Shown here: piece by piece, positions 1 through 64,000 of the stretch | Numbering within the stretch: the first letter of the stretch is position 1 | How the letters are laid out: every line of letters starts with the position of its first letter | Assembly: GCA_903858015.1 (NCBI GenBank) | Contig: CAIOGZ010000077.1 | Location: 62,001 to 126,000, forward strand | Direction: 5' to 3' | Origin: an uncultured cyanobacterium | Lineage (GTDB): Bacteria > Cyanobacteriota > Cyanobacteriia > PCC-6307 > Cyanobiaceae | Length of the DNA: 64,000 bases | Made by a program: the position numbers and the translations under genes | Notes under the pieces: model-generated | Told to the model about the DNA's origin: nothing | What the model saw: the letters and a program-made list of their open reading frames with translations, nothing else | Databases searched by the model: none

Positions 1-135
1 ACCCGCTTACCCCTGGCGGCCCGCCAACTGCACGAACGCTCGATCCAGCGCCTGTTCGTTCTCGATGGCGAACGGCGGCCGGTGGGGGTGCTCACCCGGG
101 GCGATGTGGTGCGGGCCCTGGCGGCGGAGGCTTAG
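1..135 (+). CDS. CBS-domain protein, C-terminal end (5' cut by window edge)
   Basis: Frame 1 is open from the first base and ends at TAG 133-135, giving 44 residues. The segment HERSIQRLFVLD followed by RPVGVLTRGDVVRAL is the end of a CBS domain: a beta strand with hydrophobic core residues, then the PVGVLT(R)GD turn and the final helix. CBS domains usually come in pairs and bind adenine nucleotides to regulate an attached enzyme or channel. What they are attached to lies outside the window, so the function of the whole protein cannot be stated. Composition matches the neighbouring genes. Confidence 0.75.
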   Translation, partial: TRLPLAARQLHERSIQRLFVLDGERRPVGVLTRGDVVRALAAEA

Positions 136-143
136 GGGCGGGT

Positions 144-653
144 TCAGGGCAGCGGCGCTGGCGGTGTTTCGGGCGGCGGGGCTGTCACCGCCAGGCTGGG
201 ACGGGCTGCTGGATCAGGAGCTGGTGCAGCGGCTAGCTGCGCTGATGTCCCGACCAGGGCAGGAGCAGGGGCTGCCGCTGCGGAGGGTGCCACGGCTGCG
301 GAGGGTTGGGGTGTCTGCCGATTAGGGCTGGTATCGGGAACGGAGCTTGCGCCGTTGCTCGGCTCCGTTGCGGTGCCATTGCGGGAGGGCAAGCACTCGA
401 CGGCGGTTCGGACACGGCCGCTGGAGCGCTGTTCGGAGCCGGCGGCTCCTGCTGCGGCTCCGGCTGGGGCTCCGGAGCTTGGGATGGCGGGAGGTCTTCG
501 CGGGTGTCGGATCTGCGGATCGCCAGGTCGCGTTGCTGGCGTTCCTGCACCGGCGGGGGATCGGCTGTGATCACCGGTTCCCACAAGGGGGGCGCGCTGG
601 GGGCTGCGGCCGGGTTCTTGGCGGAGCTGGGGTGCCCAAATCAACCGCGCCAA
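144..653 (-). pseudogene. Proline-rich hypothetical gene, probably frameshifted
   Basis: Two overlapping minus-strand frames share the coding look here. The 5' part reads best in the frame that starts near 586 (WEPVITADPPPVQERQQRD, then acidic, glutamine-rich, proline-rich residues). The 3' part reads best in the other frame (NGTATEPSNGASSVPDTSPN, then PQPSAAV), which ends at 144. A change of frame near 370-390 would join them into one proline/alanine-rich tail. A second change near 640-660 would join that tail to the gene at 658-993. I read this as a decayed or mis-assembled gene; GC-rich sequence makes base-calling indels a real alternative. No domain is recognised. Confidence 0.3.
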
Positions 654-657
654 GGGT

Positions 658-993
658 TCAAACCCCCTGTTCCATCGAGCGGTTGAAACCGGCCAGCACC
701 CGATCGGCCAGCCCCCCGACCAAGCTGCCGCTCAAGGGGAGGCGGCGGTGGCTGATCCGCAGCCTATAGGGCACGTGAACGAAGCTTGTGGCGCCACCGC
801 TGATCCAGTTGGCGTCTTCACTGCTGAAACCTTTGAGGCCGGGGATGATGAAGCGGCTCTTGGAGGCGTGGTCGGGCATGTAGGCGGCCACGAACCCCCT
901 TTGACGTGACATCGCCCGAGTTTGCTCCAGGGTGAGCCCATCACGGCTGATCAAGATTGTTAGCCTTCCGTTCCTACGCAGTCCGCAAATCAT
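658..993 (-). CDS. Hypothetical protein, possibly the 5' part of a broken gene
   Basis: The frame has 111 codons, with ATG at 991-993 and TGA at 658-660. The middle has ordinary protein composition (LTLEQTRAMSRQRGFVAAYM, FIIPGLKGFSSEDANWISGG, FVHVPYRLRISHRRLPLSG). The ending SMEQGV followed by TGA is abrupt: shifting one base continues the reading into the proline-rich frame at 144-653. The first 15 residues look less convincing, so the true start may be further in. I recognise no family. It could be an intact small protein or the N-terminal half of a frameshifted one. It lies directly downstream of another broken fragment (1021-1197). Confidence 0.4.
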   Translation of the reverse strand: MICGLRRNGRLTILISRDGLTLEQTRAMSRQRGFVAAYMPDHASKSRFIIPGLKGFSSEDANWISGGATSFVHVPYRLRISHRRLPLSGSLVGGLADRVLAGFNRSMEQGV

Positions 994-1020
994 GCGGGTA
1001 CGCGGTAGAAAATAGCGGAT

Positions 1021-1197
1021 TTATTGCCCCTTGCTGATGCTGTAGGCCCCTGTGTCATCAGCCGGTGGCTCCTCCAAGTCGTTGTAGATGCTGTGCAGGC
1101 CGCCGATGAAGGTGTCCTAGCGATTGGCCCGCTCAGGGGTGAGTTCGCCGCAGCCGAGGGCTGCGCCTGCGCTTAGGGGTCTTCGGCGGAAGTAAGG
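1021..1197 (-). pseudogene. Gene fragment interrupted by an in-frame TAG
   Basis: On the minus strand one frame reads LGCGELTPERANR, then TAG (1117-1119), then DTFIGGLHSIYNDLEEPPAD and DTGAYSISKGQ before TAA at 1021-1023. Both sides of the TAG have strong protein character and stay in one frame, as expected if a TGG tryptophan codon became TAG. Upstream the frame is closed by a stop at 1198-1200, and no ATG or GTG starts it. I take it as the 3' remnant of an inactivated gene. The product is not recognised. Confidence 0.5.
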
Positions 1198-1363
1198 TTA
1201 CCCCAAGGAGATTGCCGGCACCGGCCGGGGAGCCCCGCCGTCAAGGGGCCGAAGGCCGGTAAGCGAACCTGGATAGGCCTTGGGCGGTAGAAAAACCAGG
1301 CCAGGCGGCCTCAGAAGCTGTTTGCGGCGGCCTCGCCCCAGGCAGGCTTGGCCGGCGGGCCCG

Positions 1364-1990
1364 TCAACCAGCCGCCATCGCTTTCTGGTACGCGGGTCTG
1401 GCGTGGGTGGCATTGATCATGGCATGCACAGCGGGGTAAGGACTGAGGTCCACCTGGGGGCAGAAAAGGGGCATGTAGGCGAGGTAGGAGCGCAGCACGC
1501 AGTCCGCCGCGCCCCAGCCTGGATCCCCCCACGTACCGGCCAGCAGATGGCCCCCTTTGGCCAGCAGCCCATCAAGGGTGGAGAGCTGGTGGGCGAGCTC
1601 CTCGGGCCGTGTTTCAAGCAGGAACATCGCCGGTCCAAAGCTGGCGTTGGCATACAACAGCCACTGGGCGGTGAGCGATCGCCGCGCCGCAGCGCCCTGC
1701 GCACCACCGGGCCCATCAGGCTCGAACTCGTTGCCGTAGCACTCGGCCAGGTGATAGAGGATCGCGCCACTTTCAAACAACTTCAGGCCATCCCCATCGG
1801 GTCCGCCCACCGCGTCATCCACCAGGGCCGGCACCTTGCCGAAGGGGTTGACGGCCAGGAATGGTTCTTGGCGGTGCTCGCCCGCCTTGAAATCCAGTTG
1901 CACCATGGTGTAGGGGATGCCCTTCTCCTCCAGGTACCAGCGCACCATCGAAGCCCGACTGCGGGCTGCTCCGTAGAGGGTCAAGGTCAT
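1364..1990 (-). CDS. Glutathione S-transferase family protein
   Basis: The protein has 208 residues from ATG 1988-1990. The N-terminal thioredoxin-like domain opens with MTLTLYGAARSRASMVRWYL, with the active-site serine region in ARSRAS. It continues with NPFGKVPAL, the cis-proline loop that binds glutathione, and LFESGAILYHLAE, where E-S contacts the gamma-glutamyl group. An all-helical C-terminal domain follows. GSTs conjugate glutathione to electrophiles or reduce peroxides in the cytosol; the substrate here is unknown. An alternative start at ATG 2024-2026 adds 12 residues and has a GGAG a few bases upstream, but the family normally begins at the chosen site. The neighbours are gene fragments, so context gives no functional hint. 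Confidence 0.85.
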   Translation of the reverse strand: MTLTLYGAARSRASMVRWYLEEKGIPYTMVQLDFKAGEHRQEPFLAVNPFGKVPALVDDAVGGPDGDGLKLFESGAILYHLAECYGNEFEPDGPGGAQGAAARRSLTAQWLLYANASFGPAMFLLETRPEELAHQLSTLDGLLAKGGHLLAGTWGDPGWGAADCVLRSYLAYMPLFCPQVDLSPYPAVHAMINATHARPAYQKAMAAG

Positions 1991-2166
1991 GGCAAACTGC
2001 GTTGGGCAGAGATTCCTCGCCATCATCGCTCCGGAGGAGCGATGCGAACGATCAGGAATCAGGCCTTACGGAACCGAGGTCTGAAGGCATGGCTTGCCGT
2101 TGGAGGCACGACCCGCTGGAGACACGGAATCCGGTAGTAAGCATGAAATACTGCAGCAAGCCTGGA

Positions 2167-2397
2167 TCAAGCCACGATCAAATCCGACCAGGCTGCGGCA
2201 ACGGCGGCTGGGATCGATCTGGGCTGGTAATCGCGAGGGTCCCTGGGACCATGGCGAAGCACCGCATTGACCACCAGGGCCGGATCAACCCCGCGATGAA
2301 TGGCAGCATGGGGAATACCCGGTGGAATGCGAAGCCAGGTTGCCCTGTCAGCGCGCAGATGGATGCGACGCAGGCAGCATCCCTGCTTCGGCAGGGG
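2167..2397 (-). pseudogene. Cupin-like C-terminal remnant (5' truncated)
   Basis: A minus-strand frame without ATG, bounded by TAG 2398-2400 and TGA 2167-2169, has 76 codons of strongly protein-like sequence. It reads RRIHLRADRATWLRIPPGIP, then HAAIHRGVDPALVVNAVLRH, then GPRDPRDYQPRSIP and a final helix. The pattern IPPG-x-x-H followed by a hydrophobic strand resembles the last beta strands of small cupins or RfbC-like sugar epimerases. That assignment is from pattern only. The missing N-terminal half would fall inside the next, divergently oriented gene, so this is most simply a truncated remnant. Confidence 0.45.
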
Positions 2398-2446
2398 CTA
2401 AGTCGGGCTGGCCTAGAGCCAGAATCAAGCCACCCCAGGCCCTGCC

Positions 2447-4537
2447 ATGGTGAGCGAACCCACCCCTGCAGCTGCCGATCTGCGCCGACTGGCGCCCTAC
2501 CTGCTTGGCCGCGCCCGGCGGGGGATTGTGGGCAGTAGCCGCTATGCCCAGAAGCTGCGCGACCAAATCCGAGCCGCCGCCAGCGATCCGCAGGCGGCGG
2601 CGGTGCTGATCAACGGCGAGCCCGGCCTGGAGAAAGACAACATCGCCGCTTTGATTCACTTCGGCTCGGCGGCCCGCAAGCAGTTGTTGGTACGGCTTAA
2701 TGGAGCCCTGCTACGGCCCGATGGCGCCGAATTGTGGGCGCCGGGCCCCGATGGCAGCGCCTTAATCGAAGTGCTTGGCGGCGGCTCTCTGCTGATCGAC
2801 CAGGTGGATCGGGTCGATCCAGCCCTGTTGCCACGCCTGCAGAGGCTTGCCAGCACGGGCGTTTGGCAGGGTCCAGATGGCGTTGAGCACCAATTTTCGG
2901 GCCGTTTGTTTTTCACCTCCGAAACCCATCTAGATGGCTTTGAACCGATTGGCCGCCTGATCCGGGTTCCGCCGCTGCGGGTGCGCCGCCAGGACCTGGG
3001 CGAATGGTTGCGCTACGGGGTTCGGCAGAAGGCCCGAAGTTTGGGTTGGGGACGCTCACCCATGGTCAGTGGCACCCTGATCAAACGGCTGCAGACCTAC
3101 GACTTCCCCGGCAACATCCGTGAACTGAGCCAGCTGATCGACCGCGCCTTGCGCCAGTGCGCAGCCAGCCGGCCAGCCGAGCTGCCCGATGATGTGTTTT
3201 GGACCGAAGGGCGCCAGCAAGCCCAGGCGCGCTTCGAGTTGTGGCGCTGGAAACCCCAGCTCCGCGACTGGATGCGTTCACCTCGCCTCTGGAACACCCT
3301 GTTGTTCGGCCTGGTGAGCTGGATCTTTGTACTGCTCAACCTCTGGCTCTGGCTGGGTCCCCAGGACCGGGCCCACAACGGTGGCCTCAATCTTTTCTGG
3401 GCCTGGTGGTGGCCGCTGATCCTGCTCACCTATCCCCTGGTAGGGCGATTGTGGTGTTCGTTCTGCCCGTTCATGGTGTGGGGTGAGATCAGCCAGCGGC
3501 TAGCGCGGGCCCTGGGCTGGTCGCCCGCCGCCTGGCCCCGCGGCAACCCAGACACCTGGGCGGCGCCGCTGCTGGCCGGGGGCTTCGCGGCCATCCTGGT
3601 TTGGGAGGCGGTGGGCAACTTGGAGAACAGTGCCCGGCTGAGTAGCTGCCTGTTGTTGCTGATCACGGCAGGGGCGGTGATCGCTTCGCTGCGGTTTGAG
3701 AAACGGTTTTGGTGCCGATATCTCTGTCCGGTGGGGGGGATGAATGGCTTGTTCGCCAAGCTGGCGATCAGCGAGTTGCGCGCCCAGGCAGGCACCTGCA
3801 GCGGCAGTTGCAGCAGTTATGCCTGCTTTAAAGGCGGGCCAGCCGAGGCTGAGGGGATGGCCACGGCGGGCTGTCCACTGGGCACCCATCCGGCCCATCT
3901 GGCTGACAACCGCAACTGCGTACTCTGCCTCACCTGTGCCCAGGCCTGCCCGCATCGCTCGGTGACCCTGCGGCTGCGTCCCCCCGCCGCCGACCTGCAG
4001 CGGGAAATGGCGCCTCCAGCCGGCGAGGCCGGCTTGATCCTTGTCTTGGCCGGGGGCCTCTGCCTGCACCACTGGGATCGACTGCTGGGTGCAGTGCCGC
4101 TGGCGCCCGATTCTCTGCTGCTAGGCCCGCTGCTGCCCCGGCTGGCCTTCGCAAGCCTTGCCCTGGCACTGCCGGCGGCCGGCTGGCTGCTGCTGCGCAA
4201 TGCGGCCAGTCGTCTGCTGCCCGGCCGGGGGCGGCCCTGGTTGGCGCTCTATGCCCTGCTGCCGTTGCTCTGGGCTGGGTTGCTGGCCCAGCACCTGGCC
4301 CTGGGCATGGCGGAGGCTGGGCAGGTGTGGGCCGTGAGTATGGGCAGCGGCTGGGCCTGGCGTGCCGATCCCCACGTGATCGGCTTTTGCCAGACCCTGG
4401 TGGTGGCCATCGGGCTGGCGGGCTGCGTGGTGCTACTGCGACGACTGCTGCTGCCGCAACGTTTGGGCTGGTTGGTCCTGGCCTTGATCGCATCCGGACT
4501 GGCATTAGCAGAACGCTGGCTAGTTTCTGCCTATTAA
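2447..4537 (+). CDS. Fusion: degenerate NtrC-type AAA+ domain with NapH/NosR-like membrane Fe-S protein
   Basis: The protein has 696 residues. Residues ~27-240 resemble the AAA+ domain of sigma-54 activators, including the YDFPGNIREL segment (218-227) and an arginine-rich PPLRVRRQDL segment (175-184). Key features have decayed: Walker A is GEPGLEKD (57-64) instead of GESGTGKE, Walker B is LLIDQV with Q for E, and no GAFTGA loop is visible. Residues ~285-440 contain several membrane helices with CSFCP (337-341) and CRYLCP (423-428), as in NapH/NosR. Further cysteines lie at 451, 455, 460 and 476, then CVLCLTCAQACP (491-502), a 4Fe-4S ferredoxin motif. More membrane helices follow to the end. 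Cyanobacteria lack sigma-54, so enhancer-type activation is unlikely. A membrane redox or electron-transfer role is inferred. Sulfite reductase is encoded nearby. Confidence 0.75.
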   Translation: MVSEPTPAAADLRRLAPYLLGRARRGIVGSSRYAQKLRDQIRAAASDPQAAAVLINGEPGLEKDNIAALIHFGSAARKQLLVRLNGALLRPDGAELWAPGPDGSALIEVLGGGSLLIDQVDRVDPALLPRLQRLASTGVWQGPDGVEHQFSGRLFFTSETHLDGFEPIGRLIRVPPLRVRRQDLGEWLRYGVRQKARSLGWGRSPMVSGTLIKRLQTYDFPGNIRELSQLIDRALRQCAASRPAELPDDVFWTEGRQQAQARFELWRWKPQLRDWMRSPRLWNTLLFGLVSWIFVLLNLWLWLGPQDRAHNGGLNLFWAWWWPLILLTYPLVGRLWCSFCPFMVWGEISQRLARALGWSPAAWPRGNPDTWAAPLLAGGFAAILVWEAVGNLENSARLSSCLLLLITAGAVIASLRFEKRFWCRYLCPVGGMNGLFAKLAISELRAQAGTCSGSCSSYACFKGGPAEAEGMATAGCPLGTHPAHLADNRNCVLCLTCAQACPHRSVTLRLRPPAADLQREMAPPAGEAGLILVLAGGLCLHHWDRLLGAVPLAPDSLLLGPLLPRLAFASLALALPAAGWLLLRNAASRLLPGRGRPWLALYALLPLLWAGLLAQHLALGMAEAGQVWAVSMGSGWAWRADPHVIGFCQTLVVAIGLAGCVVLLRRLLLPQRLGWLVLALIASGLALAERWLVSAY

Positions 4538-4687
4538 GGCTCTGCTTGTTAAGATTTTGCCTGTAAAAGCCTCGGCTTACTATGCAGAATCTTTGTAAAA
4601 CAGGCTTGTTTCTGGGCCGGATCGGAGCCGATCCGCAGGACGCTCTGTAGCAGGCTTGGAGCCACCGCCGCCCCTTGCTCCGCATCG

Positions 4688-5398
4688 ATGGCCCCCAGAC
4701 CCTGGAGCTCGATTCCGATCCACGACAACGGCGAGGCCCTACTGCCGCTGCCGCCCCAGCTTCTGCGCCTCGAACCCCATCCCTACGTCCAGCTAGGGGC
4801 CCCCTACGGCCTGGGGGCCAATCCCTTTCGGTTGCGCAGTGGGGTGATCACGCGGCTGCTGGCGGCCCAGGCCGCCCTAGATCAAGGGGTAGAGGGATGG
4901 CAGCTAGCCATTGTTGATGCCTGGCGGCCCGTGGCGGTGCAGCAATTCATGGTGGACCACTCCGTTGCTGAGGAATGCCGCCTGCGGGGCCTCGATCCCG
5001 CCACTGCAGCAGGGTTCGACCTCGACCAGGTCAGGGAAGCGGTGGCCCGTTTCTGGGCCGAGCCCAGCATCGATCTGGCCACGCCACCACCCCATAGCAC
5101 CGGCGCTGCCGTGGACCTCACCCTGGCGGATCGCAGCGGTCAGCCGTTGGCGATGGGCGGCGCGATCGACACGATCGACCCCATCTCGGAGCCCAACTAT
5201 TACGCCGCCGCCGCCAAGCAAGATCCCCACTCGGAAGCCGGCCTTTGGCAGGGGCGCCGGGATCGCCTAGCGGCCGTGATGGGCGCGGCAGAATTTGTGC
5301 GCCATCCGAACGAGTGGTGGCACTTCAGCCACGGCGACCAACTCTGGGCCTGGGAGCGGAGCCAAAAGGAGGCTTTCTATGGCCGGGCTGCCGAATGA
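4688..5398 (+). CDS. D-alanyl-D-alanine dipeptidase (VanX/DdpX family)
   Basis: The protein has 236 residues, a normal length for the M15D peptidase family, with ATG at 4688. The zinc-site signatures are present: HSTGAAVDLTL supplies the His and Asp ligands, and EWWHFSHGDQLW supplies the catalytic Glu and third ligand His. An upstream arginine in DAWRPVAVQQ matches the conserved substrate-binding Arg of VanX. These enzymes hydrolyse free D-Ala-D-Ala. Outside vancomycin clusters, as here, they serve turnover of cell-wall dipeptide rather than resistance. No signal peptide is visible, suggesting a cytosolic enzyme. The last 22 bases overlap the end of the convergent sulfite reductase gene. Confidence 0.85.
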   Translation: MAPRPWSSIPIHDNGEALLPLPPQLLRLEPHPYVQLGAPYGLGANPFRLRSGVITRLLAAQAALDQGVEGWQLAIVDAWRPVAVQQFMVDHSVAEECRLRGLDPATAAGFDLDQVREAVARFWAEPSIDLATPPPHSTGAAVDLTLADRSGQPLAMGGAIDTIDPISEPNYYAAAAKQDPHSEAGLWQGRRDRLAAVMGAAEFVRHPNEWWHFSHGDQLWAWERSQKEAFYGRAAE

Positions 5399-7227
5399 GC
5401 CTGCACCGGCGCAACTTCCGCGCTAACCAGCAGGGAAGCCACCCGCTCATCACCGATTTTGCCGATAAACGCCCCGAAGCTCTGACGGCTCTGACCCGCA
5501 TCCCGCCAGGCACACAAAAGGGGCTCCAGGGTGCTTTCCAACTCCGCAAGGGGCAGCCGCTGCAAAAAGGGCCGGGCCAGCTTGGTGAGTCCGGGCGTGC
5601 CGCCGAGCCACAACTGGTAGTCATCGACGCCACTGCCCACCAGGCCGATCTCGGCCATGTAGGGGCGGGCACAGCCATTGGGGCAGCCGGTCATGCGGAC
5701 CAGCACTGGCTCGCCGATGCCAAGCCGCGCCAACTGGGCCTCAAGCCGGGCCAGGACCTGCGGCAGGATCCGCTCCGCCTCGGTGATGGCCAGGCCGCAG
5801 GTGGGCAGCGCCGGGCAGGCGATCGCATGGCGCGCCAGCGGGGTGGTTTGCTCCGGTGCTACAAAGCCAATCGCTGCCAGTTCCCGCTTGAGGCTGCTGC
5901 GTTGGGTAGGGCCGATGTTGCAGAGCAGCAAGTCTTGATTAGGAGTCAGCCGCACCTCCAGCTGGTAGGTCTCCACCAACCGCCGCAAACCAGCCTTGGT
6001 AGGGCCTTCCAAGCGGCCGCAGAGCAGGGGCAGGCCAACAAACCAGAGCCCATTGCCCTGGCGATGCCAGCCCAGGTAGTCGAGAAGCTTGTGCTTCGGT
6101 TCATCCCGCAGCTCGCGGATCGGCTGGGGGTAGTAGCGGGCCAACTCCTGCTTGAACCAGGCGATCCCCCGGTCCTGGAGGAGGTACTTCATGCGGGCGT
6201 GGCGCCGCTGCTGGCGGTCACCGTGGTCGCGCTGCAGGGCGACGATGGCCTGGACCAGATCCAAAACCTGATCCGCTGCCACATAACCGAGCGGATCGGC
6301 GATGCGGGCGAAGGTTTCGTCTTTGTTGTGGGTGCGGCCCATGCCGCCGCCCACATAGACATTGCAACCCCAGGGGCGTCCGTTCGGATCGGTGAACAGC
6401 ACCAAGCCAATGTCCTGGGTGAGCAAATCCACCGCGTTGTCGCCCGGCACCGTCACGGCGACTTTGAATTTGCGCGGCAGGTAGGTGGAGCCATACAAGG
6501 GTTCAGCATCATCACCGCTGTAGACAGCGCCTTTCGATTGGCGTGCTTGCACCTGCTTGACGGCCTTACTGGGTCGAATCCGATAGCTCAGGTCCCCATC
6601 GACCCAGAGGTCGAGGTAGGAGCCTTCGGCTGCCTGGGGCGCTAGCAGGTCGGCGATTTGGTCGGCCAGCCGCCGCGCTGCAGGGTAACCGCCGGTTTCA
6701 AACGGCGCTGCCGGAGCCATCACATTGCGGTTGATGTCGCCGCAGGCCGAGAGGGTGGAGCCCAGCGAGCGCACGATCGTGCCGATCACCTCCTTGAGGT
6801 CGGCCTTGGCCACCCCGTGCATCTGAAAGGCCTGGCGGGTGGTGGCGCGCAATGTGCCATTGCCGAAGCGGTCGGCCAACCCGTCGAGGGCGAGATACAA
6901 GGGCACCGGGATGCGGCCGGCCGGGCTGCGCAAGCGCAGCATCATCTGCCAATCCTTCTCCTCACCCTTGCGGCGGTTGTCCCGGTTGTCCTGCTGGTAG
7001 CTGCCATGGAACTTGAGGATCTGGACCGCCCCCTCGCTGAAGTGGTTCGAGTCGTTGGTCAGTTCGCTGGCCAACGGTTGGTGCAGGTGGCTGCTTGCCG
7101 CCTTCAGCTGCTCGAATTTGGTTGGACCCTTGCCCGCCTCTACAACCGCAGGTGCTGCGTCCTCCCTGGTGGGCTCGGCGGCGGGTCCATCGGCGGCGGC
7201 GCTGTTGGCAACCTTCGATGGGCTCAT
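5377..7227 (-). CDS. sir: Ferredoxin-dependent sulfite reductase
   Basis: The protein has 616 residues, a usual length for cyanobacterial Sir. It reduces sulfite to sulfide with six electrons from ferredoxin in assimilatory sulfur metabolism. The N-terminal ~45 residues are low-complexity, then the paired ferrodoxin-like/siroheme-binding repeats begin (FEQLKAASSHLHQPLASEL). Substrate-side motifs include TTRQAFQMHG and CGDINRNVM. The siroheme-4Fe-4S cysteines are C471 and C477 (ACPALPTCGLA) and C515 and C519 (TGCPNGCARPY). Nitrite reductase is the close paralogue; the long N-terminus and the NRNVMAP region fit Sir better. It is monocistronic and convergent with the VanX-like gene. Confidence 0.92.
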   Translation of the reverse strand: MSPSKVANSAAADGPAAEPTREDAAPAVVEAGKGPTKFEQLKAASSHLHQPLASELTNDSNHFSEGAVQILKFHGSYQQDNRDNRRKGEEKDWQMMLRLRSPAGRIPVPLYLALDGLADRFGNGTLRATTRQAFQMHGVAKADLKEVIGTIVRSLGSTLSACGDINRNVMAPAAPFETGGYPAARRLADQIADLLAPQAAEGSYLDLWVDGDLSYRIRPSKAVKQVQARQSKGAVYSGDDAEPLYGSTYLPRKFKVAVTVPGDNAVDLLTQDIGLVLFTDPNGRPWGCNVYVGGGMGRTHNKDETFARIADPLGYVAADQVLDLVQAIVALQRDHGDRQQRRHARMKYLLQDRGIAWFKQELARYYPQPIRELRDEPKHKLLDYLGWHRQGNGLWFVGLPLLCGRLEGPTKAGLRRLVETYQLEVRLTPNQDLLLCNIGPTQRSSLKRELAAIGFVAPEQTTPLARHAIACPALPTCGLAITEAERILPQVLARLEAQLARLGIGEPVLVRMTGCPNGCARPYMAEIGLVGSGVDDYQLWLGGTPGLTKLARPFLQRLPLAELESTLEPLLCAWRDAGQSRQSFGAFIGKIGDERVASLLVSAEVAPVQAHSAARP

Positions 7228-7358
7228 TCTGGCAACGGCTTAGGAGTGTTCTGAAACTAGCGAACAGCCCTGCGTTGAAGGCGGCTATGGGCGCCCCGCG
7301 GGCCGTTCGACCACCGTTTCAATACAGTTCGTTCAGCCCTAGTCCCACCTGCGCCTCC

Positions 7359-9593
7359 ATGGCTTCGTTCCTGCTGGAAATCGGCACCGAGGAGCTGCCC
7401 GCCGATTTCGCAGGCTCCGCCCTGGGTCAACTGGAACAGCTGGTCCGGCGCGACCTTGCCGAGGCCCGCCTGAGCAGCTCCGCCATCCACATCCACGGCA
7501 CCCCACGGCGCCTCGCCCTGCAGCTTGAGGGCCTGCCCCAACGGCAGCCCGACCGCAGCGAAGAGCGCAAGGGGCCACCTGCGCAGCAGGCCTTCCGCGA
7601 TGGCAAGCCCACCGCCGCCGCTGAAGGCTTCGCCCGCCGTTGCGGCATCGCCCCGGCCGAGCTCGAGGTGCGGCATACCGATAAGGGTCCCTTCGTTTTT
7701 GCCCGCACGCTCGAACCAGGCCGTGCCAGCAGCGAGGTGCTGGCGGAGTTGGCTCCCACCTGGATCTGGCGCCTCCAGGGCCGTCGCTTCATGCGCTGGG
7801 GGGATGGTGATAGCCGCTTCAGCCGCCCGATCCGCTGGCTTGTGGCCCTGCTCGATGCGGAGGTGGTGCCATTCGAGCTGGCCGATTGTGATCCGCCCGT
7901 CCGCAGTGATCGCTTCAGCCGCGGTCACCGCCTACGGCCACAGCCGCTGCCGATCCCAAGCGCCGGGGCCTACACCGCCACCCTGGCCCAAGCCGATGTG
8001 CAGGTGGAGCGAAGCGCCCGCGCTGCCACCATCCGCGCCGATCTCCAAGCAGCAGCAGCCGCCGCCGCCGCCCGGGCCGATCTGCCCGACAGCCTGTTCG
8101 AAGAACTCGTGGATTTGGTCGAATCCCCCCGCCTGATTGAAGGCGCGATCGAAGAACGGTTTCTGGCCCTGCCGCCCGAGGTGCTCAGCACCGTGATGCG
8201 ATCCCACCAGCGCTACGTCCCCCTGCTGCATCAAGACGCGCCCAACGATCCCCTCGCCCTTGGGGCGAAAGGCCAGTTGCTGCCGCGCTTTCTCTGCATC
8301 AGCAATGGACGCGCCGAGGCCGCCGCCACGATCCAGCGCGGCAACGAGCGGGTGCTGCGGGCCCGCCTGGCCGATGCGGAATTCTTCCTGGCCGCCGACC
8401 GCGCCACCGCCAGCATCGACCGCCGCGACCAGCTGGCCCGGGTCACCTTTGCCGAGGGCCTGGGCAGCCTCCGCGATCGGGTCGAACGGCTGGAGTGGTG
8501 CACCGATGTGCTGCTTGAGCAGCTCAACCCATGGCCATCGACAACGTCCAGCGAGTTGCACAACCACGCCCGCCGCGCCAGCCACCTTTGCAAGCACGAT
8601 CTGGTCAGCCAGATGGTGGGCGAGTTCCCCGAGCTGCAGGGAATCATGGGCGCGAAGTACCTGCTGGCCGAAGGCGAACCCCGCGAGGTGGCCCTGGCCG
8701 TGCTGGAGCACTACCTGCCACGAGGGGCAGGCGATGCCCTGCCCAGCAGCGAGGCCGGCGCAGTTGTCGCCCTGGCCGAGCGGCTTGAACTGTTGCTCAG
8801 CATTTACGCAAAAGGCGAGCGACCAACCGGCTCCTCCGATCCCTACGCCCTGCGCCGCGCCGGCAACGGCCTGCTCCAGATCCTCTGGGATCGGCGCTGG
8901 AGCCTGGATCTGGTGGCCCTACTGAATCGCTGCTGCGGCCACTGGGCGGCACTGTTTCCTGACTTTGCGATCACTAGCCCTGCCCTGGCAAACGAACTGG
9001 CCGAATTCCTGCGTCAACGGCTGGTGAGTTTGCTGGAGGAGGATTTCCCGGACGATGGGGACATCGTGCAAGCGGTAGCTGGTGAGGGGTTGCACCTTGA
9101 GCGGGTGTTGGCCGATCCCTATGACGCCCGGCGCCGCGCCTTACTGCTGGTGGACCTCAGTCTTGAAGGCAAGTTGGCGGCAGTGCAGGCCGTGGTCCAG
9201 CGGGCTTCGCGACTCGCCGAGAAAGGCACTCTGCCTGAATCGGTGTACAGCCCGGAGGGGGTGGTGGATGCGGCCCTGTTCGAAAAAAACAGTGAGGCCG
9301 AGATGCTCCAGGCAGTGCAGGCACTAGCACCGTTCGCCACCGGCACCGATCCAAACCGCTACTCCCAGCTGGCCAACGGCTTGGCTGCGAATGCCCCTAC
9401 CCTGGATCTTTTCTTTGACGGCTCCGACAGCGTGCTGGTGATGGCCGCCGACCCGGCTGTACGGGCCAACCGCCTCAATCTGTTGGCAGTGCTGCGCAAC
9501 CAGGCCTCGGTATTAGCCGATTTCACCCGTTTGAGGAGCAGAGAATACTCCTCCCCAGAGAAGTCAAAGAAATTGAAAGATTTGCAGGAATAA
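7359..9593 (+). CDS. glyS: Glycine-tRNA ligase beta subunit
   Basis: The protein has 744 residues. The start ATG at 7359 was chosen because the family begins at MASFLLEIGTEELPADF; the frame is open upstream but that part has no family character. GlyS is the tRNA-binding partner of GlyQ in the bacterial alpha2-beta2 glycyl-tRNA synthetase. Signatures include the N-terminal EIGTEELPA, then TPRRLALQLEGL, then RFMRWGDGD, FSRPIRWLVAL and the SSDPYALRRAGNGLLQIL segment typical of the C-terminal half. The alpha subunit is not in this window, as is common in cyanobacteria. The first codons lie about 130 bp from the divergent sir start. Confidence 0.95.
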   Translation: MASFLLEIGTEELPADFAGSALGQLEQLVRRDLAEARLSSSAIHIHGTPRRLALQLEGLPQRQPDRSEERKGPPAQQAFRDGKPTAAAEGFARRCGIAPAELEVRHTDKGPFVFARTLEPGRASSEVLAELAPTWIWRLQGRRFMRWGDGDSRFSRPIRWLVALLDAEVVPFELADCDPPVRSDRFSRGHRLRPQPLPIPSAGAYTATLAQADVQVERSARAATIRADLQAAAAAAAARADLPDSLFEELVDLVESPRLIEGAIEERFLALPPEVLSTVMRSHQRYVPLLHQDAPNDPLALGAKGQLLPRFLCISNGRAEAAATIQRGNERVLRARLADAEFFLAADRATASIDRRDQLARVTFAEGLGSLRDRVERLEWCTDVLLEQLNPWPSTTSSELHNHARRASHLCKHDLVSQMVGEFPELQGIMGAKYLLAEGEPREVALAVLEHYLPRGAGDALPSSEAGAVVALAERLELLLSIYAKGERPTGSSDPYALRRAGNGLLQILWDRRWSLDLVALLNRCCGHWAALFPDFAITSPALANELAEFLRQRLVSLLEEDFPDDGDIVQAVAGEGLHLERVLADPYDARRRALLLVDLSLEGKLAAVQAVVQRASRLAEKGTLPESVYSPEGVVDAALFEKNSEAEMLQAVQALAPFATGTDPNRYSQLANGLAANAPTLDLFFDGSDSVLVMAADPAVRANRLNLLAVLRNQASVLADFTRLRSREYSSPEKSKKLKDLQE

Positions 9594-9699
9594 CTCAAAC
9601 AATAAACTTGAATCTCCCCATCGCTGCGCTCTCGCGCCCCCATCCCACCAGCAGCACTCGTTGTTTGCCGCAGCCCCCATCGTCTCCTAGGCTGAACCG

Positions 9700-10689
9700 A
9701 TGCCGATCGTGAGCGTCAGCGGTCTCTCCCGCTCCTTCCGGGTGGCCGAGAAAGCACCAGGCTTGGCGGGTACCCTCCGCCACTTCGTGCGCCGCAAGGT
9801 CCGAACCGTGGTGGCCGTACGAGATCTGAATTTCACGATCGAAGCCGGCGAAATGGTCGGTTTTCTGGGCCCCAACGGCGCCGGTAAAACCACCACGCTA
9901 AAAATGCTGAGTGGCCTGATGCATCCCAGCAGCGGGCATGTAGAGGTGGCTGGCCATTGCCCCTCGCGCCGCGAGGCCGCTTTTCTGCGCCAGATCACCC
10001 TGGTGATGGGCCAAAAGCAGCAGCTGATCTGGGATTTACCACCGCTCGATTCGCTAAGGGTGAATGCGGCCGTCTACGGACTCGACGACATCGAAGCCAA
10101 ACGCCGCATCGGCGAGCTGGCCGAGATGCTCCAACTGGGGGAAGAGCTGCAGCGGCCGGTGCGCAAGCTATCGCTTGGCCAGCGGATGAAGGCCGAGTTG
10201 CTCGCTGCCCTGCTGCACCAGCCAACGGTGCTGTTCCTCGATGAGCCCACCCTCGGCCTCGACGTCAACGCCCAGGCCGCCGTGCGCCTTTTTCTGGCCG
10301 ATTACAACCGACGCCATGGCGCCACGGTGCTGCTCACCAGCCATTACATGGGGGACATCACCGCCCTGTGTCCGCGGGTACTGCTGATCCATGGTGGCTC
10401 GCTGTTCCACGATGGCAGTCTCGAGCAGCTCAGCCAGCAGTTGGCGCCCCGGCGTGAAGTGCGATTGGAACTGGCCGAATCCCTACCGCCAGCCAGGTTC
10501 AGCAGCTACGGCGAGCTGGAATCCTGCAGCGGTCGCGATGTGCGCCTCTTAGTGGAGCGCGAGCGACTGACGGCCGTGGTCGGCCGGCTGCTTGCCGATC
10601 TGCCGGTGCTGGATCTGGAGGTGCGCGAACCACCGATTGAAGACACAATCGGGCGCCTCTTCCGCCAAGGAGGCAGCGATCCGCCATGA
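9700..10689 (+). CDS. ABC-2 type exporter, ATP-binding subunit
   Basis: The protein has 329 residues. Walker A is GPNGAGKT (57-64), the signature is LSLGQ (157-161, a G for the usual second S), Walker B with DEPT is at 178-184, and a switch histidine follows in LLTSHYM. An N-terminal ~35-residue extension (FRVAEKAPGLAGTLRHFVRR) and a ~70-residue C-terminal domain are typical of the DrrA/ABC-2 type that works with paired permeases. It overlaps the next gene by 4 bp (ATGA), so the three genes form one translationally coupled operon. The exported substrate is unknown; drug, lipid and polysaccharide are all seen in this family. Confidence 0.9.
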   Translation: MPIVSVSGLSRSFRVAEKAPGLAGTLRHFVRRKVRTVVAVRDLNFTIEAGEMVGFLGPNGAGKTTTLKMLSGLMHPSSGHVEVAGHCPSRREAAFLRQITLVMGQKQQLIWDLPPLDSLRVNAAVYGLDDIEAKRRIGELAEMLQLGEELQRPVRKLSLGQRMKAELLAALLHQPTVLFLDEPTLGLDVNAQAAVRLFLADYNRRHGATVLLTSHYMGDITALCPRVLLIHGGSLFHDGSLEQLSQQLAPRREVRLELAESLPPARFSSYGELESCSGRDVRLLVERERLTAVVGRLLADLPVLDLEVREPPIEDTIGRLFRQGGSDPP

Positions 10690-11561
10690 CATCCGATCGA
10701 TCGAATCCTCGGCGTCAAGCCGGCCCAGCCCAAAGCAGGTTGGCCAAAGCAGTCAGGCGCAGGGCCGCCAGCTTGCGTTCGGTCCTGCGCATCGCCCGCG
10801 CCTTGTTCAGCAGTCAGTACGCCCTGATGCTGGAGTATCGCGCCGAGATTGTGCTTTGGGCCCTGTCGGGGCTCCTGCCCTTGCTGATGTTCTCGCTCTG
10901 GAGTAATGCACCGGCCGGTGCCGCATCCGGCCTTAGCCCCCAGGCATTCGCGCGCTACTTCCTAGCGGCCTTCGTGGTGCGTCAGTTCACAATTGTTTGG
11001 GTGGTGTACGCCTTCGAGGAAGACAACCTGCTCGGCCGGCTGTCTCCTTACCTACTTCAGCCCCTACCATTGGTGTGGCGCTATGTGGCCGCCCACCTGG
11101 CCGATCAAGCAACCCGGCTACCGATCGTGACCATCATGGTGGCCCTGTTCTTCCTGTTCGTACCCAGCGCCATCTGGATACCCTCCCTTGGTCAGTTCCT
11201 CTTGGCAATTTTTGCTCTTCAGCTGGGTTTTTGGCTCAACTTCCTGCTGCATTACGCGATTACCTTGCTCTGCTTCTGGAGTGAACGGGCCAGAGCCCTC
11301 GAAAAACTTCTCTACATGCCTTACCTGTTTTTATCCGGCCTGCTCGCCCCCCTAGATCTCTATCCAGCTTCGCTACGGGCCTTCGCGCTCCACACCCCCT
11401 TTGCTGCGATGCTCTACTTGCCTGCCCAACTGCTATCCGGAGGCCCAGTTGATCTGATCGCCGGTTTGCTCAATGCCGTGAGCTGGTTATTCCTACTCGT
11501 GCCTCTCAACCTATGGCTGTGGCGTGCCGGGGTGCGGCGCTACGCCGCGCTGGGAGCCTGA
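10686..11561 (+). CDS. ABC-2 type exporter, permease subunit 1
   Basis: The protein has 291 residues and starts in the ATGA overlap with the ATPase gene. The first ~45 residues are basic (QSRLAKAVRRRAASLRSVLR). About six hydrophobic segments follow, for example IVLWALSGLLPLLMFSLW, LPIVTIMVALFFLFV and FLLAIFALQLGFWL. The YRAEIVLW amphipathic start and the cytosolic EEDNLLGRLSPYLLQPLP loop are typical of the ABC2_membrane family that pairs with a second permease of the same fold. It forms half of the inner-membrane channel. The stop codon overlaps the next ATG by one base (TGATG). Confidence 0.85.
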   Translation: MTSDRSNPRRQAGPAQSRLAKAVRRRAASLRSVLRIARALFSSQYALMLEYRAEIVLWALSGLLPLLMFSLWSNAPAGAASGLSPQAFARYFLAAFVVRQFTIVWVVYAFEEDNLLGRLSPYLLQPLPLVWRYVAAHLADQATRLPIVTIMVALFFLFVPSAIWIPSLGQFLLAIFALQLGFWLNFLLHYAITLLCFWSERARALEKLLYMPYLFLSGLLAPLDLYPASLRAFALHTPFAAMLYLPAQLLSGGPVDLIAGLLNAVSWLFLLVPLNLWLWRAGVRRYAALGA

Positions 11562-12367
11562 TGGGTACTCCTTCCAGCCTACGTCGACACCTGCGCAGCA
11601 TTGGCAGATTCTGGTCTACTTCCCTGGCGGCAGAGATGGAATACCAGTTCAATCTGGTGATCGAGATCCTGGCGGTAGGCGCCACCTTGGCCGGAAGCCT
11701 GTTCACCCTTTCGCTTTTTTTTGGCCATGGTCAACAGCTAGGGGGCTGGAGCTGGGATGCAGCCCTGGTGGTGTTGGGCATGCACACCTTCCTAGAAGGA
11801 TTCGCCAGCACCCTGCTGCGACCGAACCTGGGCAACCTGGTCAAGCAAGTGCAAAATGGTAGCCTCGATTTTGTGCTACTTAAGCCAATTGATAGCCAGT
11901 TGTGGTTATCACTTCGAACAATCTCCCCATGGGGCCTGCCCGAAATTGGGGTGGGTTTGGGCCTTGTACTGGTAGGCCTGGCTCGCTCGGGTGCCCATCC
12001 AGGTCTAACCACTTGGATCGTTGCCTCAGCAATGCTACTGAGTGCCGTTACCATCCTATATAGCCTTTGGTTCGTGCTAGCGGCCACCAGCATTTGGTTC
12101 GTTAAGGTTTGGAATGCCACGGAGGTATTGCGCAGTCTGCTGGCAGCGGGCCGTTATCCGGTCAGCGCCTATCCGCCGGTACTTCGATTCTTGTTCACTA
12201 CCCTGCTACCGGTCGCTTTCCTTACCACTGTACCGGCGCAAGCGCTCCTGGGCCTGGCCCCAGGCCGAATGGTTTTGCTCAGTGGGGCGATTGCAGCCAT
12301 CTGCTTGGTTGGCTCGCGTGCCCTTTGGCTCCAGGCACTTCGACACTACACGTCCGCTTCGAGCTGA
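11561..12367 (+). CDS. ABC-2 type exporter, permease subunit 2
   Basis: The protein has 268 residues and starts at ATG 11561, inside the TGATG junction with the preceding gene. It shows the same plan as its neighbour: a short basic N-terminus (SSLRRHLRSIGRFW), YQFNLVIEILAV entering the first membrane segment, and about six segments in total. The cytosolic loop GSLDFVLLKPIDSQLW corresponds to the LxxPL(P/D) loop of the first permease and of the ABC2_membrane_6 family. Together with the ATPase it forms a heterodimeric ABC-2 exporter. The last membrane segments are intact, so the protein looks functional. No terminator was seen immediately after it. Confidence 0.85.
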   Translation: MGTPSSLRRHLRSIGRFWSTSLAAEMEYQFNLVIEILAVGATLAGSLFTLSLFFGHGQQLGGWSWDAALVVLGMHTFLEGFASTLLRPNLGNLVKQVQNGSLDFVLLKPIDSQLWLSLRTISPWGLPEIGVGLGLVLVGLARSGAHPGLTTWIVASAMLLSAVTILYSLWFVLAATSIWFVKVWNATEVLRSLLAAGRYPVSAYPPVLRFLFTTLLPVAFLTTVPAQALLGLAPGRMVLLSGAIAAICLVGSRALWLQALRHYTSASS

Positions 12368-12447
12368 AGGATTGACCCGAACTGGATCAAGCCAACTCGA
12401 GCGTACTTAGTCCAGCTAGTTCGAGCTGAACTGTTCAAAACAGATAG

Positions 12448-12591
12448 CTACTCGCGGGGCCCGGGGTCGTGGGGATGAGTGAGATAGGAGGTAAAGGCAT
12501 CAGAGTGGGCGATCCGATCTAAAGCCTTAATCCAGGGTGTGGATCGAGGCTCTAGAAGATGATCCTGATGATGAGCTAGAGGATGTCGCGC
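12448..12591 (-). other. Protein-like read-through frame directly after chlP
   Basis: The chlP reading frame continues past its TAA (12592-12594) for 47 more codons of ordinary composition to TAG 12448-12450. It includes PRSTPWIKALDRIAHSDAFT and SYLTHPHDPGPRE. No ATG, GTG or TTG lies within it. Either chlP once had a longer tail that a stop codon now removes, or this is a decayed gene that happens to share the frame. The chlP product already carries a C-terminal extension without family character just before this stop, which favours the first reading. Confidence 0.3.
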
Positions 12592-14013
12592 TTATGACTT
12601 GCTTGCCATCACGGGTTCACGGCTGTCATTAGTTTCGCCCTTGGCCTGCGAGGTAGCTGCCGCCGGGGAGCCGACGTTGGCGCCTGGGTCCGGATCGGCA
12701 CGTTTGACCCGGATGCCCCCCTTGATCGCGCTCACTGCCTCCATCGCCTGTACCTCTGCTTCGCTGCGCACCGCACTCGGGACTGGCCTGTAGCCAGAAG
12801 GAGCCAGGGCTTGGCCACGAAGCACGGCGCCGATCGTGAGCAAGGTGAGCTTGAGCTGCTGCCAGGGGTTCATCATGACGACCCGCTTGTAAAGGTAGCT
12901 GTCGAAGGTGAGCCGCTGCACATCCTTGTCATCGCACATCTCCACGAAGGCCTCGCGGGCAGCATCATTGCTATAGAAAATATTCTGAAGGATTTCAAGA
13001 ACCTTGTAGGTTGGGCCGTACTTTTTATCCCATTTTTTGATATAAACTTTTAAGTCTGCCTCCGTGGGGATGCGCTGTCCCCCTTGGCTGGCGGCCACAA
13101 TCTCCTCAGCGCACATGCGGCCACTCTTGGCCGCGAAGTAAATGCCCTCACCGGAGCTCTTGGTTACATAGCCGGCGGCATCACCCACCAGGGCCATGCG
13201 GCCCACCACCCGCCGCGGGCGGGGATGCTCCGGGATTGGGTGGGCCTCCACCTTGATGACTTCGCCTTTGAGAAGGCGCTTACTGGCCCGTTCACGGATG
13301 CCCTGCTGCAAACCCTTAATCAGAGACTGATTTTTTTGCATTGTCCCAGTGCCGACGGCCACGTGGTCATACTTAGGAAAAACCCATGCATAAAAATCTG
13401 GGGAAACGTCGGTCCCTACATACATTTCGGCCAAATCTTCATAATACTTCATCTCTTCTGGTGGCAACTTGATTCTTTCCTGGAATGCAATTGCCACGTT
13501 GTAATCGCCTGCATCCATGGCCTTGGCGACACGACTGTTGGCACCATCGGCACCAATGATCAGATCTACATCTAAGCTTTTGGCTTCCCCCGTTGCTTCG
13601 CCGCTGGAGTAATCGGAGTAGGTAAGTCTGTATGGGCCCTGGCGATTAACGCCGGTATCAATTTTTGTAACAAGACCATTAATCAGGTGTGCGCCGAGCT
13701 CTGCGGCACGGTCGCGGAGATACGCATCCATGACTTCGCGGCGACACATGCCGATATATTCATCCTGCTTTTCAAGGTTGATATCGACCTCCCGATTGGA
13801 GGGCGAGATCATCTTCATGTTGCGAACTTTGCGGTCGATGATCGACTCAGGTAGCTCGAATTCAGCAACCATGCAGAGCGGGATCGCGCCGCCGCAGGGC
13901 TTGGCATTATCCAGTTTCCTTTCGAACAGCCAGGTTTCGATCCCTGCCTTGGCAAGCACCTCAGCAGCACAGGATCCGCTCGGACCTCCCCCGACAACCG
14001 CGACGCGCAACAT
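12592..14013 (-). CDS. chlP: Geranylgeranyl diphosphate / geranylgeranyl-bacteriochlorophyll reductase
   Basis: The protein has 473 residues from ATG 14011-14013. ChlP reduces the geranylgeranyl group to phytyl for chlorophyll a, phylloquinone and tocopherol synthesis. The FAD-binding Rossmann motif is at the very N-terminus (VAVVGGGPSGSCAAEVLAKA), which fixes the start. Downstream are ERKLDNAKPCGGAIPL, the second FAD motif VDLIIGADGANSRVAKAM, and GDAAGYVTKSSGEGIYFAAK. The last ~35 residues (SPAAATSQAKGETNDS and nearby) form a low-complexity extension after the usual end, and the frame stays open beyond the stop codon (12448-12591). The gene is divergent from the VanY-like gene, with a 113-bp shared upstream region. 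Confidence 0.95.
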   Translation of the reverse strand: MLRVAVVGGGPSGSCAAEVLAKAGIETWLFERKLDNAKPCGGAIPLCMVAEFELPESIIDRKVRNMKMISPSNREVDINLEKQDEYIGMCRREVMDAYLRDRAAELGAHLINGLVTKIDTGVNRQGPYRLTYSDYSSGEATGEAKSLDVDLIIGADGANSRVAKAMDAGDYNVAIAFQERIKLPPEEMKYYEDLAEMYVGTDVSPDFYAWVFPKYDHVAVGTGTMQKNQSLIKGLQQGIRERASKRLLKGEVIKVEAHPIPEHPRPRRVVGRMALVGDAAGYVTKSSGEGIYFAAKSGRMCAEEIVAASQGGQRIPTEADLKVYIKKWDKKYGPTYKVLEILQNIFYSNDAAREAFVEMCDDKDVQRLTFDSYLYKRVVMMNPWQQLKLTLLTIGAVLRGQALAPSGYRPVPSAVRSEAEVQAMEAVSAIKGGIRVKRADPDPGANVGSPAAATSQAKGETNDSREPVMASKS

Positions 14014-14126
14014 CTTGAAACCTGCTCCAGCCAAGGGTTCTCGGCCAGACGCTAACACCGTCAAGCTCGGGTTGGAGTCAAGACGGCAATGGCGCCGTAG
14101 CATGGAGCCTCCATCGGCAAGTTGGC

Positions 14127-14936
14127 GTGTCATCCCCAGCCAGCGGCCGAAAATCGCGTCCTAGCCTTCCTTCCCCAGCATCTGCTAGTCGCCGGGGCAG
14201 TTCGGCCGTCCGTGCCGGCGCTGGCAGCGACATCCCCCTGGCCCGTCGCAGCCGGCCCGTCTCCGCACCACAAGCCAATTGGGCCGTTCGGCTGCGCTCC
14301 ACCCTGCTGGGCGGTCTGCTGGTAGGCCTGCTCGGCGTCGGATTGGCCACCGGCCCCCTGCGACCCTGGCTAACGCCAGCGCCGGTGGCAGGCCTCAACG
14401 CCCGGCTCAGCTCCGATGGCCGCCTGCTGGGGCACCTCCCCTACCCAGAAGCTCCAGCCAGCAGCCTCGCCCTGGTCGCACCCGAGCTGCAACTTCGCCC
14501 TGAGGCGGCCAAGAGTTTCCTGGCAATGCAGCGGGCGGCCGCCGCCAATGGGGTTGATCTCACCGTGATCAGCGCTTTCCGCAGCATTGAGCTGCAACGC
14601 CATCTTTTTTTTGATGTCGGCGCCGAACGCAACCAGTCCCCCCAGTCTCGGGCGAAGGTCAGTGCCCCGCCTGGCTTCTCCGAGCACAGCACCGGTTATG
14701 CGGTCGACGTTGGCGACGGCCACCGCCCTGAAACCAACCTCTCAACCAGTTTTGAAACAAGCCCTGCCTTCGCCTGGCTGGAGGCCAATGCCGCCCGCTA
14801 CCACTTCCAGCTTTCTTTCCCCAAGCACAACCACCAGGGAGTCAGCTACGAACCCTGGCACTGGCGATACGTGGGTTCCACAGAGGCTCTGCAGCAGTTT
14901 GAGCCCGCCCATCGGTTGGCACGCCAGCTCCCTTAA
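14127..14936 (+). CDS. D-alanyl-D-alanine carboxypeptidase (VanY/M15B family), membrane anchored
   Basis: The protein has 269 residues; GTG 14127 is the first in-frame start. A basic, serine/arginine-rich N-terminus leads into one membrane segment (LLGGLLVGLLGVGLA, residues ~61-75). The M15 zinc peptidase domain follows: ISAFRSIELQRHLFF with the substrate-binding Arg, PGFSEHSTGYAVDVGDG (His and Asp ligands), and EPWHWRYVG (Glu and His). These enzymes trim the terminal D-Ala of peptidoglycan stem peptides in the periplasm. The true start could be one of several downstream codons because the first 40 residues are not conserved in the family. It is divergent from chlP. Confidence 0.85.
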   Translation: MSSPASGRKSRPSLPSPASASRRGSSAVRAGAGSDIPLARRSRPVSAPQANWAVRLRSTLLGGLLVGLLGVGLATGPLRPWLTPAPVAGLNARLSSDGRLLGHLPYPEAPASSLALVAPELQLRPEAAKSFLAMQRAAAANGVDLTVISAFRSIELQRHLFFDVGAERNQSPQSRAKVSAPPGFSEHSTGYAVDVGDGHRPETNLSTSFETSPAFAWLEANAARYHFQLSFPKHNHQGVSYEPWHWRYVGSTEALQQFEPAHRLARQLP

Positions 14937-14997
14937 CCAGCCCAGTTCCTGACTGAGCTATTGTGGGCGATCGGATCAGTCTCTGGCACCCCAACAC

Positions 14998-15020
14998 TAG
15001 CCCCATCCCGGATGGGGCTA
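14998..15020. repeat. Inverted repeat between the VanY-like gene and typA
   Basis: TAGCCCCAT and ATGGGGCTA form a perfect 9-bp stem around a CCCGG loop, 62 bp after the VanY-like stop codon. No T-run follows on either strand, so it is not a canonical intrinsic terminator. It could slow transcription or be the 5' UTR structure of typA. Confidence 0.5.
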
Positions 15021-15158
15021 AAACGCCAGCCTTGCAACCATGATCAAACCAGCGACGCATCTCCTCAGATGCTCCCTGGTCCATGGATCCTTGAACACGC
15101 GACGCGGCGTCACCCTTAGACAACGCCACCCTTTCCCATCCCCCAGGACCCAGGCCCC

Positions 15159-16967
15159 ATGAGCGGCGAAGCCAAAGGCGCACAAATTCGCAATATCGCG
15201 ATCATTGCCCACGTTGACCACGGCAAGACCACCTTGGTGGATGCCTTGCTCAACCAGTCCGGCATCTTCCGCGAGGGAGAAGCCGTGCCCACCTGCATTC
15301 TTGATTCCAACGACCTGGAACGGGAGCGTGGTATCACAATTCTTTCAAAAAATACCGCTGTAGATTACAACGGGATTCGCATCAATATTGTCGATACACC
15401 TGGTCACGCCGATTTCGGCGGTGAAGTCGAGCGGGTGCTGGGCATGGTCGATGGCTGTCTGCTGATTGTCGATGCCAACGAAGGCCCGATGCCCCAAACC
15501 CGATTTGTGCTGAAGAAAGCGCTGGAAAAAGGTTTACGGCCAATTGTTTTCGTCAACAAAATTGACCGAGCAAGAGTTGACCCCGAGCAGGCGGTAGATA
15601 AGGTTCTCGATCTGTTCCTAGAGCTAGGCGCCGATGATGACCAATGCGATTTCCCTTACCTGTTTGGTAGCGGCATGGGCGGTTACGCCAAGCCAGACAT
15701 GAAAACAGAGAGCGATACGATGAAACCGCTCTTTGATGCAATCTTGCGCCATGTTCCGCCGCCGGTTGGTGATCCAACCAAGCCGTTGCAGCTGCAGGTT
15801 ACAACCCTCGATTATAGCGATTTTCTCGGACGAATCATGATCGGCCGTATTCATAATGGGACGATTAGAGCGGGTCAGCCGGCGGCACTACTTCGCGATG
15901 ATGGCAGCATCAAGCGCGGCCGCATTTCCAAACTTTTGGGTTTCCAGGGCCTGCAGCGCATTGAGATCGAGCAGGCCAGCGCCGGAGATCTAGTGGCCGT
16001 CGCCGGCTTTGACGAGGTGAATATCGGCGAAACCATCGCCTGTCCTGACCATCCGGAGGCCTTGCCTTTGATCAAGGTGGATGAACCCACCCTGCAAATG
16101 ACGTTTGTTGTTAATGATTCCCCTTTCGCCGGTAAGGAGGGTAAGTTTGTGACAAGCCGGCAGGTGCGTGACCGTCTTCAAAAGGAGCTGCTCACCAACG
16201 TCGCCCTAAGGGTCGAAGACACCGACTCTCCTGACCGCTGGTCGGTATGCGGACGCGGAGAGCTCCACCTGGGCATTTTGATCGAAACAATGCGCCGGGA
16301 GGGCTTCGAGTTCCAGGTGAGTCAACCCCAGGTAATTTTTCGCACCATTGATGGCACTCCAAACGAACCCTATGAAACCCTGGTTCTAGATGTTCCGGAA
16401 GAGTCTGTCGGCACCTGCATTGAAAAGCTTGGTATGCGTAAGGGTGAAATGCAAAACATGGAAAATACGAATGATGGCCGCACGCAACTAGAGTTTGTAG
16501 TCCCCGCTCGCGGTCTAATCGGTTTCCGAGGTGAGTTTATTCGAGCCACCCGGGGCGAAGGTATTATGAGCCACTCTTTCCTTGATTACCGGCCGATGCA
16601 GGGAGACTTCGACAACCGACGCAATGGTGTGTTGATTGCTTTCGAAGAGGGAACAGCAACTTTCTATGCCCTTAAAAATGCTGAAGATCGTGGCCAATTC
16701 TTCATTACCCCTGGCACAAAAGTGTACAAGGGTATGATCATTGGTGAAAACAACAGGCAGCAGGATTTGGAGATTAATGTTTGCAAGGCTAAGCAACTTA
16801 CTAATATGCGCTCGGCCGGAGCCGAAGAACTAGACACTCTTCAAGCCCCCTTGCAGATGACCCTTGAACGCGCCTTGGAATACATCGGCCCTGATGAAAT
16901 GCTAGAGGTGACTCCCGAATCAATTCGGCTTCGCAAGCTGCCCGCCAGAAAAACGGCCAAGCGTTGA
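15159..16967 (+). CDS. typA: Translational GTPase TypA/BipA
   Basis: The protein has 602 residues, the normal length. TypA is an EF-G-like ribosome-binding GTPase involved in stress adaptation and large-subunit assembly. GTPase motifs are clear: G1 AHVDHGKTT (17-25), the switch I segment RERGITIL, G3 [17 protein letters not shown], and G4 NKIDR. The C-terminal half carries the family-specific [20 protein letters not shown] and the domain ending with [16 protein letters not shown]. It starts at ATG 15159 and its stop overlaps the next frame by 4 bases (TTGA). Codon use in this gene is visibly more AT-rich than in flanking genes, typical of a conserved, well-expressed protein. Confidence 0.96.
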
Positions 16968-17407
16968 TCCCGACAGGTTCTGACCCCTCACCCAAGAACC
17001 CCCTTCAGCTGGTGCAGGATGATGAAACCACCCTGTTGGGCGACCCCCGCTTCGAGGCGGCAGTCATCCATTTCAATGATTCGGATTGGTACCCCTGCCA
17101 CGATGAATTCGAAATGCTCTGGCACGAGACCCAGGGTCCGCTTCGCCCCGTACTCCAGGCCCTCCTCCAGATTGCCGTAGCCCACATCCATCTAGAGCGG
17201 GGCAACCTCAAAGGCGCGACGGTATTGCTCGGGGAGGGATTAGGCAGGCTCGCTCCCTGTGGTGAAGTGGCTCTGGGGATCGACCTTGCTGTTTTGCGCA
17301 AAACAGTCGCAGCACGGCTGAAGGCCCTGCAGCTCGGAGAGCCATGCGATTTGCTGCCACCCCCCCGTCTCTTAGCGCAGGCGCCGCCGCAGCCCCCGGG
17401 AGATTGA
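16964..17407 (+). CDS. DUF309 family protein
   Basis: The protein has at most 147 residues. The DUF309 core spans ~40-120: a double helical hairpin with WYPCHDEFEMLWHETQGPLR and then LLQIAVAHIHLERGNLKGA. The HDEFE and W-E motifs are the family hallmark. Function is unknown; the fold is a small helical bundle with conserved acidic residues. The furthest start is TTG 16964 in a TTGA overlap with typA; GTG 17012 is an alternative that still keeps the whole domain. The tail after residue 130 is proline-rich and unconserved. It is probably co-transcribed with typA and the lptA-lptB genes that follow. Confidence 0.8.
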   Translation: MIPTGSDPSPKNPLQLVQDDETTLLGDPRFEAAVIHFNDSDWYPCHDEFEMLWHETQGPLRPVLQALLQIAVAHIHLERGNLKGATVLLGEGLGRLAPCGEVALGIDLAVLRKTVAARLKALQLGEPCDLLPPPRLLAQAPPQPPGD

Positions 17408-17438
17408 ACGGCCAACCACGGCCCCGGACTGAGTCTCC

Positions 17439-18023
17439 TTGCCCAAGATCAAGACAAAGGCTGGTTCTGCCACCACAAAAGCCTGGCCCCATTGGATTCC
17501 AATGGCGTGGGCGTCGCTGTGGCTCGTTGCCACCGCCGTGCCGCAAGCGGCGTGCGCCCAGCCGCCGGCCTTCTCCACCCCGGCCTCACCCCTACTACCT
17601 GCCCCAGCAGAGGCACAATCGGTAAGCCCCAGCACCGGTCCCAGGCCTGGGGCCGTAGCCGTTCCCAAACCAGCAGGCCAGCCCACCGCTGGCGGCATGG
17701 TGACGATTGAATCCGATCGGCAGCAGGCCGATAACCGGACAGGCATCGTCACCGCCACCGGCAATGTGAGGATTGTCTACCCGGACAAGGGGATGGTCGC
17801 CACTGCCCGGCAGGCACAATACTTTTCAAAGGAAGCCCGGCTTGTGCTAAGCGGTGATGTTGATGTGGTGGATGCCGATGGTCAGCGGATCAAGGCAGAA
17901 CGCCTTGTTTATTTACTGAGCAGTGAAAGGCTCCAGGCCGAACCAAGCACAGGCCATCAGGTCGTCACCAAGTTGCGGTTACAGGCGGCCCCTGGTTCCA
18001 CCCCGCGCCCGCCGATGCCATGA
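17439..18023 (+). CDS. lptA: LPS-transport periplasmic protein LptA (OstA-like)
   Basis: The protein has up to 194 residues from TTG 17439; ATG 17502 is a good alternative because a clean signal peptide (MAWASLWLVATAVPQAACA) begins there. A proline/alanine-rich linker follows. The OstA domain runs from ~86: VTIESDRQQADNRTGIVTAT, then GNVRIVYPDKGMVATARQAQ, then VLSGDVDVVDADGQRIKAER. These repeats form the beta-jellyroll that carries LPS across the periplasm between LptC and LptD. Position directly before lptB (ATGA overlap) and an LptF/G-type permease supports the call. Confidence 0.88.
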   Translation: MPKIKTKAGSATTKAWPHWIPMAWASLWLVATAVPQAACAQPPAFSTPASPLLPAPAEAQSVSPSTGPRPGAVAVPKPAGQPTAGGMVTIESDRQQADNRTGIVTATGNVRIVYPDKGMVATARQAQYFSKEARLVLSGDVDVVDADGQRIKAERLVYLLSSERLQAEPSTGHQVVTKLRLQAAPGSTPRPPMP

Positions 18024-18748
18024 GCCTCTGCCTTGATCGGGTGGGGATCACCATCGGAGGCCGCTCGTTGGTCAACAACGTCAGTTTGGAGCTCAATCCC
18101 GGCGAAGTGATCGGCCTGCTTGGTCCCAACGGGGCTGGCAAGACCACCACCTTCAATTTAGTTACAGGTTTGTTGCGGCCCGACCGTGGTGATGTCCGCT
18201 TCGATGGTCTCTCAGTGACGAACCTGCCGATGCCGAGACGGGCAAGGCTGGGCATCGGCTATTTGCCGCAGGAGGCCAGTGTGTTTCGAAGTCTCAGCGT
18301 GCGCCAAAACCTTGAACTAGCCCTTCAAGCCAGTGGCACCCCAGCCGGGCTGCGGCGTGATCGACTCGAGACCTTGATCATGGATTTTCACCTTGTTCCC
18401 TTTCAGCACCGCAAGGGTTTCCAGCTCTCCGGCGGTGAGCGGCGGCGTTGTGAGGTAGCCCGCGCCCTGGCGGTCGGTGCCAAAGGGCCCCGCTACCTGT
18501 TGCTGGATGAACCCTTCGCCGGGGTCGACCCGATGGCGGTAGCCGATCTTCAAGTCCTGATCAATGGCCTTCGCAACCGTGGCATGGGTGTGCTGATTAC
18601 TGACCACAACGTGCGCGAAACCCTGGCGATCACAGATCGTGCCTACATCCTCACCGAGGGGCAAATCCTGGCCTCCGGCAGCTCCGATGCCATGGCGAAT
18701 GATCCACTTGTGCGCCGCCATTACCTCGGTGAGGCCTTCCAGCTTTGA
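18020..18748 (+). CDS. lptB: LPS export ABC transporter ATP-binding protein
   Basis: The protein has 242 residues. Walker A is GLLGPNGAGKTTTF (~33-46), the LptB-type Q-loop is IGYLPQEASVFRSLSV, the signature is LSGGERRRCEVARAL, Walker B is LLLDEPFAGVDP, and the switch is VLITDHNVRETL. The YLPQEASVFR and DHNVRETL sequences distinguish LptB from amino-acid transporter ATPases. It powers extraction of LPS from the inner membrane with LptF/LptG and passes it to LptC/LptA. It is translationally coupled on both sides: ATGA with lptA and TTGA with the permease gene. Confidence 0.95.
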   Translation: MSLCLDRVGITIGGRSLVNNVSLELNPGEVIGLLGPNGAGKTTTFNLVTGLLRPDRGDVRFDGLSVTNLPMPRRARLGIGYLPQEASVFRSLSVRQNLELALQASGTPAGLRRDRLETLIMDFHLVPFQHRKGFQLSGGERRRCEVARALAVGAKGPRYLLLDEPFAGVDPMAVADLQVLINGLRNRGMGVLITDHNVRETLAITDRAYILTEGQILASGSSDAMANDPLVRRHYLGEAFQL

Positions 18749-19950
18749 CAACATCCGTAGCCCTGCAGCGGTTGCAACGCCTATTGCCGCTGACGCGAAT
18801 TGGCACGCTGCTGCGCTGGGATCGCCTGCCACTGATGGATCGCTGGCTCGTAGGGGAACTGATTGGGCCGCTGTTGTTCGGCATTGCCGCGTTTACCGCC
18901 GTTTCCCTGTCGGTGGGTGTGGTTTTCGAATTGGTTCGGCGCGTTGCTGAGTCCGGACTACCTCTGCTCGCTGCCCTGCAGGTGCTGCTGTTGAGGCTGC
19001 CGGGTTTTCTGGTGCTCGCTTTCCCAATGGCCACCTTGATGGCCACATTGCTGGCCTACAGCAACCTCACGGGCAAGAGCGAATTGACCGCCCTCCGTAG
19101 CGTTGGTGTATCGACACGACGCATGGTGGTGCCAGCGCTTGCCGTATCGGTGCTCATGAGCTTGCTAACATTTATGTTTAACGACCTGATTGTACCTCAG
19201 GCCAATTTGGCTGCCACTAACACTCTAGAAATTGCCCTTGGCAAGGCCCTAACCACTGAAAAAGGGAACAACGTACTTTACTCCCGTTTCGGACGCATAA
19301 AGCAGCTAGAAGGAGAGAGCATCAAGCAGCTTACGCATCTATTTTATTCACGCAAATATCTTCATGGCGTTATGGAAGATGTTACCTTGATTGATTTCTC
19401 ACGTGCTGGTCAGCGTCAAATGCTAACAGCAACAACCGGACGTTGGAACAACAGCCAGGGGATGTGGGAATTCAGCAACGGCTACATCGTCAACCTAGAC
19501 GAGGCTTCTGGCACCACCACCTCAGCTCGGTTTGAACGTTATTTTTATCCACTCAGTCGCAACCCGGTGGAGATTGCTAAGATTCCCTCGGATCCCGCAG
19601 CCTTGACCGTTGGCCAGGCCCTACGCGCTGAACGATTGCTTGAGGAGGCTGGCAACGCCAAGGAGGCTAGGCGCATGCGGGTTCGCATCCAAGAGAAGTT
19701 TGCCTTCCCGGCAATTTGTTTAGTGTTTGGCCTGATCGGCAGCAGCCTGGGTGTTCGTCCCTACAACCGCACCAGCCGCAGCCAGGGCTTTGGTATCAGC
19801 GTACTACTAATTTTTGGCTATTACCTGATGTCCTTCATTTTCAGTTCATTGGGCATCTCAGGCACCTTGGTTCCAATCCTTGCCGCTTGGTCCCCCGTCG
19901 TGATCGGTTTGGTTGGCGGTCTCTTTCTTTTGAACAAGGCCAGCCGGTGA
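18745..19950 (+). CDS. LptF/LptG family permease (YjgP/YjgQ)
   Basis: The protein has 401 residues, starting at TTG 18745 in the TTGA overlap with lptB. The six-helix LptF/G plan is visible. An N-terminal helix pair (LLFGIAAFTAVSLSVGVVFE and FLVLAFPMATLMATLLAYSN) is followed by the coupling helix GKSELTALRSVGVSTRRMV. A periplasmic beta-jellyroll domain occupies roughly 160-295, and three C-terminal helices end near GLFLLNKASR. Cyanobacteria commonly carry a single LptF/G-type permease that probably acts as a homodimer, so I give no F or G letter. With lptA and lptB it forms an LPS export operon; lptC lies at 44.7-45.9 kb. Confidence 0.9.
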   Translation: MTTSVALQRLQRLLPLTRIGTLLRWDRLPLMDRWLVGELIGPLLFGIAAFTAVSLSVGVVFELVRRVAESGLPLLAALQVLLLRLPGFLVLAFPMATLMATLLAYSNLTGKSELTALRSVGVSTRRMVVPALAVSVLMSLLTFMFNDLIVPQANLAATNTLEIALGKALTTEKGNNVLYSRFGRIKQLEGESIKQLTHLFYSRKYLHGVMEDVTLIDFSRAGQRQMLTATTGRWNNSQGMWEFSNGYIVNLDEASGTTTSARFERYFYPLSRNPVEIAKIPSDPAALTVGQALRAERLLEEAGNAKEARRMRVRIQEKFAFPAICLVFGLIGSSLGVRPYNRTSRSQGFGISVLLIFGYYLMSFIFSSLGISGTLVPILAAWSPVVIGLVGGLFLLNKASR

Positions 19951-20018
19951 CCCGCACGCTCCCCTCCCCAAGGGCAGGCCGCCGCAGTGCAAACTGGAAG
20001 ACCCGAGGATGATCTGCG

Positions 20019-20933
20019 GTGAATGATCCGGTTATGGCCCTGGGCCTGGTTGCTTTTGGCCTTTTGCTTTTCGTGCTGCCCCTCTCGTTCTGGGCCTTGA
20101 GCGGCCAGAAAAACAGCACTGCCGTGCGTTTGTTCTTGGCCGCTGCCAACCTCTGCCTCACGGCCCAGCTTGTGCTGCGGTGGTGGGAATCGGGTCACTT
20201 CCCGATCAGCAACCTTTACGAATCTCTCTGCTTTCTCGCCTGGGGATGCACCCTGGTGCAACTGCTGGTCGAACGCAGCTGGCCAAGCCCGCTTGTCCCA
20301 GCGGCGGCTACGCCCATGGCACTGGGCTGTGTCGCCTTTGCAAGCTTTGCGCTTCCAGATCGGCTTCAAGAGGCCTCTCCGCTAGTACCGGCCCTTCGCT
20401 CCAGCTGGTTAGTGATGCACGTAAGCGTCATCATGTTGAGCTACGCGGCTTTGCTGGTGGGTTCCCTGCTTTCGGTAGCGGTTTTGCTAGTGGATCGAGA
20501 CAATGCCCTTGAGCTCCGCAGCAGTTCTATTGGCACAGGTGGCTTTCGCCAAGCCCAACTCTCCGCCGATGGTGCCGCCAACCTTGAGCTGTCCAGTACG
20601 GGTTTTCGCCTCAGCGAGCAGCTCGATAGCTTGAGTTACCGCACGATCACGGTCGGGTTTTTATTGTTGTCTGTGGGATTGGTCAGTGGGGCGGTGTGGG
20701 CTAACGAAGCCTGGGGCAGCTGGTGGAGCTGGGACCCGAAAGAGACTTGGGCGCTGATCTGCTGGCTTGTGTATGCAGCCTACCTTCATACGCGTCTAAT
20801 CCGCGGCTGGCAAGGCCGCCGGCCGGCTGCCGTAGCAGCCCTTGGACTGGTGGTGATTGCTGTTTGTTACATAGGCGTAAACCTCCTAGGCATCGGGCTT
20901 CACAGCTATGGCTGGTTCTTTGGTGACCCCTAA
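20019..20933 (+). CDS. ccsA: Cytochrome c biogenesis protein CcsA (System II heme ligation)
   Basis: The protein has 304 residues, GTG start at 20019. It is a multispanning thylakoid-membrane protein that, with CcsB/Ccs1, delivers and ligates heme to lumenal c-type cytochromes such as cytochrome f and c6. The hallmark tryptophan-rich segment [20 protein letters not shown] is at ~233-252. Conserved histidines occur in [15 protein letters not shown] and YLHTRL, plus [12 protein letters not shown] at the C-terminus. [14 protein letters not shown] is also characteristic. A non-conserved loop (~170-205) separates the halves. It is about 68 bp after the LptF/G-like gene and may be co-transcribed. 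Confidence 0.93.
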
Positions 20934-20977
20934 TCGGGGCTTGCAAAGTCTAATAATTTAGCTTGTGTGCATCTTAT

Positions 20978-21001
20978 CTGCTTCGTTTAGTGCCGAAGCA
21001 G
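20978..21001. repeat. Hairpin after ccsA
   Basis: CTGCTTCG and CGAAGCAG form an 8-bp stem around TTTAGTGC. No T-tract follows, so termination is uncertain. It sits between ccsA and the next gene on the same strand and may mark the end of the typA/lpt/ccsA transcription unit. Confidence 0.35.
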
Positions 21002-21068
21002 TCCAGCGCTTAGGGGGGCTGTCTTGACGCGGATTTGGTGCTTTAGTGTTGGAAACACCAGCACTCCA

Positions 21069-21824
21069 ATGCTTCGCCTGCCCACGCCCAAGCAAATCCT
21101 CGGCTGCACTGCATATGTTGGATATCTAGCAGCATTTGGATGCGCATTTACCGCAAGTCCTGCAGCGCGGGCTTCCTACAATTCAGCAGTGATTTTGAAG
21201 CAATCCGCGACCCCGCCAATAGTCGGAAATTATACGTTTGGCTATTCATTCTCTACGTCGATCGCTCGAATCGCCGATGGGATTGGCTTGTTCGATGCTG
21301 GGATGCCAGGTATGTTGGACTTTCATAGCGTTGGCCTCTGGAAGGTTCAAGATAACATTTCAAGTTTAGTATTTCAACAGGATTTCCCGGCTGGGCAGGG
21401 CTGTTTCACTCAAGGCAATTACTGCTGGAAGGATTTAGTCCCCCTAAGCCTAGAGGCCGGCATCTACGTTATTGGTGCCACTTGGGCAGAAAATGGCGAC
21501 CTAATTCCATTTAGAACTACGGACTCAAATCCAGAAACCTATGCATTTATCGACACTAGTTTCGGCTACAGAAAACCAATGCGAAGCCGGAGGGAGCTCG
21601 ACTCGCTTAGTGTTGACTTTACAACAAATCAGCGAGCTTGGCCTGAACTCGCCGTCAGCAATGATGCAGCTGGTTACTTTTCTGCAACCCTTTCATTTCA
21701 AAACCCAATCCAAAGCCGCAATCAAGATCCAAGCCCAGTTGCTGAAAGTCCAGCTCCATTGCCCTTGCTGGGGGTCTGGGGTGCTTTGGCCTGGAGCAGA
21801 AAGATCCGTAACCGAATCTCGTAG
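21069..21824 (+). CDS. Exported protein with PEP-CTERM-like C-terminal sorting signal
   Basis: The protein has 251 residues from ATG 21069, chosen because a signal peptide begins there (YVGYLAAFGCAFTASPAARA, cut near ARA|SY). A TTG start 45 bp upstream is possible. The body (~45-225) is beta-rich with no recognised domain (NYTFGYSFSTSIARIADGIG, LSLEAGIYVIGATW). The end has the three-part layout of exosortase substrates: a proline-rich motif (PAPLPLLG), a hydrophobic helix (VWGALAW) and a basic tail (SRKIRNRI). Several picocyanobacterial surface proteins end in this way. No exosortase gene is in this window. AT content is higher than in the neighbours, and it stands alone between ccsA and rpe. 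Confidence 0.6.
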   Translation: MLRLPTPKQILGCTAYVGYLAAFGCAFTASPAARASYNSAVILKQSATPPIVGNYTFGYSFSTSIARIADGIGLFDAGMPGMLDFHSVGLWKVQDNISSLVFQQDFPAGQGCFTQGNYCWKDLVPLSLEAGIYVIGATWAENGDLIPFRTTDSNPETYAFIDTSFGYRKPMRSRRELDSLSVDFTTNQRAWPELAVSNDAAGYFSATLSFQNPIQSRNQDPSPVAESPAPLPLLGVWGALAWSRKIRNRIS

Positions 21825-21870
21825 ATCTGGTTAAAATTGCTACATGCGCAGGCCATGCGAATCGATGCTG

Positions 21871-21910
21871 AATAAAAAAATAACCTTCCCTACGTGCTGG
21901 TAGGGAAGGT
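21871..21910 (-). terminator. Rho-independent terminator of rpe
   Basis: Read on the minus strand, an 11-bp perfect stem (ACCTTCCCTAC / GTAGGGAAGGT, loop of six) at 21883-21910 is followed by TTATTTTTTTATT. It lies 31 bp after the rpe stop codon. The plus side has no T-run, so it serves rpe rather than the convergent exported-protein gene. Confidence 0.85.
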
Positions 21911-21941
21911 GCTGGAGTTGTTGAGAGTTGTGTAAAATGAC

Positions 21942-22628
21942 TCAGACAACAAGTGCCGATTGGGGGCGGGTACTTGAACGAATTCCCCGGATTGCTTCAG
22001 CATAATCAGCCTGACTAAACACACCAGATCCACTAACGATAGCATTGGCACCGGCTTCGATCACCTGCCAAGCATTCGCTGCCTTGATGCCCCCGTCTAC
22101 CTCAATCCAGGGATCCAGACCCCTTTGGTTACAGATGGTACGCAATTCGCGAATTTTGTCCACCTGAGAAGGAATGAAGCTCTGGCCGCCGAAACCAGGA
22201 TTCACGCTCATGATCAGCACCAGATCGCAAAGCTCTAGGCAATACTCAAGTGTGCTGAGCGGTGTGCTTGGGTTCAACACAGCTCCGGCTTGCTTGCCCA
22301 AGTCCTTGATTTGGCTGAGGTTGCGGTGCAGGTGTGGGCAGGCTTCCACCTGCACTGAGATAATATCAGCTCCCGCTTTGGCAAAGTCAGCTACGTAGCG
22401 TTCGGGCTCCACAATCATCAAGTGCACATCCAGTGGCTTAGAAGTGACTGGACGCAACGCTTCAACGATCAAGGGACCGATGGTAATGTTTGGCACAAAA
22501 CGGCCATCCATCACATCGATGTGAATCCAGTCGGCGCCAGCGGCGTCAACGGCCCTGACGTCGTCGCCGAGTCGCGAAAAGTCAGCCGACAGGATCGAAG
22601 GGGAGATGACTAGGGGCTTTGTGCTCAT
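21942..22628 (-). CDS. rpe: Ribulose-phosphate 3-epimerase
   Basis: The protein has 228 residues. Rpe interconverts ribulose-5-phosphate and xylulose-5-phosphate in the Calvin cycle and the pentose phosphate pathway. The TIM-barrel signatures are complete: [17 protein letters not shown], then [16 protein letters not shown] (metal His and catalytic Asp), then [33 protein letters not shown] with the second catalytic Asp, and [12 protein letters not shown] for phosphate binding. It is divergent from glpX, another Calvin-cycle gene, with ~235 bp between start codons. A strong terminator lies just downstream. Confidence 0.96.
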
Positions 22629-22864
22629 GGCTTGACCGCAGGGGGCTCCAGGGTTGCGAGATTGTACGGGCTAGCGGGACCGTGCTCGCTGATACGATGG
22701 CGCCGCTCCGGGACCGGGAGGTCCTGCAGTGTCAGGGACTTGCACGGCTCCGGTGCCCCTTGGCCCCGCCCCGTACAGGCGCCGTGACCAGGCCCCTTGA
22801 CCAGCCGGCACCCCTGTCTGGTCAGCCCTGCGCCCCCTACCCCTCACCCAATCGCCGGACAGCT

Positions 22865-23869
22865 GTGGATCGCACTCTCATCCAGGAAATTCTCGAGGTC
22901 GTCGAACAGGCCGCCATTGCCTCCGCGGAGCTCACAGGTCTTGGTAAGAAGGATGAAGCCGATGCAGCTGCCGTCGAGGCCATGCGCAAGCGCATGGGCC
23001 AGATCCAAATGCAAGGCAAGATCGTGATTGGCGAAGGTGAGCGGGATGAAGCACCGATGCTTTACATCGGCGAAGAGGTGGGCAGTGGCACCGGCCCCGG
23101 TGTTGACTTCGCGGTGGACCCCTGCGAAGGCACCAACCTTTGTGCCAACAACCAACGCGGCTCGATGGCCGTTCTCGCCGCCTCAGACCGTGGCGGCCTG
23201 TTCAATGCCCCAGACTTCTACATGAAAAAGTTGGCTGCGCCTCCGGCCGCTAAGGGCAAAGTGGACATCCGTAAATCCGCTACTGAAAACATCGCCATCC
23301 TCAGTGAGTGCCTCGGGATTGCCGCCAGCGAACTGGTTATCGTGGTGATGGATCGTGCCCGTCATAACGATCTGATTGCCGAGATTCGCGCCACCGGAGC
23401 TCGGGTACAGCCGATCTCCGATGGTGATGTCCAAGCGGCCATCGCCTGCGGTTTTGCAGGCACCGGCACCCATTGCCTGATGGGGATTGGCGCAGCGCCC
23501 GAGGGGGTGATCTCCGCCGCCGCCCTGCGGGCCCTTGGTGGCCATTTCCAAGGTCAACTTGTTTATGACCCAGCCGTTGCCCAGACCAAGGAATGGGAAG
23601 GTTTGACCCGCGAAGGCAACCTCAGCCGTCTGGCCGAGATGGGGATCAGCGATCCTGATAAGATCTACGAAGCTGAAGAGCTGGCTTCGGGAGAGAATGT
23701 TGTTTTCGCCGGCAGCGGAATCACCGATGGACTGCTGTTCCATGGTGTCAAATTCGAGCGGGATTGCACCCGCACAAGCTCCCTGGTGATCAGCACCCTC
23801 GATGGCACAGCACGCTTTACCGATACGGTGCACATCAAGCCCGGTGCCCAGAGCATCGCCTTGCGCTGA
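22865..23869 (+). CDS. glpX: Class II fructose-1,6-/sedoheptulose-1,7-bisphosphatase
   Basis: The protein has 334 residues from GTG 22865. That start is chosen because family members begin [15 protein letters not shown]; the longer open frame upstream is not conserved. The bifunctional enzyme removes the C1 phosphate from fructose- and sedoheptulose-bisphosphate in the cyanobacterial Calvin cycle. Metal and substrate motifs include [18 protein letters not shown] and [16 protein letters not shown]. The conserved [20 protein letters not shown] and [14 protein letters not shown] segments also match. The next gene, hemA, follows after 32 bp, an arrangement kept in many picocyanobacteria. Confidence 0.95.
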
Positions 23870-23901
23870 TCCAACCTGCACGAGCGAGCGAGGCCGCCTC
23901 C

Positions 23902-25212
23902 ATGCACATTGCCGTTGTCGGCCTCAGTCATCGCACCGCCCCGGTGGAAATCCGCGAGCGACTGAGCATCCCTGAGCAGAGCCTGGAGGCCTCCCTCCAG
24001 CAGCTCCGATCCGATGACCAAGTGCTGGAGGCTTCCATCCTCAGCACCTGCAACAGGCTCGAGATCTACACCCTGCTTCGCCATCCGGCTGATGGGATTG
24101 ATGCGGTGGGGGCATTTCTCAGCCAGGTGTCGGGACTTGCCCTCGAGGATCTCAGCCCCCATCTGTTCACGTACCACCATGAAGATGCGGTGGCCCACTT
24201 GCTTCGGGTTGCGGCTGGCCTAGACAGCCTCGTGCTGGGGGAGGGCCAGATCCTCTCCCAGGTCAAGAAGATGGTGCGCCTCGGCCAGGAGCACCGCTCC
24301 GTTGGACCGATTTTGAACCGCCTGCTCAATCAGGCCGTGAGCACGGGCAAACGTGTCCGCACCGAAACCAACCTCGGCACCGGGGCGGTGTCGATTTCAT
24401 CGGCCGCCGTGGAGCTGGCCCAGTTGAAGTTGGGCCAAGCCCGCGGCGTCGACGACCTCGTACCTCTCGACCAGGAGCAGGTGGCCGTGGTTGGGGCAGG
24501 CCGAATGGCGAGATTGTTGCTCCAGCACCTTCAAGCCAAGGGCTGTCGCGGCGTCGTACTACTCAACCGCACCTTGGAGCGAGCGGAAGCGCTCGCTGGG
24601 GATCTGCCCGGCCTACCGGTCCAATGCCGCCCCCTGGACGAACTCGACCACTGCTTGAGCACCTGTTCGCTGGTGTTCACCAGTACGGCCGCCGAGGAGC
24701 CCGTGATCACCGCATCCCGGCTGGTGGGACTTAACCGTCGCTCAAGCCTGATGCTGATTGACATCGGCGTGCCCCGCAACATTACGGCCGATGCGGGGGA
24801 GCTCCCGGGGGTGGAAGCCTTCGATGTGGACGATCTCCAGGAGGTGGTGGCCCGCAACCAGGAGGCCCGTCGGGAGATGGCGCTCGAGGCCGAGGGGCTG
24901 TTGCTGGAGGAATCACGTCTCTTCCTTGAATGGTGGGATGGCCTGGAAGCCGTGCCCTTGGTCAACAAGCTTCGGCTCCAGCTTGAAGAGATCCGTGAAC
25001 AGGAGCTCCAGAAAGCCCTCAGCCGGATGGGGCCCGATCTTTCAGTGCGGGAGCGCAAAGTGGTGGAGGCTCTGAGCAAAGGAATTATCAATAAGATTCT
25101 GCATACCCCGGTCACCCACCTGCGGGCGCCGCAACCGCGCCAGCAGCGCCATACCGCGATGAAGGTGCTGCAGGACCTGTTTGAGCTTCACGACAACCAA
25201 GCCAACGGCTAA
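23902..25212 (+). CDS. hemA: Glutamyl-tRNA reductase
   Basis: The protein has 436 residues from ATG 23902. HemA reduces glutamyl-tRNA to glutamate-1-semialdehyde, the committed step of heme and chlorophyll synthesis. The catalytic cysteine is C50 in [10 protein letters not shown]. The N-terminal segment [16 protein letters not shown] matches the tRNA/substrate-binding domain. The NADPH-binding Rossmann motif is [15 protein letters not shown], and the C-terminal dimerisation helices start near [16 protein letters not shown]. It follows glpX by 32 bp and is probably co-transcribed, which links tetrapyrrole supply to carbon fixation. Confidence 0.96.
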
Positions 25213-25328
25213 AAATCCTTACCCAACGAAATCATGCCCAGCCTTCGGCAACGAAGTGTCGCCAACACTGGCAAGGTCCCACCCCGTTCCTGTACGGTCT
25301 GCCCTGCGCAGACGCAAGGAGAAGGTTA

Positions 25329-26624
25329 ATGAAAAGGGTTCTGGCGATCATCCTCGGTGGAGGCGCGGGAACCCGCCTCTACCCTCTAACCAAGATGAGG
25401 GCTAAGCCTGCTGTGCCATTGGCAGGCAAATACAGGCTCATTGATATACCGATCAGCAATTGTATCAACTCAGAGATTAACAAGATCTATGTGTTGACTC
25501 AATTTAACAGTGCTTCACTCAATCGTCACCTGACGATGAGCTACAACCTCTCCGCTGGCTTTGGCCAGGGGTTTGTGGAGGTACTTGCGGCCCAGCAGAC
25601 ACCCGATAGCCCCAGCTGGTTTGAAGGGACTGCCGATGCGGTGCGCAAGTACCAGTGGCTTTTTCAGGAGTGGGATGTGGACCACTACCTCATCCTTTCC
25701 GGTGACCAACTCTATCGAATGGACTATGGCAAATTTATCCAGCACCATATCGAAACTGGCGCCCAGCTTTCGGTTGGAGCCCTGCCAGTAGGGGCAGCAG
25801 AAGCCGAAGGTTTTGGCTTGATGCGTACCACGGCTGAAGGTAGAATTCGTGAATTTAGTGAAAAGCCTAAGGGTGAAGCCCTCGAGGCCATGCGCGTTGA
25901 CACCCAAAGCTTAGGCCTTACTGCGGCGGAAGCCGAGCGCAGACCCTATCTCGCGTCGATGGGGATTTACGTGTTCAGCCGAGACACCTTGTTTGACCTG
26001 CTCAATACCAACCCTTCCGCCAAGGACTTTGGCAAAGAAATCATTCCGACTTCCCTTCAGCGCGGCGATCATCTTCAGAGCTTTCTCTTCGACGACTACT
26101 GGGAGGACATCGGGACGATTGGGGCTTTTTATGAAGCCAACCTAGCCCTTACAGACCAACCCAATCCTGCCTTCTCCTTCTATGATGAAAAGTTTCCAAT
26201 TTATACCCGTCCGCGCTATTTGCCCCCAAGTAAATTGCACGATGCCCAGGTTACGCAGTCGATCGTGGGCGAAGGATCCCTGCTCAAGGCATGCAGCATT
26301 CACCACTGTGTGCTCGGAGTTCGCACCCGCATCGAAGATGAGGTCGTGCTGCAAGACACTTTGGTGATGGGAGCCGATTACTACGAATCGATGGATGAAC
26401 GTTTACTTCTTCGTGAACGGGGCGGTATCCCGATCGGGGTTGGCAAAGGCACCACTGTTAAGCGCGCTATCCTCGATAAAAATGTACGCATTGGCGATAA
26501 TGTTACGATCGTGAATAAGGATCGAATCGAGGAGGCGGATCGACCCGAGCTTGATTTTTATATTCGCAACGGCATCGTCGTTATTGTCAAAAATGGAACG
26601 ATAGCTGATGGAAGTGTTATCTAA
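25329..26624 (+). CDS. glgC: Glucose-1-phosphate adenylyltransferase (ADP-glucose pyrophosphorylase)
   Basis: The protein has 431 residues. It makes ADP-glucose for glycogen synthesis and is normally activated by 3-phosphoglycerate. The nucleotide-binding motif is [20 protein letters not shown], followed by the catalytic [11 protein letters not shown]. The glucose-1-phosphate site is [11 protein letters not shown], and the C-terminal left-handed beta-helix includes [18 protein letters not shown] with lysine residues of the activator site. An AAGGAG-like sequence precedes ATG 25329. It lies 116 bp after hemA; a hairpin follows at 26689-26732. Confidence 0.96.
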
Positions 26625-26688
26625 ACACTTTGCTTAATCGGTCTCATATTAAAGCGAGATTAATATTCTAAATGCTTGTTCCACCCTG

Positions 26689-26732
26689 ATCCCCCTTGGG
26701 CTGAGTTTTATCTCGAGCCAGCCTAGGGGGAT
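26689..26732 (+). terminator. Hairpin after glgC
   Basis: ATCCCCCT-TG-GGCTG pairs with CAGCC-T-AGGGGGAT around a ~17-nt AT-rich loop, giving two stems (8 and 5 bp) with a small internal bulge. Only a short TATTTC follows, so it is a moderate intrinsic terminator candidate. It separates glgC from gnd. Confidence 0.5.
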
Positions 26733-26929
26733 TATTTCACTTCCTTGACACCCTCAGGGATTATGCAAGTCAAAACTTATGGGATTTATTGCAATACAGG
26801 CCCGCGTATATTTTCACACCAACACCCAGCACCGCCGCCCTAGGCAAGGTTTTGCTGACATTCGCTGAAACTGGCAACACAGCCCTGTTTTTTCGTCCAA
26901 ACTAGGGTCTTAAGGATTTCCCCACCCCC

Positions 26930-28342
26930 ATGAGCAAGGCGCACTTCGGCCTGATTGGACTTGGCGTGATGGGCGAGAACCTTGTTCTCAACGCCGAGCG
27001 CAATGGCTATTCGAGCGTCGTCTACAACCGCACTTACGCCAAGACCCAAGAGTTTCTTGCTGATCGTGGGGCCGGCAAGCAAATCATCGGTGCCGAAACC
27101 CTCCCCGAGTTTGTGGCCGCCCTCGAGCGCCCCCGCCGCATTTTGATGATGGTGAAGGCGGGGCAACCGGTTGATGACATGATCGCCACGCTGGCGCCGC
27201 TGCTGGAGGAAGGCGATCTACTGATCGATGGTGGCAACTCGCTCTACACGGATACCGAGCGACGGGTCAAGGAGCTGGAAAGCAAAAGCTTTGGTTTCAT
27301 CGGTATGGGCGTCTCGGGTGGAGCCAAGGGGGCCTTAGAGGGGCCGAGCATGATGCCGGGCGGCACGAAGAGTGCCTATGACGCAATCGAGGGTCTGGTG
27401 CGCAAGATGGCCGCCCAGGTCGAAGACGGACCCTGTGTCACCTACATCGGTCCTGGCGGAGCCGGCCACTTCGTCAAGACGGTGCATAACGGTATTGAGT
27501 ACGGCATCGAACAGATCCTTGCCGAAGCCTATGACCTGATGAAGCGGGTGGCTGGCCTTGATGGCACTGCTATGGCCGATGTGCTGGCAGCCTGGAACAG
27601 CAGCGAGGAACTGAGTTCCTTCTTGGTGGAAATCACCGAGGTCTGCCTGCGTACCAAAGATCCCACCAGTGGCACCGATCTAGTTGAGTTTATTGTGGAT
27701 GCAGCTGGCCAGAAGGGAACGGGGCTTTGGACCGTCGAAAGCGCCCTCAACATGGGGGTACCAGTGCCGACGATCTACGCCGCCCTTAATGCCCGCGTCC
27801 TCAGTTCCCTGCGGCGGGAGCGATTGGCGGCTGAACCGCTGCTACGGGCAGCCAGCCCCGCCCCCTTTGACCTTGGTGCTCCAGCTACCGGCCCGCTGAT
27901 GGATGCCACGGTACTGGCCTGCATCGCCAGCTATGCCCAGGGTATGGCCCTGCTTCAGGAGGCCTCCAGGCTGCACGATTACCAGCTAGACATGGCGGCG
28001 ATTGGTCAAATTTGGAAAGGTGGCTGCATCATTCGTGCACGTTTACTACAGCGCATTCAGAATGCCTACACAGCCCAGCCGGATCTGCCCAATCTGATGG
28101 TGGATCCCTGGTTTCTCGAGCAGGTTAACCGCCGCTTGCCGGGGCTGCGCCAAGTGGTGGCGGGGGCCGCGACCGCCGGTATTCCTGTCCCCTGCTATAG
28201 CAGCACCCTTGATTATATCGGTAGTTACTTCACGGGCCGATTACCCCAGAACCTCGTCCAGGCGATGCGCGATTGCTTCGGCTCCCACACGTATGAACGA
28301 ACGGATGCCCCAGGCAACTTCCATACCGAGTGGTTGGCATGA
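26930..28342 (+). CDS. gnd: 6-phosphogluconate dehydrogenase, decarboxylating
   Basis: The protein has 470 residues. It oxidises 6-phosphogluconate to ribulose-5-phosphate with NADPH production, the main night-time NADPH source in cyanobacteria. The Rossmann motif is GLIGLGVMGENLVLN (8-22). Substrate-binding GVSGGAKGALEGPSMMPGG and the catalytic GGAGHFVKTVHNGIEYG (Lys and Glu) are intact, as is the C-terminal DCFGSHTYERTD that reaches into the partner subunit. The stop overlaps pgl by 4 bases (ATGA), so the two consecutive oxidative pentose phosphate enzymes are coupled. Confidence 0.97.
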   Translation: MSKAHFGLIGLGVMGENLVLNAERNGYSSVVYNRTYAKTQEFLADRGAGKQIIGAETLPEFVAALERPRRILMMVKAGQPVDDMIATLAPLLEEGDLLIDGGNSLYTDTERRVKELESKSFGFIGMGVSGGAKGALEGPSMMPGGTKSAYDAIEGLVRKMAAQVEDGPCVTYIGPGGAGHFVKTVHNGIEYGIEQILAEAYDLMKRVAGLDGTAMADVLAAWNSSEELSSFLVEITEVCLRTKDPTSGTDLVEFIVDAAGQKGTGLWTVESALNMGVPVPTIYAALNARVLSSLRRERLAAEPLLRAASPAPFDLGAPATGPLMDATVLACIASYAQGMALLQEASRLHDYQLDMAAIGQIWKGGCIIRARLLQRIQNAYTAQPDLPNLMVDPWFLEQVNRRLPGLRQVVAGAATAGIPVPCYSSTLDYIGSYFTGRLPQNLVQAMRDCFGSHTYERTDAPGNFHTEWLA

Positions 28343-29052
28343 CCACGTATCGGCTTCAGGTGGCTGCCACCGCCGGAGAGCTTGCCAACCAAACGGCCGA
28401 GCAAATGGCCGCCGTCATTGATCTTGCCTTGGCGGAGCGGGACCGGGTTCAGATCGCCTTGGCCGGTGGCGAGACTCCCCGTGCCAGCTATAGCCGACTG
28501 GGTAACCAGCACTTGCCATGGGATCGGGTTGATGTGCTGCTGGGTGATGAACGCTGGGTAGCGGCGGATGATCCGGCCAGTAACGCCCGGATGCTCGGCG
28601 AAACCCTGCTCGCCCAAGATCCGGCCCGCAGGGCAGCCTTCCATCCCGTTCCCACCCATCACGCCAGCGCCGCCGCCAGTGCCGAGGCCTATGGAGAGCT
28701 CCTAAGTCGCCTTTGCCCAGGTGACCCACCCTGCTTCGATCTGATCCTGCTCGGGCTTGGGGACGATGGCCACACCGCATCCTTGTTTCCGGGTACCGCG
28801 GCCCCAACGATCCGCGACCGCTCCGTGACCCTGGGCGAAGGTAAGGGCCTGGTACGGATCACCCTCACCGCAGCCGTCCTTTCGGCGGCACGGCGCGTGA
28901 TCTTTCTGGTCAGTGGTGCCGGCAAGCAACAGGCCCTGAAGCGGCTCTTGGATCCAACCGAGCCGGCTGATCGCACCCCAGCCCGGTTGGTCCAACCAAC
29001 TACAGAGGTGCTGATCATGGCCGATGCGGCCGCTGCCCAGCTCCTTCGTTGA
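28339..29052 (+). CDS. pgl: 6-phosphogluconolactonase
   Basis: The protein has 237 residues from ATG 28339, in the ATGA overlap with gnd. Pgl hydrolyses 6-phosphogluconolactone, the step just before Gnd. Family motifs are LAGGETPRASYSRL (phosphate loop), VDVLLGDERWV (conserved Asp/Glu/Arg), FDLILLGLGDDGHTASLFPG (catalytic His) and RRVIFLVSGAGKQQALKRLL. It belongs to the DevB/SOL type rather than the beta-propeller type. glpX, hemA, glgC, gnd and pgl lie in a row on one strand. Confidence 0.95.
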   Translation: MTTYRLQVAATAGELANQTAEQMAAVIDLALAERDRVQIALAGGETPRASYSRLGNQHLPWDRVDVLLGDERWVAADDPASNARMLGETLLAQDPARRAAFHPVPTHHASAAASAEAYGELLSRLCPGDPPCFDLILLGLGDDGHTASLFPGTAAPTIRDRSVTLGEGKGLVRITLTAAVLSAARRVIFLVSGAGKQQALKRLLDPTEPADRTPARLVQPTTEVLIMADAAAAQLLR

Positions 29053-29068
29053 TACTGGTCTGAGGAGA

Positions 29069-29698
29069 ATGGTGAAGCGGATGGAGCCTGATGTGACTGG
29101 AGGTGATGCTGCCCTAGAACGGCTGCCGTTGGGCCAACCCAGTCGATTGCTGGTGGCCGGTGACGGCTTCGCCCCCTGGCATGCCCTGAACGACACAATC
29201 ATGGGTGGCCGCAGCAGCGGCAGTTGCTCGATGCAGGCAGGCGCGCTGCATTTTGATGGCGAGCTGGTCGAGCAAGGGGGGGGCTTCGTGAGTGTGCGGT
29301 CGCCCCTCTTTTCTCCTCCCCTTGATCTTTCCAATTTCGCCGCTTTCCAATTTGAGCTTGCCGGTCAAGGACGCCGGTTCAAGTTGGCGGTCGCCTGCGC
29401 CGATGGCGTAGCGGGTTTAACTGAGCTGATTCCGGGTGGTTTGCGCTGGGTGCACGAGTTCAGTACCAATTCGGCCGATCTGACCAAGGTGCGGATTGGC
29501 TTTGATCAGCTCATACCTTCGGTGCGGGCCCGGCCGATCGAGGGCTTACCACTGGGCTTGCCCTTGCGCTTTGATCCAGCCCGCATCACGCGCCTCCAGA
29601 TACTCCATTCCAAATTCGGCGATGCAGGCGCACCGAATCCAGGCTTTCGGCCAGGACCCCTTCATCTGGAGATCCATGCCATCCGTGCCACGGCCTGA
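29069..29698 (+). CDS. CIA30-family protein
   Basis: The protein has up to 209 residues. Close starts are ATG 29069, GTG 29072 and ATG 29081; a GAGGAG at 29062-29067 best spaces GTG 29072. The galactose-binding-like CIA30 (NDUFAF1) fold is indicated by WHALNDTIMGGRSSG near the start, then FVSVRSPLFSPPLDLSNF, and FDPARITRLQILHSKFG near the end. In mitochondria CIA30 assists complex I assembly; in cyanobacteria the role is not established and could concern NDH-1 or another membrane complex. It follows pgl closely (about 16-28 bp, depending on the start) on the same strand and may be co-transcribed. Confidence 0.8.
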   Translation: MVKRMEPDVTGGDAALERLPLGQPSRLLVAGDGFAPWHALNDTIMGGRSSGSCSMQAGALHFDGELVEQGGGFVSVRSPLFSPPLDLSNFAAFQFELAGQGRRFKLAVACADGVAGLTELIPGGLRWVHEFSTNSADLTKVRIGFDQLIPSVRARPIEGLPLGLPLRFDPARITRLQILHSKFGDAGAPNPGFRPGPLHLEIHAIRATA

Positions 29699-29710
29699 GC
29701 CCGATCGCCC

Positions 29711-30079
29711 GTGGAGCTAACTCAGCTGGTGGCGGCTGCGGCTGACCTTTGCCGCAAGCCTTTGCGCCATGGCGTTGTTTTGAGCAGCGAACCGGGCGAA
29801 CCGGATTGTTGTCTGCGCCTAGAAGCTCGCTCGCCGGATGGGGAACGGCTAGCTGCGGAAGATCTCCAATTGGAGATCTTCCGCAGCGGCAGCGGGGCTA
29901 ACCGGAGTCTCCACCTCATCTTGGCCTGGCTGCTGGATGACACCCGGCCGATGCTCTGGCAGGGCAACCATGGTGTTTGGATGGATGCGGCAGGAAATCG
30001 CTGCGATCGCCCCGCCGATGGAGTGCCGCTGGAGGCATTAGCGCGGCGACTGCGGGCCCTGCTGGTGGATTTGCGTTGA
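29711..30079 (+). CDS. Conserved hypothetical protein carrying an internal DNA palindrome
   Basis: The protein has 122 residues, GTG start at 29711, 12 bp after the CIA30 gene. Composition is soluble and mixed; segments such as LHLILAWLLDDTRPMLWQGN and PLEALARRLRALLVDLR look well structured. I recognise no named family, and no motif suggests catalysis. The codons for AAEDLQLEIFRS lie in a perfect 36-bp palindrome (29852-29887), which does not disturb the frame. Likely the last gene of the pgl / CIA30 unit; the convergent ilvD gene ends 41 bp further on. Confidence 0.65.
   Translation: MELTQLVAAAADLCRKPLRHGVVLSSEPGEPDCCLRLEARSPDGERLAAEDLQLEIFRSGSGANRSLHLILAWLLDDTRPMLWQGNHGVWMDAAGNRCDRPADGVPLEALARRLRALLVDLR
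29852..29887. repeat. Perfect 36-bp palindrome inside a coding sequence
   Basis: The left arm GCTGCGGAAGATCTCCAA is followed directly by its exact reverse complement TTGGAGATCTTCCGCAGC, with no loop: 18 of 18 positions pair. The flanking bases (A before, G after) do not pair. It lies wholly inside the small gene at 29711-30079 and encodes A-A-E-D-L-Q-L-E-I-F-R-S. It contains two AGATCT sites and a central CAATTG. Confidence 0.95.
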
Positions 30080-30120
30080 GTTCAACCACCAGGGGCCCAG
30101 CCTTGGGCCAGCGTTGCAGT

Positions 30121-31791
30121 TCAGGGTTGGTCGGTTACGGCCCCAAGGCTGCTGCTGCTCACCAAGCGAGCGTATTTTCCCAATACCCCGGTGCGGTATC
30201 GCGGCTCGGGTTTGAGCCAAGCGGCGCGGCGGCGATCCAGCTCGTCATCGGACACATTCAACTGAATCAGCAACTGATGCGCATCCACCGAGATGCTGTC
30301 GCCTTCCTGCACAAGTCCGATGTTGCCGCCCACGGCGGCCTCAGGAGCAACATGGCCCACCACCAAGCCATAGGTGCCACCGGAGAATCGGCCATCAGTA
30401 ATTAGGGCAACCGATTCACCCAGTCCCCTACCGACGATGGCCGAGGTCGGCGCCAGCATTTCGCGCATTCCTGGACCACCAACGGGCCCCTCATTGCGGA
30501 TCACCACCACATCACCGGCAACAATCCGGCCGGCCAGGATCGCCTCAAGGCAGCTCTCCTCGCTCTCGAATACCCGGGCTGGACCGGTGAGAACGGGCGT
30601 TTTTACGCCACTGATCTTGGCCACGCTACCCTCGCTGGCTAGATTGCCTTTCAGAATTGCAAGGTGGCCTTTGGCGTAGAGCGGATTGCTGAGCGGGCGG
30701 ATCACGTCCTGGTCATTGGCTGGTTCGGCGGGTAGATCTGCCAACAGCTCTCTGATCGTCTTGCCCTCGATGGTGCGGCAATCGCCATGCAGCAAGCCGC
30801 CGTCTAGCAACAGCTTCATGACTTGGGGGATGCCACCAGCCTTGTGGAGATCGGTGGCCACGTAACGGCCACTGGGCTTGAGATCGCAGATCACAGGCAC
30901 CTTCTGGCGAATCATTTCAAAGTCGTCGATGCTCAGCGGTACGCCGGCGGTGCGGGCGATGGCCAGTAGGTGCAGCACCGCATTGGTGGAGCCTCCCACC
31001 GCCATGATCACAGCGATGGCATTTTCGAAGGCCTCGCGAGTAAGCAAATCCAGGGGGCGAATATTCCGGGCAATCGCCTCAACAAGAACCTCGGCGGAGC
31101 GGGCGGCACTGTCGGCCTTCTCCGCATCCTCAGCCGCCATCGTAGAGCTATAGGGAAGGCTGAGACCCATGGTTTCAATCGCTGAGCTCATGGTATTAGC
31201 TGTAAACATGCCGCCGCAGCTTCCGGCACCGGGACATGCATTCTTCTCGACAGCGGTGAGTCTGTCCTCATCAATCTTCCCGGCAGTAAACTGGCCTACC
31301 GCTTCAAAGGCACTGACCACTGTGAGATCACAACCACCCAGCTTGCCAGGCTTGATTGTGCCGCCGTAGACAAAGATTGCAGGGATGTTCATGCGAGCCA
31401 TGGCCAGCAAGGCGCCGGGCATATTTTTGTCGCAGCCCCCCACCGCCAGCACCCCATCCATCGATTGGCCATTGCAGGCGGTTTCGATCGCATCGGCAAT
31501 CACCTCACGGCTGACCAGGGAGTACTTCATCCCCTCGGTGCCCATCGAAATGCCATCACTCACCGTGATCGTTCCAAACATCTGGGGCATGGCCCCGGCA
31601 GCATGGGCTGCCTGTTCGGCGCGGCGAGCCAGGTCATTGAGCCCCATGTTGCAGGGGGTGATCGTGCTATAGCCGTTGGCAATGCCGATGATCGGCTTGT
31701 TGAAATCGCCATCTCCGAAGCCCACGGCCCGCAGCATGGCCCGGTTGGGGGAGCGCTGGATCCCCTGGGTGATCGCGGCGGAGCGCAGCAT
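30121..31791 (-). CDS. ilvD: Dihydroxy-acid dehydratase
   Basis: The protein has 556 residues, normal length. IlvD dehydrates dihydroxy-isovalerate and dihydroxy-methylvalerate in valine, leucine and isoleucine synthesis. Iron-sulfur cysteines are seen in [18 protein letters not shown] and in [18 protein letters not shown], plus an N-terminal ITPCNMGL. Other landmarks are the early [20 protein letters not shown] and the late [20 protein letters not shown]. The start ATG at 31789-31791 is consistent with the family. Upstream on the same strand are a small membrane protein and a upp-like gene. Confidence 0.97.
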
Positions 31792-31856
31792 GACGGAGCT
31801 AGCGGGAATGGCCTAGGAAACCTACCGACTGGCCCGCGGACCTGACTGGAACGGCT

Positions 31857-32171
31857 TCAAGGCAGCGGTTCAAGCTGCTCCAGCCGACGCCGTACCTCGT
31901 CGATCGCTTTGTTGAGCTCCTGCACCCGATCCCGCAAGCGCGTGTCGATGGCTGCCGACTGGGGGGCGGCGATCGCTCCGGGACCCTGGGGCGAGGCCAG
32001 GGCAACCGGCCGAGCCTGGTCCCCCGGGTGGAGCTGCCGCCCAGGGCGGCTCTGGCGGCGCCGCTCGGCTTCTGCAACCAACCACCAGCCCAAACCCACG
32101 GCACCAACAACCGCACCACCCATGGCGCTTAGCAACAGGCTGCTGCCGGAACGGTGCCTCGAATCAGCCAT
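31857..32171 (-). CDS. Small single-span membrane protein with C-terminal coiled coil
   Basis: The protein has 104 residues, ATG start at 32169-32171. One membrane segment (LLLSAMGGAVVGAVGLGWWL, residues ~11-30) is followed by a basic stop-transfer stretch (AEAERRRQSRPGRQ), a proline/alanine linker and a C-terminal amphipathic helix (LRDRVQELNKAIDEVRRRLE) with coiled-coil heptads. No enzyme motif is present. It lies between the upp-like gene (21 bp upstream) and ilvD (65 bp downstream) on the same strand. Function unknown; the topology suggests a small scaffold or membrane-bound partner. Confidence 0.65.
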   Translation of the reverse strand: MADSRHRSGSSLLLSAMGGAVVGAVGLGWWLVAEAERRRQSRPGRQLHPGDQARPVALASPQGPGAIAAPQSAAIDTRLRDRVQELNKAIDEVRRRLEQLEPLP

Positions 32172-32192
32172 TGCAGGGTTGTTGGATCGCCT

Positions 32193-32915
32193 TCACCCTA
32201 GGCATGTCACTCCATCGATTCCACTGAAGCGGCGGCTGGCATCCCCGAACCCGGGCACAATCCGGCCCTCCGCATCCAGATCAGCATCGATACAAGCGCA
32301 GTACAGGGTGAGATCGGGCTCTGCTTCGCCGAGGCTTTTAAGGCCCGGAGCCGATGCCACGGTGGTGATGATCCGTAGGCGCTGCCCTTTCACGCCCAGT
32401 TGCCGCAGTTGCCTCAGTAGGGCCAGGAGCGGTTGGGCGCTGGCCAGCTCAGCCACGAACACCAGTACCCCCACCCGCTCCCCAATTCGCTCGGGCAGGC
32501 CGATCCAACGCCAGCTGGTTTCTACTTCTAAGACGGCGTGGTGGGAATGGCCGTCTTCTGAACAGCCGTCAGCGTTGAACTGCGTCCACTGCATAGGGGC
32601 GATGGCAGCGACCGGCAGCACGCTGCGGGCGCCTTCCCACAAACCCAGCCCAGCTGGAAGCAACGGCAGGGACAGTAGAGGCACGTTGCCATCCACCACC
32701 TGCCCCTGGGTCTCGGCTAGGGGCGTCTGGATGCCGATCTGGCGCTGGGGCAACCAATCCCTCACGGCTTCATAGCTGAGCCAGCGACCCATTTCCACCA
32801 AGGCGGTAGAAAACAGGGGCGGCGGCGTAGAGGCATCGCGCAGGATGGTCAGCCAGTGGGCGATCAGGGGATGGGGGGGAACCACCACCCGCAGGGACAT
32901 CGCCATGGCTGCCAT
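32193..32915 (-). CDS. Uracil phosphoribosyltransferase-like protein with degenerate PRPP loop
   Basis: The protein has 240 residues from ATG 32913-32915; two further ATGs follow within six codons. The C-terminal block LTLYCACIDADLDAEGRIVP then GFGDASRRFSG closely follows the uracil-binding end of UPRTase (Upp: IDxxLNxxGYIVPGLGDAGDR). The N-terminal VVVPPHPLIAHWLTILRD also fits. However, the PRPP-binding loop, normally DPMLATG(G/T)S, is here VFVAELASAQPLL, so the signature is lost. UPRTase makes UMP from uracil and PRPP. This protein may have lost activity or changed role. It is divergent from the pentapeptide-repeat gene. Confidence 0.7.
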   Translation of the reverse strand: MAAMAMSLRVVVPPHPLIAHWLTILRDASTPPPLFSTALVEMGRWLSYEAVRDWLPQRQIGIQTPLAETQGQVVDGNVPLLSLPLLPAGLGLWEGARSVLPVAAIAPMQWTQFNADGCSEDGHSHHAVLEVETSWRWIGLPERIGERVGVLVFVAELASAQPLLALLRQLRQLGVKGQRLRIITTVASAPGLKSLGEAEPDLTLYCACIDADLDAEGRIVPGFGDASRRFSGIDGVTCLG

Positions 32916-32945
32916 AACTTGGGCCAGCAGCGTACCGGCAAGCCC

Positions 32946-33587
32946 ATGGTTGATTCCAGTCGGAGTGGGCAGTCATCACCGCTCGGATGCCAACCAGGCT
33001 GGCTCCAACCCGGCGCCTGGCTGGCAGGCCTGGCCTCGTTCCTGCAGGTGGGGCTGCCCGGCTTGCTGCTGCTAGTCATGCTGCAGGGGGGCCCACTCCT
33101 GCAACCTCGCCCCGCCTTTGCGATAACGGCACCGGAGCTGCGAGGTCAACGCAGCCTCCAGGATCTGGATCCTGATCAGCATGGCCGCGACCTCCACCAA
33201 CAGGAGTTTCTCAAGGCCAATCTCGTCGGCTTCGATCTGCATGACGCTGACCTGCGCGGCGCCGTGTTCAATGCCAGCGACCTGCGTAAGGCCGATCTCC
33301 GCGATGCCGACCTTGCCGACGTGGTGGCCTTTGCAAGCCGCTTTGATGCAGCAGATCTGCGCGGTGCCATCTTCCGCAACGCCATGCTCATGCAGAGCCA
33401 CTTCCGCGATGCCAGCATTGAGGGGGCCGATTTCAGCGAAGCGGTGCTTGACCTCCCCGAGCAGAAAGCCCTCTGCGCCCGCGCCAGCGGCACCAACAGC
33501 CATACCGGCGTGCAGACCCGGGAGAGTCTGAGGTGTCGCTCAACGGCTTTAGGGACCAAAGCTGGAGCTGGCTTCGCTGCCCCCTAG
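32946..33587 (+). CDS. Thylakoid-lumen type pentapeptide-repeat protein
   Basis: The protein has 213 residues from ATG 32946; the longer open frame upstream overlaps the divergent upp-like gene and has no family character. After ~30 residues, a hydrophobic segment (VGLPGLLLLVMLQG) ends in a signal-peptidase site PAFA|ITAPE, so the mature protein is exported, probably into the thylakoid lumen. Pentapeptide repeats follow (~95-165): NLVGFDLHDADLRGAVFNAS, DLRKADLRDADLADV, DLRGAIFRNAMLMQSHFRDA. These stack into a right-handed quadrilateral beta-helix. A cysteine-containing tail follows. Role unknown; related lumenal proteins occur throughout cyanobacteria and plastids. Confidence 0.8.
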   Translation: MVDSSRSGQSSPLGCQPGWLQPGAWLAGLASFLQVGLPGLLLLVMLQGGPLLQPRPAFAITAPELRGQRSLQDLDPDQHGRDLHQQEFLKANLVGFDLHDADLRGAVFNASDLRKADLRDADLADVVAFASRFDAADLRGAIFRNAMLMQSHFRDASIEGADFSEAVLDLPEQKALCARASGTNSHTGVQTRESLRCRSTALGTKAGAGFAAP

Positions 33588-33670
33588 GCGATTTCACCCT
33601 TGGGGCGCTGACAAGCTCTTAGGGGATCATTCCAGTTCAGGCTCAAGCGCCCAACTGACTTCTAGAGTTG

Positions 33671-33835
33671 GCAGCGATCGGTTTCGCGGAGTATCAGGCC
33701 GCGAAGGAAACGGGGAAAGCACGGTGGGGGATCCAACTCCCGAATCCGGCACTGTCCCGCAGCTGTGAAGACCACCATGCGGTGGTCCAGTCAGAACGCC
33801 CGCCGGTCCTATCCCCCAGTCCGGCGCGGACCGGC
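33671..33835 (+). promoter_or_regulatory. Cobalamin (B12) riboswitch upstream of hupE-cobW
   Basis: The conserved B12-box elements appear in order: GGGAAAGCACGGTG, then CACTGTCCCGCAGCTGTGAA, then the hairpin ACCACC-ATGC-GGTGGT, then AGTCAGAACGCCCGCC. This matches the consensus GGGAA..GGTG..CCCGC..CTGT.A..AGTCAGA..CC.GCC. A second stem, GCCGGTCC (33802-33809) with GGACCGGC (33828-33835), overlaps the end of the aptamer and finishes eight bases before the hupE ATG. It is a natural expression platform hiding the ribosome-binding region when B12 is bound. Adenosylcobalamin would thus repress hupE and cobW. The 5' limit is approximate. Confidence 0.88.
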
Positions 33836-33843
33836 TTCCCACC

Positions 33844-34461
33844 ATGATTTCTTCCACACTGCGGCGTCGAGGCCTTGGCGCCACGCTGCTGCTTGTTTTG
33901 CCAGCCTTGGTGTTGCTGCCGACGGCGGCCGAAGCCCACCACCTGGTGCACCTCCTGCATCTTCAGCCCAGCCCCCTTTCCGGCCTGATCAGCGGCCTCG
34001 CCCACCCCGTGCTGGGCCCTGACCACCTGCTTTTTCTACTCGCCCTCTCCCTGGTGGGCCTTCGCCATCGGATTGGCTGGATGCTGGCCCTCCTGGCCAC
34101 CGGCCTCGGGGGCAGTGCCCTTGGCCTAATCCTGCCTGGCTTGCCTGCGGCTGAAGCGTTGGTGTCGTTCACCCTGGTGGTGGTGGCCCTGGTGCTGATC
34201 GCAGGCTGGGATCGGCGCCTGCTGCTCCCGGCGATCGGGCTGCATGGCTATGTGTTGAGTGCCACCGTGCTGGGCTGGACCCCGGCCCCGATCGCCGCCT
34301 ATTTGGCCGGTCTGCTGGTCAGCCAGGGGCTGTTGCTGCTGGTGGCCCTGGGCTTGCTACGCCATGCCGCCACGGCGATCGCTGCCCCCACCCGCCAAAC
34401 AATGGCGGCGGTGCTACTGGGTCTGGGCGCTGCCTGGACCTGGTCGGCCCTGGTGGGCTGA
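33844..34461 (+). CDS. hupE: HupE/UreJ-family cobalt (or nickel) transporter
   Basis: The protein has 205 residues. A signal-like N-terminus (LLLVLPALVLLPTAAEA) is followed by HHLVHLLHL and the family motif HPVLGPDHLLFLLALSLVGL, whose His and Asp/His are thought to bind the metal. Five further membrane segments follow. HupE/UreJ proteins import nickel or cobalt; control by a B12 riboswitch, seen directly upstream, points to cobalt. cobW begins one base after the stop codon, so the two are co-translated. Confidence 0.88.
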   Translation: MISSTLRRRGLGATLLLVLPALVLLPTAAEAHHLVHLLHLQPSPLSGLISGLAHPVLGPDHLLFLLALSLVGLRHRIGWMLALLATGLGGSALGLILPGLPAAEALVSFTLVVVALVLIAGWDRRLLLPAIGLHGYVLSATVLGWTPAPIAAYLAGLLVSQGLLLLVALGLLRHAATAIAAPTRQTMAAVLLGLGAAWTWSALVG

Positions 34462-34462
34462 G

Positions 34463-35572
34463 ATGGACAATCCGAGCTCTGCCCGGCTGCCGGTCACCGT
34501 GGTGACTGGCTTTTTAGGGGCCGGCAAAACCACCTTGTTGCGCCACCTCCTGCTCGAAAGTGGGCTCAGGTTGGCTGTTTTGGTCAACGAATTTGGCGAA
34601 ATCGGTATCGACGGTGAGCTGCTGGCGGCCTGCGGCTTCTGCGAGGACCAGGAGCTGGAGGGACGCCTGGTGGAGCTTGCCAACGGCTGCCTCTGCTGCA
34701 CCGTCCAGGATGAGTTCCTGCCCACGATGACGCGACTGCTGCAACGGGCCGATCAACTCGATGGCATCGTTGTGGAAACCAGTGGACTGGCCCTACCAGA
34801 ACCGTTGGTGGCAGCTTTTGGTTGGCCAGCGATTCGCAGCCGCACCAGGGTTCATGCGGTGGTCACGGTGGTCGATGGGGTGGCCTTGGCGGCTGGCCAT
34901 GTGGTGGGGGATGCGGAGGCCGTGGCCGCCCAGCGCAGGGCTGACCCCAGCCTTGACCACATCAAGGCAATTGAAGATCTCTTCGAAGACCAGCTTGAGG
35001 CGGCCGACCTCGTTCTTGTCAGCCGTGCCGATCAACTGGAACCAGGCCAACTAACTGACGTTCTGGAGCAGTTAACCCGGCGCTTACGCAGCGGTACCAA
35101 GGCTTTGCCAATGGCCCGAGGCGTCGTCGATCCCGCCCTGTTGCTTTCGACGCAGGCTTCCCTTGGTCGGCCAGGGCAGCCAGCCCAGGGCCGCGATCCC
35201 CACCCGCATGACCATGACGACGAGCATGACCATACCCATGTAGCGATCGAGGCGCTCGTGGTGCGGCGCTCCGGTACCTGGGAGCGCGATCAGCTGGAGC
35301 AGCAACTGCTTGCCTTGATCCGTACGGAGCCGGTGCTCCGGTTGAAGGGTCGGCTGCATCAGGAAGGGCGTCGCCTGCCCCTCCAAATCCAGGCGGTGGG
35401 TGCGCGGCTCGACTGCTGGTACGAAGAAAGTCGTCGCCCAGCGAGCGATAGCCCCGATTCGCGGTGCGAACCCGGATTGGAACTGGTGGTGCTTGGAGCC
35501 GCCGCCGATGCCAAGCGCCTGGAGCAGGCCTTTGCCCGCCTCGATTGGCGACAAAATCCTGGCGTTGGTTAA
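34463..35572 (+). CDS. CobW/COG0523-family metal-handling GTPase
   Basis: The protein has 369 residues. The P-loop is VTGFLGAGKTTLLRHLL (~14-30), the family metal site is NGCLCCTVQ (GxCxCC), and later come VVETSGLALPEPL, the switch region with VVTVVDG, and an LVSRADQL motif in place of NKxD. A histidine-rich stretch (PHPHDHDDEHDHTH) before the C-terminal CobW_C domain suggests metal storage or sensing. COG0523 GTPases insert or deliver Co, Zn or other metals. Placement behind a B12 riboswitch and hupE indicates cobalt chaperoning for cobalamin. The last 4 bases overlap the convergent gene. Confidence 0.88.
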   Translation: MDNPSSARLPVTVVTGFLGAGKTTLLRHLLLESGLRLAVLVNEFGEIGIDGELLAACGFCEDQELEGRLVELANGCLCCTVQDEFLPTMTRLLQRADQLDGIVVETSGLALPEPLVAAFGWPAIRSRTRVHAVVTVVDGVALAAGHVVGDAEAVAAQRRADPSLDHIKAIEDLFEDQLEAADLVLVSRADQLEPGQLTDVLEQLTRRLRSGTKALPMARGVVDPALLLSTQASLGRPGQPAQGRDPHPHDHDDEHDHTHVAIEALVVRRSGTWERDQLEQQLLALIRTEPVLRLKGRLHQEGRRLPLQIQAVGARLDCWYEESRRPASDSPDSRCEPGLELVVLGAAADAKRLEQAFARLDWRQNPGVG

Positions 35573-36015
35573 TCGAGCGGGATAGCACCCCTGGCGCAAA
35601 CCCCATCCCAGCAGAGGTCTTGGCGGTCATTCCAGTGACTGCTGACCGGGCGCCAGGGGCCAGGCCGGCTGCGCATGGTCACAGCTCCGCGGCCATTGTG
35701 GCGAAACATCAGCCGCTGAGCGCCCACCACGAGCGCCCATTGGCTGCCCAGCTCTACCACCTCCATCTGGCAGGTCTGCCATGGCCCCTGACCAAGCCGG
35801 CATTCCAGCGGAACCACCAACCCAGATCTCGGCTGGGCTTCCGATTCGGCGGGAAGCTGGGCTAGGCGTTGCTGGTTTGCTGCTGGCGGCAGTTGGTTGG
35901 CTGTTGGCCCCTGGGATGGCAAAGGCCCACCCCCGAGAGCGACCAAGACCATCGGTGCGGGCCCAAGCAGCCTGAAACCGAAGCTGCGGAGCGGACAAAG
36001 CAAGAACCAGGCCAC
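35569..36015 (-). CDS. Conserved hypothetical exported protein
   Basis: The protein has 148 residues from GTG 36013-36015. The N-terminus is hydrophobic (MAWFLLCPLRSFGFRLLG, then PAPMVLVALGGG) and resembles a signal peptide or anchor. A glutamine-rich linker precedes a compact domain: VPLECRLGQGPWQTCQMEVV, then ALVVGAQRLMFRHNGRGAVT, and the end WNDRQDLCWDGVCARGAIPL. Four cysteines in the mature part (two in CRLGQGPWQTC, two in CWDGVC) could pair as disulfides, fitting an exported location. I recognise no named family. It ends in a 4-bp convergent overlap with cobW. Confidence 0.65.
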   Translation of the reverse strand: MAWFLLCPLRSFGFRLLGPAPMVLVALGGGPLPSQGPTANQLPPAANQQRLAQLPAESEAQPRSGLVVPLECRLGQGPWQTCQMEVVELGSQWALVVGAQRLMFRHNGRGAVTMRSRPGPWRPVSSHWNDRQDLCWDGVCARGAIPLD

Positions 36016-36121
36016 GAAGAAGCCCCCAGCGGTGCCGTGAATGGGGCTTCTTCAACCTGGCCAGCTTGGCCGAGGCAGGGCGGTCGGGCTGCCAAGATTT
36101 AACAAACCTGCCCGCTTGCCA

Positions 36122-36394
36122 GTGCCCCTCTTCCATGCCCGCGTTCTGGTTTCGCTGCGAGCTTCGGTGCTCGATCCTGCTGGGGAAGCCACCCGAGCCG
36201 CCGCCGAAAGGCTTGGCGTTGAAGGGATAAGGCGTTTGCGGATCGGCAAGGCAATTGAGGTGGAGCTGGAAGCGACGGATCGCGCTGAGGCCGAGGCGAA
36301 GTTGGGGCTGCTCAGCGACCGCCTGCTGGCCAATCCGGTGATTGAGGACTGGAAGCTCGTGATTGGTGACACCTCCACCGGAGGGCTGGGATGA
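36122..36394 (+). CDS. purS: Phosphoribosylformylglycinamidine synthase subunit PurS
   Basis: The protein has 90 residues from GTG 36122, chosen because family members begin just before [16 protein letters not shown]. PurS bridges PurL and PurQ in the three-part FGAM synthase that makes formylglycinamidine ribonucleotide in purine synthesis. The pattern [20 protein letters not shown] followed by [15 protein letters not shown] is diagnostic. It overlaps purQ by 4 bases (ATGA). purL is not in this window. Confidence 0.92.
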
Positions 36395-37044
36395 CCGTTG
36401 GCATCGTGGTCTTTCCCGGCTCCAACTGCGACCGGGATGTGCACTGGGCCCTGGAAGGGTGCTTGGGCATCGCCAGCCGCTACCTCTGGCATGAACAGCG
36501 GGATCTGGACGGTGTGGAAGCCGTCGTGCTGCCCGGCGGCTTCAGCTACGGCGACTACTTGCGCTGCGGGGCCATTGCCCGCTTCGCCCCCCTGCTCGAG
36601 GAGGTGCGTCGTTTTGCCGAGGCGGGAGGGCCGGTGCTGGGGATCTGCAACGGCTTCCAGGTGCTCACGGAGATGGGCCTGCTGCCTGGGGCCCTGACCC
36701 GCAACCGGGATCTCCATTTCCTCTGCCAAAGCACCGAGTTGAGCATCAACCCCGGTGCCTGCCATTGGCTGCGGGACTATGCCCTTGGAGAGCGCATCCA
36801 ACTGCCGATCGCCCATGGCGAAGGTCGTTACCAATTGGATGCCGAGCAACTGGATCGGCTTGAACAGCAAGGCCAAATCGTGCTTCGCTACACCTCCAAC
36901 CCCAATGGTTCAGTGGGTGATGTGGCCGGCCTGACTAATCGGGCCGGAAATGTGCTCGGTCTGATGCCCCATCCCGAGCGCGCCTGTGATCAAAGCCTGG
37001 GCGGAATCGATGGCCAGCGTCTGCTCAAAGCAATCCTCCGCTAA
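36391..37044 (+). CDS. purQ: Phosphoribosylformylglycinamidine synthase subunit PurQ
   Basis: The protein has 217 residues. PurQ is the glutaminase subunit that supplies ammonia to PurL. The class I glutamine amidotransferase triad is complete: Cys in [20 protein letters not shown], and His and Glu in [11 protein letters not shown]. The N-terminal [19 protein letters not shown] and the oxyanion-hole segment [19 protein letters not shown] are typical. It is translationally coupled to purS. Confidence 0.96.
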
Positions 37045-37048
37045 ACCT

Positions 37049-38056
37049 GTGCGCCGCCGCTTGCTGTTGACCAATCTGGCTGCAGCTCTGGCTGGCACAG
37101 CAGCCGCACCGGGCATGTCGCAGCCGCGCCAGCCCAAGCCAGCGCTCCCCTGCCAGCGCTCAAGCCGACCACTGCCCAAGATCCAAACCCAGCCAACGTC
37201 CCTCGGGCCGGGCAGTCGCTTGGTGGCCATAGCACCGGGTAGCTGGTGGGAAAACCCGGCCGAAGATGCAGCTCTGCTGCAAAAGCGATGTACAGCCGAG
37301 GGCTGGCGTCTGGAGGTGCCGCCTGCTGCAAGCCGTCGTTGGCAGTGGTACTCCGGGACCGACTTCGATCGCCGGACCGAGCTGGAACGGGCCTGGGCCG
37401 ATCCAGCCACGGCAGCGGTGCTGTGTGTGGCCGGCGGCTGGGGTAGCGCCCGCATCCTTGAAAACGGCTGGCAGCCCCCTGGGCGTCCCCTCTGGTTGGT
37501 TGGCTTTTCCGACGCCAGCTCCTTGTTGCTCGCCCAGCTAGGCGCCGGCCATGCTGGTGCCGTTCATGCAAGCACGGGGGGCGACGACCTCCAATGGCAA
37601 CGCTTGGTTCAGGTGCTGCGGGGGGAGTCATTGGCGGCCCTTTCAGGTGTGGGCTGGGTTGGCGGCAGGGCCAGCGGGCCCCTAGTCGTCACCAACCTCA
37701 CCGTAGCCACCGCCATGATCGGCACCCCATGGTTTCCTAATTTGGAGGGCTGTGTGCTCGTGATTGAAGATGTGGGCGAAGCTCCATACCGGGTCGATCG
37801 GATGCTGACCCAGTGGCGCAGCGCCGGACTATTGGCCCAGCTGGCAGGCATCGGTGTTGGCCGCTTTCTTTGGCGTCAGGATGATGTGCTTCCAGGCGAT
37901 TTCAGTATGGAGGAAATTCTGCGCCAGCGATTGGGTGATCTAAGTGTGCCGGTGGTTGGCCAGCTTCCCGTTGGCCATGGCCGTCCCAATCTTGCCCTAC
38001 CCCTGGGCCGCACAGCCCTCATTGATGGCTCCCGTGGCCGGCTCGAACTGCTCTGA
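37049..38056 (+). CDS. Exported LD-carboxypeptidase (peptidase S66 family)
   Basis: The protein has 335 residues from GTG 37049, five bases after purQ; upstream starts overlapping purQ are possible. The start begins VRRRLLLTNLAAALAGTAAA, a signal peptide with a twin-arginine-like front. S66 catalytic residues are visible: nucleophile Ser in LVGFSDASSLLLAQ, Glu in LVIEDVGEAPYRVDRML, and His in QLPVGHGRPNLALPLG. These enzymes cleave the L,D bond between meso-DAP and D-Ala in muropeptide recycling. Most relatives are cytosolic, so an exported form is slightly unusual. Confidence 0.82.
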   Translation: MRRRLLLTNLAAALAGTAAAPGMSQPRQPKPALPCQRSSRPLPKIQTQPTSLGPGSRLVAIAPGSWWENPAEDAALLQKRCTAEGWRLEVPPAASRRWQWYSGTDFDRRTELERAWADPATAAVLCVAGGWGSARILENGWQPPGRPLWLVGFSDASSLLLAQLGAGHAGAVHASTGGDDLQWQRLVQVLRGESLAALSGVGWVGGRASGPLVVTNLTVATAMIGTPWFPNLEGCVLVIEDVGEAPYRVDRMLTQWRSAGLLAQLAGIGVGRFLWRQDDVLPGDFSMEEILRQRLGDLSVPVVGQLPVGHGRPNLALPLGRTALIDGSRGRLELL

Positions 38057-38148
38057 GCTGCCTCCGCCTGCAAGTCAAGGGCAGGGTTGAGGGTATGGCA
38101 GGGTCCGAAGTGGACCCTGCCAAGCAGGGGGCGGTTTGCCGTCGGGGG

Positions 38149-38739
38149 TCAGGTCAGCGCTGCGAAGAAGTCCTTGCTCTTGACGGGATCGGGATTCATG
38201 GTCTTTTCGCCGGGCTGCCAGTTGGCCGGGCAGACTTCATCGGGGTGGGATTGGACGTATTGGAAAGCCTGCAGAACCCTCAGGGTCTCATCGACACTGC
38301 GACCGACGGGAAGGTTGTTGATCGTGCTGTGCATGATCACACCGTCGGGATCAATGATGAACAAACCACGTAGGGCAATGCCGGCCGATTCATCAAGCAC
38401 TTCATAGGCACTGGCGATTTCCTTCTTGAGGTCGGCAACCAGGGGGTAAGCGATATCACCAAGGCCTCCACTCTTGCGGTCGGTCTGCACCCAGGCCAGG
38501 TGACTAAACTGACTATCTACCGAAATACCGAGAACCTCAGTGTTGCGACTAGTGAACTCGGCGTAGCGGTCGCTGAAGGCGGTGATTTCGGTAGGGCAAA
38601 CGAAAGTGAAATCAAGAGGATAGAAGAAAACCACTACATACTTGCCGCGGTAATCGGACAAGCTAATCTCCTTAAACTCCTGATCCACCACAGCGGTGGC
38701 GCTGAAATCGGGAGCCGGCAAGCCAACGAGCCTGGTCAT
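38149..38739 (-). CDS. Typical 2-Cys peroxiredoxin
   Basis: The protein has 196 residues from ATG 38737-38739; the frame is open 15 codons further upstream, but the family starts at [12 protein letters not shown]. The peroxidatic cysteine is C48 in [17 protein letters not shown] and the resolving cysteine is C170 in DEVCPANW. It reduces hydrogen peroxide with electrons from thioredoxin, a main peroxide defence in photosynthetic cells. The YQ-F-type C-terminal tail (KSKDFFAAL) makes it possibly sensitive to overoxidation. The 300-bp region upstream is shared with the divergent gene at 39041. Confidence 0.95.
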
Positions 38740-39040
38740 GGTGAGAAGGGGTTGAACAGAAATGAGGGAGTCGCACCGGGCCAAAGCCGGCCCGGTGCAG
38801 GCAACAGGGTTGGTGGAGAGCCCCAGGGCTCGGATCTCTTGTGAAGTCGAACCGACTTCCAGTTGCCTCGTTCACAAGCTATCACAATTTTGAAGCTTGG
38901 GTTGCGTCCCTACGGCGCCATAGGCTGATGGTCAAGACTTTTGCTTGCCCTTCGCTTCCTTGCCCCTCGCATCTGGGCCCTTCGCTTCTGGCTTCGCGTT
39001 TCAGTCTTGTGTCTTCTCCTTGCTCGCCTCTTCGCCTCCA
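38740..39040. other. Divergent intergenic region, no gene seen
   Basis: About 300 bp between the peroxiredoxin start (minus) and the gene at 39041 (plus). The right half is a pyrimidine-rich run with degenerate CTTCGCTTC-like repeats (38945-39035). It must carry both promoters, but I can point to no clear -35/-10 pair. The reading frame is open upstream of 39041, with residues dominated by Ser, Leu, Pro and Phe, which argues against coding. Confidence 0.5.
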
Positions 39041-39454
39041 ATGACCTGGGATCCAACCGTTCTACGCAAATACAACACCACCGGCCATTTCCGGCTTCTC
39101 AACCAAGTGCGCTCTGAGCTCAAGGGCAATCCCCTGATCCGTCCCAAGGATGGAGAAACCGTGGGTGAAGCCAACCGCAGCCGCAGTCTGACCCGGGCCC
39201 TCGAGGGCAGGGTCCAGGCTGGTTACGGCCGTAGCCGCCGCAATAGCACTGCTGCGGAGGTCGTGGTTGTGTCTGAACCGCAGCGAAGGGAGGCCCGCAA
39301 TGCGGCAACTGGGGATGGCTTTGGCTCCTCCTACGGTTTCGCTGGCGCCATGGCCTTAGCCAACATTGGGCCGGAAGCCCAGCTTGGCAGCGACTTCGAT
39401 CACAGCGCCAACAACAGCTTCCGTGACCGGCTCAACGCCATCGACATGCGTTGA
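39041..39454 (+). CDS. Conserved hypothetical protein
   Basis: The protein has 137 residues from ATG 39041. The N-terminus MTWDPTVLRKYNTTGHFRLL, continuing NQVRSELKGNPLIRP, has the character of a conserved picocyanobacterial domain. The middle is basic (ANRSRSLTRALEGRVQAGYG, then RSRRNS). The end is glycine/alanine-rich, with FGSSYGFAGAMALANIGP and SFRDRLNAIDMR. There is no signal peptide or membrane segment. The basic centre might bind nucleic acid, but that is speculation. Function unknown. Confidence 0.65.
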   Translation: MTWDPTVLRKYNTTGHFRLLNQVRSELKGNPLIRPKDGETVGEANRSRSLTRALEGRVQAGYGRSRRNSTAAEVVVVSEPQRREARNAATGDGFGSSYGFAGAMALANIGPEAQLGSDFDHSANNSFRDRLNAIDMR

Positions 39455-39488
39455 GCCGGAGGACAGCCGGGCCTTCCTAGCGGAGGCC

Positions 39489-39509
39489 TTGGGCGGGCGA
39501 TTCGCCCAA
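39489..39509. repeat. Short inverted repeat downstream of the 39041 gene
   Basis: TTGGGCG and CGCCCAA form a 7-bp perfect stem with a 7-nt loop, 35 bp after the stop codon. No T-run follows, so at best it is a weak terminator. Confidence 0.4.
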
Positions 39510-39602
39510 ACCCGGAGCCCTGGAGCCTACGCAGTCCAAACGGATCGGAAACAGCCATCGTGTGCAGTTGCATGGGCAGCCACACCGGTGGTCCATGGGG
39601 AT

Positions 39603-39675
39603 GGCTCGGGGGAGACTTGAACTCCCGACCTTGGGGTTATGAATCCCACGCTCTAACCAGCTGAGCTACCGAGCC
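39603..39675 (-). tRNA. tRNA-Met (anticodon CAU)
   Basis: On the minus strand a full cloverleaf reads GGCTCGG (acceptor), then GCTC-AGCTGGTTA-GAGC (D arm), then an anticodon loop TTCATAA with CAT at 39639-39641. The T arm contains GGGAGTTCAAGTCTCCC and the acceptor closes with CCGAGCC. CCA is not encoded. The GGC...GCC acceptor with TAGCTCAG resembles elongator tRNA-Met. An isoleucine tRNA with lysidine at C34 also has CAU at the gene level, but its body usually differs. The last anticodon-stem pair is A-C rather than Watson-Crick. Confidence 0.9.
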
Positions 39676-39729
39676 GCGGTGGATGCATCGTAGTGGATCG
39701 TCCGCCGCCCCAGCCTGGTGAGGAGGGGT

Positions 39730-40773
39730 TCAGGCCCGGGGGGGAAGATACAGCAGGGGGTTCATCGCCCCTTCCCCAGCGGGGTGGATCTCAAAGTGAA
39801 GATGGGGGCCGGTGCTGCGGCCGGTGCTGCCCATCTGGCTGATCACCTGTCCCTGCTCCACCAGCTGGCCCTGGCGCACCAGCAGGTTGCTGTTGTGGCC
39901 ATAGCGGCTCATGCTGCCGTCATTGTGGCTGATCTCGACCATGTAGCCGTAGCCACCGTCATGCCAGCCCGCAAAAGTCACCCGTCCTGAAGCAGCCGCC
40001 ACGATCGTGGTGCCGACATTGTTGGCAATGTCGATACCTTTGTGCATACGCCCCCAGCGCCAGCCATAGCCAGAGGTGAAGGTGCCCTGGGCGGGCCAGA
40101 TCAGGGCGGTGCTGCCCCGACCGAAGCCGGGTTGGCGCTGTTCGGGGCCGAATGATGGCAGTTCGGGCCAGCTGAGGCCCCCACTGCCGACGGGTGCCAG
40201 ACCCAGCAACATCCGGGAACGACCGGGGGCCGATTGGACCACCTGAACCTGGCTGCCAACTACCAGACGGGCGGTTTCCAAGCCAGGGTTGAGCTGCAGG
40301 AGTTCGCGGATGGTGAGCCCATAGCGCTGGGCGATTTTGAGCAGGGTGTCGCCCAGCCTCACCACCGCGGAGGCTTGGGGCGCCGGCGGGGGCGGCGGCG
40401 GAAGCGGACGCTGATCGGATTCGGAACCAGGCTCGAACGCCACCAAGCCCAGCCGCACTGGAACGATCGGACGGTCTGGATCGCTCCCAAAGGGAGCGGC
40501 CAGAGCTTCGCCCGTCAGCGATGCAGACCGCTCGGGACGGCGTTCCACCGGGCTGACTAGGGGATTGGCCTGATTGGGGACAACCTGCCGTGGTGGACCA
40601 GCCTCGCTCCCGTTGGCTAGGGGCAGCCCAGCTGACGCTGCGGACAGGTCCTTCGCCTCGATTACGGAGAAATCAATCGAGGAAGCCCCCGGATTGCTGG
40701 CCACTGCTGACACCAAGGGCAACAAGACCGGTGAAGCAAGCAGCAGCGGCAGAATCGATCGGAAAGGCTTCAT
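39730..40773 (-). CDS. LysM + M23 family peptidoglycan endopeptidase
   Basis: The protein has 347 residues. A signal peptide (SILPLLLASPVLLPLVSAVA) is followed by a long unstructured, proline-rich linker. A LysM domain lies at ~140-185 (VRLGDTLLKIAQRYGLTIRE, LLQLNPGLETARLVVGSQVQ). A C-terminal M23 domain follows, with zinc ligands in HKGIDIANNVGTTIVAAASG (His, Asp) and TGRSTGPHLHFEIH (HxH). It would bind peptidoglycan by LysM and cut stem-peptide crosslinks in the periplasm, or act as a regulator of amidases. All ligands are present, so activity is expected. Confidence 0.9.
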   Translation of the reverse strand: MKPFRSILPLLLASPVLLPLVSAVASNPGASSIDFSVIEAKDLSAASAGLPLANGSEAGPPRQVVPNQANPLVSPVERRPERSASLTGEALAAPFGSDPDRPIVPVRLGLVAFEPGSESDQRPLPPPPPPAPQASAVVRLGDTLLKIAQRYGLTIRELLQLNPGLETARLVVGSQVQVVQSAPGRSRMLLGLAPVGSGGLSWPELPSFGPEQRQPGFGRGSTALIWPAQGTFTSGYGWRWGRMHKGIDIANNVGTTIVAAASGRVTFAGWHDGGYGYMVEISHNDGSMSRYGHNSNLLVRQGQLVEQGQVISQMGSTGRSTGPHLHFEIHPAGEGAMNPLLYLPPRA

Positions 40774-40915
40774 GCAGATTCATGCGTTGGACAAGGCCCG
40801 TTGGAGAAGCCGACATCCCCGGACCGGCCAGACAGTAGCGCTAGGAGGCCATTGCTTCAAGTGCTGGCTGAGACAAATTGCAGCTCCTGCCTCCACCAGA
40901 TCTGGTGGCACGGCC

Positions 40916-41428
40916 TCAAAGTACACTGCCCCTGGAGCTTTCTGGGCTTGCCCCGCTGCCGTTGAGCTGCCTTAGGGCCTCGAACAGCACCACGCCGACG
41001 GCCACCGAAAGGTTGAGGCTGCGCACGCCTGCGCTCTGGTGGGGCCCGGGTTTGGCCAGGGGGATCCGCAGCCGGTGCTCAGCCTGCTGTTGCAGCTGCT
41101 GCGGCAGCCCATCGCTCTCACGGCCGAACAGCAACCAGTCGTCGCGATCGAAGGCAAACGCCGTGTAATCGGCCGTGGCATGGCTACTCAGGGCGATCAG
41201 CCGGCCCCCATGGCGCTGGCGATGCTCAAAAAAAGCGTTGCTATCGAGATGGCGGTGCAAGCGCACCAAGGGCCAGTAATCCAGCCCAGCCCGCCGCAGC
41301 TGCCGATCGTCGATCGCAAAGCCCAGGGGCTCGATCAGATGCAGCTCGCTGTTGGTGGCGGCGCAGGTGCGGGCCACATTGCCGGTGTTGGGCGGAATCT
41401 GGGGTTGGAACAGCACGACCCGAGGCAT
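40916..41428 (-). CDS. trmL: tRNA (cytidine/uridine-34 2'-O)-methyltransferase
   Basis: The protein has 170 residues from ATG 41426-41428. TrmL is a small SPOUT enzyme that methylates the wobble ribose of tRNA-Leu. The family start is RVVLFQPQIPPNTGNVARTC. The knotted SAM-binding region is seen in DWLLFGRESDGLPQQ, then RIPLAKPGPHQSAGVRSLNL and SVAVGVVLFEALRQL (normally RSLNLS.AVA). It starts two bases after cobU and is the last gene of the psb32-pxcA-cobU-trmL row. Confidence 0.9.
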   Translation of the reverse strand: MPRVVLFQPQIPPNTGNVARTCAATNSELHLIEPLGFAIDDRQLRRAGLDYWPLVRLHRHLDSNAFFEHRQRHGGRLIALSSHATADYTAFAFDRDDWLLFGRESDGLPQQLQQQAEHRLRIPLAKPGPHQSAGVRSLNLSVAVGVVLFEALRQLNGSGASPESSRGSVL

Positions 41429-41430
41429 GA

Positions 41431-41991
41431 TCAAGCTTCCCCAGGCAGCGCTGTGCCGAGGCTGTTGAGATCAAGCGCGCGCCCTTGGACAACCAGCCAA
41501 GAGGCCCCGGCTTGCACCGCCAGCCGTTGCTGGAGCTCGCCAAGGCGCTCCCGGAAGCGGCCCCCCGCCACAGTGGGGGGGACCACCCCCCAGCCACATT
41601 CCTCAACCACCACCACCAGGGGGGCTCCTCCCGCCGCGATCACCGCGATCAATTCGTTGCGCAGCTGCACCCAACTGGCGTTATCGCGCTCCAGATGGGC
41701 GGCAACCCAGGTTCCCAGCGAATCGACCAATCCCAGACTGGCGACATCAAGCCGCTCCAGGGCAGGGGCAAGGTCTGCCGCCACTTCCCAAACCTGCCAA
41801 TTGGCTGGGCGCCGTTGCCGGTGGCGAGCAAGCCGTAGCTGCCAGCTGGGGTCATCGGGCAGACTGGGCCCGGTGGCGATGTAAATGATCGCGCAGCCAC
41901 TGCCAAGGGCGAGATGCTCAGCCCAGCGGCTCTTGCCAGAGCTGGCCGGACCGCTGACAAGGGTGAGGCGCGGAAAGTTGTTAACCGCCAC
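41431..41991 (-). CDS. cobU: Adenosylcobinamide kinase / guanylyltransferase
   Basis: The protein has 186 residues. CobU phosphorylates adenosylcobinamide and transfers GMP to it in cobalamin nucleotide-loop assembly. The P-loop is LVSGPASSGKSRWAEHLAL near the N-terminus. The RHRQRRPANWQVWE segment contains the guanylylated-histidine region of CobU, and LGLVDSLGTWVAAHL with VVVVEECGWGVVPP corresponds to VLxDCLTxW and VxNEVGxGIVP. The N-terminus overlaps the end of pxcA by 11 bp. It pairs functionally with the B12-controlled hupE-cobW locus 7 kb away. Confidence 0.9.
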   Translation of the reverse strand: MAVNNFPRLTLVSGPASSGKSRWAEHLALGSGCAIIYIATGPSLPDDPSWQLRLARHRQRRPANWQVWEVAADLAPALERLDVASLGLVDSLGTWVAAHLERDNASWVQLRNELIAVIAAGGAPLVVVVEECGWGVVPPTVAGGRFRERLGELQQRLAVQAGASWLVVQGRALDLNSLGTALPGEA

Positions 41992-43126
41992 CGTTCATAT
42001 TCCGCAGTGTGGCCACAGAAGATGGAGAAACACGATTCAGATAGCGGAAAATCCAATACTTGAAAATAGTAGCAAGCACGACCGGAAACGTAGCGATAAA
42101 CAGCATGATAAAGTTTTCCTTAGCCGGTAAGCCGAGGTGCTGGGCAAGGCCATCGAGTAAAACCGTCCAACCTTCAGGGCTGTGAAAACCGACGAAGATG
42201 TCCGTGAACAAAATGATACTGAATGCCTTGGCGCTATCGCTCAAGCCGTAGACCAATTCATCGATGAATCCCCTGAGAATCTGAATATCACGTTGACCAA
42301 GCAAGCAGACAACAGCAAATCCTAGGAAGCCAGCGATATCTGCAAAAACATTTTTTACCGCGTGCGTACCTTGCTCTTGCGTTTCTTCCTGGAGCTCCTT
42401 GGCCTTTTCGCTTAGTCGCCTCTGCAGCTCTTCCTTGCTGGGCAAGGGCTCGTTATTCAGTAGTGCTTCGAATTCCAGTTCATCCTTGAAAGAGCGCAAT
42501 TGACCAATTGCTTTCTCCTGTAAATGGGGGCGTGGAGAAGCTAGTAAAGTATTGCCCTGGGCAAAATGGTCAACCAGGGGCGACACCAAATAAAGACGGC
42601 TGATTTGCTGAACCAGGATCGGCACCAAGATCAGCAGCAACAGGATGCGCAGCGAGACAAGGGTTGAATCGCGGCGACGACGGAAGCCCGCCACCACACT
42701 GGCTTCCGCATCGGGATCCAGCTGGCGCCGTAGCTGGTCGACCACACCCAAAAGGCTGCGCGGCAACACCTCAGGTGAGCGGCTAAGGCTGGGGAGGGCA
42801 GAACGGCGAGGATCGTAGCGGGCCATCACCGATTCGATCAGTTGCAGTTGGCGCAACTCCTGACCAGACAGTTCCAGTCGGTAGGGCTCGACGGTCTGCA
42901 AGGCTTGCTGACAGACCTGGGAGGCGGCCCGAAAACGACGCAACAACTGCGCCTGCACCGACTTGGGAATGGAAAGGTCCAGTTCGGGTCGTATGGGCCT
43001 GTCGTTGTAATGCTCCAGTTCAATGCTCTGGATCTGCAAAGCCGCCTCGTAACCCCTCTCAAGGTCACTGCTCAGGTCGCGGGATTTCGCTTGTCCGAAG
43101 GTTCCGATCCAATCGGTAAGGCCCAT
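41981..43126 (-). CDS. pxcA: Proton exchange-associated protein PxcA (CemA/CotA family)
   Basis: The protein has 381 residues from ATG 43124-43126; the open frame further upstream has a cysteine/tryptophan-rich nonsense character. PxcA takes part in light-induced proton extrusion and supports inorganic carbon uptake, with a plastid homologue, CemA. The N-terminal soluble half is helical. Membrane segments include RILLLLILVPILVQQISRLY, then IAGFLGFAVVCLLG, then AFSIILFTDIFVGFHSPEGW (the most conserved stretch) and FIMLFIATFPVVLATIFKYW. The C-terminal RYLNRVSPSSVATLRNMN is also typical. Confidence 0.93.
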   Translation of the reverse strand: MGLTDWIGTFGQAKSRDLSSDLERGYEAALQIQSIELEHYNDRPIRPELDLSIPKSVQAQLLRRFRAASQVCQQALQTVEPYRLELSGQELRQLQLIESVMARYDPRRSALPSLSRSPEVLPRSLLGVVDQLRRQLDPDAEASVVAGFRRRRDSTLVSLRILLLLILVPILVQQISRLYLVSPLVDHFAQGNTLLASPRPHLQEKAIGQLRSFKDELEFEALLNNEPLPSKEELQRRLSEKAKELQEETQEQGTHAVKNVFADIAGFLGFAVVCLLGQRDIQILRGFIDELVYGLSDSAKAFSIILFTDIFVGFHSPEGWTVLLDGLAQHLGLPAKENFIMLFIATFPVVLATIFKYWIFRYLNRVSPSSVATLRNMNGGG

Positions 43127-43154
43127 GATGGCTTGCGCTTGGTACGGGGATGAT

Positions 43155-43874
43155 TCAGCGAGAAAAAACCCACCAGGTGAGCATCGGCACCACCGAGCCC
43201 ACCACCAATAGCACCACCACCCAGGTGAAGCCATTGCTCTGGACCGTTTCCTCGTGGCTGGGGATGTTGCTCACTACCGCAGCCTCCTCGCCCGTCTGGG
43301 GTTCGCCCGGATCCTCACCGCCGCGCAGAACCGTGGCGAGCCGCTCAAGTCCCGCCACGGTGGCTTGGCGATAACGGTTCCCTTCCCGCAGCGGTACGGC
43401 CATGGTGGAGCGGGCAGTGCTCTGCAACAAGGTTGCTGGCAATTGGCGCTCCAGGGGAGAGGAGGCCACCACGGCGGCAGCTTTGGTCTGGGTATCGACC
43501 AGCAGTAGTAGGAGCTGATCCTCGCCATGGTCAGAGGCCCCGGCGGCTGGGCCGCTGGGCAGGCTCCAGCGATCCAGCAGCTCCTGGCCCAACTGCTCGA
43601 GGCTGAGGCCGTAATCCAGGCGGTTGAGGGTGATCAGCCGTGCTTCGACCCGTTCAGAGCGAAATCCCTCCAGTTGGTGTGCGATGTCGGCTCGGGCCGC
43701 CCGGCTCAATACATCTGCTGCATCCACGACCTCAGCAGCCGGCAGGGTGGCCGGGAAATCCTTCACCGAGACGGCGAACGCCGCACCGATGGGTGCCAGC
43801 AACATCAGCAACATCAGCAACGGCGCGAGCCAGAAGCTGCCCAAGGGGATGGTGGACTGGCGCGGTTGGGCCAT
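43155..43874 (-). CDS. TPM-domain protein, Psb32 type
   Basis: The protein has 239 residues from ATG 43872-43874. A signal peptide (PLLMLLMLLAPIGAAFA) leads to a lumenal TPM domain (TLP18.3/Psb32/MOLO-1): FPATLPAAEVVDAADVLSRA, then ARLITLNRLDYGLSLEQLGQ, then DQLLLLLVDTQTKAAAVVAS. A C-terminal membrane helix (WVVVLLVVGSVVPMLTWWVF) anchors it. Psb32 protects photosystem II and helps its repair. The LLLLVDTQTK sequence is a strong family marker. It heads the row leading to pxcA, 28 bp upstream of it. Confidence 0.85.
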   Translation of the reverse strand: MAQPRQSTIPLGSFWLAPLLMLLMLLAPIGAAFAVSVKDFPATLPAAEVVDAADVLSRAARADIAHQLEGFRSERVEARLITLNRLDYGLSLEQLGQELLDRWSLPSGPAAGASDHGEDQLLLLLVDTQTKAAAVVASSPLERQLPATLLQSTARSTMAVPLREGNRYRQATVAGLERLATVLRGGEDPGEPQTGEEAAVVSNIPSHEETVQSNGFTWVVVLLVVGSVVPMLTWWVFSR

Positions 43875-44031
43875 GGAGGGGTGAAGGATCACTGCAGTGA
43901 TTGGGAACGGCAAAGCGAACCCAGTCTGCCCCCCCTTGGCCAGCCTGGGCTCGAATCGCCAGCCTGAACCCGATGGGGGGAGCGTGCTGCAGCTCCGCCA
44001 TCCTGGAAGCCCCCTGAAACCGCCTTGCCCC

Positions 44032-44742
44032 ATGGCCGATTCCGCCGCCGCCCGTACCGCCGTGAGCGCGGGAGTGACGGGCTTGGTGCTCACGGTGCTC
44101 AACCAGGCCAGTGCCCCAGCGCTCGAACCACCCCTGGAGCGGGCCTCAGTGCTGGCAGGAGTCCTCTCGGTGCTGCTGATGTTGGCGGGTGTGCTGTGGG
44201 AACGGGTGCTGCCGCCGGCGGCAGGCAGGGCCGAGCTGGTGGGCAGGCAAGGGTTGCTGCTGAGCAACGATCTCCCCAACGCTTTGCGGCAGGAACTCGC
44301 CTGGGGCAGTGCGATGTTGCTCACCGCCACACCGGCCGCCGTGGTGCTTTTGCAGCGGGGTGAGCAGACCCTGCTAAGGCGTGGCCTGCTGGTGGACAGC
44401 CCCTTCAGGCCAGGAATGATCTGTGGGCAAGCCCTGCAACGACAGCAAGCCATCTCGCTGGTGGACCTCTGCCTATACCCGGGCCGGGACGAATTCGATT
44501 CCCTACTGGAGGGGTTGCCGGCGGTTGTCGTTCAACCAGTGGGTGGGGACGCCGTACTGCTGGTGGGGGGTTGGTCAGCCCGTTGTTTCAATCGCGGCGA
44601 CTTGACTTGGATCGAAGGCTGGGCCAACAAACTGGCGTTGGGCCTGGGGGAAACGGCGAACTTCAGCGGGAGCTTGGCCGCACCTGAACTGGTTGCACCT
44701 GAGCTGGCCGCACCTGAACTGGTTGCACCTGAAAATGACTAA
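44032..44742 (+). CDS. ccbB: Cofactor assembly of complex C subunit B (CCB2/CCB4-like)
   Basis: The protein has 236 residues from ATG 44032. An N-terminal membrane region (TAVSAGVTGLVLTVLN and ASVLAGVLSVLLMLAGVLWE) is followed by a soluble domain (LPNALRQELAWGSAMLLTAT, then PAAVVLLQRGEQTLLRRGLL). The layout fits the CCB2/CCB4 proteins that help attach the extra c(i) heme to cytochrome b6. The final 22 residues are a tandem repeat (APELV, APELA, APELV, APEND) with no family character, produced by a 15-nt DNA repeat shared with the convergent lptC gene. The two coding regions overlap by 80 bp. Confidence 0.8.
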   Translation: MADSAAARTAVSAGVTGLVLTVLNQASAPALEPPLERASVLAGVLSVLLMLAGVLWERVLPPAAGRAELVGRQGLLLSNDLPNALRQELAWGSAMLLTATPAAVVLLQRGEQTLLRRGLLVDSPFRPGMICGQALQRQQAISLVDLCLYPGRDEFDSLLEGLPAVVVQPVGGDAVLLVGGWSARCFNRGDLTWIEGWANKLALGLGETANFSGSLAAPELVAPELAAPELVAPEND

Positions 44743-45874
44743 CAACCCTGCCGCCAGGCGTGCTGATCGTGATCTCTCCGTCCGTCCCGAGCTTGCCCTG
44801 GAGGTGGCTAGCGCGGCTCAATTGCTGATGAGCGCTGCGTTGCAGCTCCACCGCTCCGTCCGCTTCGACGCTGCCGGTTTGCCAATTCCACCGACAACGC
44901 TGGGCATCGAGTCTCTCCCCCGGCTGCTCCAGATGGCAGCCTGCCTCGATCACCACCTGGCGGGCATCAGCCTCCAAGCGCAGACCGACGCCCCTGACCT
45001 TGAGCGGGCCGCGGGAGGCCGTAAAGGGAAGCGCGGAACTAGCGCTGTTGGCATGCAGATCCAAGCGCAGATCCCGACCTTTGAAGTGCTGCTTTTCGCC
45101 GGCATCTTCGATCTGAACCACCCCCTTGAGGTTGAAGATTTGGCTGCGGGTGTTGCCGTCCAGAGCTTCGGCACGCAGACGTTGGGATCTACTGCCACCG
45201 GAACCTGCGGCGGAATTGTGCTGGCCGATCACGGGTCCTGCCGCCACCAGCTCGCCAGTCCCTGGTTGCCAGCGAAGGCTGGCAACTTGAAGCGTGGTCG
45301 CTGGGGGTTGCTGTGGCAGGGCAGCAAAGGGGTTGAAGCGTTGCGCCCAGCGCTCCAACCGGGGAGCCCCGCTGAGCTCAAGGCTGTCTTGGTCGAAGCG
45401 GAATTGGGCCCGTTGAGCCCGGAGGCGGCCCTGGCGGTCATAGGCGACCGGCACGCGGTCGACCAACATCAGGTTTTGGCGGGGCAACCAGCGGGCCCGG
45501 TTTGCCTGAATCAAGACGGGTTGCTCACCCAACCGTTCCAGGCGCAGATGGCCTTCCAACAGGATGGCTTGGCCATCGTTGATGACGATGCCACTGTCTG
45601 CCCGCAGCCGATAGAGGGGCTGGCCATCGCGATAGATCAGGCCCTTCGGGCTTTCGGCCCGGGCGGTGCGGCGGCGCAGGTCGTAGCGGGCTTCTGGACT
45701 GGTGAGTTCCCAGGCCGGCTGGCCCTTGGCATCCTGCTGCTTCAGGTCGAGCGAGCGGAACACGAAGGGGGGGACCGGTTCGTCTTGACGAGGGCGGGCG
45801 CCCTGACAACCTGCCAACAGCAGGAGCAACAGGGCCAACCCGGGACCAACACGAACCAACAATCGCTTGCTCAC
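44663..45874 (-). CDS. lptC: LptC-like LPS export lipoprotein
   Basis: The protein has 403 residues, longer than enterobacterial LptC (~190) because cyanobacterial forms carry extra jellyroll repeats. The start is GTG in a GTGA overlap with metG. The N-terminus has a lipoprotein signal (ALLLLLLAGC). LptC features include FRSLDLKQQDAKGQPAWELT and VINDGQAILLEGHLRL, with recurring beta strands such as GRLRAQRAQFRFDQDSLELS. The last ~20 residues (VQPVQVRPAQVQPVQVRPSS) are encoded by the tandem repeat shared with ccbB and are unlikely to be structural. It works with LptA/LptB/LptF-G encoded at 17-20 kb. Confidence 0.85.
   Translation of the reverse strand: MSKRLLVRVGPGLALLLLLLAGCQGARPRQDEPVPPFVFRSLDLKQQDAKGQPAWELTSPEARYDLRRRTARAESPKGLIYRDGQPLYRLRADSGIVINDGQAILLEGHLRLERLGEQPVLIQANRARWLPRQNLMLVDRVPVAYDRQGRLRAQRAQFRFDQDSLELSGAPRLERWAQRFNPFAALPQQPPATTLQVASLRWQPGTGELVAAGPVIGQHNSAAGSGGSRSQRLRAEALDGNTRSQIFNLKGVVQIEDAGEKQHFKGRDLRLDLHANSASSALPFTASRGPLKVRGVGLRLEADARQVVIEAGCHLEQPGERLDAQRCRWNWQTGSVEADGAVELQRSAHQQLSRASHLQGKLGTDGEITISTPGGRVVSHFQVQPVQVRPAQVQPVQVRPSSR
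44680..44733. repeat. 15-nt tandem repeat in the ccbB/lptC overlap
   Basis: Units GCACCTGAACTGGTT (44680), GCACCTGAGCTGGCC (44695), GCACCTGAACTGGTT (44710) and a partial GCACCTGAA (44725). Units 1 and 3 are identical and unit 2 differs at four positions, so a 30-nt higher-order unit is also possible. The repeat encodes APEL(V/A) on plus and V-Q-P/V-Q-V-R-P type repeats on minus. Confidence 0.95.
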
Positions 45875-47463
45875 AAGGGGGTAGCGAGCTCTAGGCGTTG
45901 CATCACAGGCACGGGTTCGGGCAGGGCGGCTCCACTGATCAGCAACCCCCAGCTCAGCGAGGCGCTCCAGTCAGGCTCAGGCGGCAGCGAGGCGGTCTGC
46001 CGATCCCCTGGCTCGGCTACACCGCTTTGGATCGGCGCCCAGCCCAACTGGGCCAGCATCCGCTCCGCCAGATCCGGTAACAGCGGTGTCAACAGTACGG
46101 CCACCCAGCGACTGGTTTCGAGCACCGCATAAAGGTCGGCGCCGACGGCCGCACGATTCGCTTCCCGCTTCATCAAGCTCCAAGGTGCCCGTTCGTTGAG
46201 GTAGCCATTAGCCGCGGTAGCCAGCTCCAGGATGGCTTCGGCCGCTCGGCGGAAATCGAAGCTCTCCATGGCTTCCAGCACGGTGGCATGGGCCTGGTGC
46301 GCCGCCAGGGCGAGGGGATGGCTGCTATCGGTGGCGGCGGCAGGAGGCACGCAGCCCTCGAACCACTTCCGCGCCATCGAAGAGGTGCGATTGAGCAGGT
46401 TACCGATTGTGTTGGCGAGGTCGTTATTGACCAGATCACTGAAACGTTGTTGCTGGAAATCGCCATCATCACCAAACGGTATATCCCGTAGCAGATACCA
46501 ACGAACAGCATCGCGTCCACAACGATCCAGCAACACTTCCGGATCCAGAACGTTGCCCAGTGATTTGCCCATCTTCTGACCCTCCCGGGTAAGGAAACCA
46601 TGGCCGAAGACGGACCGCGGTAAAGGCAGGGAAGCCGACAGCAGCATGGCGGGCCAGAACACGGCGTGGAAGCGCAAAATATCTTTGCCGATCACGTGCA
46701 CCCGGGCCGGCCAACCCCGCTCGGCCAGCAGGTTGAGGTCGATCGGATCACCTGGGTCAAGCAGGGCGGAAAGATAGCCAACTAGGGCATCAAACCAGAC
46801 ATAAAAAGTGTGGCCAGGATGGCCAGGTACGGGGATACCCCAGGGCAGATTTTGACGGGAGATCGAGAAATCTTTCAGTCCGGTGGCCACGAAATTTTCA
46901 ACTTCGCGGCGGCGTGATGGCGGGGCGATGAACCCCGGCTGGGCGACCAGCTGCTCGATCTGGCGTTGGTAACGGGACAGGCGGAAGAAGAGATTGAGCT
47001 CATCGCGCCACTCGAGCGGCCGCAAATGGATCGGACAATCCACCGCCGTTCCACCGGGGGGATGGTCTTTGAATTCTTCACAGGCCACGCAATACCAACC
47101 CTGTTGCCGGCCCTCGACCACATCACCACTGGCCTCCACCCGCGCAAAGAAGGCTTCCACCACTTGGCGGTGGCGGGGATGGGTAGTGCGGATGAAGCGG
47201 TCGTTGCTGATCTGCCAACGGCGCCAGAGATCGCGGTAGCCCTCGCTGATTCGATCACAGTGGTCCTGGGGGGAGAGGCCAGCGGCCTCGGCGGTGCGCT
47301 GGATCTTGAGGCCGTGTTCATCACACCCGGTGATGAAGCAAACCTGCTCACCCCGAAGGCGTTGGAAGCGGGCGATCGCATCACAGGCCAACGTGGTGTA
47401 GGTGCTACCGAGATGGGCCCGATCGTTGACGTAATAGAGCGGCGTCGTGAGTGTGTAGGGCAT
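45871..47463 (-). CDS. metG: Methionine-tRNA ligase
   Basis: The protein has 530 residues, the short form without a C-terminal EMAP domain. It charges tRNA-Met. The class I signatures are TTPLYYVNDRAHLGSTYTT (HIGH region as HLGS) and REGQKMGKSLGNVL (KMSKS as KMGKS). A small zinc knuckle is seen in WYCVACEEF and later DCPIHLRP. The tRNA anticodon-binding helical domain begins near NNDLANTIGNLLNRTSSM. It is coupled to lptC by a 4-bp GTGA overlap and is divergent from the FAD oxidoreductase gene. Confidence 0.96.
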   Translation of the reverse strand: MPYTLTTPLYYVNDRAHLGSTYTTLACDAIARFQRLRGEQVCFITGCDEHGLKIQRTAEAAGLSPQDHCDRISEGYRDLWRRWQISNDRFIRTTHPRHRQVVEAFFARVEASGDVVEGRQQGWYCVACEEFKDHPPGGTAVDCPIHLRPLEWRDELNLFFRLSRYQRQIEQLVAQPGFIAPPSRRREVENFVATGLKDFSISRQNLPWGIPVPGHPGHTFYVWFDALVGYLSALLDPGDPIDLNLLAERGWPARVHVIGKDILRFHAVFWPAMLLSASLPLPRSVFGHGFLTREGQKMGKSLGNVLDPEVLLDRCGRDAVRWYLLRDIPFGDDGDFQQQRFSDLVNNDLANTIGNLLNRTSSMARKWFEGCVPPAAATDSSHPLALAAHQAHATVLEAMESFDFRRAAEAILELATAANGYLNERAPWSLMKREANRAAVGADLYAVLETSRWVAVLLTPLLPDLAERMLAQLGWAPIQSGVAEPGDRQTASLPPEPDWSASLSWGLLISGAALPEPVPVMQRLELATPL

Positions 47464-47714
47464 CGGGGGGGGCGGCGGCGGCGCTCGCTTGGAAAACTGA
47501 CGCCGCGCTGAAAAAGCGGAAACCGCAGCGATGGGTGGATTGGCTGGCCTGGCGACCGAACCATGGCCCCGGCCGATTCAACAGCAGAGCCGGGGGGGGG
47601 GCAGGGGGCCGGCCGTGGGCGAGGCTTGATCCTACCGAGCAAGACCTGGCGGACAGCCCGTCGGCTGACCCTGGCGGCAGGCAACCTCGGACGCGGCGAG
47701 ATTGCAATGGGGTG

Positions 47715-49619
47715 ATGACCGCGCCCTCTTCGATGCTTGGCCTAGCCAGCCGTCATGCTGCCGTGTTGGTCTGGGGTGGTGGCAGCGGCGGCGTTGCTGC
47801 AGCCCTTCAGGCCGCCCGTTCCGGCGCCGAAACGCTGCTGCTGACCCCCGGGCCCTGGTTGGGGGGCATGGTGAGTGCAGCCGGGGTCTGCTGCCCCGAT
47901 GGCAATGAGCTCACCCCCTGGCAGACCGGCCTTTGGGGTGCCCTGCTGCGCAGCCTCGCCCACGAAGAGCCAGGAGGGCTGGATCAGAATTGGGTGAGCT
48001 GTTTTGGCTATCGACCGGCAACGGCTGAGCGAATTCTGCGCCGTTGGGCGGCAGCTGAAACACGGTTGAGCTGGTGGCCCAACACCGAAGTCCTGGAGGT
48101 GGAGCGCCAGGGGGCGCGGATCACGGCCCTGACGATCAGCAGCGCAGCGGCTGAAGCGTCGCCGCCCCGGCGCTGGAGCATCAGCGTTGATTTGGTGATC
48201 GATGGCAGCGATCGCGGCGATCTTTTTCCCTTGGCCCAGGCACCGTTTCGCCTTGGTTGGGAGGCCCGGGAACTTTGGAATGAACCCAGTGCTCCAGCAG
48301 CCCAAGAGTTGGAGCGATCTCCCTTTTTTCGCCAGCAACCCCTGCAGTCCCCTACTTGGGTCGTGATCGGGCAACTCGCTGAGCCCGATCCGCGCGCCCT
48401 GGAGCCGCTAACGCCGCAGCCGCCCGCTGCGCCCCCCAAGCTTGCCGAGCCCTTTGCCGGGGCCTGCGATGCCTTCGGGCTGCCCCGCACCCTCCGCTAT
48501 GGCCGGCTGCCGGGCGGAGCGGTGATGCTGAACTGGCCGCTCAATGGCAACGACTGGCACGGTGGTCTGGAACGGGCCTTTGGCGCCGCTACCGCGGCGG
48601 AGTTTCCCGCCACCCCGCTCGAAGCCGATCTGGCGGCCGCCATGCGGGAGCACAGCCTCGACTTTGCCCGGGAGCTCGAAGCGGCGAGCGGCGGTGAACT
48701 GCGCCCAGGCGGCCTGTTTCCAGGGCGGGAGGCGGCGCTGGCCGGTGGGCTCGAGGGGAGCGAAGCCCTAGCGCTGATGCCCTACTGGCGGGAAGGCCGG
48801 CGCCTGATCGGCCAAGCGTTGGTGCTCGAACAACATCTGTTGCCGAGCGGAATGGGCGCCAGCATCGCCCCCCTGCCCCTCGATGCCTCGGGTCGCTGCA
48901 CCGCGATCGCCGTGGGCAACTACGCCAACGACCATCACTACCCCGGTCCCGATTGGCCCCTGGCCGCAAAAAGCTGCCGCTGGGGCGGCCGCTGGAGCGG
49001 TACCCCGTTCGCCATTCCCTACGGCGCCCTGGTCAGCACAGGGGTGGAGAACCTGTTGGCCGCCGACAAATGCTTCAGCGTCAGCCACATGGCCAATGGG
49101 GCCACCCGTCTGCAACCCCTGGTGCTGAACATCGGCCAGGCGGCTGGCCTCGCCGCCGCCCTCTGCCTGGAGCGGGGCCTGATCCCCGCCGAACTGCCGG
49201 TGGCCTGGCTTCAGGAGGCCCTGATTGGCGATCCGCTGGCACCAGCGGCGCCCTTTCCGGTGTGGAGTCTGCCCTGGCACGATCGCCGCTGGGCCGAAGC
49301 CCAGCTAGCGGTTCTGGCCGACCCAGATCGGCTCGATGACCAGGGAATGGTTCAGCCCGCTGCAGGGGCTGCCTGGCGAGCCGATCCCCATACGGCGCCG
49401 CCGGAGCCCGGCGAAAGGCTCTGGCAGGGCCAGTTGGTACCCGATGGCACGGGCAGCTTTCGGCTCGACAGCCCGGAGGGATGCTGGCCGTTGATCACCC
49501 TGGAGCCGGCTTTGCACCAGTGGTTGGCCGGCGTGGAACGACCGAGGCCCGTGCGCCTGGTCGGTTGCGCCAATCCCTGGGGTCCGTGGTTGCGGGTCAG
49601 CCGACTGCTGCCTTCCTAA
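47715..49619 (+). CDS. FAD-dependent oxidoreductase (FAD_oxidored family)
   Basis: The protein has 634 residues from ATG 47715; the open frame runs further upstream into the metG start and lacks family character. The Rossmann motif is VLVWGGGSGGVAAALQAARS (17-36), then LLTPGPWLGGMVSAAGVCC, the substrate-facing GFRPATAERILRRW-like segment (here GYRPATAERILRRW), VDLVIDGSDRGDLFPLAQAP for the second FAD contact, and LPSGMGASIAPLPLD. The late segment NLLAADKCFSVSHMANGATR, then QPLVLNIGQAAGLAAALCLE, is typical of the family that includes xanthan lyase-like oxidoreductases. The substrate is unknown. It is soluble and convergent with the RNase gene. Confidence 0.85.
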   Translation: MTAPSSMLGLASRHAAVLVWGGGSGGVAAALQAARSGAETLLLTPGPWLGGMVSAAGVCCPDGNELTPWQTGLWGALLRSLAHEEPGGLDQNWVSCFGYRPATAERILRRWAAAETRLSWWPNTEVLEVERQGARITALTISSAAAEASPPRRWSISVDLVIDGSDRGDLFPLAQAPFRLGWEARELWNEPSAPAAQELERSPFFRQQPLQSPTWVVIGQLAEPDPRALEPLTPQPPAAPPKLAEPFAGACDAFGLPRTLRYGRLPGGAVMLNWPLNGNDWHGGLERAFGAATAAEFPATPLEADLAAAMREHSLDFARELEAASGGELRPGGLFPGREAALAGGLEGSEALALMPYWREGRRLIGQALVLEQHLLPSGMGASIAPLPLDASGRCTAIAVGNYANDHHYPGPDWPLAAKSCRWGGRWSGTPFAIPYGALVSTGVENLLAADKCFSVSHMANGATRLQPLVLNIGQAAGLAAALCLERGLIPAELPVAWLQEALIGDPLAPAAPFPVWSLPWHDRRWAEAQLAVLADPDRLDDQGMVQPAAGAAWRADPHTAPPEPGERLWQGQLVPDGTGSFRLDSPEGCWPLITLEPALHQWLAGVERPRPVRLVGCANPWGPWLRVSRLLPS

Positions 49620-49646
49620 CGGCTGCGGACGGATGGGCTGCCTGGT

Positions 49647-51692
49647 TCAAGCGACCGCGTCTAGGCGCAAGAGATCGCTGAGCGAATCCACGGCAGCTAC
49701 CCGCACCAGCAGCCCATCCCCCGGTGCGCTGCGGCCGGGGCACTGGCAGGGCAGCGATTGGCAGATCTCTTCGATCCAGACGAGGCCGAGCTGGTTCTCC
49801 TGCCGCAGCCAACGCAGAAACTGGCCCGGCCACTGCCGCTGCTGCTGCTGCTCAACCCATACCTGCAGCCAGTGGCGTTGGTCTTCACGGGCGATCTGGA
49901 TGCCTTGGCGCAGCGGGCTTTCCAATTCCTGGATCAGCTGGGCCACGGCTTGCTCCGTTAGGGCCGGCTTGCCCTCCCGCAGCGCCTCGAGCTGGCGCTG
50001 AACCAGCAGATCGCCATAGCGCCGGATCGGCGAGGTAGCCTGGGCGTAGGCGCCTAGGCCCAAGCTGAAGTGGGGAGCTGGGGTAGTTCCCACCTGGCCA
50101 CGGCTGAGGCAGCGCTTGATCGCGGCATGGCGCACCGGCCCGCTGGGGAGCTGCTCGAGCTCAGCGGCTGGAGGCAAATCACAGGCGGGCTGGCTGCGGT
50201 AGGGCAGGGCTAGCCCCTGCCGCTCGCCGCGTTCGGCCACCAGGGCGCCAGCTAGAACCATCGCCTCGGCCACCATGCGGCGCGAAGCTGATGGCTCCAC
50301 CACCTCCACCTCCGCCAGCTCGCCGCGGCTGCGGATGCGCCCTTCGGGATCGTCCATCATCAGGGCCCCCTGGCCCGCGCGCCAGGCGCGGCGCCGCTCC
50401 AGCAGGGCATGGATAGCAAGCAGATCGGCCTCCTGGGGGGGAGCCAGTTCGATCAACTCATCGGCATCGGCATAGGTCAGCCGATAGGTGGGCTGGATCC
50501 AGCTGCGCTCGATTCCATCCGCCTGCACAGCCCCGCTGGCATCAAGCTCCACCCAGATACTCCAGGCGGCGCAGCGCTGGCCGCTGCGCAGGCTCATCGG
50601 CCCATGGGCCAGGCTGGGGGGAAACATCGACAGGCTGCCCCGGGCCAGGTAGAGGCTGCTGGCGCGACGGCGAGCCTCCAGGTCCAGGGGGGAATCGGCA
50701 GCCACCAGCCGGCCAGGATCAGCGATGTGGATCCAGAGCCGCTGCCGTCCGTCGGCAAACGTTTCAAGCGCCAGACCATCGTCGATCTCCCGGGTGTCCT
50801 GATCGTCAATGGTGACGACGTGCTGTCCGGCCAGATCCTGCCGACTGGCGTCGCCAGCTAGGCACTGGTCGGCGAGCAGCAGAAGCCTCTCGGCCTCTTC
50901 GAGCAACTCCTGGGGAAACCCCTGCTCCCAGATGGTGGACTCCAGGGCGGGTAGGTGGTGCCGTTCCCACTGGCCCAGATCGACCAAAAGATGGCGGATC
51001 GCTCCTGCTTCCGCCGCGCAATGGGCATCGCGCAGGGCCCGCAGCAGGTCGGGCGGCAAAGGCTGGTCGGCCTCGCCACTGGCCAAGCGGCGCAACAACA
51101 GCAACTCTTGCTGCTGCCAGGCGGTGAGATTGGTGGGATCGAGACATTGGCGGCCCACCAGCAGCTGGTGCCATTGGTTGCGGCGCCGCTGCTCCAGCAG
51201 CTTGCGGTGCCGGTCGTGGCGTAGCTGCCGCAATTCGGCCTGGGTTCGCGCTGTGATCTTTGCCTGGCGATAGCGAAACAGGGTTTGATCACCCTGGATC
51301 CAGAGCCAGCAGGCAGCCACCTGGGCCGGATCGCTTTGGTCGCCAACGAGATCAACCAAATCGGCGAGCTCGGCGCTGGCCAGTTGGGGATCCTCCACCA
51401 GCAACAACCAGGCCTCCCCCAGCAATCGCCGCTTCGGCTGGCCCGCAGCGAGGCGTTCTGGCGTGAGCTGCCAGGGTGGGTCGGCCAGTTGGCGGGCCAC
51501 TGCGGCAGCTGCAGGTGGGTGGGCGGCGAGCAGAAACAGATCCCGCAGCGGGAGCTGCAAGCTGCGCCCGTCAAAACCGATCCGCAGCTCCGCACGGCTC
51601 CCCTTCAGGGACTGGACAACAGCCAGCTGGGGACCGCGGGCTTCGTTAACCCCAACAAGGTCACCGACCTGGAGGGTGGGATGGGTGGCCAC
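49647..51692 (-). CDS. RNase II/R-family exoribonuclease
   Basis: The protein has 681 residues. The catalytic RNB domain spans ~290-600: VVTIDDQDTREIDDGLALET, with the Asp cluster that binds magnesium, then RLWIHIADPGRLVAADSPLD, LYLARGSLSMFPPSLAH, and YAQATSPIRRYGDLLVQRQL near the end. A C-terminal S1-like strand pattern (LVWIEEICQSLPCQC, then GDGLLVRVAAVDSLSDLLRL) follows. The N-terminal ~250 residues are cyanobacteria/plastid-like (RNR1 type) and not a classical cold-shock domain. It degrades RNA 3' to 5'. rpsR lies just upstream on the same strand. Confidence 0.9.
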   Translation of the reverse strand: MATHPTLQVGDLVGVNEARGPQLAVVQSLKGSRAELRIGFDGRSLQLPLRDLFLLAAHPPAAAAVARQLADPPWQLTPERLAAGQPKRRLLGEAWLLLVEDPQLASAELADLVDLVGDQSDPAQVAACWLWIQGDQTLFRYRQAKITARTQAELRQLRHDRHRKLLEQRRRNQWHQLLVGRQCLDPTNLTAWQQQELLLLRRLASGEADQPLPPDLLRALRDAHCAAEAGAIRHLLVDLGQWERHHLPALESTIWEQGFPQELLEEAERLLLLADQCLAGDASRQDLAGQHVVTIDDQDTREIDDGLALETFADGRQRLWIHIADPGRLVAADSPLDLEARRRASSLYLARGSLSMFPPSLAHGPMSLRSGQRCAAWSIWVELDASGAVQADGIERSWIQPTYRLTYADADELIELAPPQEADLLAIHALLERRRAWRAGQGALMMDDPEGRIRSRGELAEVEVVEPSASRRMVAEAMVLAGALVAERGERQGLALPYRSQPACDLPPAAELEQLPSGPVRHAAIKRCLSRGQVGTTPAPHFSLGLGAYAQATSPIRRYGDLLVQRQLEALREGKPALTEQAVAQLIQELESPLRQGIQIAREDQRHWLQVWVEQQQQRQWPGQFLRWLRQENQLGLVWIEEICQSLPCQCPGRSAPGDGLLVRVAAVDSLSDLLRLDAVA

Positions 51693-51710
51693 GCCGAGGC
51701 GGAGGGGGGA

Positions 51711-51932
51711 TCAGCCTTCTGGATTCACAAACGGCAACAGGGCCACGATGCGGGCGCGCTTGACCGCATTGGTGAGGTCGCGCTGTTGCTTGGCTGTTAA
51801 GCCGGTCAGACGACGGGGGAGGATCTTGCCCCGCTCGGTGATGAACTTCTTGAGCAGGTCGACGTCCTTGTAGTCGATCGGATCGCCTGGCTTGATCGGA
51901 GAAAGGCGCTTCTTGAAAAAGGAACTGGACAT
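51711..51932 (-). CDS. rpsR: 30S ribosomal protein S18
   Basis: The protein has 73 residues, full length. S18 sits on the platform of the small subunit beside S6. Diagnostic sequence: [20 protein letters not shown], then [20 protein letters not shown], and the end [15 protein letters not shown]. It is 18 bp upstream of the RNase gene on the same strand, with rpmG upstream, so the three are likely transcribed together. Confidence 0.97.
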
Positions 51933-52143
51933 AGTTAGGAGAGAACGGAGGGGGTAGGAGCGAAGAAGCTGCTTGCAGGAGCTGGCCTCAGTCCCGATAG
52001 CAGAGCGTCCAATGGCGCCACAACCTGGGATCCAAGGCTCAGGGAGCCCCGTCAGCAGGCCCGGATGGTCCTGCTAGGGGCATGGGCCGCAGCAGGGGTT
52101 GCAACGGGTTGGCAAGGCCGGATCAAGGAGATCGACGCCAAAC

Positions 52144-52338
52144 TCACTTGATTTCCTTGTGAACCGTGGAGCTGTTGCAATGGGGGCAGAACTTCTTGAG
52201 CTCCAGCCGTTCGGTGGTGTTGCGGCGGTTCTTCTGGGTGGTGTAACGGGACACACCAGGAGACCGCTTGGCGGGGTTGGACCGGCACTCGGTGCACTCG
52301 AGGGTGATCACGAGCCGGACGCCCTTGTTTTTGGCCAT
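52144..52338 (-). CDS. rpmG: 50S ribosomal protein L33
   Basis: The protein has 64 residues. L33 is a small zinc-ribbon-type protein of the large subunit; this form keeps cysteines in [10 protein letters not shown] and [15 protein letters not shown] (CxxC pairs). The sequence [20 protein letters not shown] is characteristic. It is the first gene of the rpmG-rpsR-RNase row and is divergent from pheT. About 210 bp separate it from rpsR, with nothing recognisable in between. Confidence 0.97.
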
Positions 52339-52521
52339 GGGAAGGACGTTGCGCCGCTGAAGCGATGCGAAGTGACAATCAAAGACCTTACTTGCTGGTG
52401 GTTCAGCCTTGCAGCGCTCCGCCCCTTAGGGACCGACCCTGAATTACAGGGCTTGGCCTACCGCGTTCCTGGCTTCGATTCGCTGCCTAGGATCCGCGCT
52501 TGATCCGACAGCAGCAGGGGA

Positions 52522-54978
52522 ATGAGGGTTTCGCTCCAGTGGCTCGAACAACTCGTGCAGTGTGAGCCGCAGAACCTTGTCCCGGAGCGGCTGGCGGAGC
52601 GGCTCTCGATCGCGGGCTTTGAGGTGGAGGCGATCGAGGATCTCGCCGCCCAGGCGGCAGGCGTAGTGGTGGGAGAGGTGCTAGAGCGCCAAGCCCATCC
52701 GGCCGCCGACAAGCTCAGTGTCTGCAAAGTGGCGGTCGGTGCGGCGGAGCCACTGCAGATCGTTTGCGGCGCCGCCAATGTGCGTGCCGGCATCCACGTT
52801 CCGGTCGCCCTGGTTGGCGCCAACCTTCCCGCCGTGGGATTGACCATCAAGCCGGCCGAATTGCGGGGGGTGGCGAGCAGCGGCATGATCTGCTCCTTGC
52901 AGGAGCTGGGCCTGGCCGCTGGGGTGGATGGCATCGCGATCCTGGAGGATCTGCTGGAAACAGTGCCGCCGCTCGGCACGGCGATCGGACCAGCCTTTGG
53001 TTTGGATGATCAGGTGCTGGATTTGGCGATCACCGCCAACCGAGCCGATGGTCTCTCGATGCAGGGTATTGCCAGGGAAGTGGCGGCCCTTAGCGGCGGC
53101 AGCACGCGCTTCCCCCAAGTGGCCGTTGCGGTTGATTCGGCCCCGCTCGAGGCGGCAGGGCCGGATCTCGAACGGATCGAAGCCGGCGGCCTGTTCAGCC
53201 TCACGGCCATCGTTGACGTCCAGGTGGGGCCCTCACCCGGCTGGCTGCAGCAGCGCCTCGTCAAGGCAGGCCTACGCCCGATCAACAACGTCGTGGACAT
53301 CACCAATCTGGTGATGCTGGAAACAGGCCAACCCCTGCACGCCTTCGATCGGGCCGCCCTGGCCCGGGCGGCCGGTGGCACGGCCGACCCCAGCGCCATT
53401 GGGCTGCGGCAGGCCAGGGCTGGTGAAATCCTGCGCACCTTGGATGGAGTGGAGCGCCGCCTGGATCCTGAGGTCCTCGTGGTGACCCACGCCGACCGCC
53501 CGATCGCCCTAGCGGGGGTGATGGGCGGCCTCGATGATGCCGTCAGCGCGTCCACGGCCGAGATCTGGCTTGAGGCGGCGGTGTTCGAACCCCAAGCCGT
53601 GCGCCGCTCCGCCCGCAGCCTCGGCCTGCGCAGCGAGGCGAGCAGCCGTTTTGAAAAAGGGCTGCCCGCCGAAGCCACCCTGGCGGCTTCGGACCGAGCG
53701 GTGGCCCTGCTGCAACAGCTGGCTGGCGGCCAGGTGCAGGGCCGCTGGCTGCATCGCCGGCCCACCACGCCCCCCCAGCCCCTGCTGCTGCGCCGCCTTG
53801 CCCTCCATAACCTGCTCGGTCCGGTGCTGGTCGAGGGTGAAGAGGAGGATCTCGACGATGGCCGCATCGAGCGGACCCTGGAGGCGCTTGGTTGCAACCT
53901 GGAAGCCGCTGACGAGGGCTGGAGGGTGGCCGTTCCGCCGGCTCGGGGCATGGATCTGCGCCGGGAAGTGGATTTGATCGAAGAGGTGGCCCGCCTTGTG
54001 GGTTACGACCAGTTTGCGGCCCATCTCCCAGACCCGCTCGAACCTGGCGGTCTGGACCCGGCCCAGCTGCTGGAGCGACGGCTGCGACGGGCTCTTGCTG
54101 CAGCCGGTCTGCAGGAAACCTGCGCCCTCTCCCTGGTGGCCGCTGCCCCGGGCCGGGTAGCCCTCGCCAATCCGCTGCTGGCCGACTACGGCTACCTGCG
54201 CGACAACCTCTACGAGGAGCTGTTGCAGGCGGCCCAGCGCAACCTGCAGGCCTCGCGACCAGGATTTTGGGCCTTTGAGATCGGTCGGGTGTTTTTGCCC
54301 TCAGGCGACACGATCGCGGAACGGACCCTGCTCTCCGGGGTGATTGCTGGCGAACGGCGCAGCGAGCTCTGGAGCAGCAACGGCAAACCGCGGCTCCCCA
54401 ACTATTTCGAGGCCCGGGGTGTGTTGCAGTCTGGTCTCGACAGCCTGGCCTTAAGCATCCAGGACAAGCCCCCAGCCCCTGGTGAGGTGCCCGAGGGGCT
54501 GTTGCATCCCGGCCGCTGCGCCACCCTGGTGCTGGAAGGAAAAGCCGCCGGCTGGTTTGGCCAGGTCCATCCCGCCCAAGCCGAGGACCTTGATCTTCCC
54601 GAGGCCAGTTTTCTATTTCAACTCGGCCTCGATCCCCTACTCAACGCCGCCAGCCGTCCAAACCGCCTCCGCCCAGCCTTCCGCCCCTTTGCCACCGTGC
54701 CCGCCTCCGAGCGGGATCTGGCCCTAGTCGTGTCCCGTTCGGTCACGGCGGCGCAGCTGCTCCAGGCCATCCGCAAGGCGGGCAAACCGCTTTTGGAACA
54801 TGTGGAGCTGATTGATCGCTATGAAGGGGCGCAACTGGAACCCGAGCACTGCAGCCAGGCCTTTCGACTGCGTTATCGGGATGCGCAACGCACCCTCACC
54901 GATGGCGAGGTGGAGGCGGCCCATGCCAAGGTGCGCCAGAACCTGGAGCACCAGTTCGCGGCCCAGCTGCGTAGCTGA
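52522..54978 (+). CDS. pheT: Phenylalanine-tRNA ligase beta subunit
   Basis: The protein has 818 residues. Domains in order: an N-terminal core (MRVSLQWLEQLVQCEPQNLV), an EMAP-type tRNA-binding domain at ~40-150 (VVVGEVLERQAHPAADKLSV, VGANLPAVGLTIKPAELRGV), a B3/B4 editing domain (~200-390, with NNVVDITNLVMLETGQPLHA), B5 (~400-480), the pseudo-catalytic domain, and a C-terminal FDX-ACB anticodon-binding domain (RFRPF-like FRPFATVPASERDLALVVS to the end). It pairs with PheS, which is not in this window. Divergent from rpmG. Confidence 0.96.
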   Translation: MRVSLQWLEQLVQCEPQNLVPERLAERLSIAGFEVEAIEDLAAQAAGVVVGEVLERQAHPAADKLSVCKVAVGAAEPLQIVCGAANVRAGIHVPVALVGANLPAVGLTIKPAELRGVASSGMICSLQELGLAAGVDGIAILEDLLETVPPLGTAIGPAFGLDDQVLDLAITANRADGLSMQGIAREVAALSGGSTRFPQVAVAVDSAPLEAAGPDLERIEAGGLFSLTAIVDVQVGPSPGWLQQRLVKAGLRPINNVVDITNLVMLETGQPLHAFDRAALARAAGGTADPSAIGLRQARAGEILRTLDGVERRLDPEVLVVTHADRPIALAGVMGGLDDAVSASTAEIWLEAAVFEPQAVRRSARSLGLRSEASSRFEKGLPAEATLAASDRAVALLQQLAGGQVQGRWLHRRPTTPPQPLLLRRLALHNLLGPVLVEGEEEDLDDGRIERTLEALGCNLEAADEGWRVAVPPARGMDLRREVDLIEEVARLVGYDQFAAHLPDPLEPGGLDPAQLLERRLRRALAAAGLQETCALSLVAAAPGRVALANPLLADYGYLRDNLYEELLQAAQRNLQASRPGFWAFEIGRVFLPSGDTIAERTLLSGVIAGERRSELWSSNGKPRLPNYFEARGVLQSGLDSLALSIQDKPPAPGEVPEGLLHPGRCATLVLEGKAAGWFGQVHPAQAEDLDLPEASFLFQLGLDPLLNAASRPNRLRPAFRPFATVPASERDLALVVSRSVTAAQLLQAIRKAGKPLLEHVELIDRYEGAQLEPEHCSQAFRLRYRDAQRTLTDGEVEAAHAKVRQNLEHQFAAQLRS

Positions 54979-55045
54979 TGGCGGACCAGCTAGACGGGGT
55001 TGGGCAAATTAGGGCAGCCTGCCAAGGCTGTTGGGCTGCGGCCAT

Positions 55046-56413
55046 TCAGGGCGAGATCTTCCGCTCCAACACGGCCAAGCACTCCACGTGGCTGGTGTTC
55101 GGGAAGAAATCGATCGGTTGCACCCACAAGAGCTGGTAGGAACCAGATCCGCAAAGCATGCCGAGATCACGGGCCAGGGTTCCGGGATCACAACTGAGGT
55201 AGGCGATCCGGCGGGGGCTGACTGCGGCGATGGCAGCCAGGGCTTCAGGCTCGAGGCCCTTGCGGGGAGGATCAAGGAAGAGGTCAGGGGCAGGGCGACC
55301 CAGTTGGGGGGCTAAGCGTTGGGCTAGGACGGCAGCCACAGGGGTGCATTCGAACCGGGCCCGAGCTTCGAGCCCGTTGAGGATGGCATTGCTCTGGGCC
55401 AGCTCCACCGAGGCACGGTGGTGTTCTAAGCCAAGGATGTGCCAGCCATGGTGGGCCAAGGGCAGGGAGAAGGTGCCGATGCCGCAGTAGGCATCGACCA
55501 GTTCGCCCTCACCACCAGCCAAGGCCTCCAAAAGCAAAGGCAGTACGGTTTCGGCCTGGCCGGTGTTGACCTGAAAAAAGGTGTCGGCGGCAATCCGGTA
55601 ACGCAGACCGGCAAAGCCTTCCTCCAGCCAGGGGCGACCGGCAATGGTGAAGGTGCGATCGCCGAGTAAGCGGTTTGTGGCGTCGCCCTGAAGGTTCAGC
55701 CCCACGCCCACCAGCTCCGGCCAGCGGGCCATCCAGGCGCGGGCTTGGTCTGCCAAACCCGGCAGATTCTGGTCGGCTGAAACCAAGGTGATCAGCACCT
55801 CGCCACTGGCCTGCCCCAGCCGCAGGGCCAGATGGCGCAGCCCGCCGCCACCGTGGCGGTCGATCGGCCAACCGCTGGCCTCCAGATCCGCCTTCAGGGG
55901 CAAGATCAGGCGATCGATGCGGGGTTCCAGCACCGGACAGCGGTTGAGATTCACGATCCGATGGGAACCGCGCCGGTAGTAGCCGGCTCGCAGCGTGCCA
56001 TCAGACAGCCGTTCCAGCGGAATGATGGCTCGGTTGCGGTACCCGAGCGGCTGCTCCGCCCGCAGGATCGGCCGCACGGCGGTGCCGAGGCCGGCGATCC
56101 GCTGCAGGGCTTGCTGCACGAGGTTGTGTTTCCAGGCGGCCTGGGCTGTGTCGCTCCAGGGCTGGAGGCTGCAGCCGCCGCAGTGGTCGGAGAGGATGCA
56201 AGGCGGTCGACGGCGATCTGGCGAAGCCTCGATCACACCGGCCAGTTCCGCCTGCCAGTGGCCCCGTTGGCGGCGTTGGAGACGAATCCTGAGCCGGTCT
56301 CCAGGCAAGCCTCCCGGCACAAAGATCACCTCCCCATCGAGGCGACCGATCCCTTCGCCCCGCAGGGAGAGATCGCTAACCGTGATTTCCGCCAGATCGC
56401 CTGCGCTGCCCAT
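55046..56413 (-). CDS. rlmD: 23S rRNA (uracil-C5) methyltransferase, RumA/RlmD type
   Basis: The protein has 455 residues. An N-terminal TRAM domain (LAEITVSDLSLRGEGIGRLD to ~60) is followed by a 4Fe-4S motif, CILSDHCGGCSLQPW, with the fourth Cys in NLNRCPVLEP. The methyltransferase domain has the SAM site LVDAYCGIGTFSLPLAHHGW, then DLFLDPPRKGL, and the catalytic nucleophile in YLSCDPGTLARDLGML. The TRAM plus Fe-S layout favours RlmD-type rRNA methylation over TrmA. It is divergent from apcD by 115 bp. Confidence 0.92.
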   Translation of the reverse strand: MGSAGDLAEITVSDLSLRGEGIGRLDGEVIFVPGGLPGDRLRIRLQRRQRGHWQAELAGVIEASPDRRRPPCILSDHCGGCSLQPWSDTAQAAWKHNLVQQALQRIAGLGTAVRPILRAEQPLGYRNRAIIPLERLSDGTLRAGYYRRGSHRIVNLNRCPVLEPRIDRLILPLKADLEASGWPIDRHGGGGLRHLALRLGQASGEVLITLVSADQNLPGLADQARAWMARWPELVGVGLNLQGDATNRLLGDRTFTIAGRPWLEEGFAGLRYRIAADTFFQVNTGQAETVLPLLLEALAGGEGELVDAYCGIGTFSLPLAHHGWHILGLEHHRASVELAQSNAILNGLEARARFECTPVAAVLAQRLAPQLGRPAPDLFLDPPRKGLEPEALAAIAAVSPRRIAYLSCDPGTLARDLGMLCGSGSYQLLWVQPIDFFPNTSHVECLAVLERKISP

Positions 56414-56528
56414 GACCCTGTCCGCCTGACCCCGACCCTATCGCTTGCGAAGGGGCGTTACACCTTGCACGCGGATCCGGGATCGGGGCGGAAGGCTCGA
56501 TAGGATGCCCAGGTCCGTGTTCGCTGCA

Positions 56529-57023
56529 ATGAGCGTCGTTCGCGATCTGATCATCCAGGCTGACGATCAGCTGCGGTATCCCACCGGCGGCGAGTTGCGC
56601 TCCATCGTTGATTTTCTCAGCGGCGGGGGCCAGCGTCTTTCTGTTGTCAGGGTGTTAACTGACAACGAGAAAAAGATCGTTGATGAAGCCGCCCGGCAGC
56701 TGTTCTCCCGCAATCCCGACTACGTAGCCCCGGGCGGAAACGCCTATGGGCAAAAGCAGCGGGCCCAGTGCCTCCGCGATTTCAGCTGGTACCTGCGTCT
56801 GGTTACCTATGGGGTTCTCTCCGGGAGCACCGAACGGATCCAGGAGATCGGCCTCGTGGGCGCCCGTGAGATGTACAACAGTCTTGGGGTACCGATGCCC
56901 GGCATGGTGGAAGCCATCCGTTGCCTCAAGGAAGCCTCCCTGAGCCAGCTCAACGGTAACGATGCCAGCCTGGCCGCCCCCTACTTCGATTTCTTGATCC
57001 AGGGCATGCAAACCACCACCTGA
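56529..57023 (+). CDS. apcD: Allophycocyanin alpha-B subunit (terminal emitter)
   Basis: The protein has 164 residues. ApcD is a minor core phycobiliprotein that passes excitation energy from the phycobilisome to the photosystems. The bilin-attachment cysteine is C81 in YGQKQRAQCLRDFSWYLRLV, preceded by the GGNAYG loop. The start MSVVRDLIIQADDQLRYPTG, then GELRSIVDFLSGGGQRL, distinguishes ApcD from ApcA and ApcF. VGAREMYNSLGVPMPGMVEA and the C-terminal YFDFLIQGM agree. Its presence shows the organism builds a phycobilisome core. A strong terminator follows 44 bp downstream. Confidence 0.93.
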   Translation: MSVVRDLIIQADDQLRYPTGGELRSIVDFLSGGGQRLSVVRVLTDNEKKIVDEAARQLFSRNPDYVAPGGNAYGQKQRAQCLRDFSWYLRLVTYGVLSGSTERIQEIGLVGAREMYNSLGVPMPGMVEAIRCLKEASLSQLNGNDASLAAPYFDFLIQGMQTTT

Positions 57024-57066
57024 AACCACCACCGCAAACCCAAAGCTCTGTTCGCAGCTTTGCCAG

Positions 57067-57088
57067 CCCCGCGATGCGGGGTTTTTTT
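57067..57088 (+). terminator. Rho-independent terminator of apcD
   Basis: CCCCGC-GAT-GCGGGG makes a 6-bp GC stem with a 3-nt loop, followed directly by seven T residues (57082-57088). It is the cleanest plus-strand terminator in the window. Confidence 0.93.
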
Positions 57089-57344
57089 AATGGCGGCAAA
57101 CCTGGGGGCCCCAGCAAGACCCAGGCGGAGGGCGGCATGGGCCCTCCAAAATCTGTAGCAAATTTCCCGTCTAGGTCCATTCTTGGGACTTGCCAATAGT
57201 CTCGGCTGAGACAAACGGATATGCGCGCCGCCGCCGCTGCCATCGGCTCGATTGAGGTCTGCTCGCCGACCCAGCGCGCCGCCGCCCCGGGAACCAGCCC
57301 CGCCTGGCTACGGAGCAGCCCTTCTCCAAGCGCCTTAAACCTTT

Positions 57345-57371
57345 GCGTACCTGTGTCTTAAGCAGGTACGC
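57345..57371. repeat. Inverted repeat GCGTACCTG / CAGGTACGC
   Basis: A perfect 9-bp stem with a 9-nt loop (TGTCTTAAG). No T-run follows on plus. The right arm plus AG is the 11-mer that recurs at 58004. Confidence 0.7.
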
Positions 57372-58056
57372 AGGACATTTGACCTAAACAAGAAGCTAGT
57401 TGCGGCCGGGATCTGGCGCCGTACTGGGCGCAAGCAAGCCAGGCCAAACGCAGCACTTGGCCACAAAAGCTGGCAAGGCTGCGCCAAAAAACGCCCCCCA
57501 TCCCCGCCTCTCTCCCCAGGGACAACCAAGCCAAGCCCGGACACCCCTGACTGAAATCAACGATTTTTTCGGTTCTTAGTAGACTCGCAAATGTGCCATA
57601 TCTAGACTAGTTTTGTGACCCAACCGAGACTACTGCGACAAATTGGCCGGGGTCGTCTGCACTGGTATCGGGTGGGACCAGTTCATACCCGGTTGGAACG
57701 GATCGCTTGGGATCGGATCGGCTGCAGGCAACCGGGAGGGAAAACTGGATCAGGCGTTCTGCAGGTCGGTTGACAACAGGAATCCCATCCGGGTGGTAAG
57801 GATCAAGCTTCGAGAAGGGAATGGGCAGGAAGGCGCTCGGATCCGCGTCTAACGGGCCGTGCTTCTGGTGATGGACCTGCGCAGCCGGGCAGGGTCGGCG
57901 TCGCTAGCCCTGCAGAGAAGCAGACGGACAGCCAAGTCGATGGTCGAACAGATCAACCGTACATACGCAGAGACGGACAAAAGCACCTGGGGACGAACAG
58001 GCAGACAGGTACGCAGTCGGACACGGAGATCACAGTCTCATACTTCCCAGATGCAC

Positions 58057-58086
58057 TTCATGTCTAGACCCAGAACTAGACCTGAA
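58057..58086. repeat. Inverted repeat TTCATGTCTAG / CTAGACCTGAA
   Basis: An 11-bp stem with one mismatch and an 8-nt loop (ACCCAGAA). It lies just beyond the end of the probable decayed gene on the minus strand and could be its old terminator, though no T-run follows. Confidence 0.55.
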
Positions 58087-58103
58087 TGGGAATCCCGCAC
58101 GAA

Positions 58104-58402
58104 TCAAGATTCGGTTTGCTCAGCCAATGCGTCCAGGTTGAGCCTGCTGGGCCAGGGCCTCCTGGTCGAGGTTCAGCGTTGGCAAGCGCTTGGGGTGGGC
58201 TGTAGCAGCTAATCCAGTCCTTGGCTGGGCGTCGGTGCCAGGGACTGGGCCTGGTGAAGATCGGTTACTGGAAGCCCGCGCCATCCTGCCACCGCTTCGC
58301 ATTTATCTCAATCAGGACCCATGCTGGGTCTTGCAATGGCTCCAGGCTAAGACCTTCAAGATCCTGGCTAGGGTCCGCAGCCCCGGTTCGGGGAGTTCGG
58401 GC
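58104..58402 (-). pseudogene. Probable decayed gene downstream of the J-domain gene
   Basis: The minus strand contains successive protein-like pieces in shifting frames. Piece 1, 58402-58265, includes DPSQDLEGLSLEPLQDPAWV then LIEINAKRWQDGAGFQ and a stop. A shift near 58270 continues as PVTDLHQAQSLAPTPSQGLD and a stop. A third frame reads RLPTLNLDQEALAQQAQ, and a last shift gives LNLDALAEQTES with TGA at 58104-58106. Low arginine and the presence of Ile, Asn, Lys and Glu contrast with chance frames in this GC-rich DNA. No family is recognised. It starts ~35 bp after the J-domain gene. Confidence 0.35.
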
Positions 58403-58437
58403 TTAGGGGTTGGATCGCTGGGCGGGTTGGCTGCCGA

Positions 58438-59496
58438 TCAGCCGGACGCCGGGGACTTGGACTCCGCTGCGGCTGCACTGGGATCAGGTTGGCGGTAAAG
58501 CTCTTTGAGCAGTTGATAGGCCTCATTGAGACGACGCATCGATTCCACCGAGCCTCCTGAATCTGGATGGTGGCGAAGGGCCAGTTCCCGGTAAGCCTCT
58601 CGAATTTGCGACAGGGTGACGCGCTGGCCGAGCTCGGCGGGTATCTCCAACAAACGCAAAGCACCCTGCAAGGTCATCGTGTGCTCGAGGGTCTGGAAGG
58701 AGGTGCCCTTGGGCCGGCGCCGGAACCGTTGCACAAAGCGATGGATCAGGGTTGGAATCCGCATCACCAGCGTGCTGGCGCTGAACGGATCTTCCACCAC
58801 ACCGGCTGTCACGATCACCAACTCAAAGCTGGCGGGCTGCCGGCCCCATCCCTCCACTAACTCCTGCATCAGAGCAGAGGCCGCCGACCAGGTGAACGAA
58901 CGCCCCTCCACCGGCTCCGCCTGGGGCCAGATGTCCTGGGCCAGCCAAGTCATCGCAGCCTCCAGCACGGCGGCATTGGCTTCACTTCCATACAAACTGA
59001 TCCAATGATCACGGGCTGCAGTTAGGGCCTCCTGGGCCTGATCGGCGGCCAGCCGCGGCAGCGGTGATGCTGATGGCTGCGATTGGGCGGGGCTCTGCAG
59101 ACTGCGCCGCAATTCCCTGGAGCGGCGGCGCACGAAGCCCGGTAGATCAATGGCCATGATCGGCCGGCTGGAGCCGGGGGTATCCGGGTTGCTGCGGTGC
59201 TGTTGAGTGTCGAGGCTCGCCCCGAACCTGGCGATCTCACCGGATCCGACCAGCACCAAGGCAACCTGGTCATCGAGTTCGGCCCCTTGCTGCTCCCCCT
59301 GCTCCCCCCGGGCGCTGGCGATCTCGCTGCTCCCCTCGTACTCCGTTGGGAAGAGGTCATCCAGCAAGCGTTCCAGCACGTCACCACGGTTGCGTAATCC
59401 CCACTCCCGTTTGAGGGCATCGAGGTGCGCGATACGGGCTCGCGACAGTTCAAGGGTGAGCCGGCGTCTCTCTTGCTTGCCTGCTGCAGAGATCAT
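58438..59496 (-). CDS. Ribbon-helix-helix / J-domain protein
   Basis: The protein has 352 residues. The N-terminus (RRRLTLELSRARIAHLDALK, then REWGLRNRGDVLERLLDDLF) has the strand-helix-helix pattern of RHH DNA-binding proteins. A variable linker (~50-150) follows, then a helical middle domain (~150-270). The C-terminal J domain (~270-335: LRLLEIPAELGQRVTLSQIR, EAYRELALRHHPDSGGSVES, MRRLNEAYQLLKELY) keeps the HPD motif needed to stimulate Hsp70 ATPase. It may link DnaK to a DNA-bound or regulatory target. The start ATG overlaps the upstream DUF3370 gene by 4 bp. Confidence 0.8.
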   Translation of the reverse strand: MISAAGKQERRRLTLELSRARIAHLDALKREWGLRNRGDVLERLLDDLFPTEYEGSSEIASARGEQGEQQGAELDDQVALVLVGSGEIARFGASLDTQQHRSNPDTPGSSRPIMAIDLPGFVRRRSRELRRSLQSPAQSQPSASPLPRLAADQAQEALTAARDHWISLYGSEANAAVLEAAMTWLAQDIWPQAEPVEGRSFTWSAASALMQELVEGWGRQPASFELVIVTAGVVEDPFSASTLVMRIPTLIHRFVQRFRRRPKGTSFQTLEHTMTLQGALRLLEIPAELGQRVTLSQIREAYRELALRHHPDSGGSVESMRRLNEAYQLLKELYRQPDPSAAAAESKSPASG

Positions 59497-61334
59497 GGGG
59501 ATTGCCAGCTGCGCATCAGAAGCTCCTGGGCTTCCAGGACTTGACGGTAGCGATCCGAGAGGGTTCCGGCCTTAGCGTCCATCCCATCCGCCCGTAAGGC
59601 GGGGGAGCGCAACAGCGGAGGCGGCTCAAGGCTGGCCCAGTACTGCCCGAAAATAGCCTTGGGCGGTACTAGGGGAGCGGCCTGCCAGCGCTTGCTGGAC
59701 AGGGGCTGGACAGATGGGCGGGGAGCGGCTGGGCGGGGAGCGGCAGCGATCCCGGCAGAACCGCCAACGGCGACGGGGGTCCTGGCCTTGGAGGCAGGGG
59801 CAGCCGCAGGCGATCGCTGCCGGGTCTTGCCACGCCTGGCTTGGCTGCTGGGCGGCAGCTCCGACCCCGGGGCACGGCGTGGGCCGACCCCAGCCGCCAG
59901 GTCCAGCCCAGGTTGGGACCTGGTCAATCGTGCTAACTGGCTGATCGGTACCACGCTCAACAGGTGGCCTGGGGTGGAGTCGGCGGGATAGACCAGGCTG
60001 AGTTGGAGCGGCAGTGGTTGGCCCTGCTGCAGCTGAAGTGACGTCAGCAGCAGGCTTTCCCCAGATCGCAGGCCCACATGCAGCGATTGTTGCCCGGCCG
60101 GACTGCGCAGCTGAATCGATCCCCTGAACGCAATGAACGGCTTGCCATCCCTGGCGCTTGGGTGGCTCAACACCAGTCCATAGGGGCCCGAACCCCGCAG
60201 GTTCAAGTCAAGATCAAATCGCACCCCATAGGTGCCCACGTTGTCAAGGGCTGAATCCAACATTCGGCTGGCCAGACGATTCACCTGAATCTCGCCCGTA
60301 CCAAAGGAGTGGCGGTTGGTACTGGTCAACGGCACATGCAACGGACCGGAGCTACTTAAATCGTGGGCAAGATTGGCATTGTAGGTATCACCAATTGCAA
60401 CACCCCCCACCCTGGAGAAAACTCTGCGCGCTTGGATCGCCTCCAATTGGTTCAGATAATAGCGTCCCGGTGCTAAGCGGCCCCCATCCAGGATGGCGAA
60501 TAGCTGGGCGTCGTCGGCATGGGCTGCTGCTGCCACCACAGCCATCTCGAACGGAGCATCGCTCTCGCCGCTCAACAAGGCATTGGCAATGCCCTGATCC
60601 GGCAGGGAGGTACGAAAAAGGACGACTCGTGCGTAGGGGGAAAGAGTAATTGTCTGGGGCAAATTGCGATCCAGCTTGCCCAGTAGCATCTGAACAGCCG
60701 TAGCATCGCCAGGCCCCGTAGTCCAGGGACGGGGACCCAGCGGTTTGACCCCCAAAAGATGGTTGCCTAAATAGGGAGCCTCAAAGCTATTGCGCACAGC
60801 ACCACGACTCAAGTTCACCTGAACCGGCGTAGCCCCAGGATTGATCAACACGGTGGCTAAGGTGAGTTCTGGCCTCCGTCCGTTGGCCAACAGAGGAGAT
60901 CCGGCCGCATCGAACTTATGGTGCAGATGCAAGCCGAAAGGACCCTGGAAGCGGAAGGAGGCGTTGTCAATCGTTTGACCCGTTTCGCTGCTGATGGCGC
61001 TGCCGGGTCGGGTGTCGATCAAGATGCCTGGTCCGGCCACCGCCTCGGGCTGATTGGAGTGGAGGACAGGCACGGTGTTGAACTGGCCAGCCAGGGCTCG
61101 GGCAGGCTGGCCCGCCATCAAGGCCAGGCCCGGATCGGGCTGCTGCCCTGGCAAGGACTGGGCCCTCGCTTCCCCCCCACCCAGGGGAACCAGCAGCAAC
61201 GGAGCCAGCAGCTGCAGCCATGCGTTGCCGCAGCCGGCCCAGGCCAAGGAAGCTGGCCATCGCGCAGGGCTGGCCCGTCTCGCCGCTGCGCCGTTGGCCA
61301 TCAACACTCCGGTTGCGTCCCCTTGGCCCCCCAT
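59493..61334 (-). CDS. DUF3370 family exported protein
   Basis: The protein has up to 613 residues; ATG 61332-61334 or ATG 61299-61301 could start it, and the latter sits closer to the signal peptide (AWLQLLAPLLLVPLGGGEAR, cut near ARA|QS). DUF3370 is a large cyanobacterial domain, here ~75-480: LAGQFNTVPVLHSNQPEAVA, then ASFRFQGPFGLHLHHKFDAA, and ISQLARLTRS near its end. The last ~130 residues are proline/serine/arginine-rich and low-complexity. Probably periplasmic or surface located; function unknown. Followed at ATGA by the RHH/J-domain gene, suggesting a joint unit. Confidence 0.8.
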   Translation of the reverse strand: MGGQGDATGVLMANGAAARRASPARWPASLAWAGCGNAWLQLLAPLLLVPLGGGEARAQSLPGQQPDPGLALMAGQPARALAGQFNTVPVLHSNQPEAVAGPGILIDTRPGSAISSETGQTIDNASFRFQGPFGLHLHHKFDAAGSPLLANGRRPELTLATVLINPGATPVQVNLSRGAVRNSFEAPYLGNHLLGVKPLGPRPWTTGPGDATAVQMLLGKLDRNLPQTITLSPYARVVLFRTSLPDQGIANALLSGESDAPFEMAVVAAAAHADDAQLFAILDGGRLAPGRYYLNQLEAIQARRVFSRVGGVAIGDTYNANLAHDLSSSGPLHVPLTSTNRHSFGTGEIQVNRLASRMLDSALDNVGTYGVRFDLDLNLRGSGPYGLVLSHPSARDGKPFIAFRGSIQLRSPAGQQSLHVGLRSGESLLLTSLQLQQGQPLPLQLSLVYPADSTPGHLLSVVPISQLARLTRSQPGLDLAAGVGPRRAPGSELPPSSQARRGKTRQRSPAAAPASKARTPVAVGGSAGIAAAPRPAAPRPSVQPLSSKRWQAAPLVPPKAIFGQYWASLEPPPLLRSPALRADGMDAKAGTLSDRYRQVLEAQELLMRSWQSP

Positions 61335-61416
61335 CTTGCCCCGCAGGGGGCCCCTGGTTCAGCCGCCAAAGGCTCCCCGGGCACGGCAGCGGAAGCCAGC
61401 CGCTAGAACACAAGCC

Positions 61417-61623
61417 GTGATCTTGGGCCTGATGCTTCCTCCCTTTGGCTTCTGTTCAGCATCGATCGATGCCCCGGCCGCCTGGCGCCAACACCAGGCG
61501 ACCAAGCTGCGGCTGCTGAGCTACTGCCGCGATGCCGCTGAACGGCGCCTGGCAGCCCTCAACGCCGCGATCAACACGCTCGAACAACAGATTGAACGGG
61601 ATCAACAGGGCCAGGTGTCCTGA
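61417..61623 (+). CDS. Small conserved-looking helical protein
   Basis: The protein has 68 residues from GTG 61417; ATG 61432 is an alternative. After a hydrophobic start (ILGLMLPPFGFCSASIDAPA), the rest is one long amphipathic helix: AWRQHQATKLRLLSYCRDAA, ERRLAALNAAINTLEQQIER. The heptad pattern suggests a coiled coil or helix-hairpin partner protein. I recognise no family. The last 53 bp overlap the end of the convergent sigma-factor gene. Its start faces the divergent DUF3370 gene. Confidence 0.5.
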   Translation: MILGLMLPPFGFCSASIDAPAAWRQHQATKLRLLSYCRDAAERRLAALNAAINTLEQQIERDQQGQVS

Positions 61624-62365
61624 GCGAGTCCTGTTCCAAGTTGCCGCGTAGTTGCTCCAGGCCGCGATGCAACAGACGCTGCACCGTCATCGGACTCACC
61701 GCCAGCCGGCGCGCGATCTGGCGGTAGCTGAGGCCCTCCAGCACCACCTGCTGGACCACCAGACGCTGGCGCGGATCAAGGCTCTCCAGCAAGCTCGCCA
61801 CGCTGACCAGTCCGGGGGCCTGCGACTCGCTGGCAGGATTGTTGACGTCGTTAACGGCGTCGTTAACCCCGTCATTGGCCACGTCCAGCAGCTCCGCTGG
61901 CAGCTCCGAAAACGAGGTGGGTCGGTTCAGCTGCCGCTGGCGCATCAGCAGCTCCCACTGGCCGGCATCGATACCGAGCCGATCTTGCAAGTCGGCAGGC
62001 TTGGCTGAACAGCCCTGCACCATCAACTGCCGTTCTAATTTCGCTAGTCGTTCCTGCAATTCCGCCTGGCGACGCGGTAGTCTTACGGTCGGGGCGATGT
62101 CACGCAAGTGATGAAGAATTGCACCGCGAATATGGGGCCTAGCAAAGGCGGTGAACGGTGTACCCTGGTCGCTGTTGAATAGTTCGGCGGCGCGGATCAG
62201 TCCCAGCAAGCCAACTTGCAGCAGATCGTCAAGGTTCTCTCGACTACAACGGCAGTAGTGCAAGGCAATCGGACGGACCAACTCGCGGTGGGCTTCCACC
62301 AAGCGATTGCGCTGGACCAGGGCACAGCGGCGCCGCGTCCGGCGTGGGGGGAGGCTCTTGACCAT
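61571..62365 (-). CDS. RNA polymerase sigma factor, sigma-70 family (type III)
   Basis: The protein has 264 residues. Region 2: NRLVEAHRELVRPIALHYCR, then RENLDDLLQVGLLGLIRAAE (core binding) and FTAFARPHIRGAILHHLRD (-10 recognition). Region 3 is ~90-140. Region 4: LLESLDPRQRLVVQQVVLEG, then LSYRQIARRLAVSPMTVQRL, a helix-turn-helix for the -35 element. The short N-terminus without region 1.1 and the IRGAI-type sequence (as in the SigB/SigF group) place it in type III alternative factors. A short repeat (GVNDAVNDVNN, encoded by GTTAACGAC units at ~61841-61880) lies in the linker before region 4. Target genes are unknown. Confidence 0.88.
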   Translation of the reverse strand: MVKSLPPRRTRRRCALVQRNRLVEAHRELVRPIALHYCRCSRENLDDLLQVGLLGLIRAAELFNSDQGTPFTAFARPHIRGAILHHLRDIAPTVRLPRRQAELQERLAKLERQLMVQGCSAKPADLQDRLGIDAGQWELLMRQRQLNRPTSFSELPAELLDVANDGVNDAVNDVNNPASESQAPGLVSVASLLESLDPRQRLVVQQVVLEGLSYRQIARRLAVSPMTVQRLLHRGLEQLRGNLEQDSLRTPGPVDPVQSVVRAC

Positions 62366-62534
62366 GGGATTACAAGATGAATGAATCTGTAGATAAAACA
62401 GGGCCCGTGCCGACTGGTCGGTTCCCCTGCTGAACGCCCCGGAAAGACCGCGACGCTTGGATTGGGAGCGGGCGTTGCTCCCCTATCTAGAGACCCTGAA
62501 ATTCAGCGCAGGCGCAACCGTGGAAGCACGGAAT

Positions 62535-63398
62535 TCAGCTCCAGGGGTCTGGCGATACGTTGGGCTGGCAGTTGGGTGGGGATGCAACGGAAGCCAACAG
62601 GGCTAAGGGGCCATGCCGCTCCAGCCAGCCGCGATCGGAGCCCTCCGTACAGAGCAGATAGCCGGCAAAGCCAAGCCCGTTGACACTGAAACCGGCACCA
62701 TGTTCGCGGCAACGCAATACGGTGAGAAACCAGTTGTCGTCGAAAATCAAGTTGTAGGCCTGGCGGGGCGGCAGCCCAGAGCCCGGCTTGCCGATTCCCA
62801 GATCTTGGCAGTGGCTGGCGTAAAGGCCTTCCAGGTCTGTGCCATGCACGGGGTCGTGGCGGGGACTGAGTCGGTAGGACCAGGGCCAGCCGCCGACTTC
62901 TCCGCGCAGCTGGGCCTCCAACTGGGGAGCTAAGGGGCAGCTGGCTTCCCCTTCTCGGCGCGGCAACAGCTGCAGGTGTCGGTGCGGTTGGCTGGCGCCA
63001 GCGGTGGCCCCACTGTTGAAGAACCACAGGCCGCCGGTATCGGCTGCCACGGCCGCCACCGTGCGCCAATCGGCAGGATCAAGCCAGCCGGTTTGGGGTT
63101 GCCATTGGCGGGTGATCACCAGCAGGTGGCAAAACTGGACCGGATACTTGTTGAGCAGCAGCACATGGCTATCTCCCAACAAGCCCACCTCCAGGGGCCG
63201 GTCCCAGGGGAGAAAGGGGTTGGGTTTGGGGCCCTCCGGGCGCAGATAGCGCGGTGGCCGGGCCAGGAGCTCCCTCACCGTGAACGGAGCCAGGCCCGGC
63301 TGCTCGAGCAGGCGTGTTTGAAGCGGCACCAAGGCATCCTCAGCCAGCGCCGTAGCTGAGACCTCGACGGCCCGCTGAAGCCAGCGCTCAGCTCGCAC
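62535..63398 (-). CDS. Ap4A phosphorylase-like / ATP adenylyltransferase
   Basis: The protein has 287 residues from GTG 63396-63398; the longer open frame lies inside the preceding gene. The HIT-superfamily core shows VLLLNKYPVQFCHLLVITRQ, then GGLWFFNSGATAGASQPHRH, then LQLLP: the HxHxQ active-site motif with the nucleotide-accepting histidine. The C-terminal segment YNLIFDDNWFLTVLRCREHG, then FSVNGLGFAGYLL, is also typical. It would cleave or recycle diadenosine tetraphosphate to ADP and ATP. The 11-bp overlap with the upstream SpoIID gene suggests co-transcription. Confidence 0.88.
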   Translation of the reverse strand: MRAERWLQRAVEVSATALAEDALVPLQTRLLEQPGLAPFTVRELLARPPRYLRPEGPKPNPFLPWDRPLEVGLLGDSHVLLLNKYPVQFCHLLVITRQWQPQTGWLDPADWRTVAAVAADTGGLWFFNSGATAGASQPHRHLQLLPRREGEASCPLAPQLEAQLRGEVGGWPWSYRLSPRHDPVHGTDLEGLYASHCQDLGIGKPGSGLPPRQAYNLIFDDNWFLTVLRCREHGAGFSVNGLGFAGYLLCTEGSDRGWLERHGPLALLASVASPPNCQPNVSPDPWS

Positions 63399-64000
63399 CG
63401 GCCTGAAGGCGGGCCAGGGAGGCACCCTGGTAATAGCGGGCGAGGATTTCGTTGTAGCGAAGGCCCTGCTGGGCAAGTTCCTGGGCCCCGGTTTGACTCA
63501 TACTTGCGCCAAGATTTCCATGGGCTTCCTCTACGATTTGCTGCGTAGCAGCATAAAGACTCTCGACGATTCCACCTTGATAACTGAGAATCACTCCGCT
63601 AGTGCTGCTGGTCGCATCTCTGGTTGAGGCGGTGACGCTGGAAAGTCCTTCGTAATTTTGCCAACGGGTGGTGTCGCCGAGGTGCCAGTGGCTATCGGCG
63701 GGTCGGGCCATGTGGGCCAGGGCATAGGAACGGGCAGCCACGGCCTGGGCCCTGAGCGCCTCGCGGTTCCAACCGGTGGGCATCTCCCCTCCCACCACCG
63801 AACTGACGTAGCTTTCCAGCGGCAGATGGTTGATGACCTGCAGGCCATTGCTGCCGCGCAGGATCCGAAACCGCCCTTCGTACCGACGGCCGGCACTGAT
63901 CAGCTGGTGGGCGGCGCCGGTTTCCAGCCATAACTCCGATTCCTGGTCGAGGTAGGCGGCCGGATCCGGCGCCACGGCGGCCGATCCCTGGCTGAGGATG
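63388..64000 (-). CDS. SpoIID/LytB-domain protein, C-terminal part (5' cut by window edge)
   Basis: The frame runs open to the window edge (ILSQGSAAVAPDPAAYLDQE read from 63999), so the N-terminus is missing. The SpoIID core is clear: YEGRFRILRGSNGLQVINHL, then PLESYVSSVVGGEMPTGWNR, EALRAQAVAARSYAL, with the conserved Glu in GEMP. The later block QNYEGLSSVTASTRDATSST, then GVILSYQGGIVESLYAAT, also fits. Such proteins bind or cleave peptidoglycan glycan strands (SpoIID is a lytic transglycosylase). Stop at 63388-63390, overlapping the next gene by 11 bp. Confidence 0.88.
   Translation of the reverse strand, partial: ILSQGSAAVAPDPAAYLDQESELWLETGAAHQLISAGRRYEGRFRILRGSNGLQVINHLPLESYVSSVVGGEMPTGWNREALRAQAVAARSYALAHMARPADSHWHLGDTTRWQNYEGLSSVTASTRDATSSTSGVILSYQGGIVESLYAATQQIVEEAHGNLGASMSQTGAQELAQQGLRYNEILARYYQGASLARLQAGAS

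Follow-up and report, generated by a model that had tools for sequence, protein, structure and literature searches.

Imperfect inverted repeats are a known substrate of quasipalindrome correction, a template-switch mutation that has been described in bacteria through the Ripley model, the E. coli thyA hotspot and lacZ reporters (PMC7202029). In coding genes of Saccharomyces cerevisiae, template switching is described as altering up to five neighbouring residues (PMC8604942), and template switches have been argued to be able to make perfect hairpin stems in one step (PMC8794818). The nearest look-alike that we found to the locus described here is the set of coding palindromes in nematomorph mitochondria, for which template switching was raised by the authors as well (PMC6649704). 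The titles retrieved in a limited literature search included no study of template-switch events in cyanobacterial coding genes.

The palindrome described here occupies positions 29852-29887 of the window (the whole stretch of 64,000 nucleotides that was analysed), where GCTGCGGAAGATCTCCAA directly adjoins its exact reverse complement. All 18 of 18 pairs are formed over 36 bp with no spacer, and the base flanking the palindrome on either side is unpaired. It lies in frame and spans codons 48-59 of a 122-codon host gene (Table 1), the left arm reading GCT GCG GAA GAT CTC CAA and the right arm TTG GAG ATC TTC CGC AGC; the centre falls on a codon boundary, so that each left codon mirrors one right codon. 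The initial annotation had reported a spacerless perfect palindrome inside the intact reading frame of a small conserved gene, at odds of one in a million per window. The palindrome and the open frame are both confirmed, the gene is indeed conserved, and the odds are about right, with 2.75e-6 perfect 36-bp palindromes expected per window from base composition. These per-window odds exaggerate the surprise, because the site was chosen as the extreme of a large scan. As in the nematomorph mitochondria, the locus combines a perfect in-frame inverted repeat, two arms that both code for conserved protein, and gain or loss between species; the nematomorph palindromes are described as numerous and up to 284 bp long, whereas here there is one, of 36 bp, on a bacterial chromosome (PMC6649704). 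The palindrome is a real, if improbable, feature, and its cause is quite probably of a known kind.

Table 1. Features at the palindrome locus, in window coordinates.
Feature	Position	Strand	Description
Upstream neighbour, CIA30-domain protein	29024..29698 (putative start)	+	Pfam PF08547, E 1.3e-30
Host gene, conserved 122-aa orphan protein	29711..30079	+	Open frame, GTG start
Left arm	29852..29869	+	Codons 48-53 (Ala-Ala-Glu-Asp-Leu-Gln); putative rewritten half
Right arm	29870..29887	+	Codons 54-59 (Leu-Glu-Ile-Phe-Arg-Ser); putative template

The host protein is matched in 266 of 300 family genomes and in 38 of 42 genus genomes, its own genome counted in both cases, and a CIA30-like segment is present in the retrieved flanks of all 38 genus loci (38/38). 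At E <= 1 the protein falls into neither a Pfam nor an NCBIfam family; its three sequence matches in the PDB (E 0.39-0.64) are not convincing, and comparison of its model with the PDB by fold gave no match at E <= 0.001. The AlphaFold2 model predicts a confident fold (mean pLDDT 93.5), with a short helical turn at codons 48-50 and a beta strand at codons 52-59. Asp51, Glu55 and Ser59 are invariant across 28 aligned sequences and are retained in the gene that carries the palindrome. The closest orthologue, L037, shares 74% protein identity with the host protein. Right behind the palindrome lies a four-residue insertion that is common to this species and to L037, L038 and L004, which are best-scoring or similar relatives.

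The orthologue DNA was taken from the best-scoring loci among the matching family genomes and from all 37 other matching genus genomes, with an additional, incomplete match in one genus genome left aside; the resulting set of 58 orthologues comprises the 37 genus members and 21 sequences from other genera (best family hits). These relatives carry an imperfect palindrome at codons 48-59, which stems from the conserved Asp-Leu-x-Leu-Glu: the codons of Asp-Leu-x-Leu-Glu-Ile, GAT CTx xxx xTG GAG ATC, come close to complementing themselves, and GAG ATC read on the opposite strand is GAT CTC. Across the 58 orthologues, between 5 and 13 of the 18 pairs are present, 9.14 on average; the two closest relatives, L037 and L038, each have 10. 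If these proteins were encoded by synonymous codons drawn at random, the mean would be 8.40 pairs, and 39 of the 58 orthologues exceed the expectation from their own synonymous shuffles; relatedness and codon usage may produce this small excess. None of the 58 has a gap in the twelve codons, and none in the set has identical residues across them. Searches for the palindrome core with up to 3 mismatches, using 24 bp against 42 genus genomes and 26 bp against 400 family genomes, each returned a single genome, the one studied here. The palindrome is thus confined to this species among the genomes searched.

The two arms differ in how they relate to the orthologues. The right arm is identical to that of L037 (CTG GAG ATC TTC CGC AGC) at 17 of 18 bases and agrees with the right arms of the 37 genus relatives at 14.7 of 18 bases on average. 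The L037 left arm, CCG GAG CAC GAT CTT GAA, is unlike that of this species: seven bases and four residues differ (Pro to Ala, Glu to Ala, His to Glu and Glu to Gln), three of these residues lying in the turn. When L037 is used to predict the left arm of this species, the reverse complement of its right arm gives 17 of 18 bases and its own left arm 11 of 18. Across the genus, the left arm matches the left arms of relatives at 10.4 of 18 bases and the reverse complement of their right arms at 14.7 of 18, and is nearer to the latter in 37 of 37 comparisons, a result that is partly built in, because the arms of a perfect palindrome are mutual reverse complements. On average, one of 38 genus members shows this preference, namely this genome; in single comparisons a few relatives do so (for example L049 and L061, each in 4 of 37). 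The first base of codon 53 is G in all 37 genus relatives (37/37) and C only in this genome. The informative part of the arm comparison is that the right arm is the conserved half. The restriction to one species, the imperfect precursor in relatives, the identity of the conserved arm and the match of the other arm to it are direct observations.

Our preferred explanation, which we consider quite probable, is that quasipalindrome correction gave rise to the palindrome specifically in this lineage, through a template switch during replication that copied the right arm over the left. The ancestral gene would already have carried an imperfect inverted repeat at codons 48-59. The replicating polymerase would have switched template, with the right arm templating the left, and then switched back, leaving a left arm perfectly complementary to the right one, with the reading frame intact and no bases inserted. 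The donor was presumably the partner arm, since the 18-mer has no other copy in the genome (3.84 Mb, 100 contigs), where it occurs solely at these two arms when up to 2 mismatches are allowed; the initial annotation had advised a search for further copies, and that search returned none. The new left arm may have been tolerated because three of the four changed residues fall in the short turn before the beta strand. Replication as the setting, a single event, the direction in time and neutrality are what we infer about this history. The likeness to quasipalindrome mutation as described in E. coli is that an imperfect inverted repeat is made perfect by the rewriting of one arm from the other; there, new mutations are seen under selection, whereas here the event would lie between species and would have altered several bases of a working gene (PMC7202029). 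As in the yeast account, arms would have been homogenised within a reading frame and neighbouring residues changed (up to five in yeast, four here); that work compares strains with close parental nodes, whereas here the organism is a bacterium whose nearest orthologue stands at 74% of the protein (PMC8604942).

Several points count against the template switch, namely the ordinary rate of the left arm, the conserved right arm of the relatives, the partly built-in outcome of the arm comparison, the change at the first right-arm base, the conflicting trees and the picking of the site as an extreme. Against L037, the left arm has changed at 7 of 18 bases and the other gene positions at 85 of 315; these figures show no clear acceleration of the left arm over the gene, so the case depends on where the changes led and not on their count. 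Relatives, too, conserve the right arm more than the left, and the right-left gap of L039 (4.81) is larger than that of this species (4.30). The first base of the right arm also differs from L037 (C to T). Two trees give conflicting positions for this genome, with no firm placement: a nucleotide tree built from the host gene minus codons 48-59 together with the CIA30 and ilvD segments (ilvD being represented at just 18 of the 38 loci), and a protein tree in which codons 48-59 were kept.

The ordinary divergence of the left arm also fits an origin by chance, in which the protein dictated an imperfect palindrome, independent substitutions happened to complete it, and a search through a very large number of windows singled it out as the extreme case. 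The precursor in relatives, which reaches 13 of 18 pairs, favours this explanation, as does the codon choice: given the protein of this species, synonymous choice alone forms 11.8 pairs on average and completes the palindrome with a probability of 4.65e-5. When codon columns are treated as independent, however, the probability of a perfect palindrome at this site is 9e-11 to 1.7e-9 from the 37 genus members and 6e-9 to 1.1e-8 from the 58 orthologues, each range being set by the pseudocount, and base composition predicts 1.65e-4 such palindromes in the 3.84-Mb genome. Long perfect palindromes are moreover commoner than chance in a sample of 1,062,106 bases from this genome, which holds 11 of at least 20 bp where five order-2 Markov simulations averaged 3.0, and 3 of at least 24 bp where they gave 0.0; after the 36-bp palindrome, the next longest are of 26, 24, 22 and 22 bp. 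Six relatives (799,468 bases) gave 9 of at least 20 bp against 2.2 simulated and 2 of at least 24 bp against 0.4. The genus sample thus holds somewhat more long perfect palindromes than expected, as arm homogenisation would yield, and other causes are possible. Taken together, we consider chance completion unlikely.

The palindrome could instead be a functional element specific to this species, acting either through an mRNA hairpin within the gene that restrains expression or serves as an RNase cleavage site, or as the binding site of a dimeric protein. The predicted fold is strong, the 36-mer folding into 16 pairs closed by a loop of four bases, at -31.7 kcal/mol (z -8.9), and the orthologues stand slightly above their synonymous shuffles in pairs, an excess that relatedness and codon usage may explain. 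The segments of the two closest relatives, in contrast, fold like shuffles (z -0.01 and 0.07), two others reach -1.64 and -0.81, the palindrome is absent from the other genomes searched (among 42 of the genus and 400 of the family), its arm is unique in the genome, and the palindrome coincides with no terminator-like site, no sigma-70-like site and no Rfam match. On this evidence we judge a functional element to be very unlikely. The palindrome lacks conservation in relatives and is hence not a conserved operator or hairpin. The initial annotation had listed a protein-binding operator and a cruciform or recombination site among the candidates; each predicts conservation or recurrence, and neither was seen, since the orthologue alignment that it had recommended as a check gives at most 13 of 18 pairs (n=58) and the core lies in this genome only, out of 42 of the genus and 400 of the family. 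Its further suggestion of an mRNA hairpin limiting expression stands as far as the strong fold goes and fails on conservation and recurrence, the two closest relatives having no hairpin. An intrinsic terminator was rejected, as the sole terminator-like site within 29600-30200 sits at 30156-30172, away from the palindrome; a known RNA family was likewise rejected, the palindrome matching none in Rfam. We give hardly any credence to a combined history in which a template switch made the palindrome and the protein variant at once, and the stable predicted mRNA hairpin set a new protein level and was fixed for that reason.

The gapless alignment bears on two further explanations. An artefact of assembly or amplification, in the form of a fold-back chimaera or a read error induced by the hairpin, is made conceivable by the single assembly that represents this species. 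One would expect a fold-back to leave inserted or truncated sequence, whereas both arms code for the conserved protein in register with no extra bases and keep Asp51, Glu55 and Ser59; the absence of any gap in the twelve codons across 58 orthologues makes a fold-back artefact unlikely, and we consider any such artefact very unlikely. The same absence of gaps indicates that existing bases were overwritten and none inserted. The recent inverted duplication proposed in the initial annotation is accordingly right in that an inverted copy seems to have been made, and wrong in that bases were replaced rather than added. An inserted palindromic repeat element was rejected, there being no additional bases relative to the 58 orthologues and the arm sequence recurring nowhere else in the genome.

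The mechanism of quasipalindrome correction is already known, and the palindrome is a clean natural example of its product in a bacterial gene. It would be a readable fossil of a template-switch mutation in a bacterial protein gene, in which one can still see the arm that probably served as donor, the arm that was overwritten and, in relatives, the imperfect starting state. Template switches change several neighbouring amino acids at once and may thereby mimic positive selection, as is argued for yeast (PMC8604942); they may also mimic a functional DNA motif. A template switch should be weighed before a regulatory role is assigned to a perfect palindrome within a gene.

Other inverted repeats were seen in this genome and its relatives. 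A single-protein scan of the genome contigs found no relative, and a scan with a protein alignment found 176, among them Cyanobium, Synechococcus and Prochlorococcus, of which 80 were kept. These 80 loci were used solely for a palindrome background of 138 loci, many of them on contigs also fetched otherwise, and the 454,939 bases of this background contain one 20-bp palindrome.

On the contig of the window, a second perfect palindrome within a gene (26 bp, L151:9892-9917) lies in a 271-aa frame, which we take to encode a PpiC-type peptidyl-prolyl isomerase; at this site, the 12 readable relatives (of 13) form 5 to 9 of 13 pairs, and none is close. In relative G062, a perfect 36-bp palindrome (L187:6036-6071) lies just beyond the end of a frame that is presumably an IS66-type transposase, and in relative G090 a perfect 26-bp palindrome (L189:15835-15860) lies between two frames that we assume to be an IS21-like pair. 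The two longest palindromes in relatives (36 and 26 bp) thus adjoin or separate presumed insertion-sequence genes. Perfect stems of at least 12 pairs with loops of 3-6 bases number 18 in the genome of the window against 0.6 simulated (1,062,106 bases) and 4 in the six relatives together against 2.8 simulated (799,468 bases); the excess in the genome of the window could be due to terminators or a dispersed repeat. In L172, a 17/18 inverted repeat centred near 640 sits where two frames converge (ends 618 and 642), and is, judged by this position, probably a two-way terminator.
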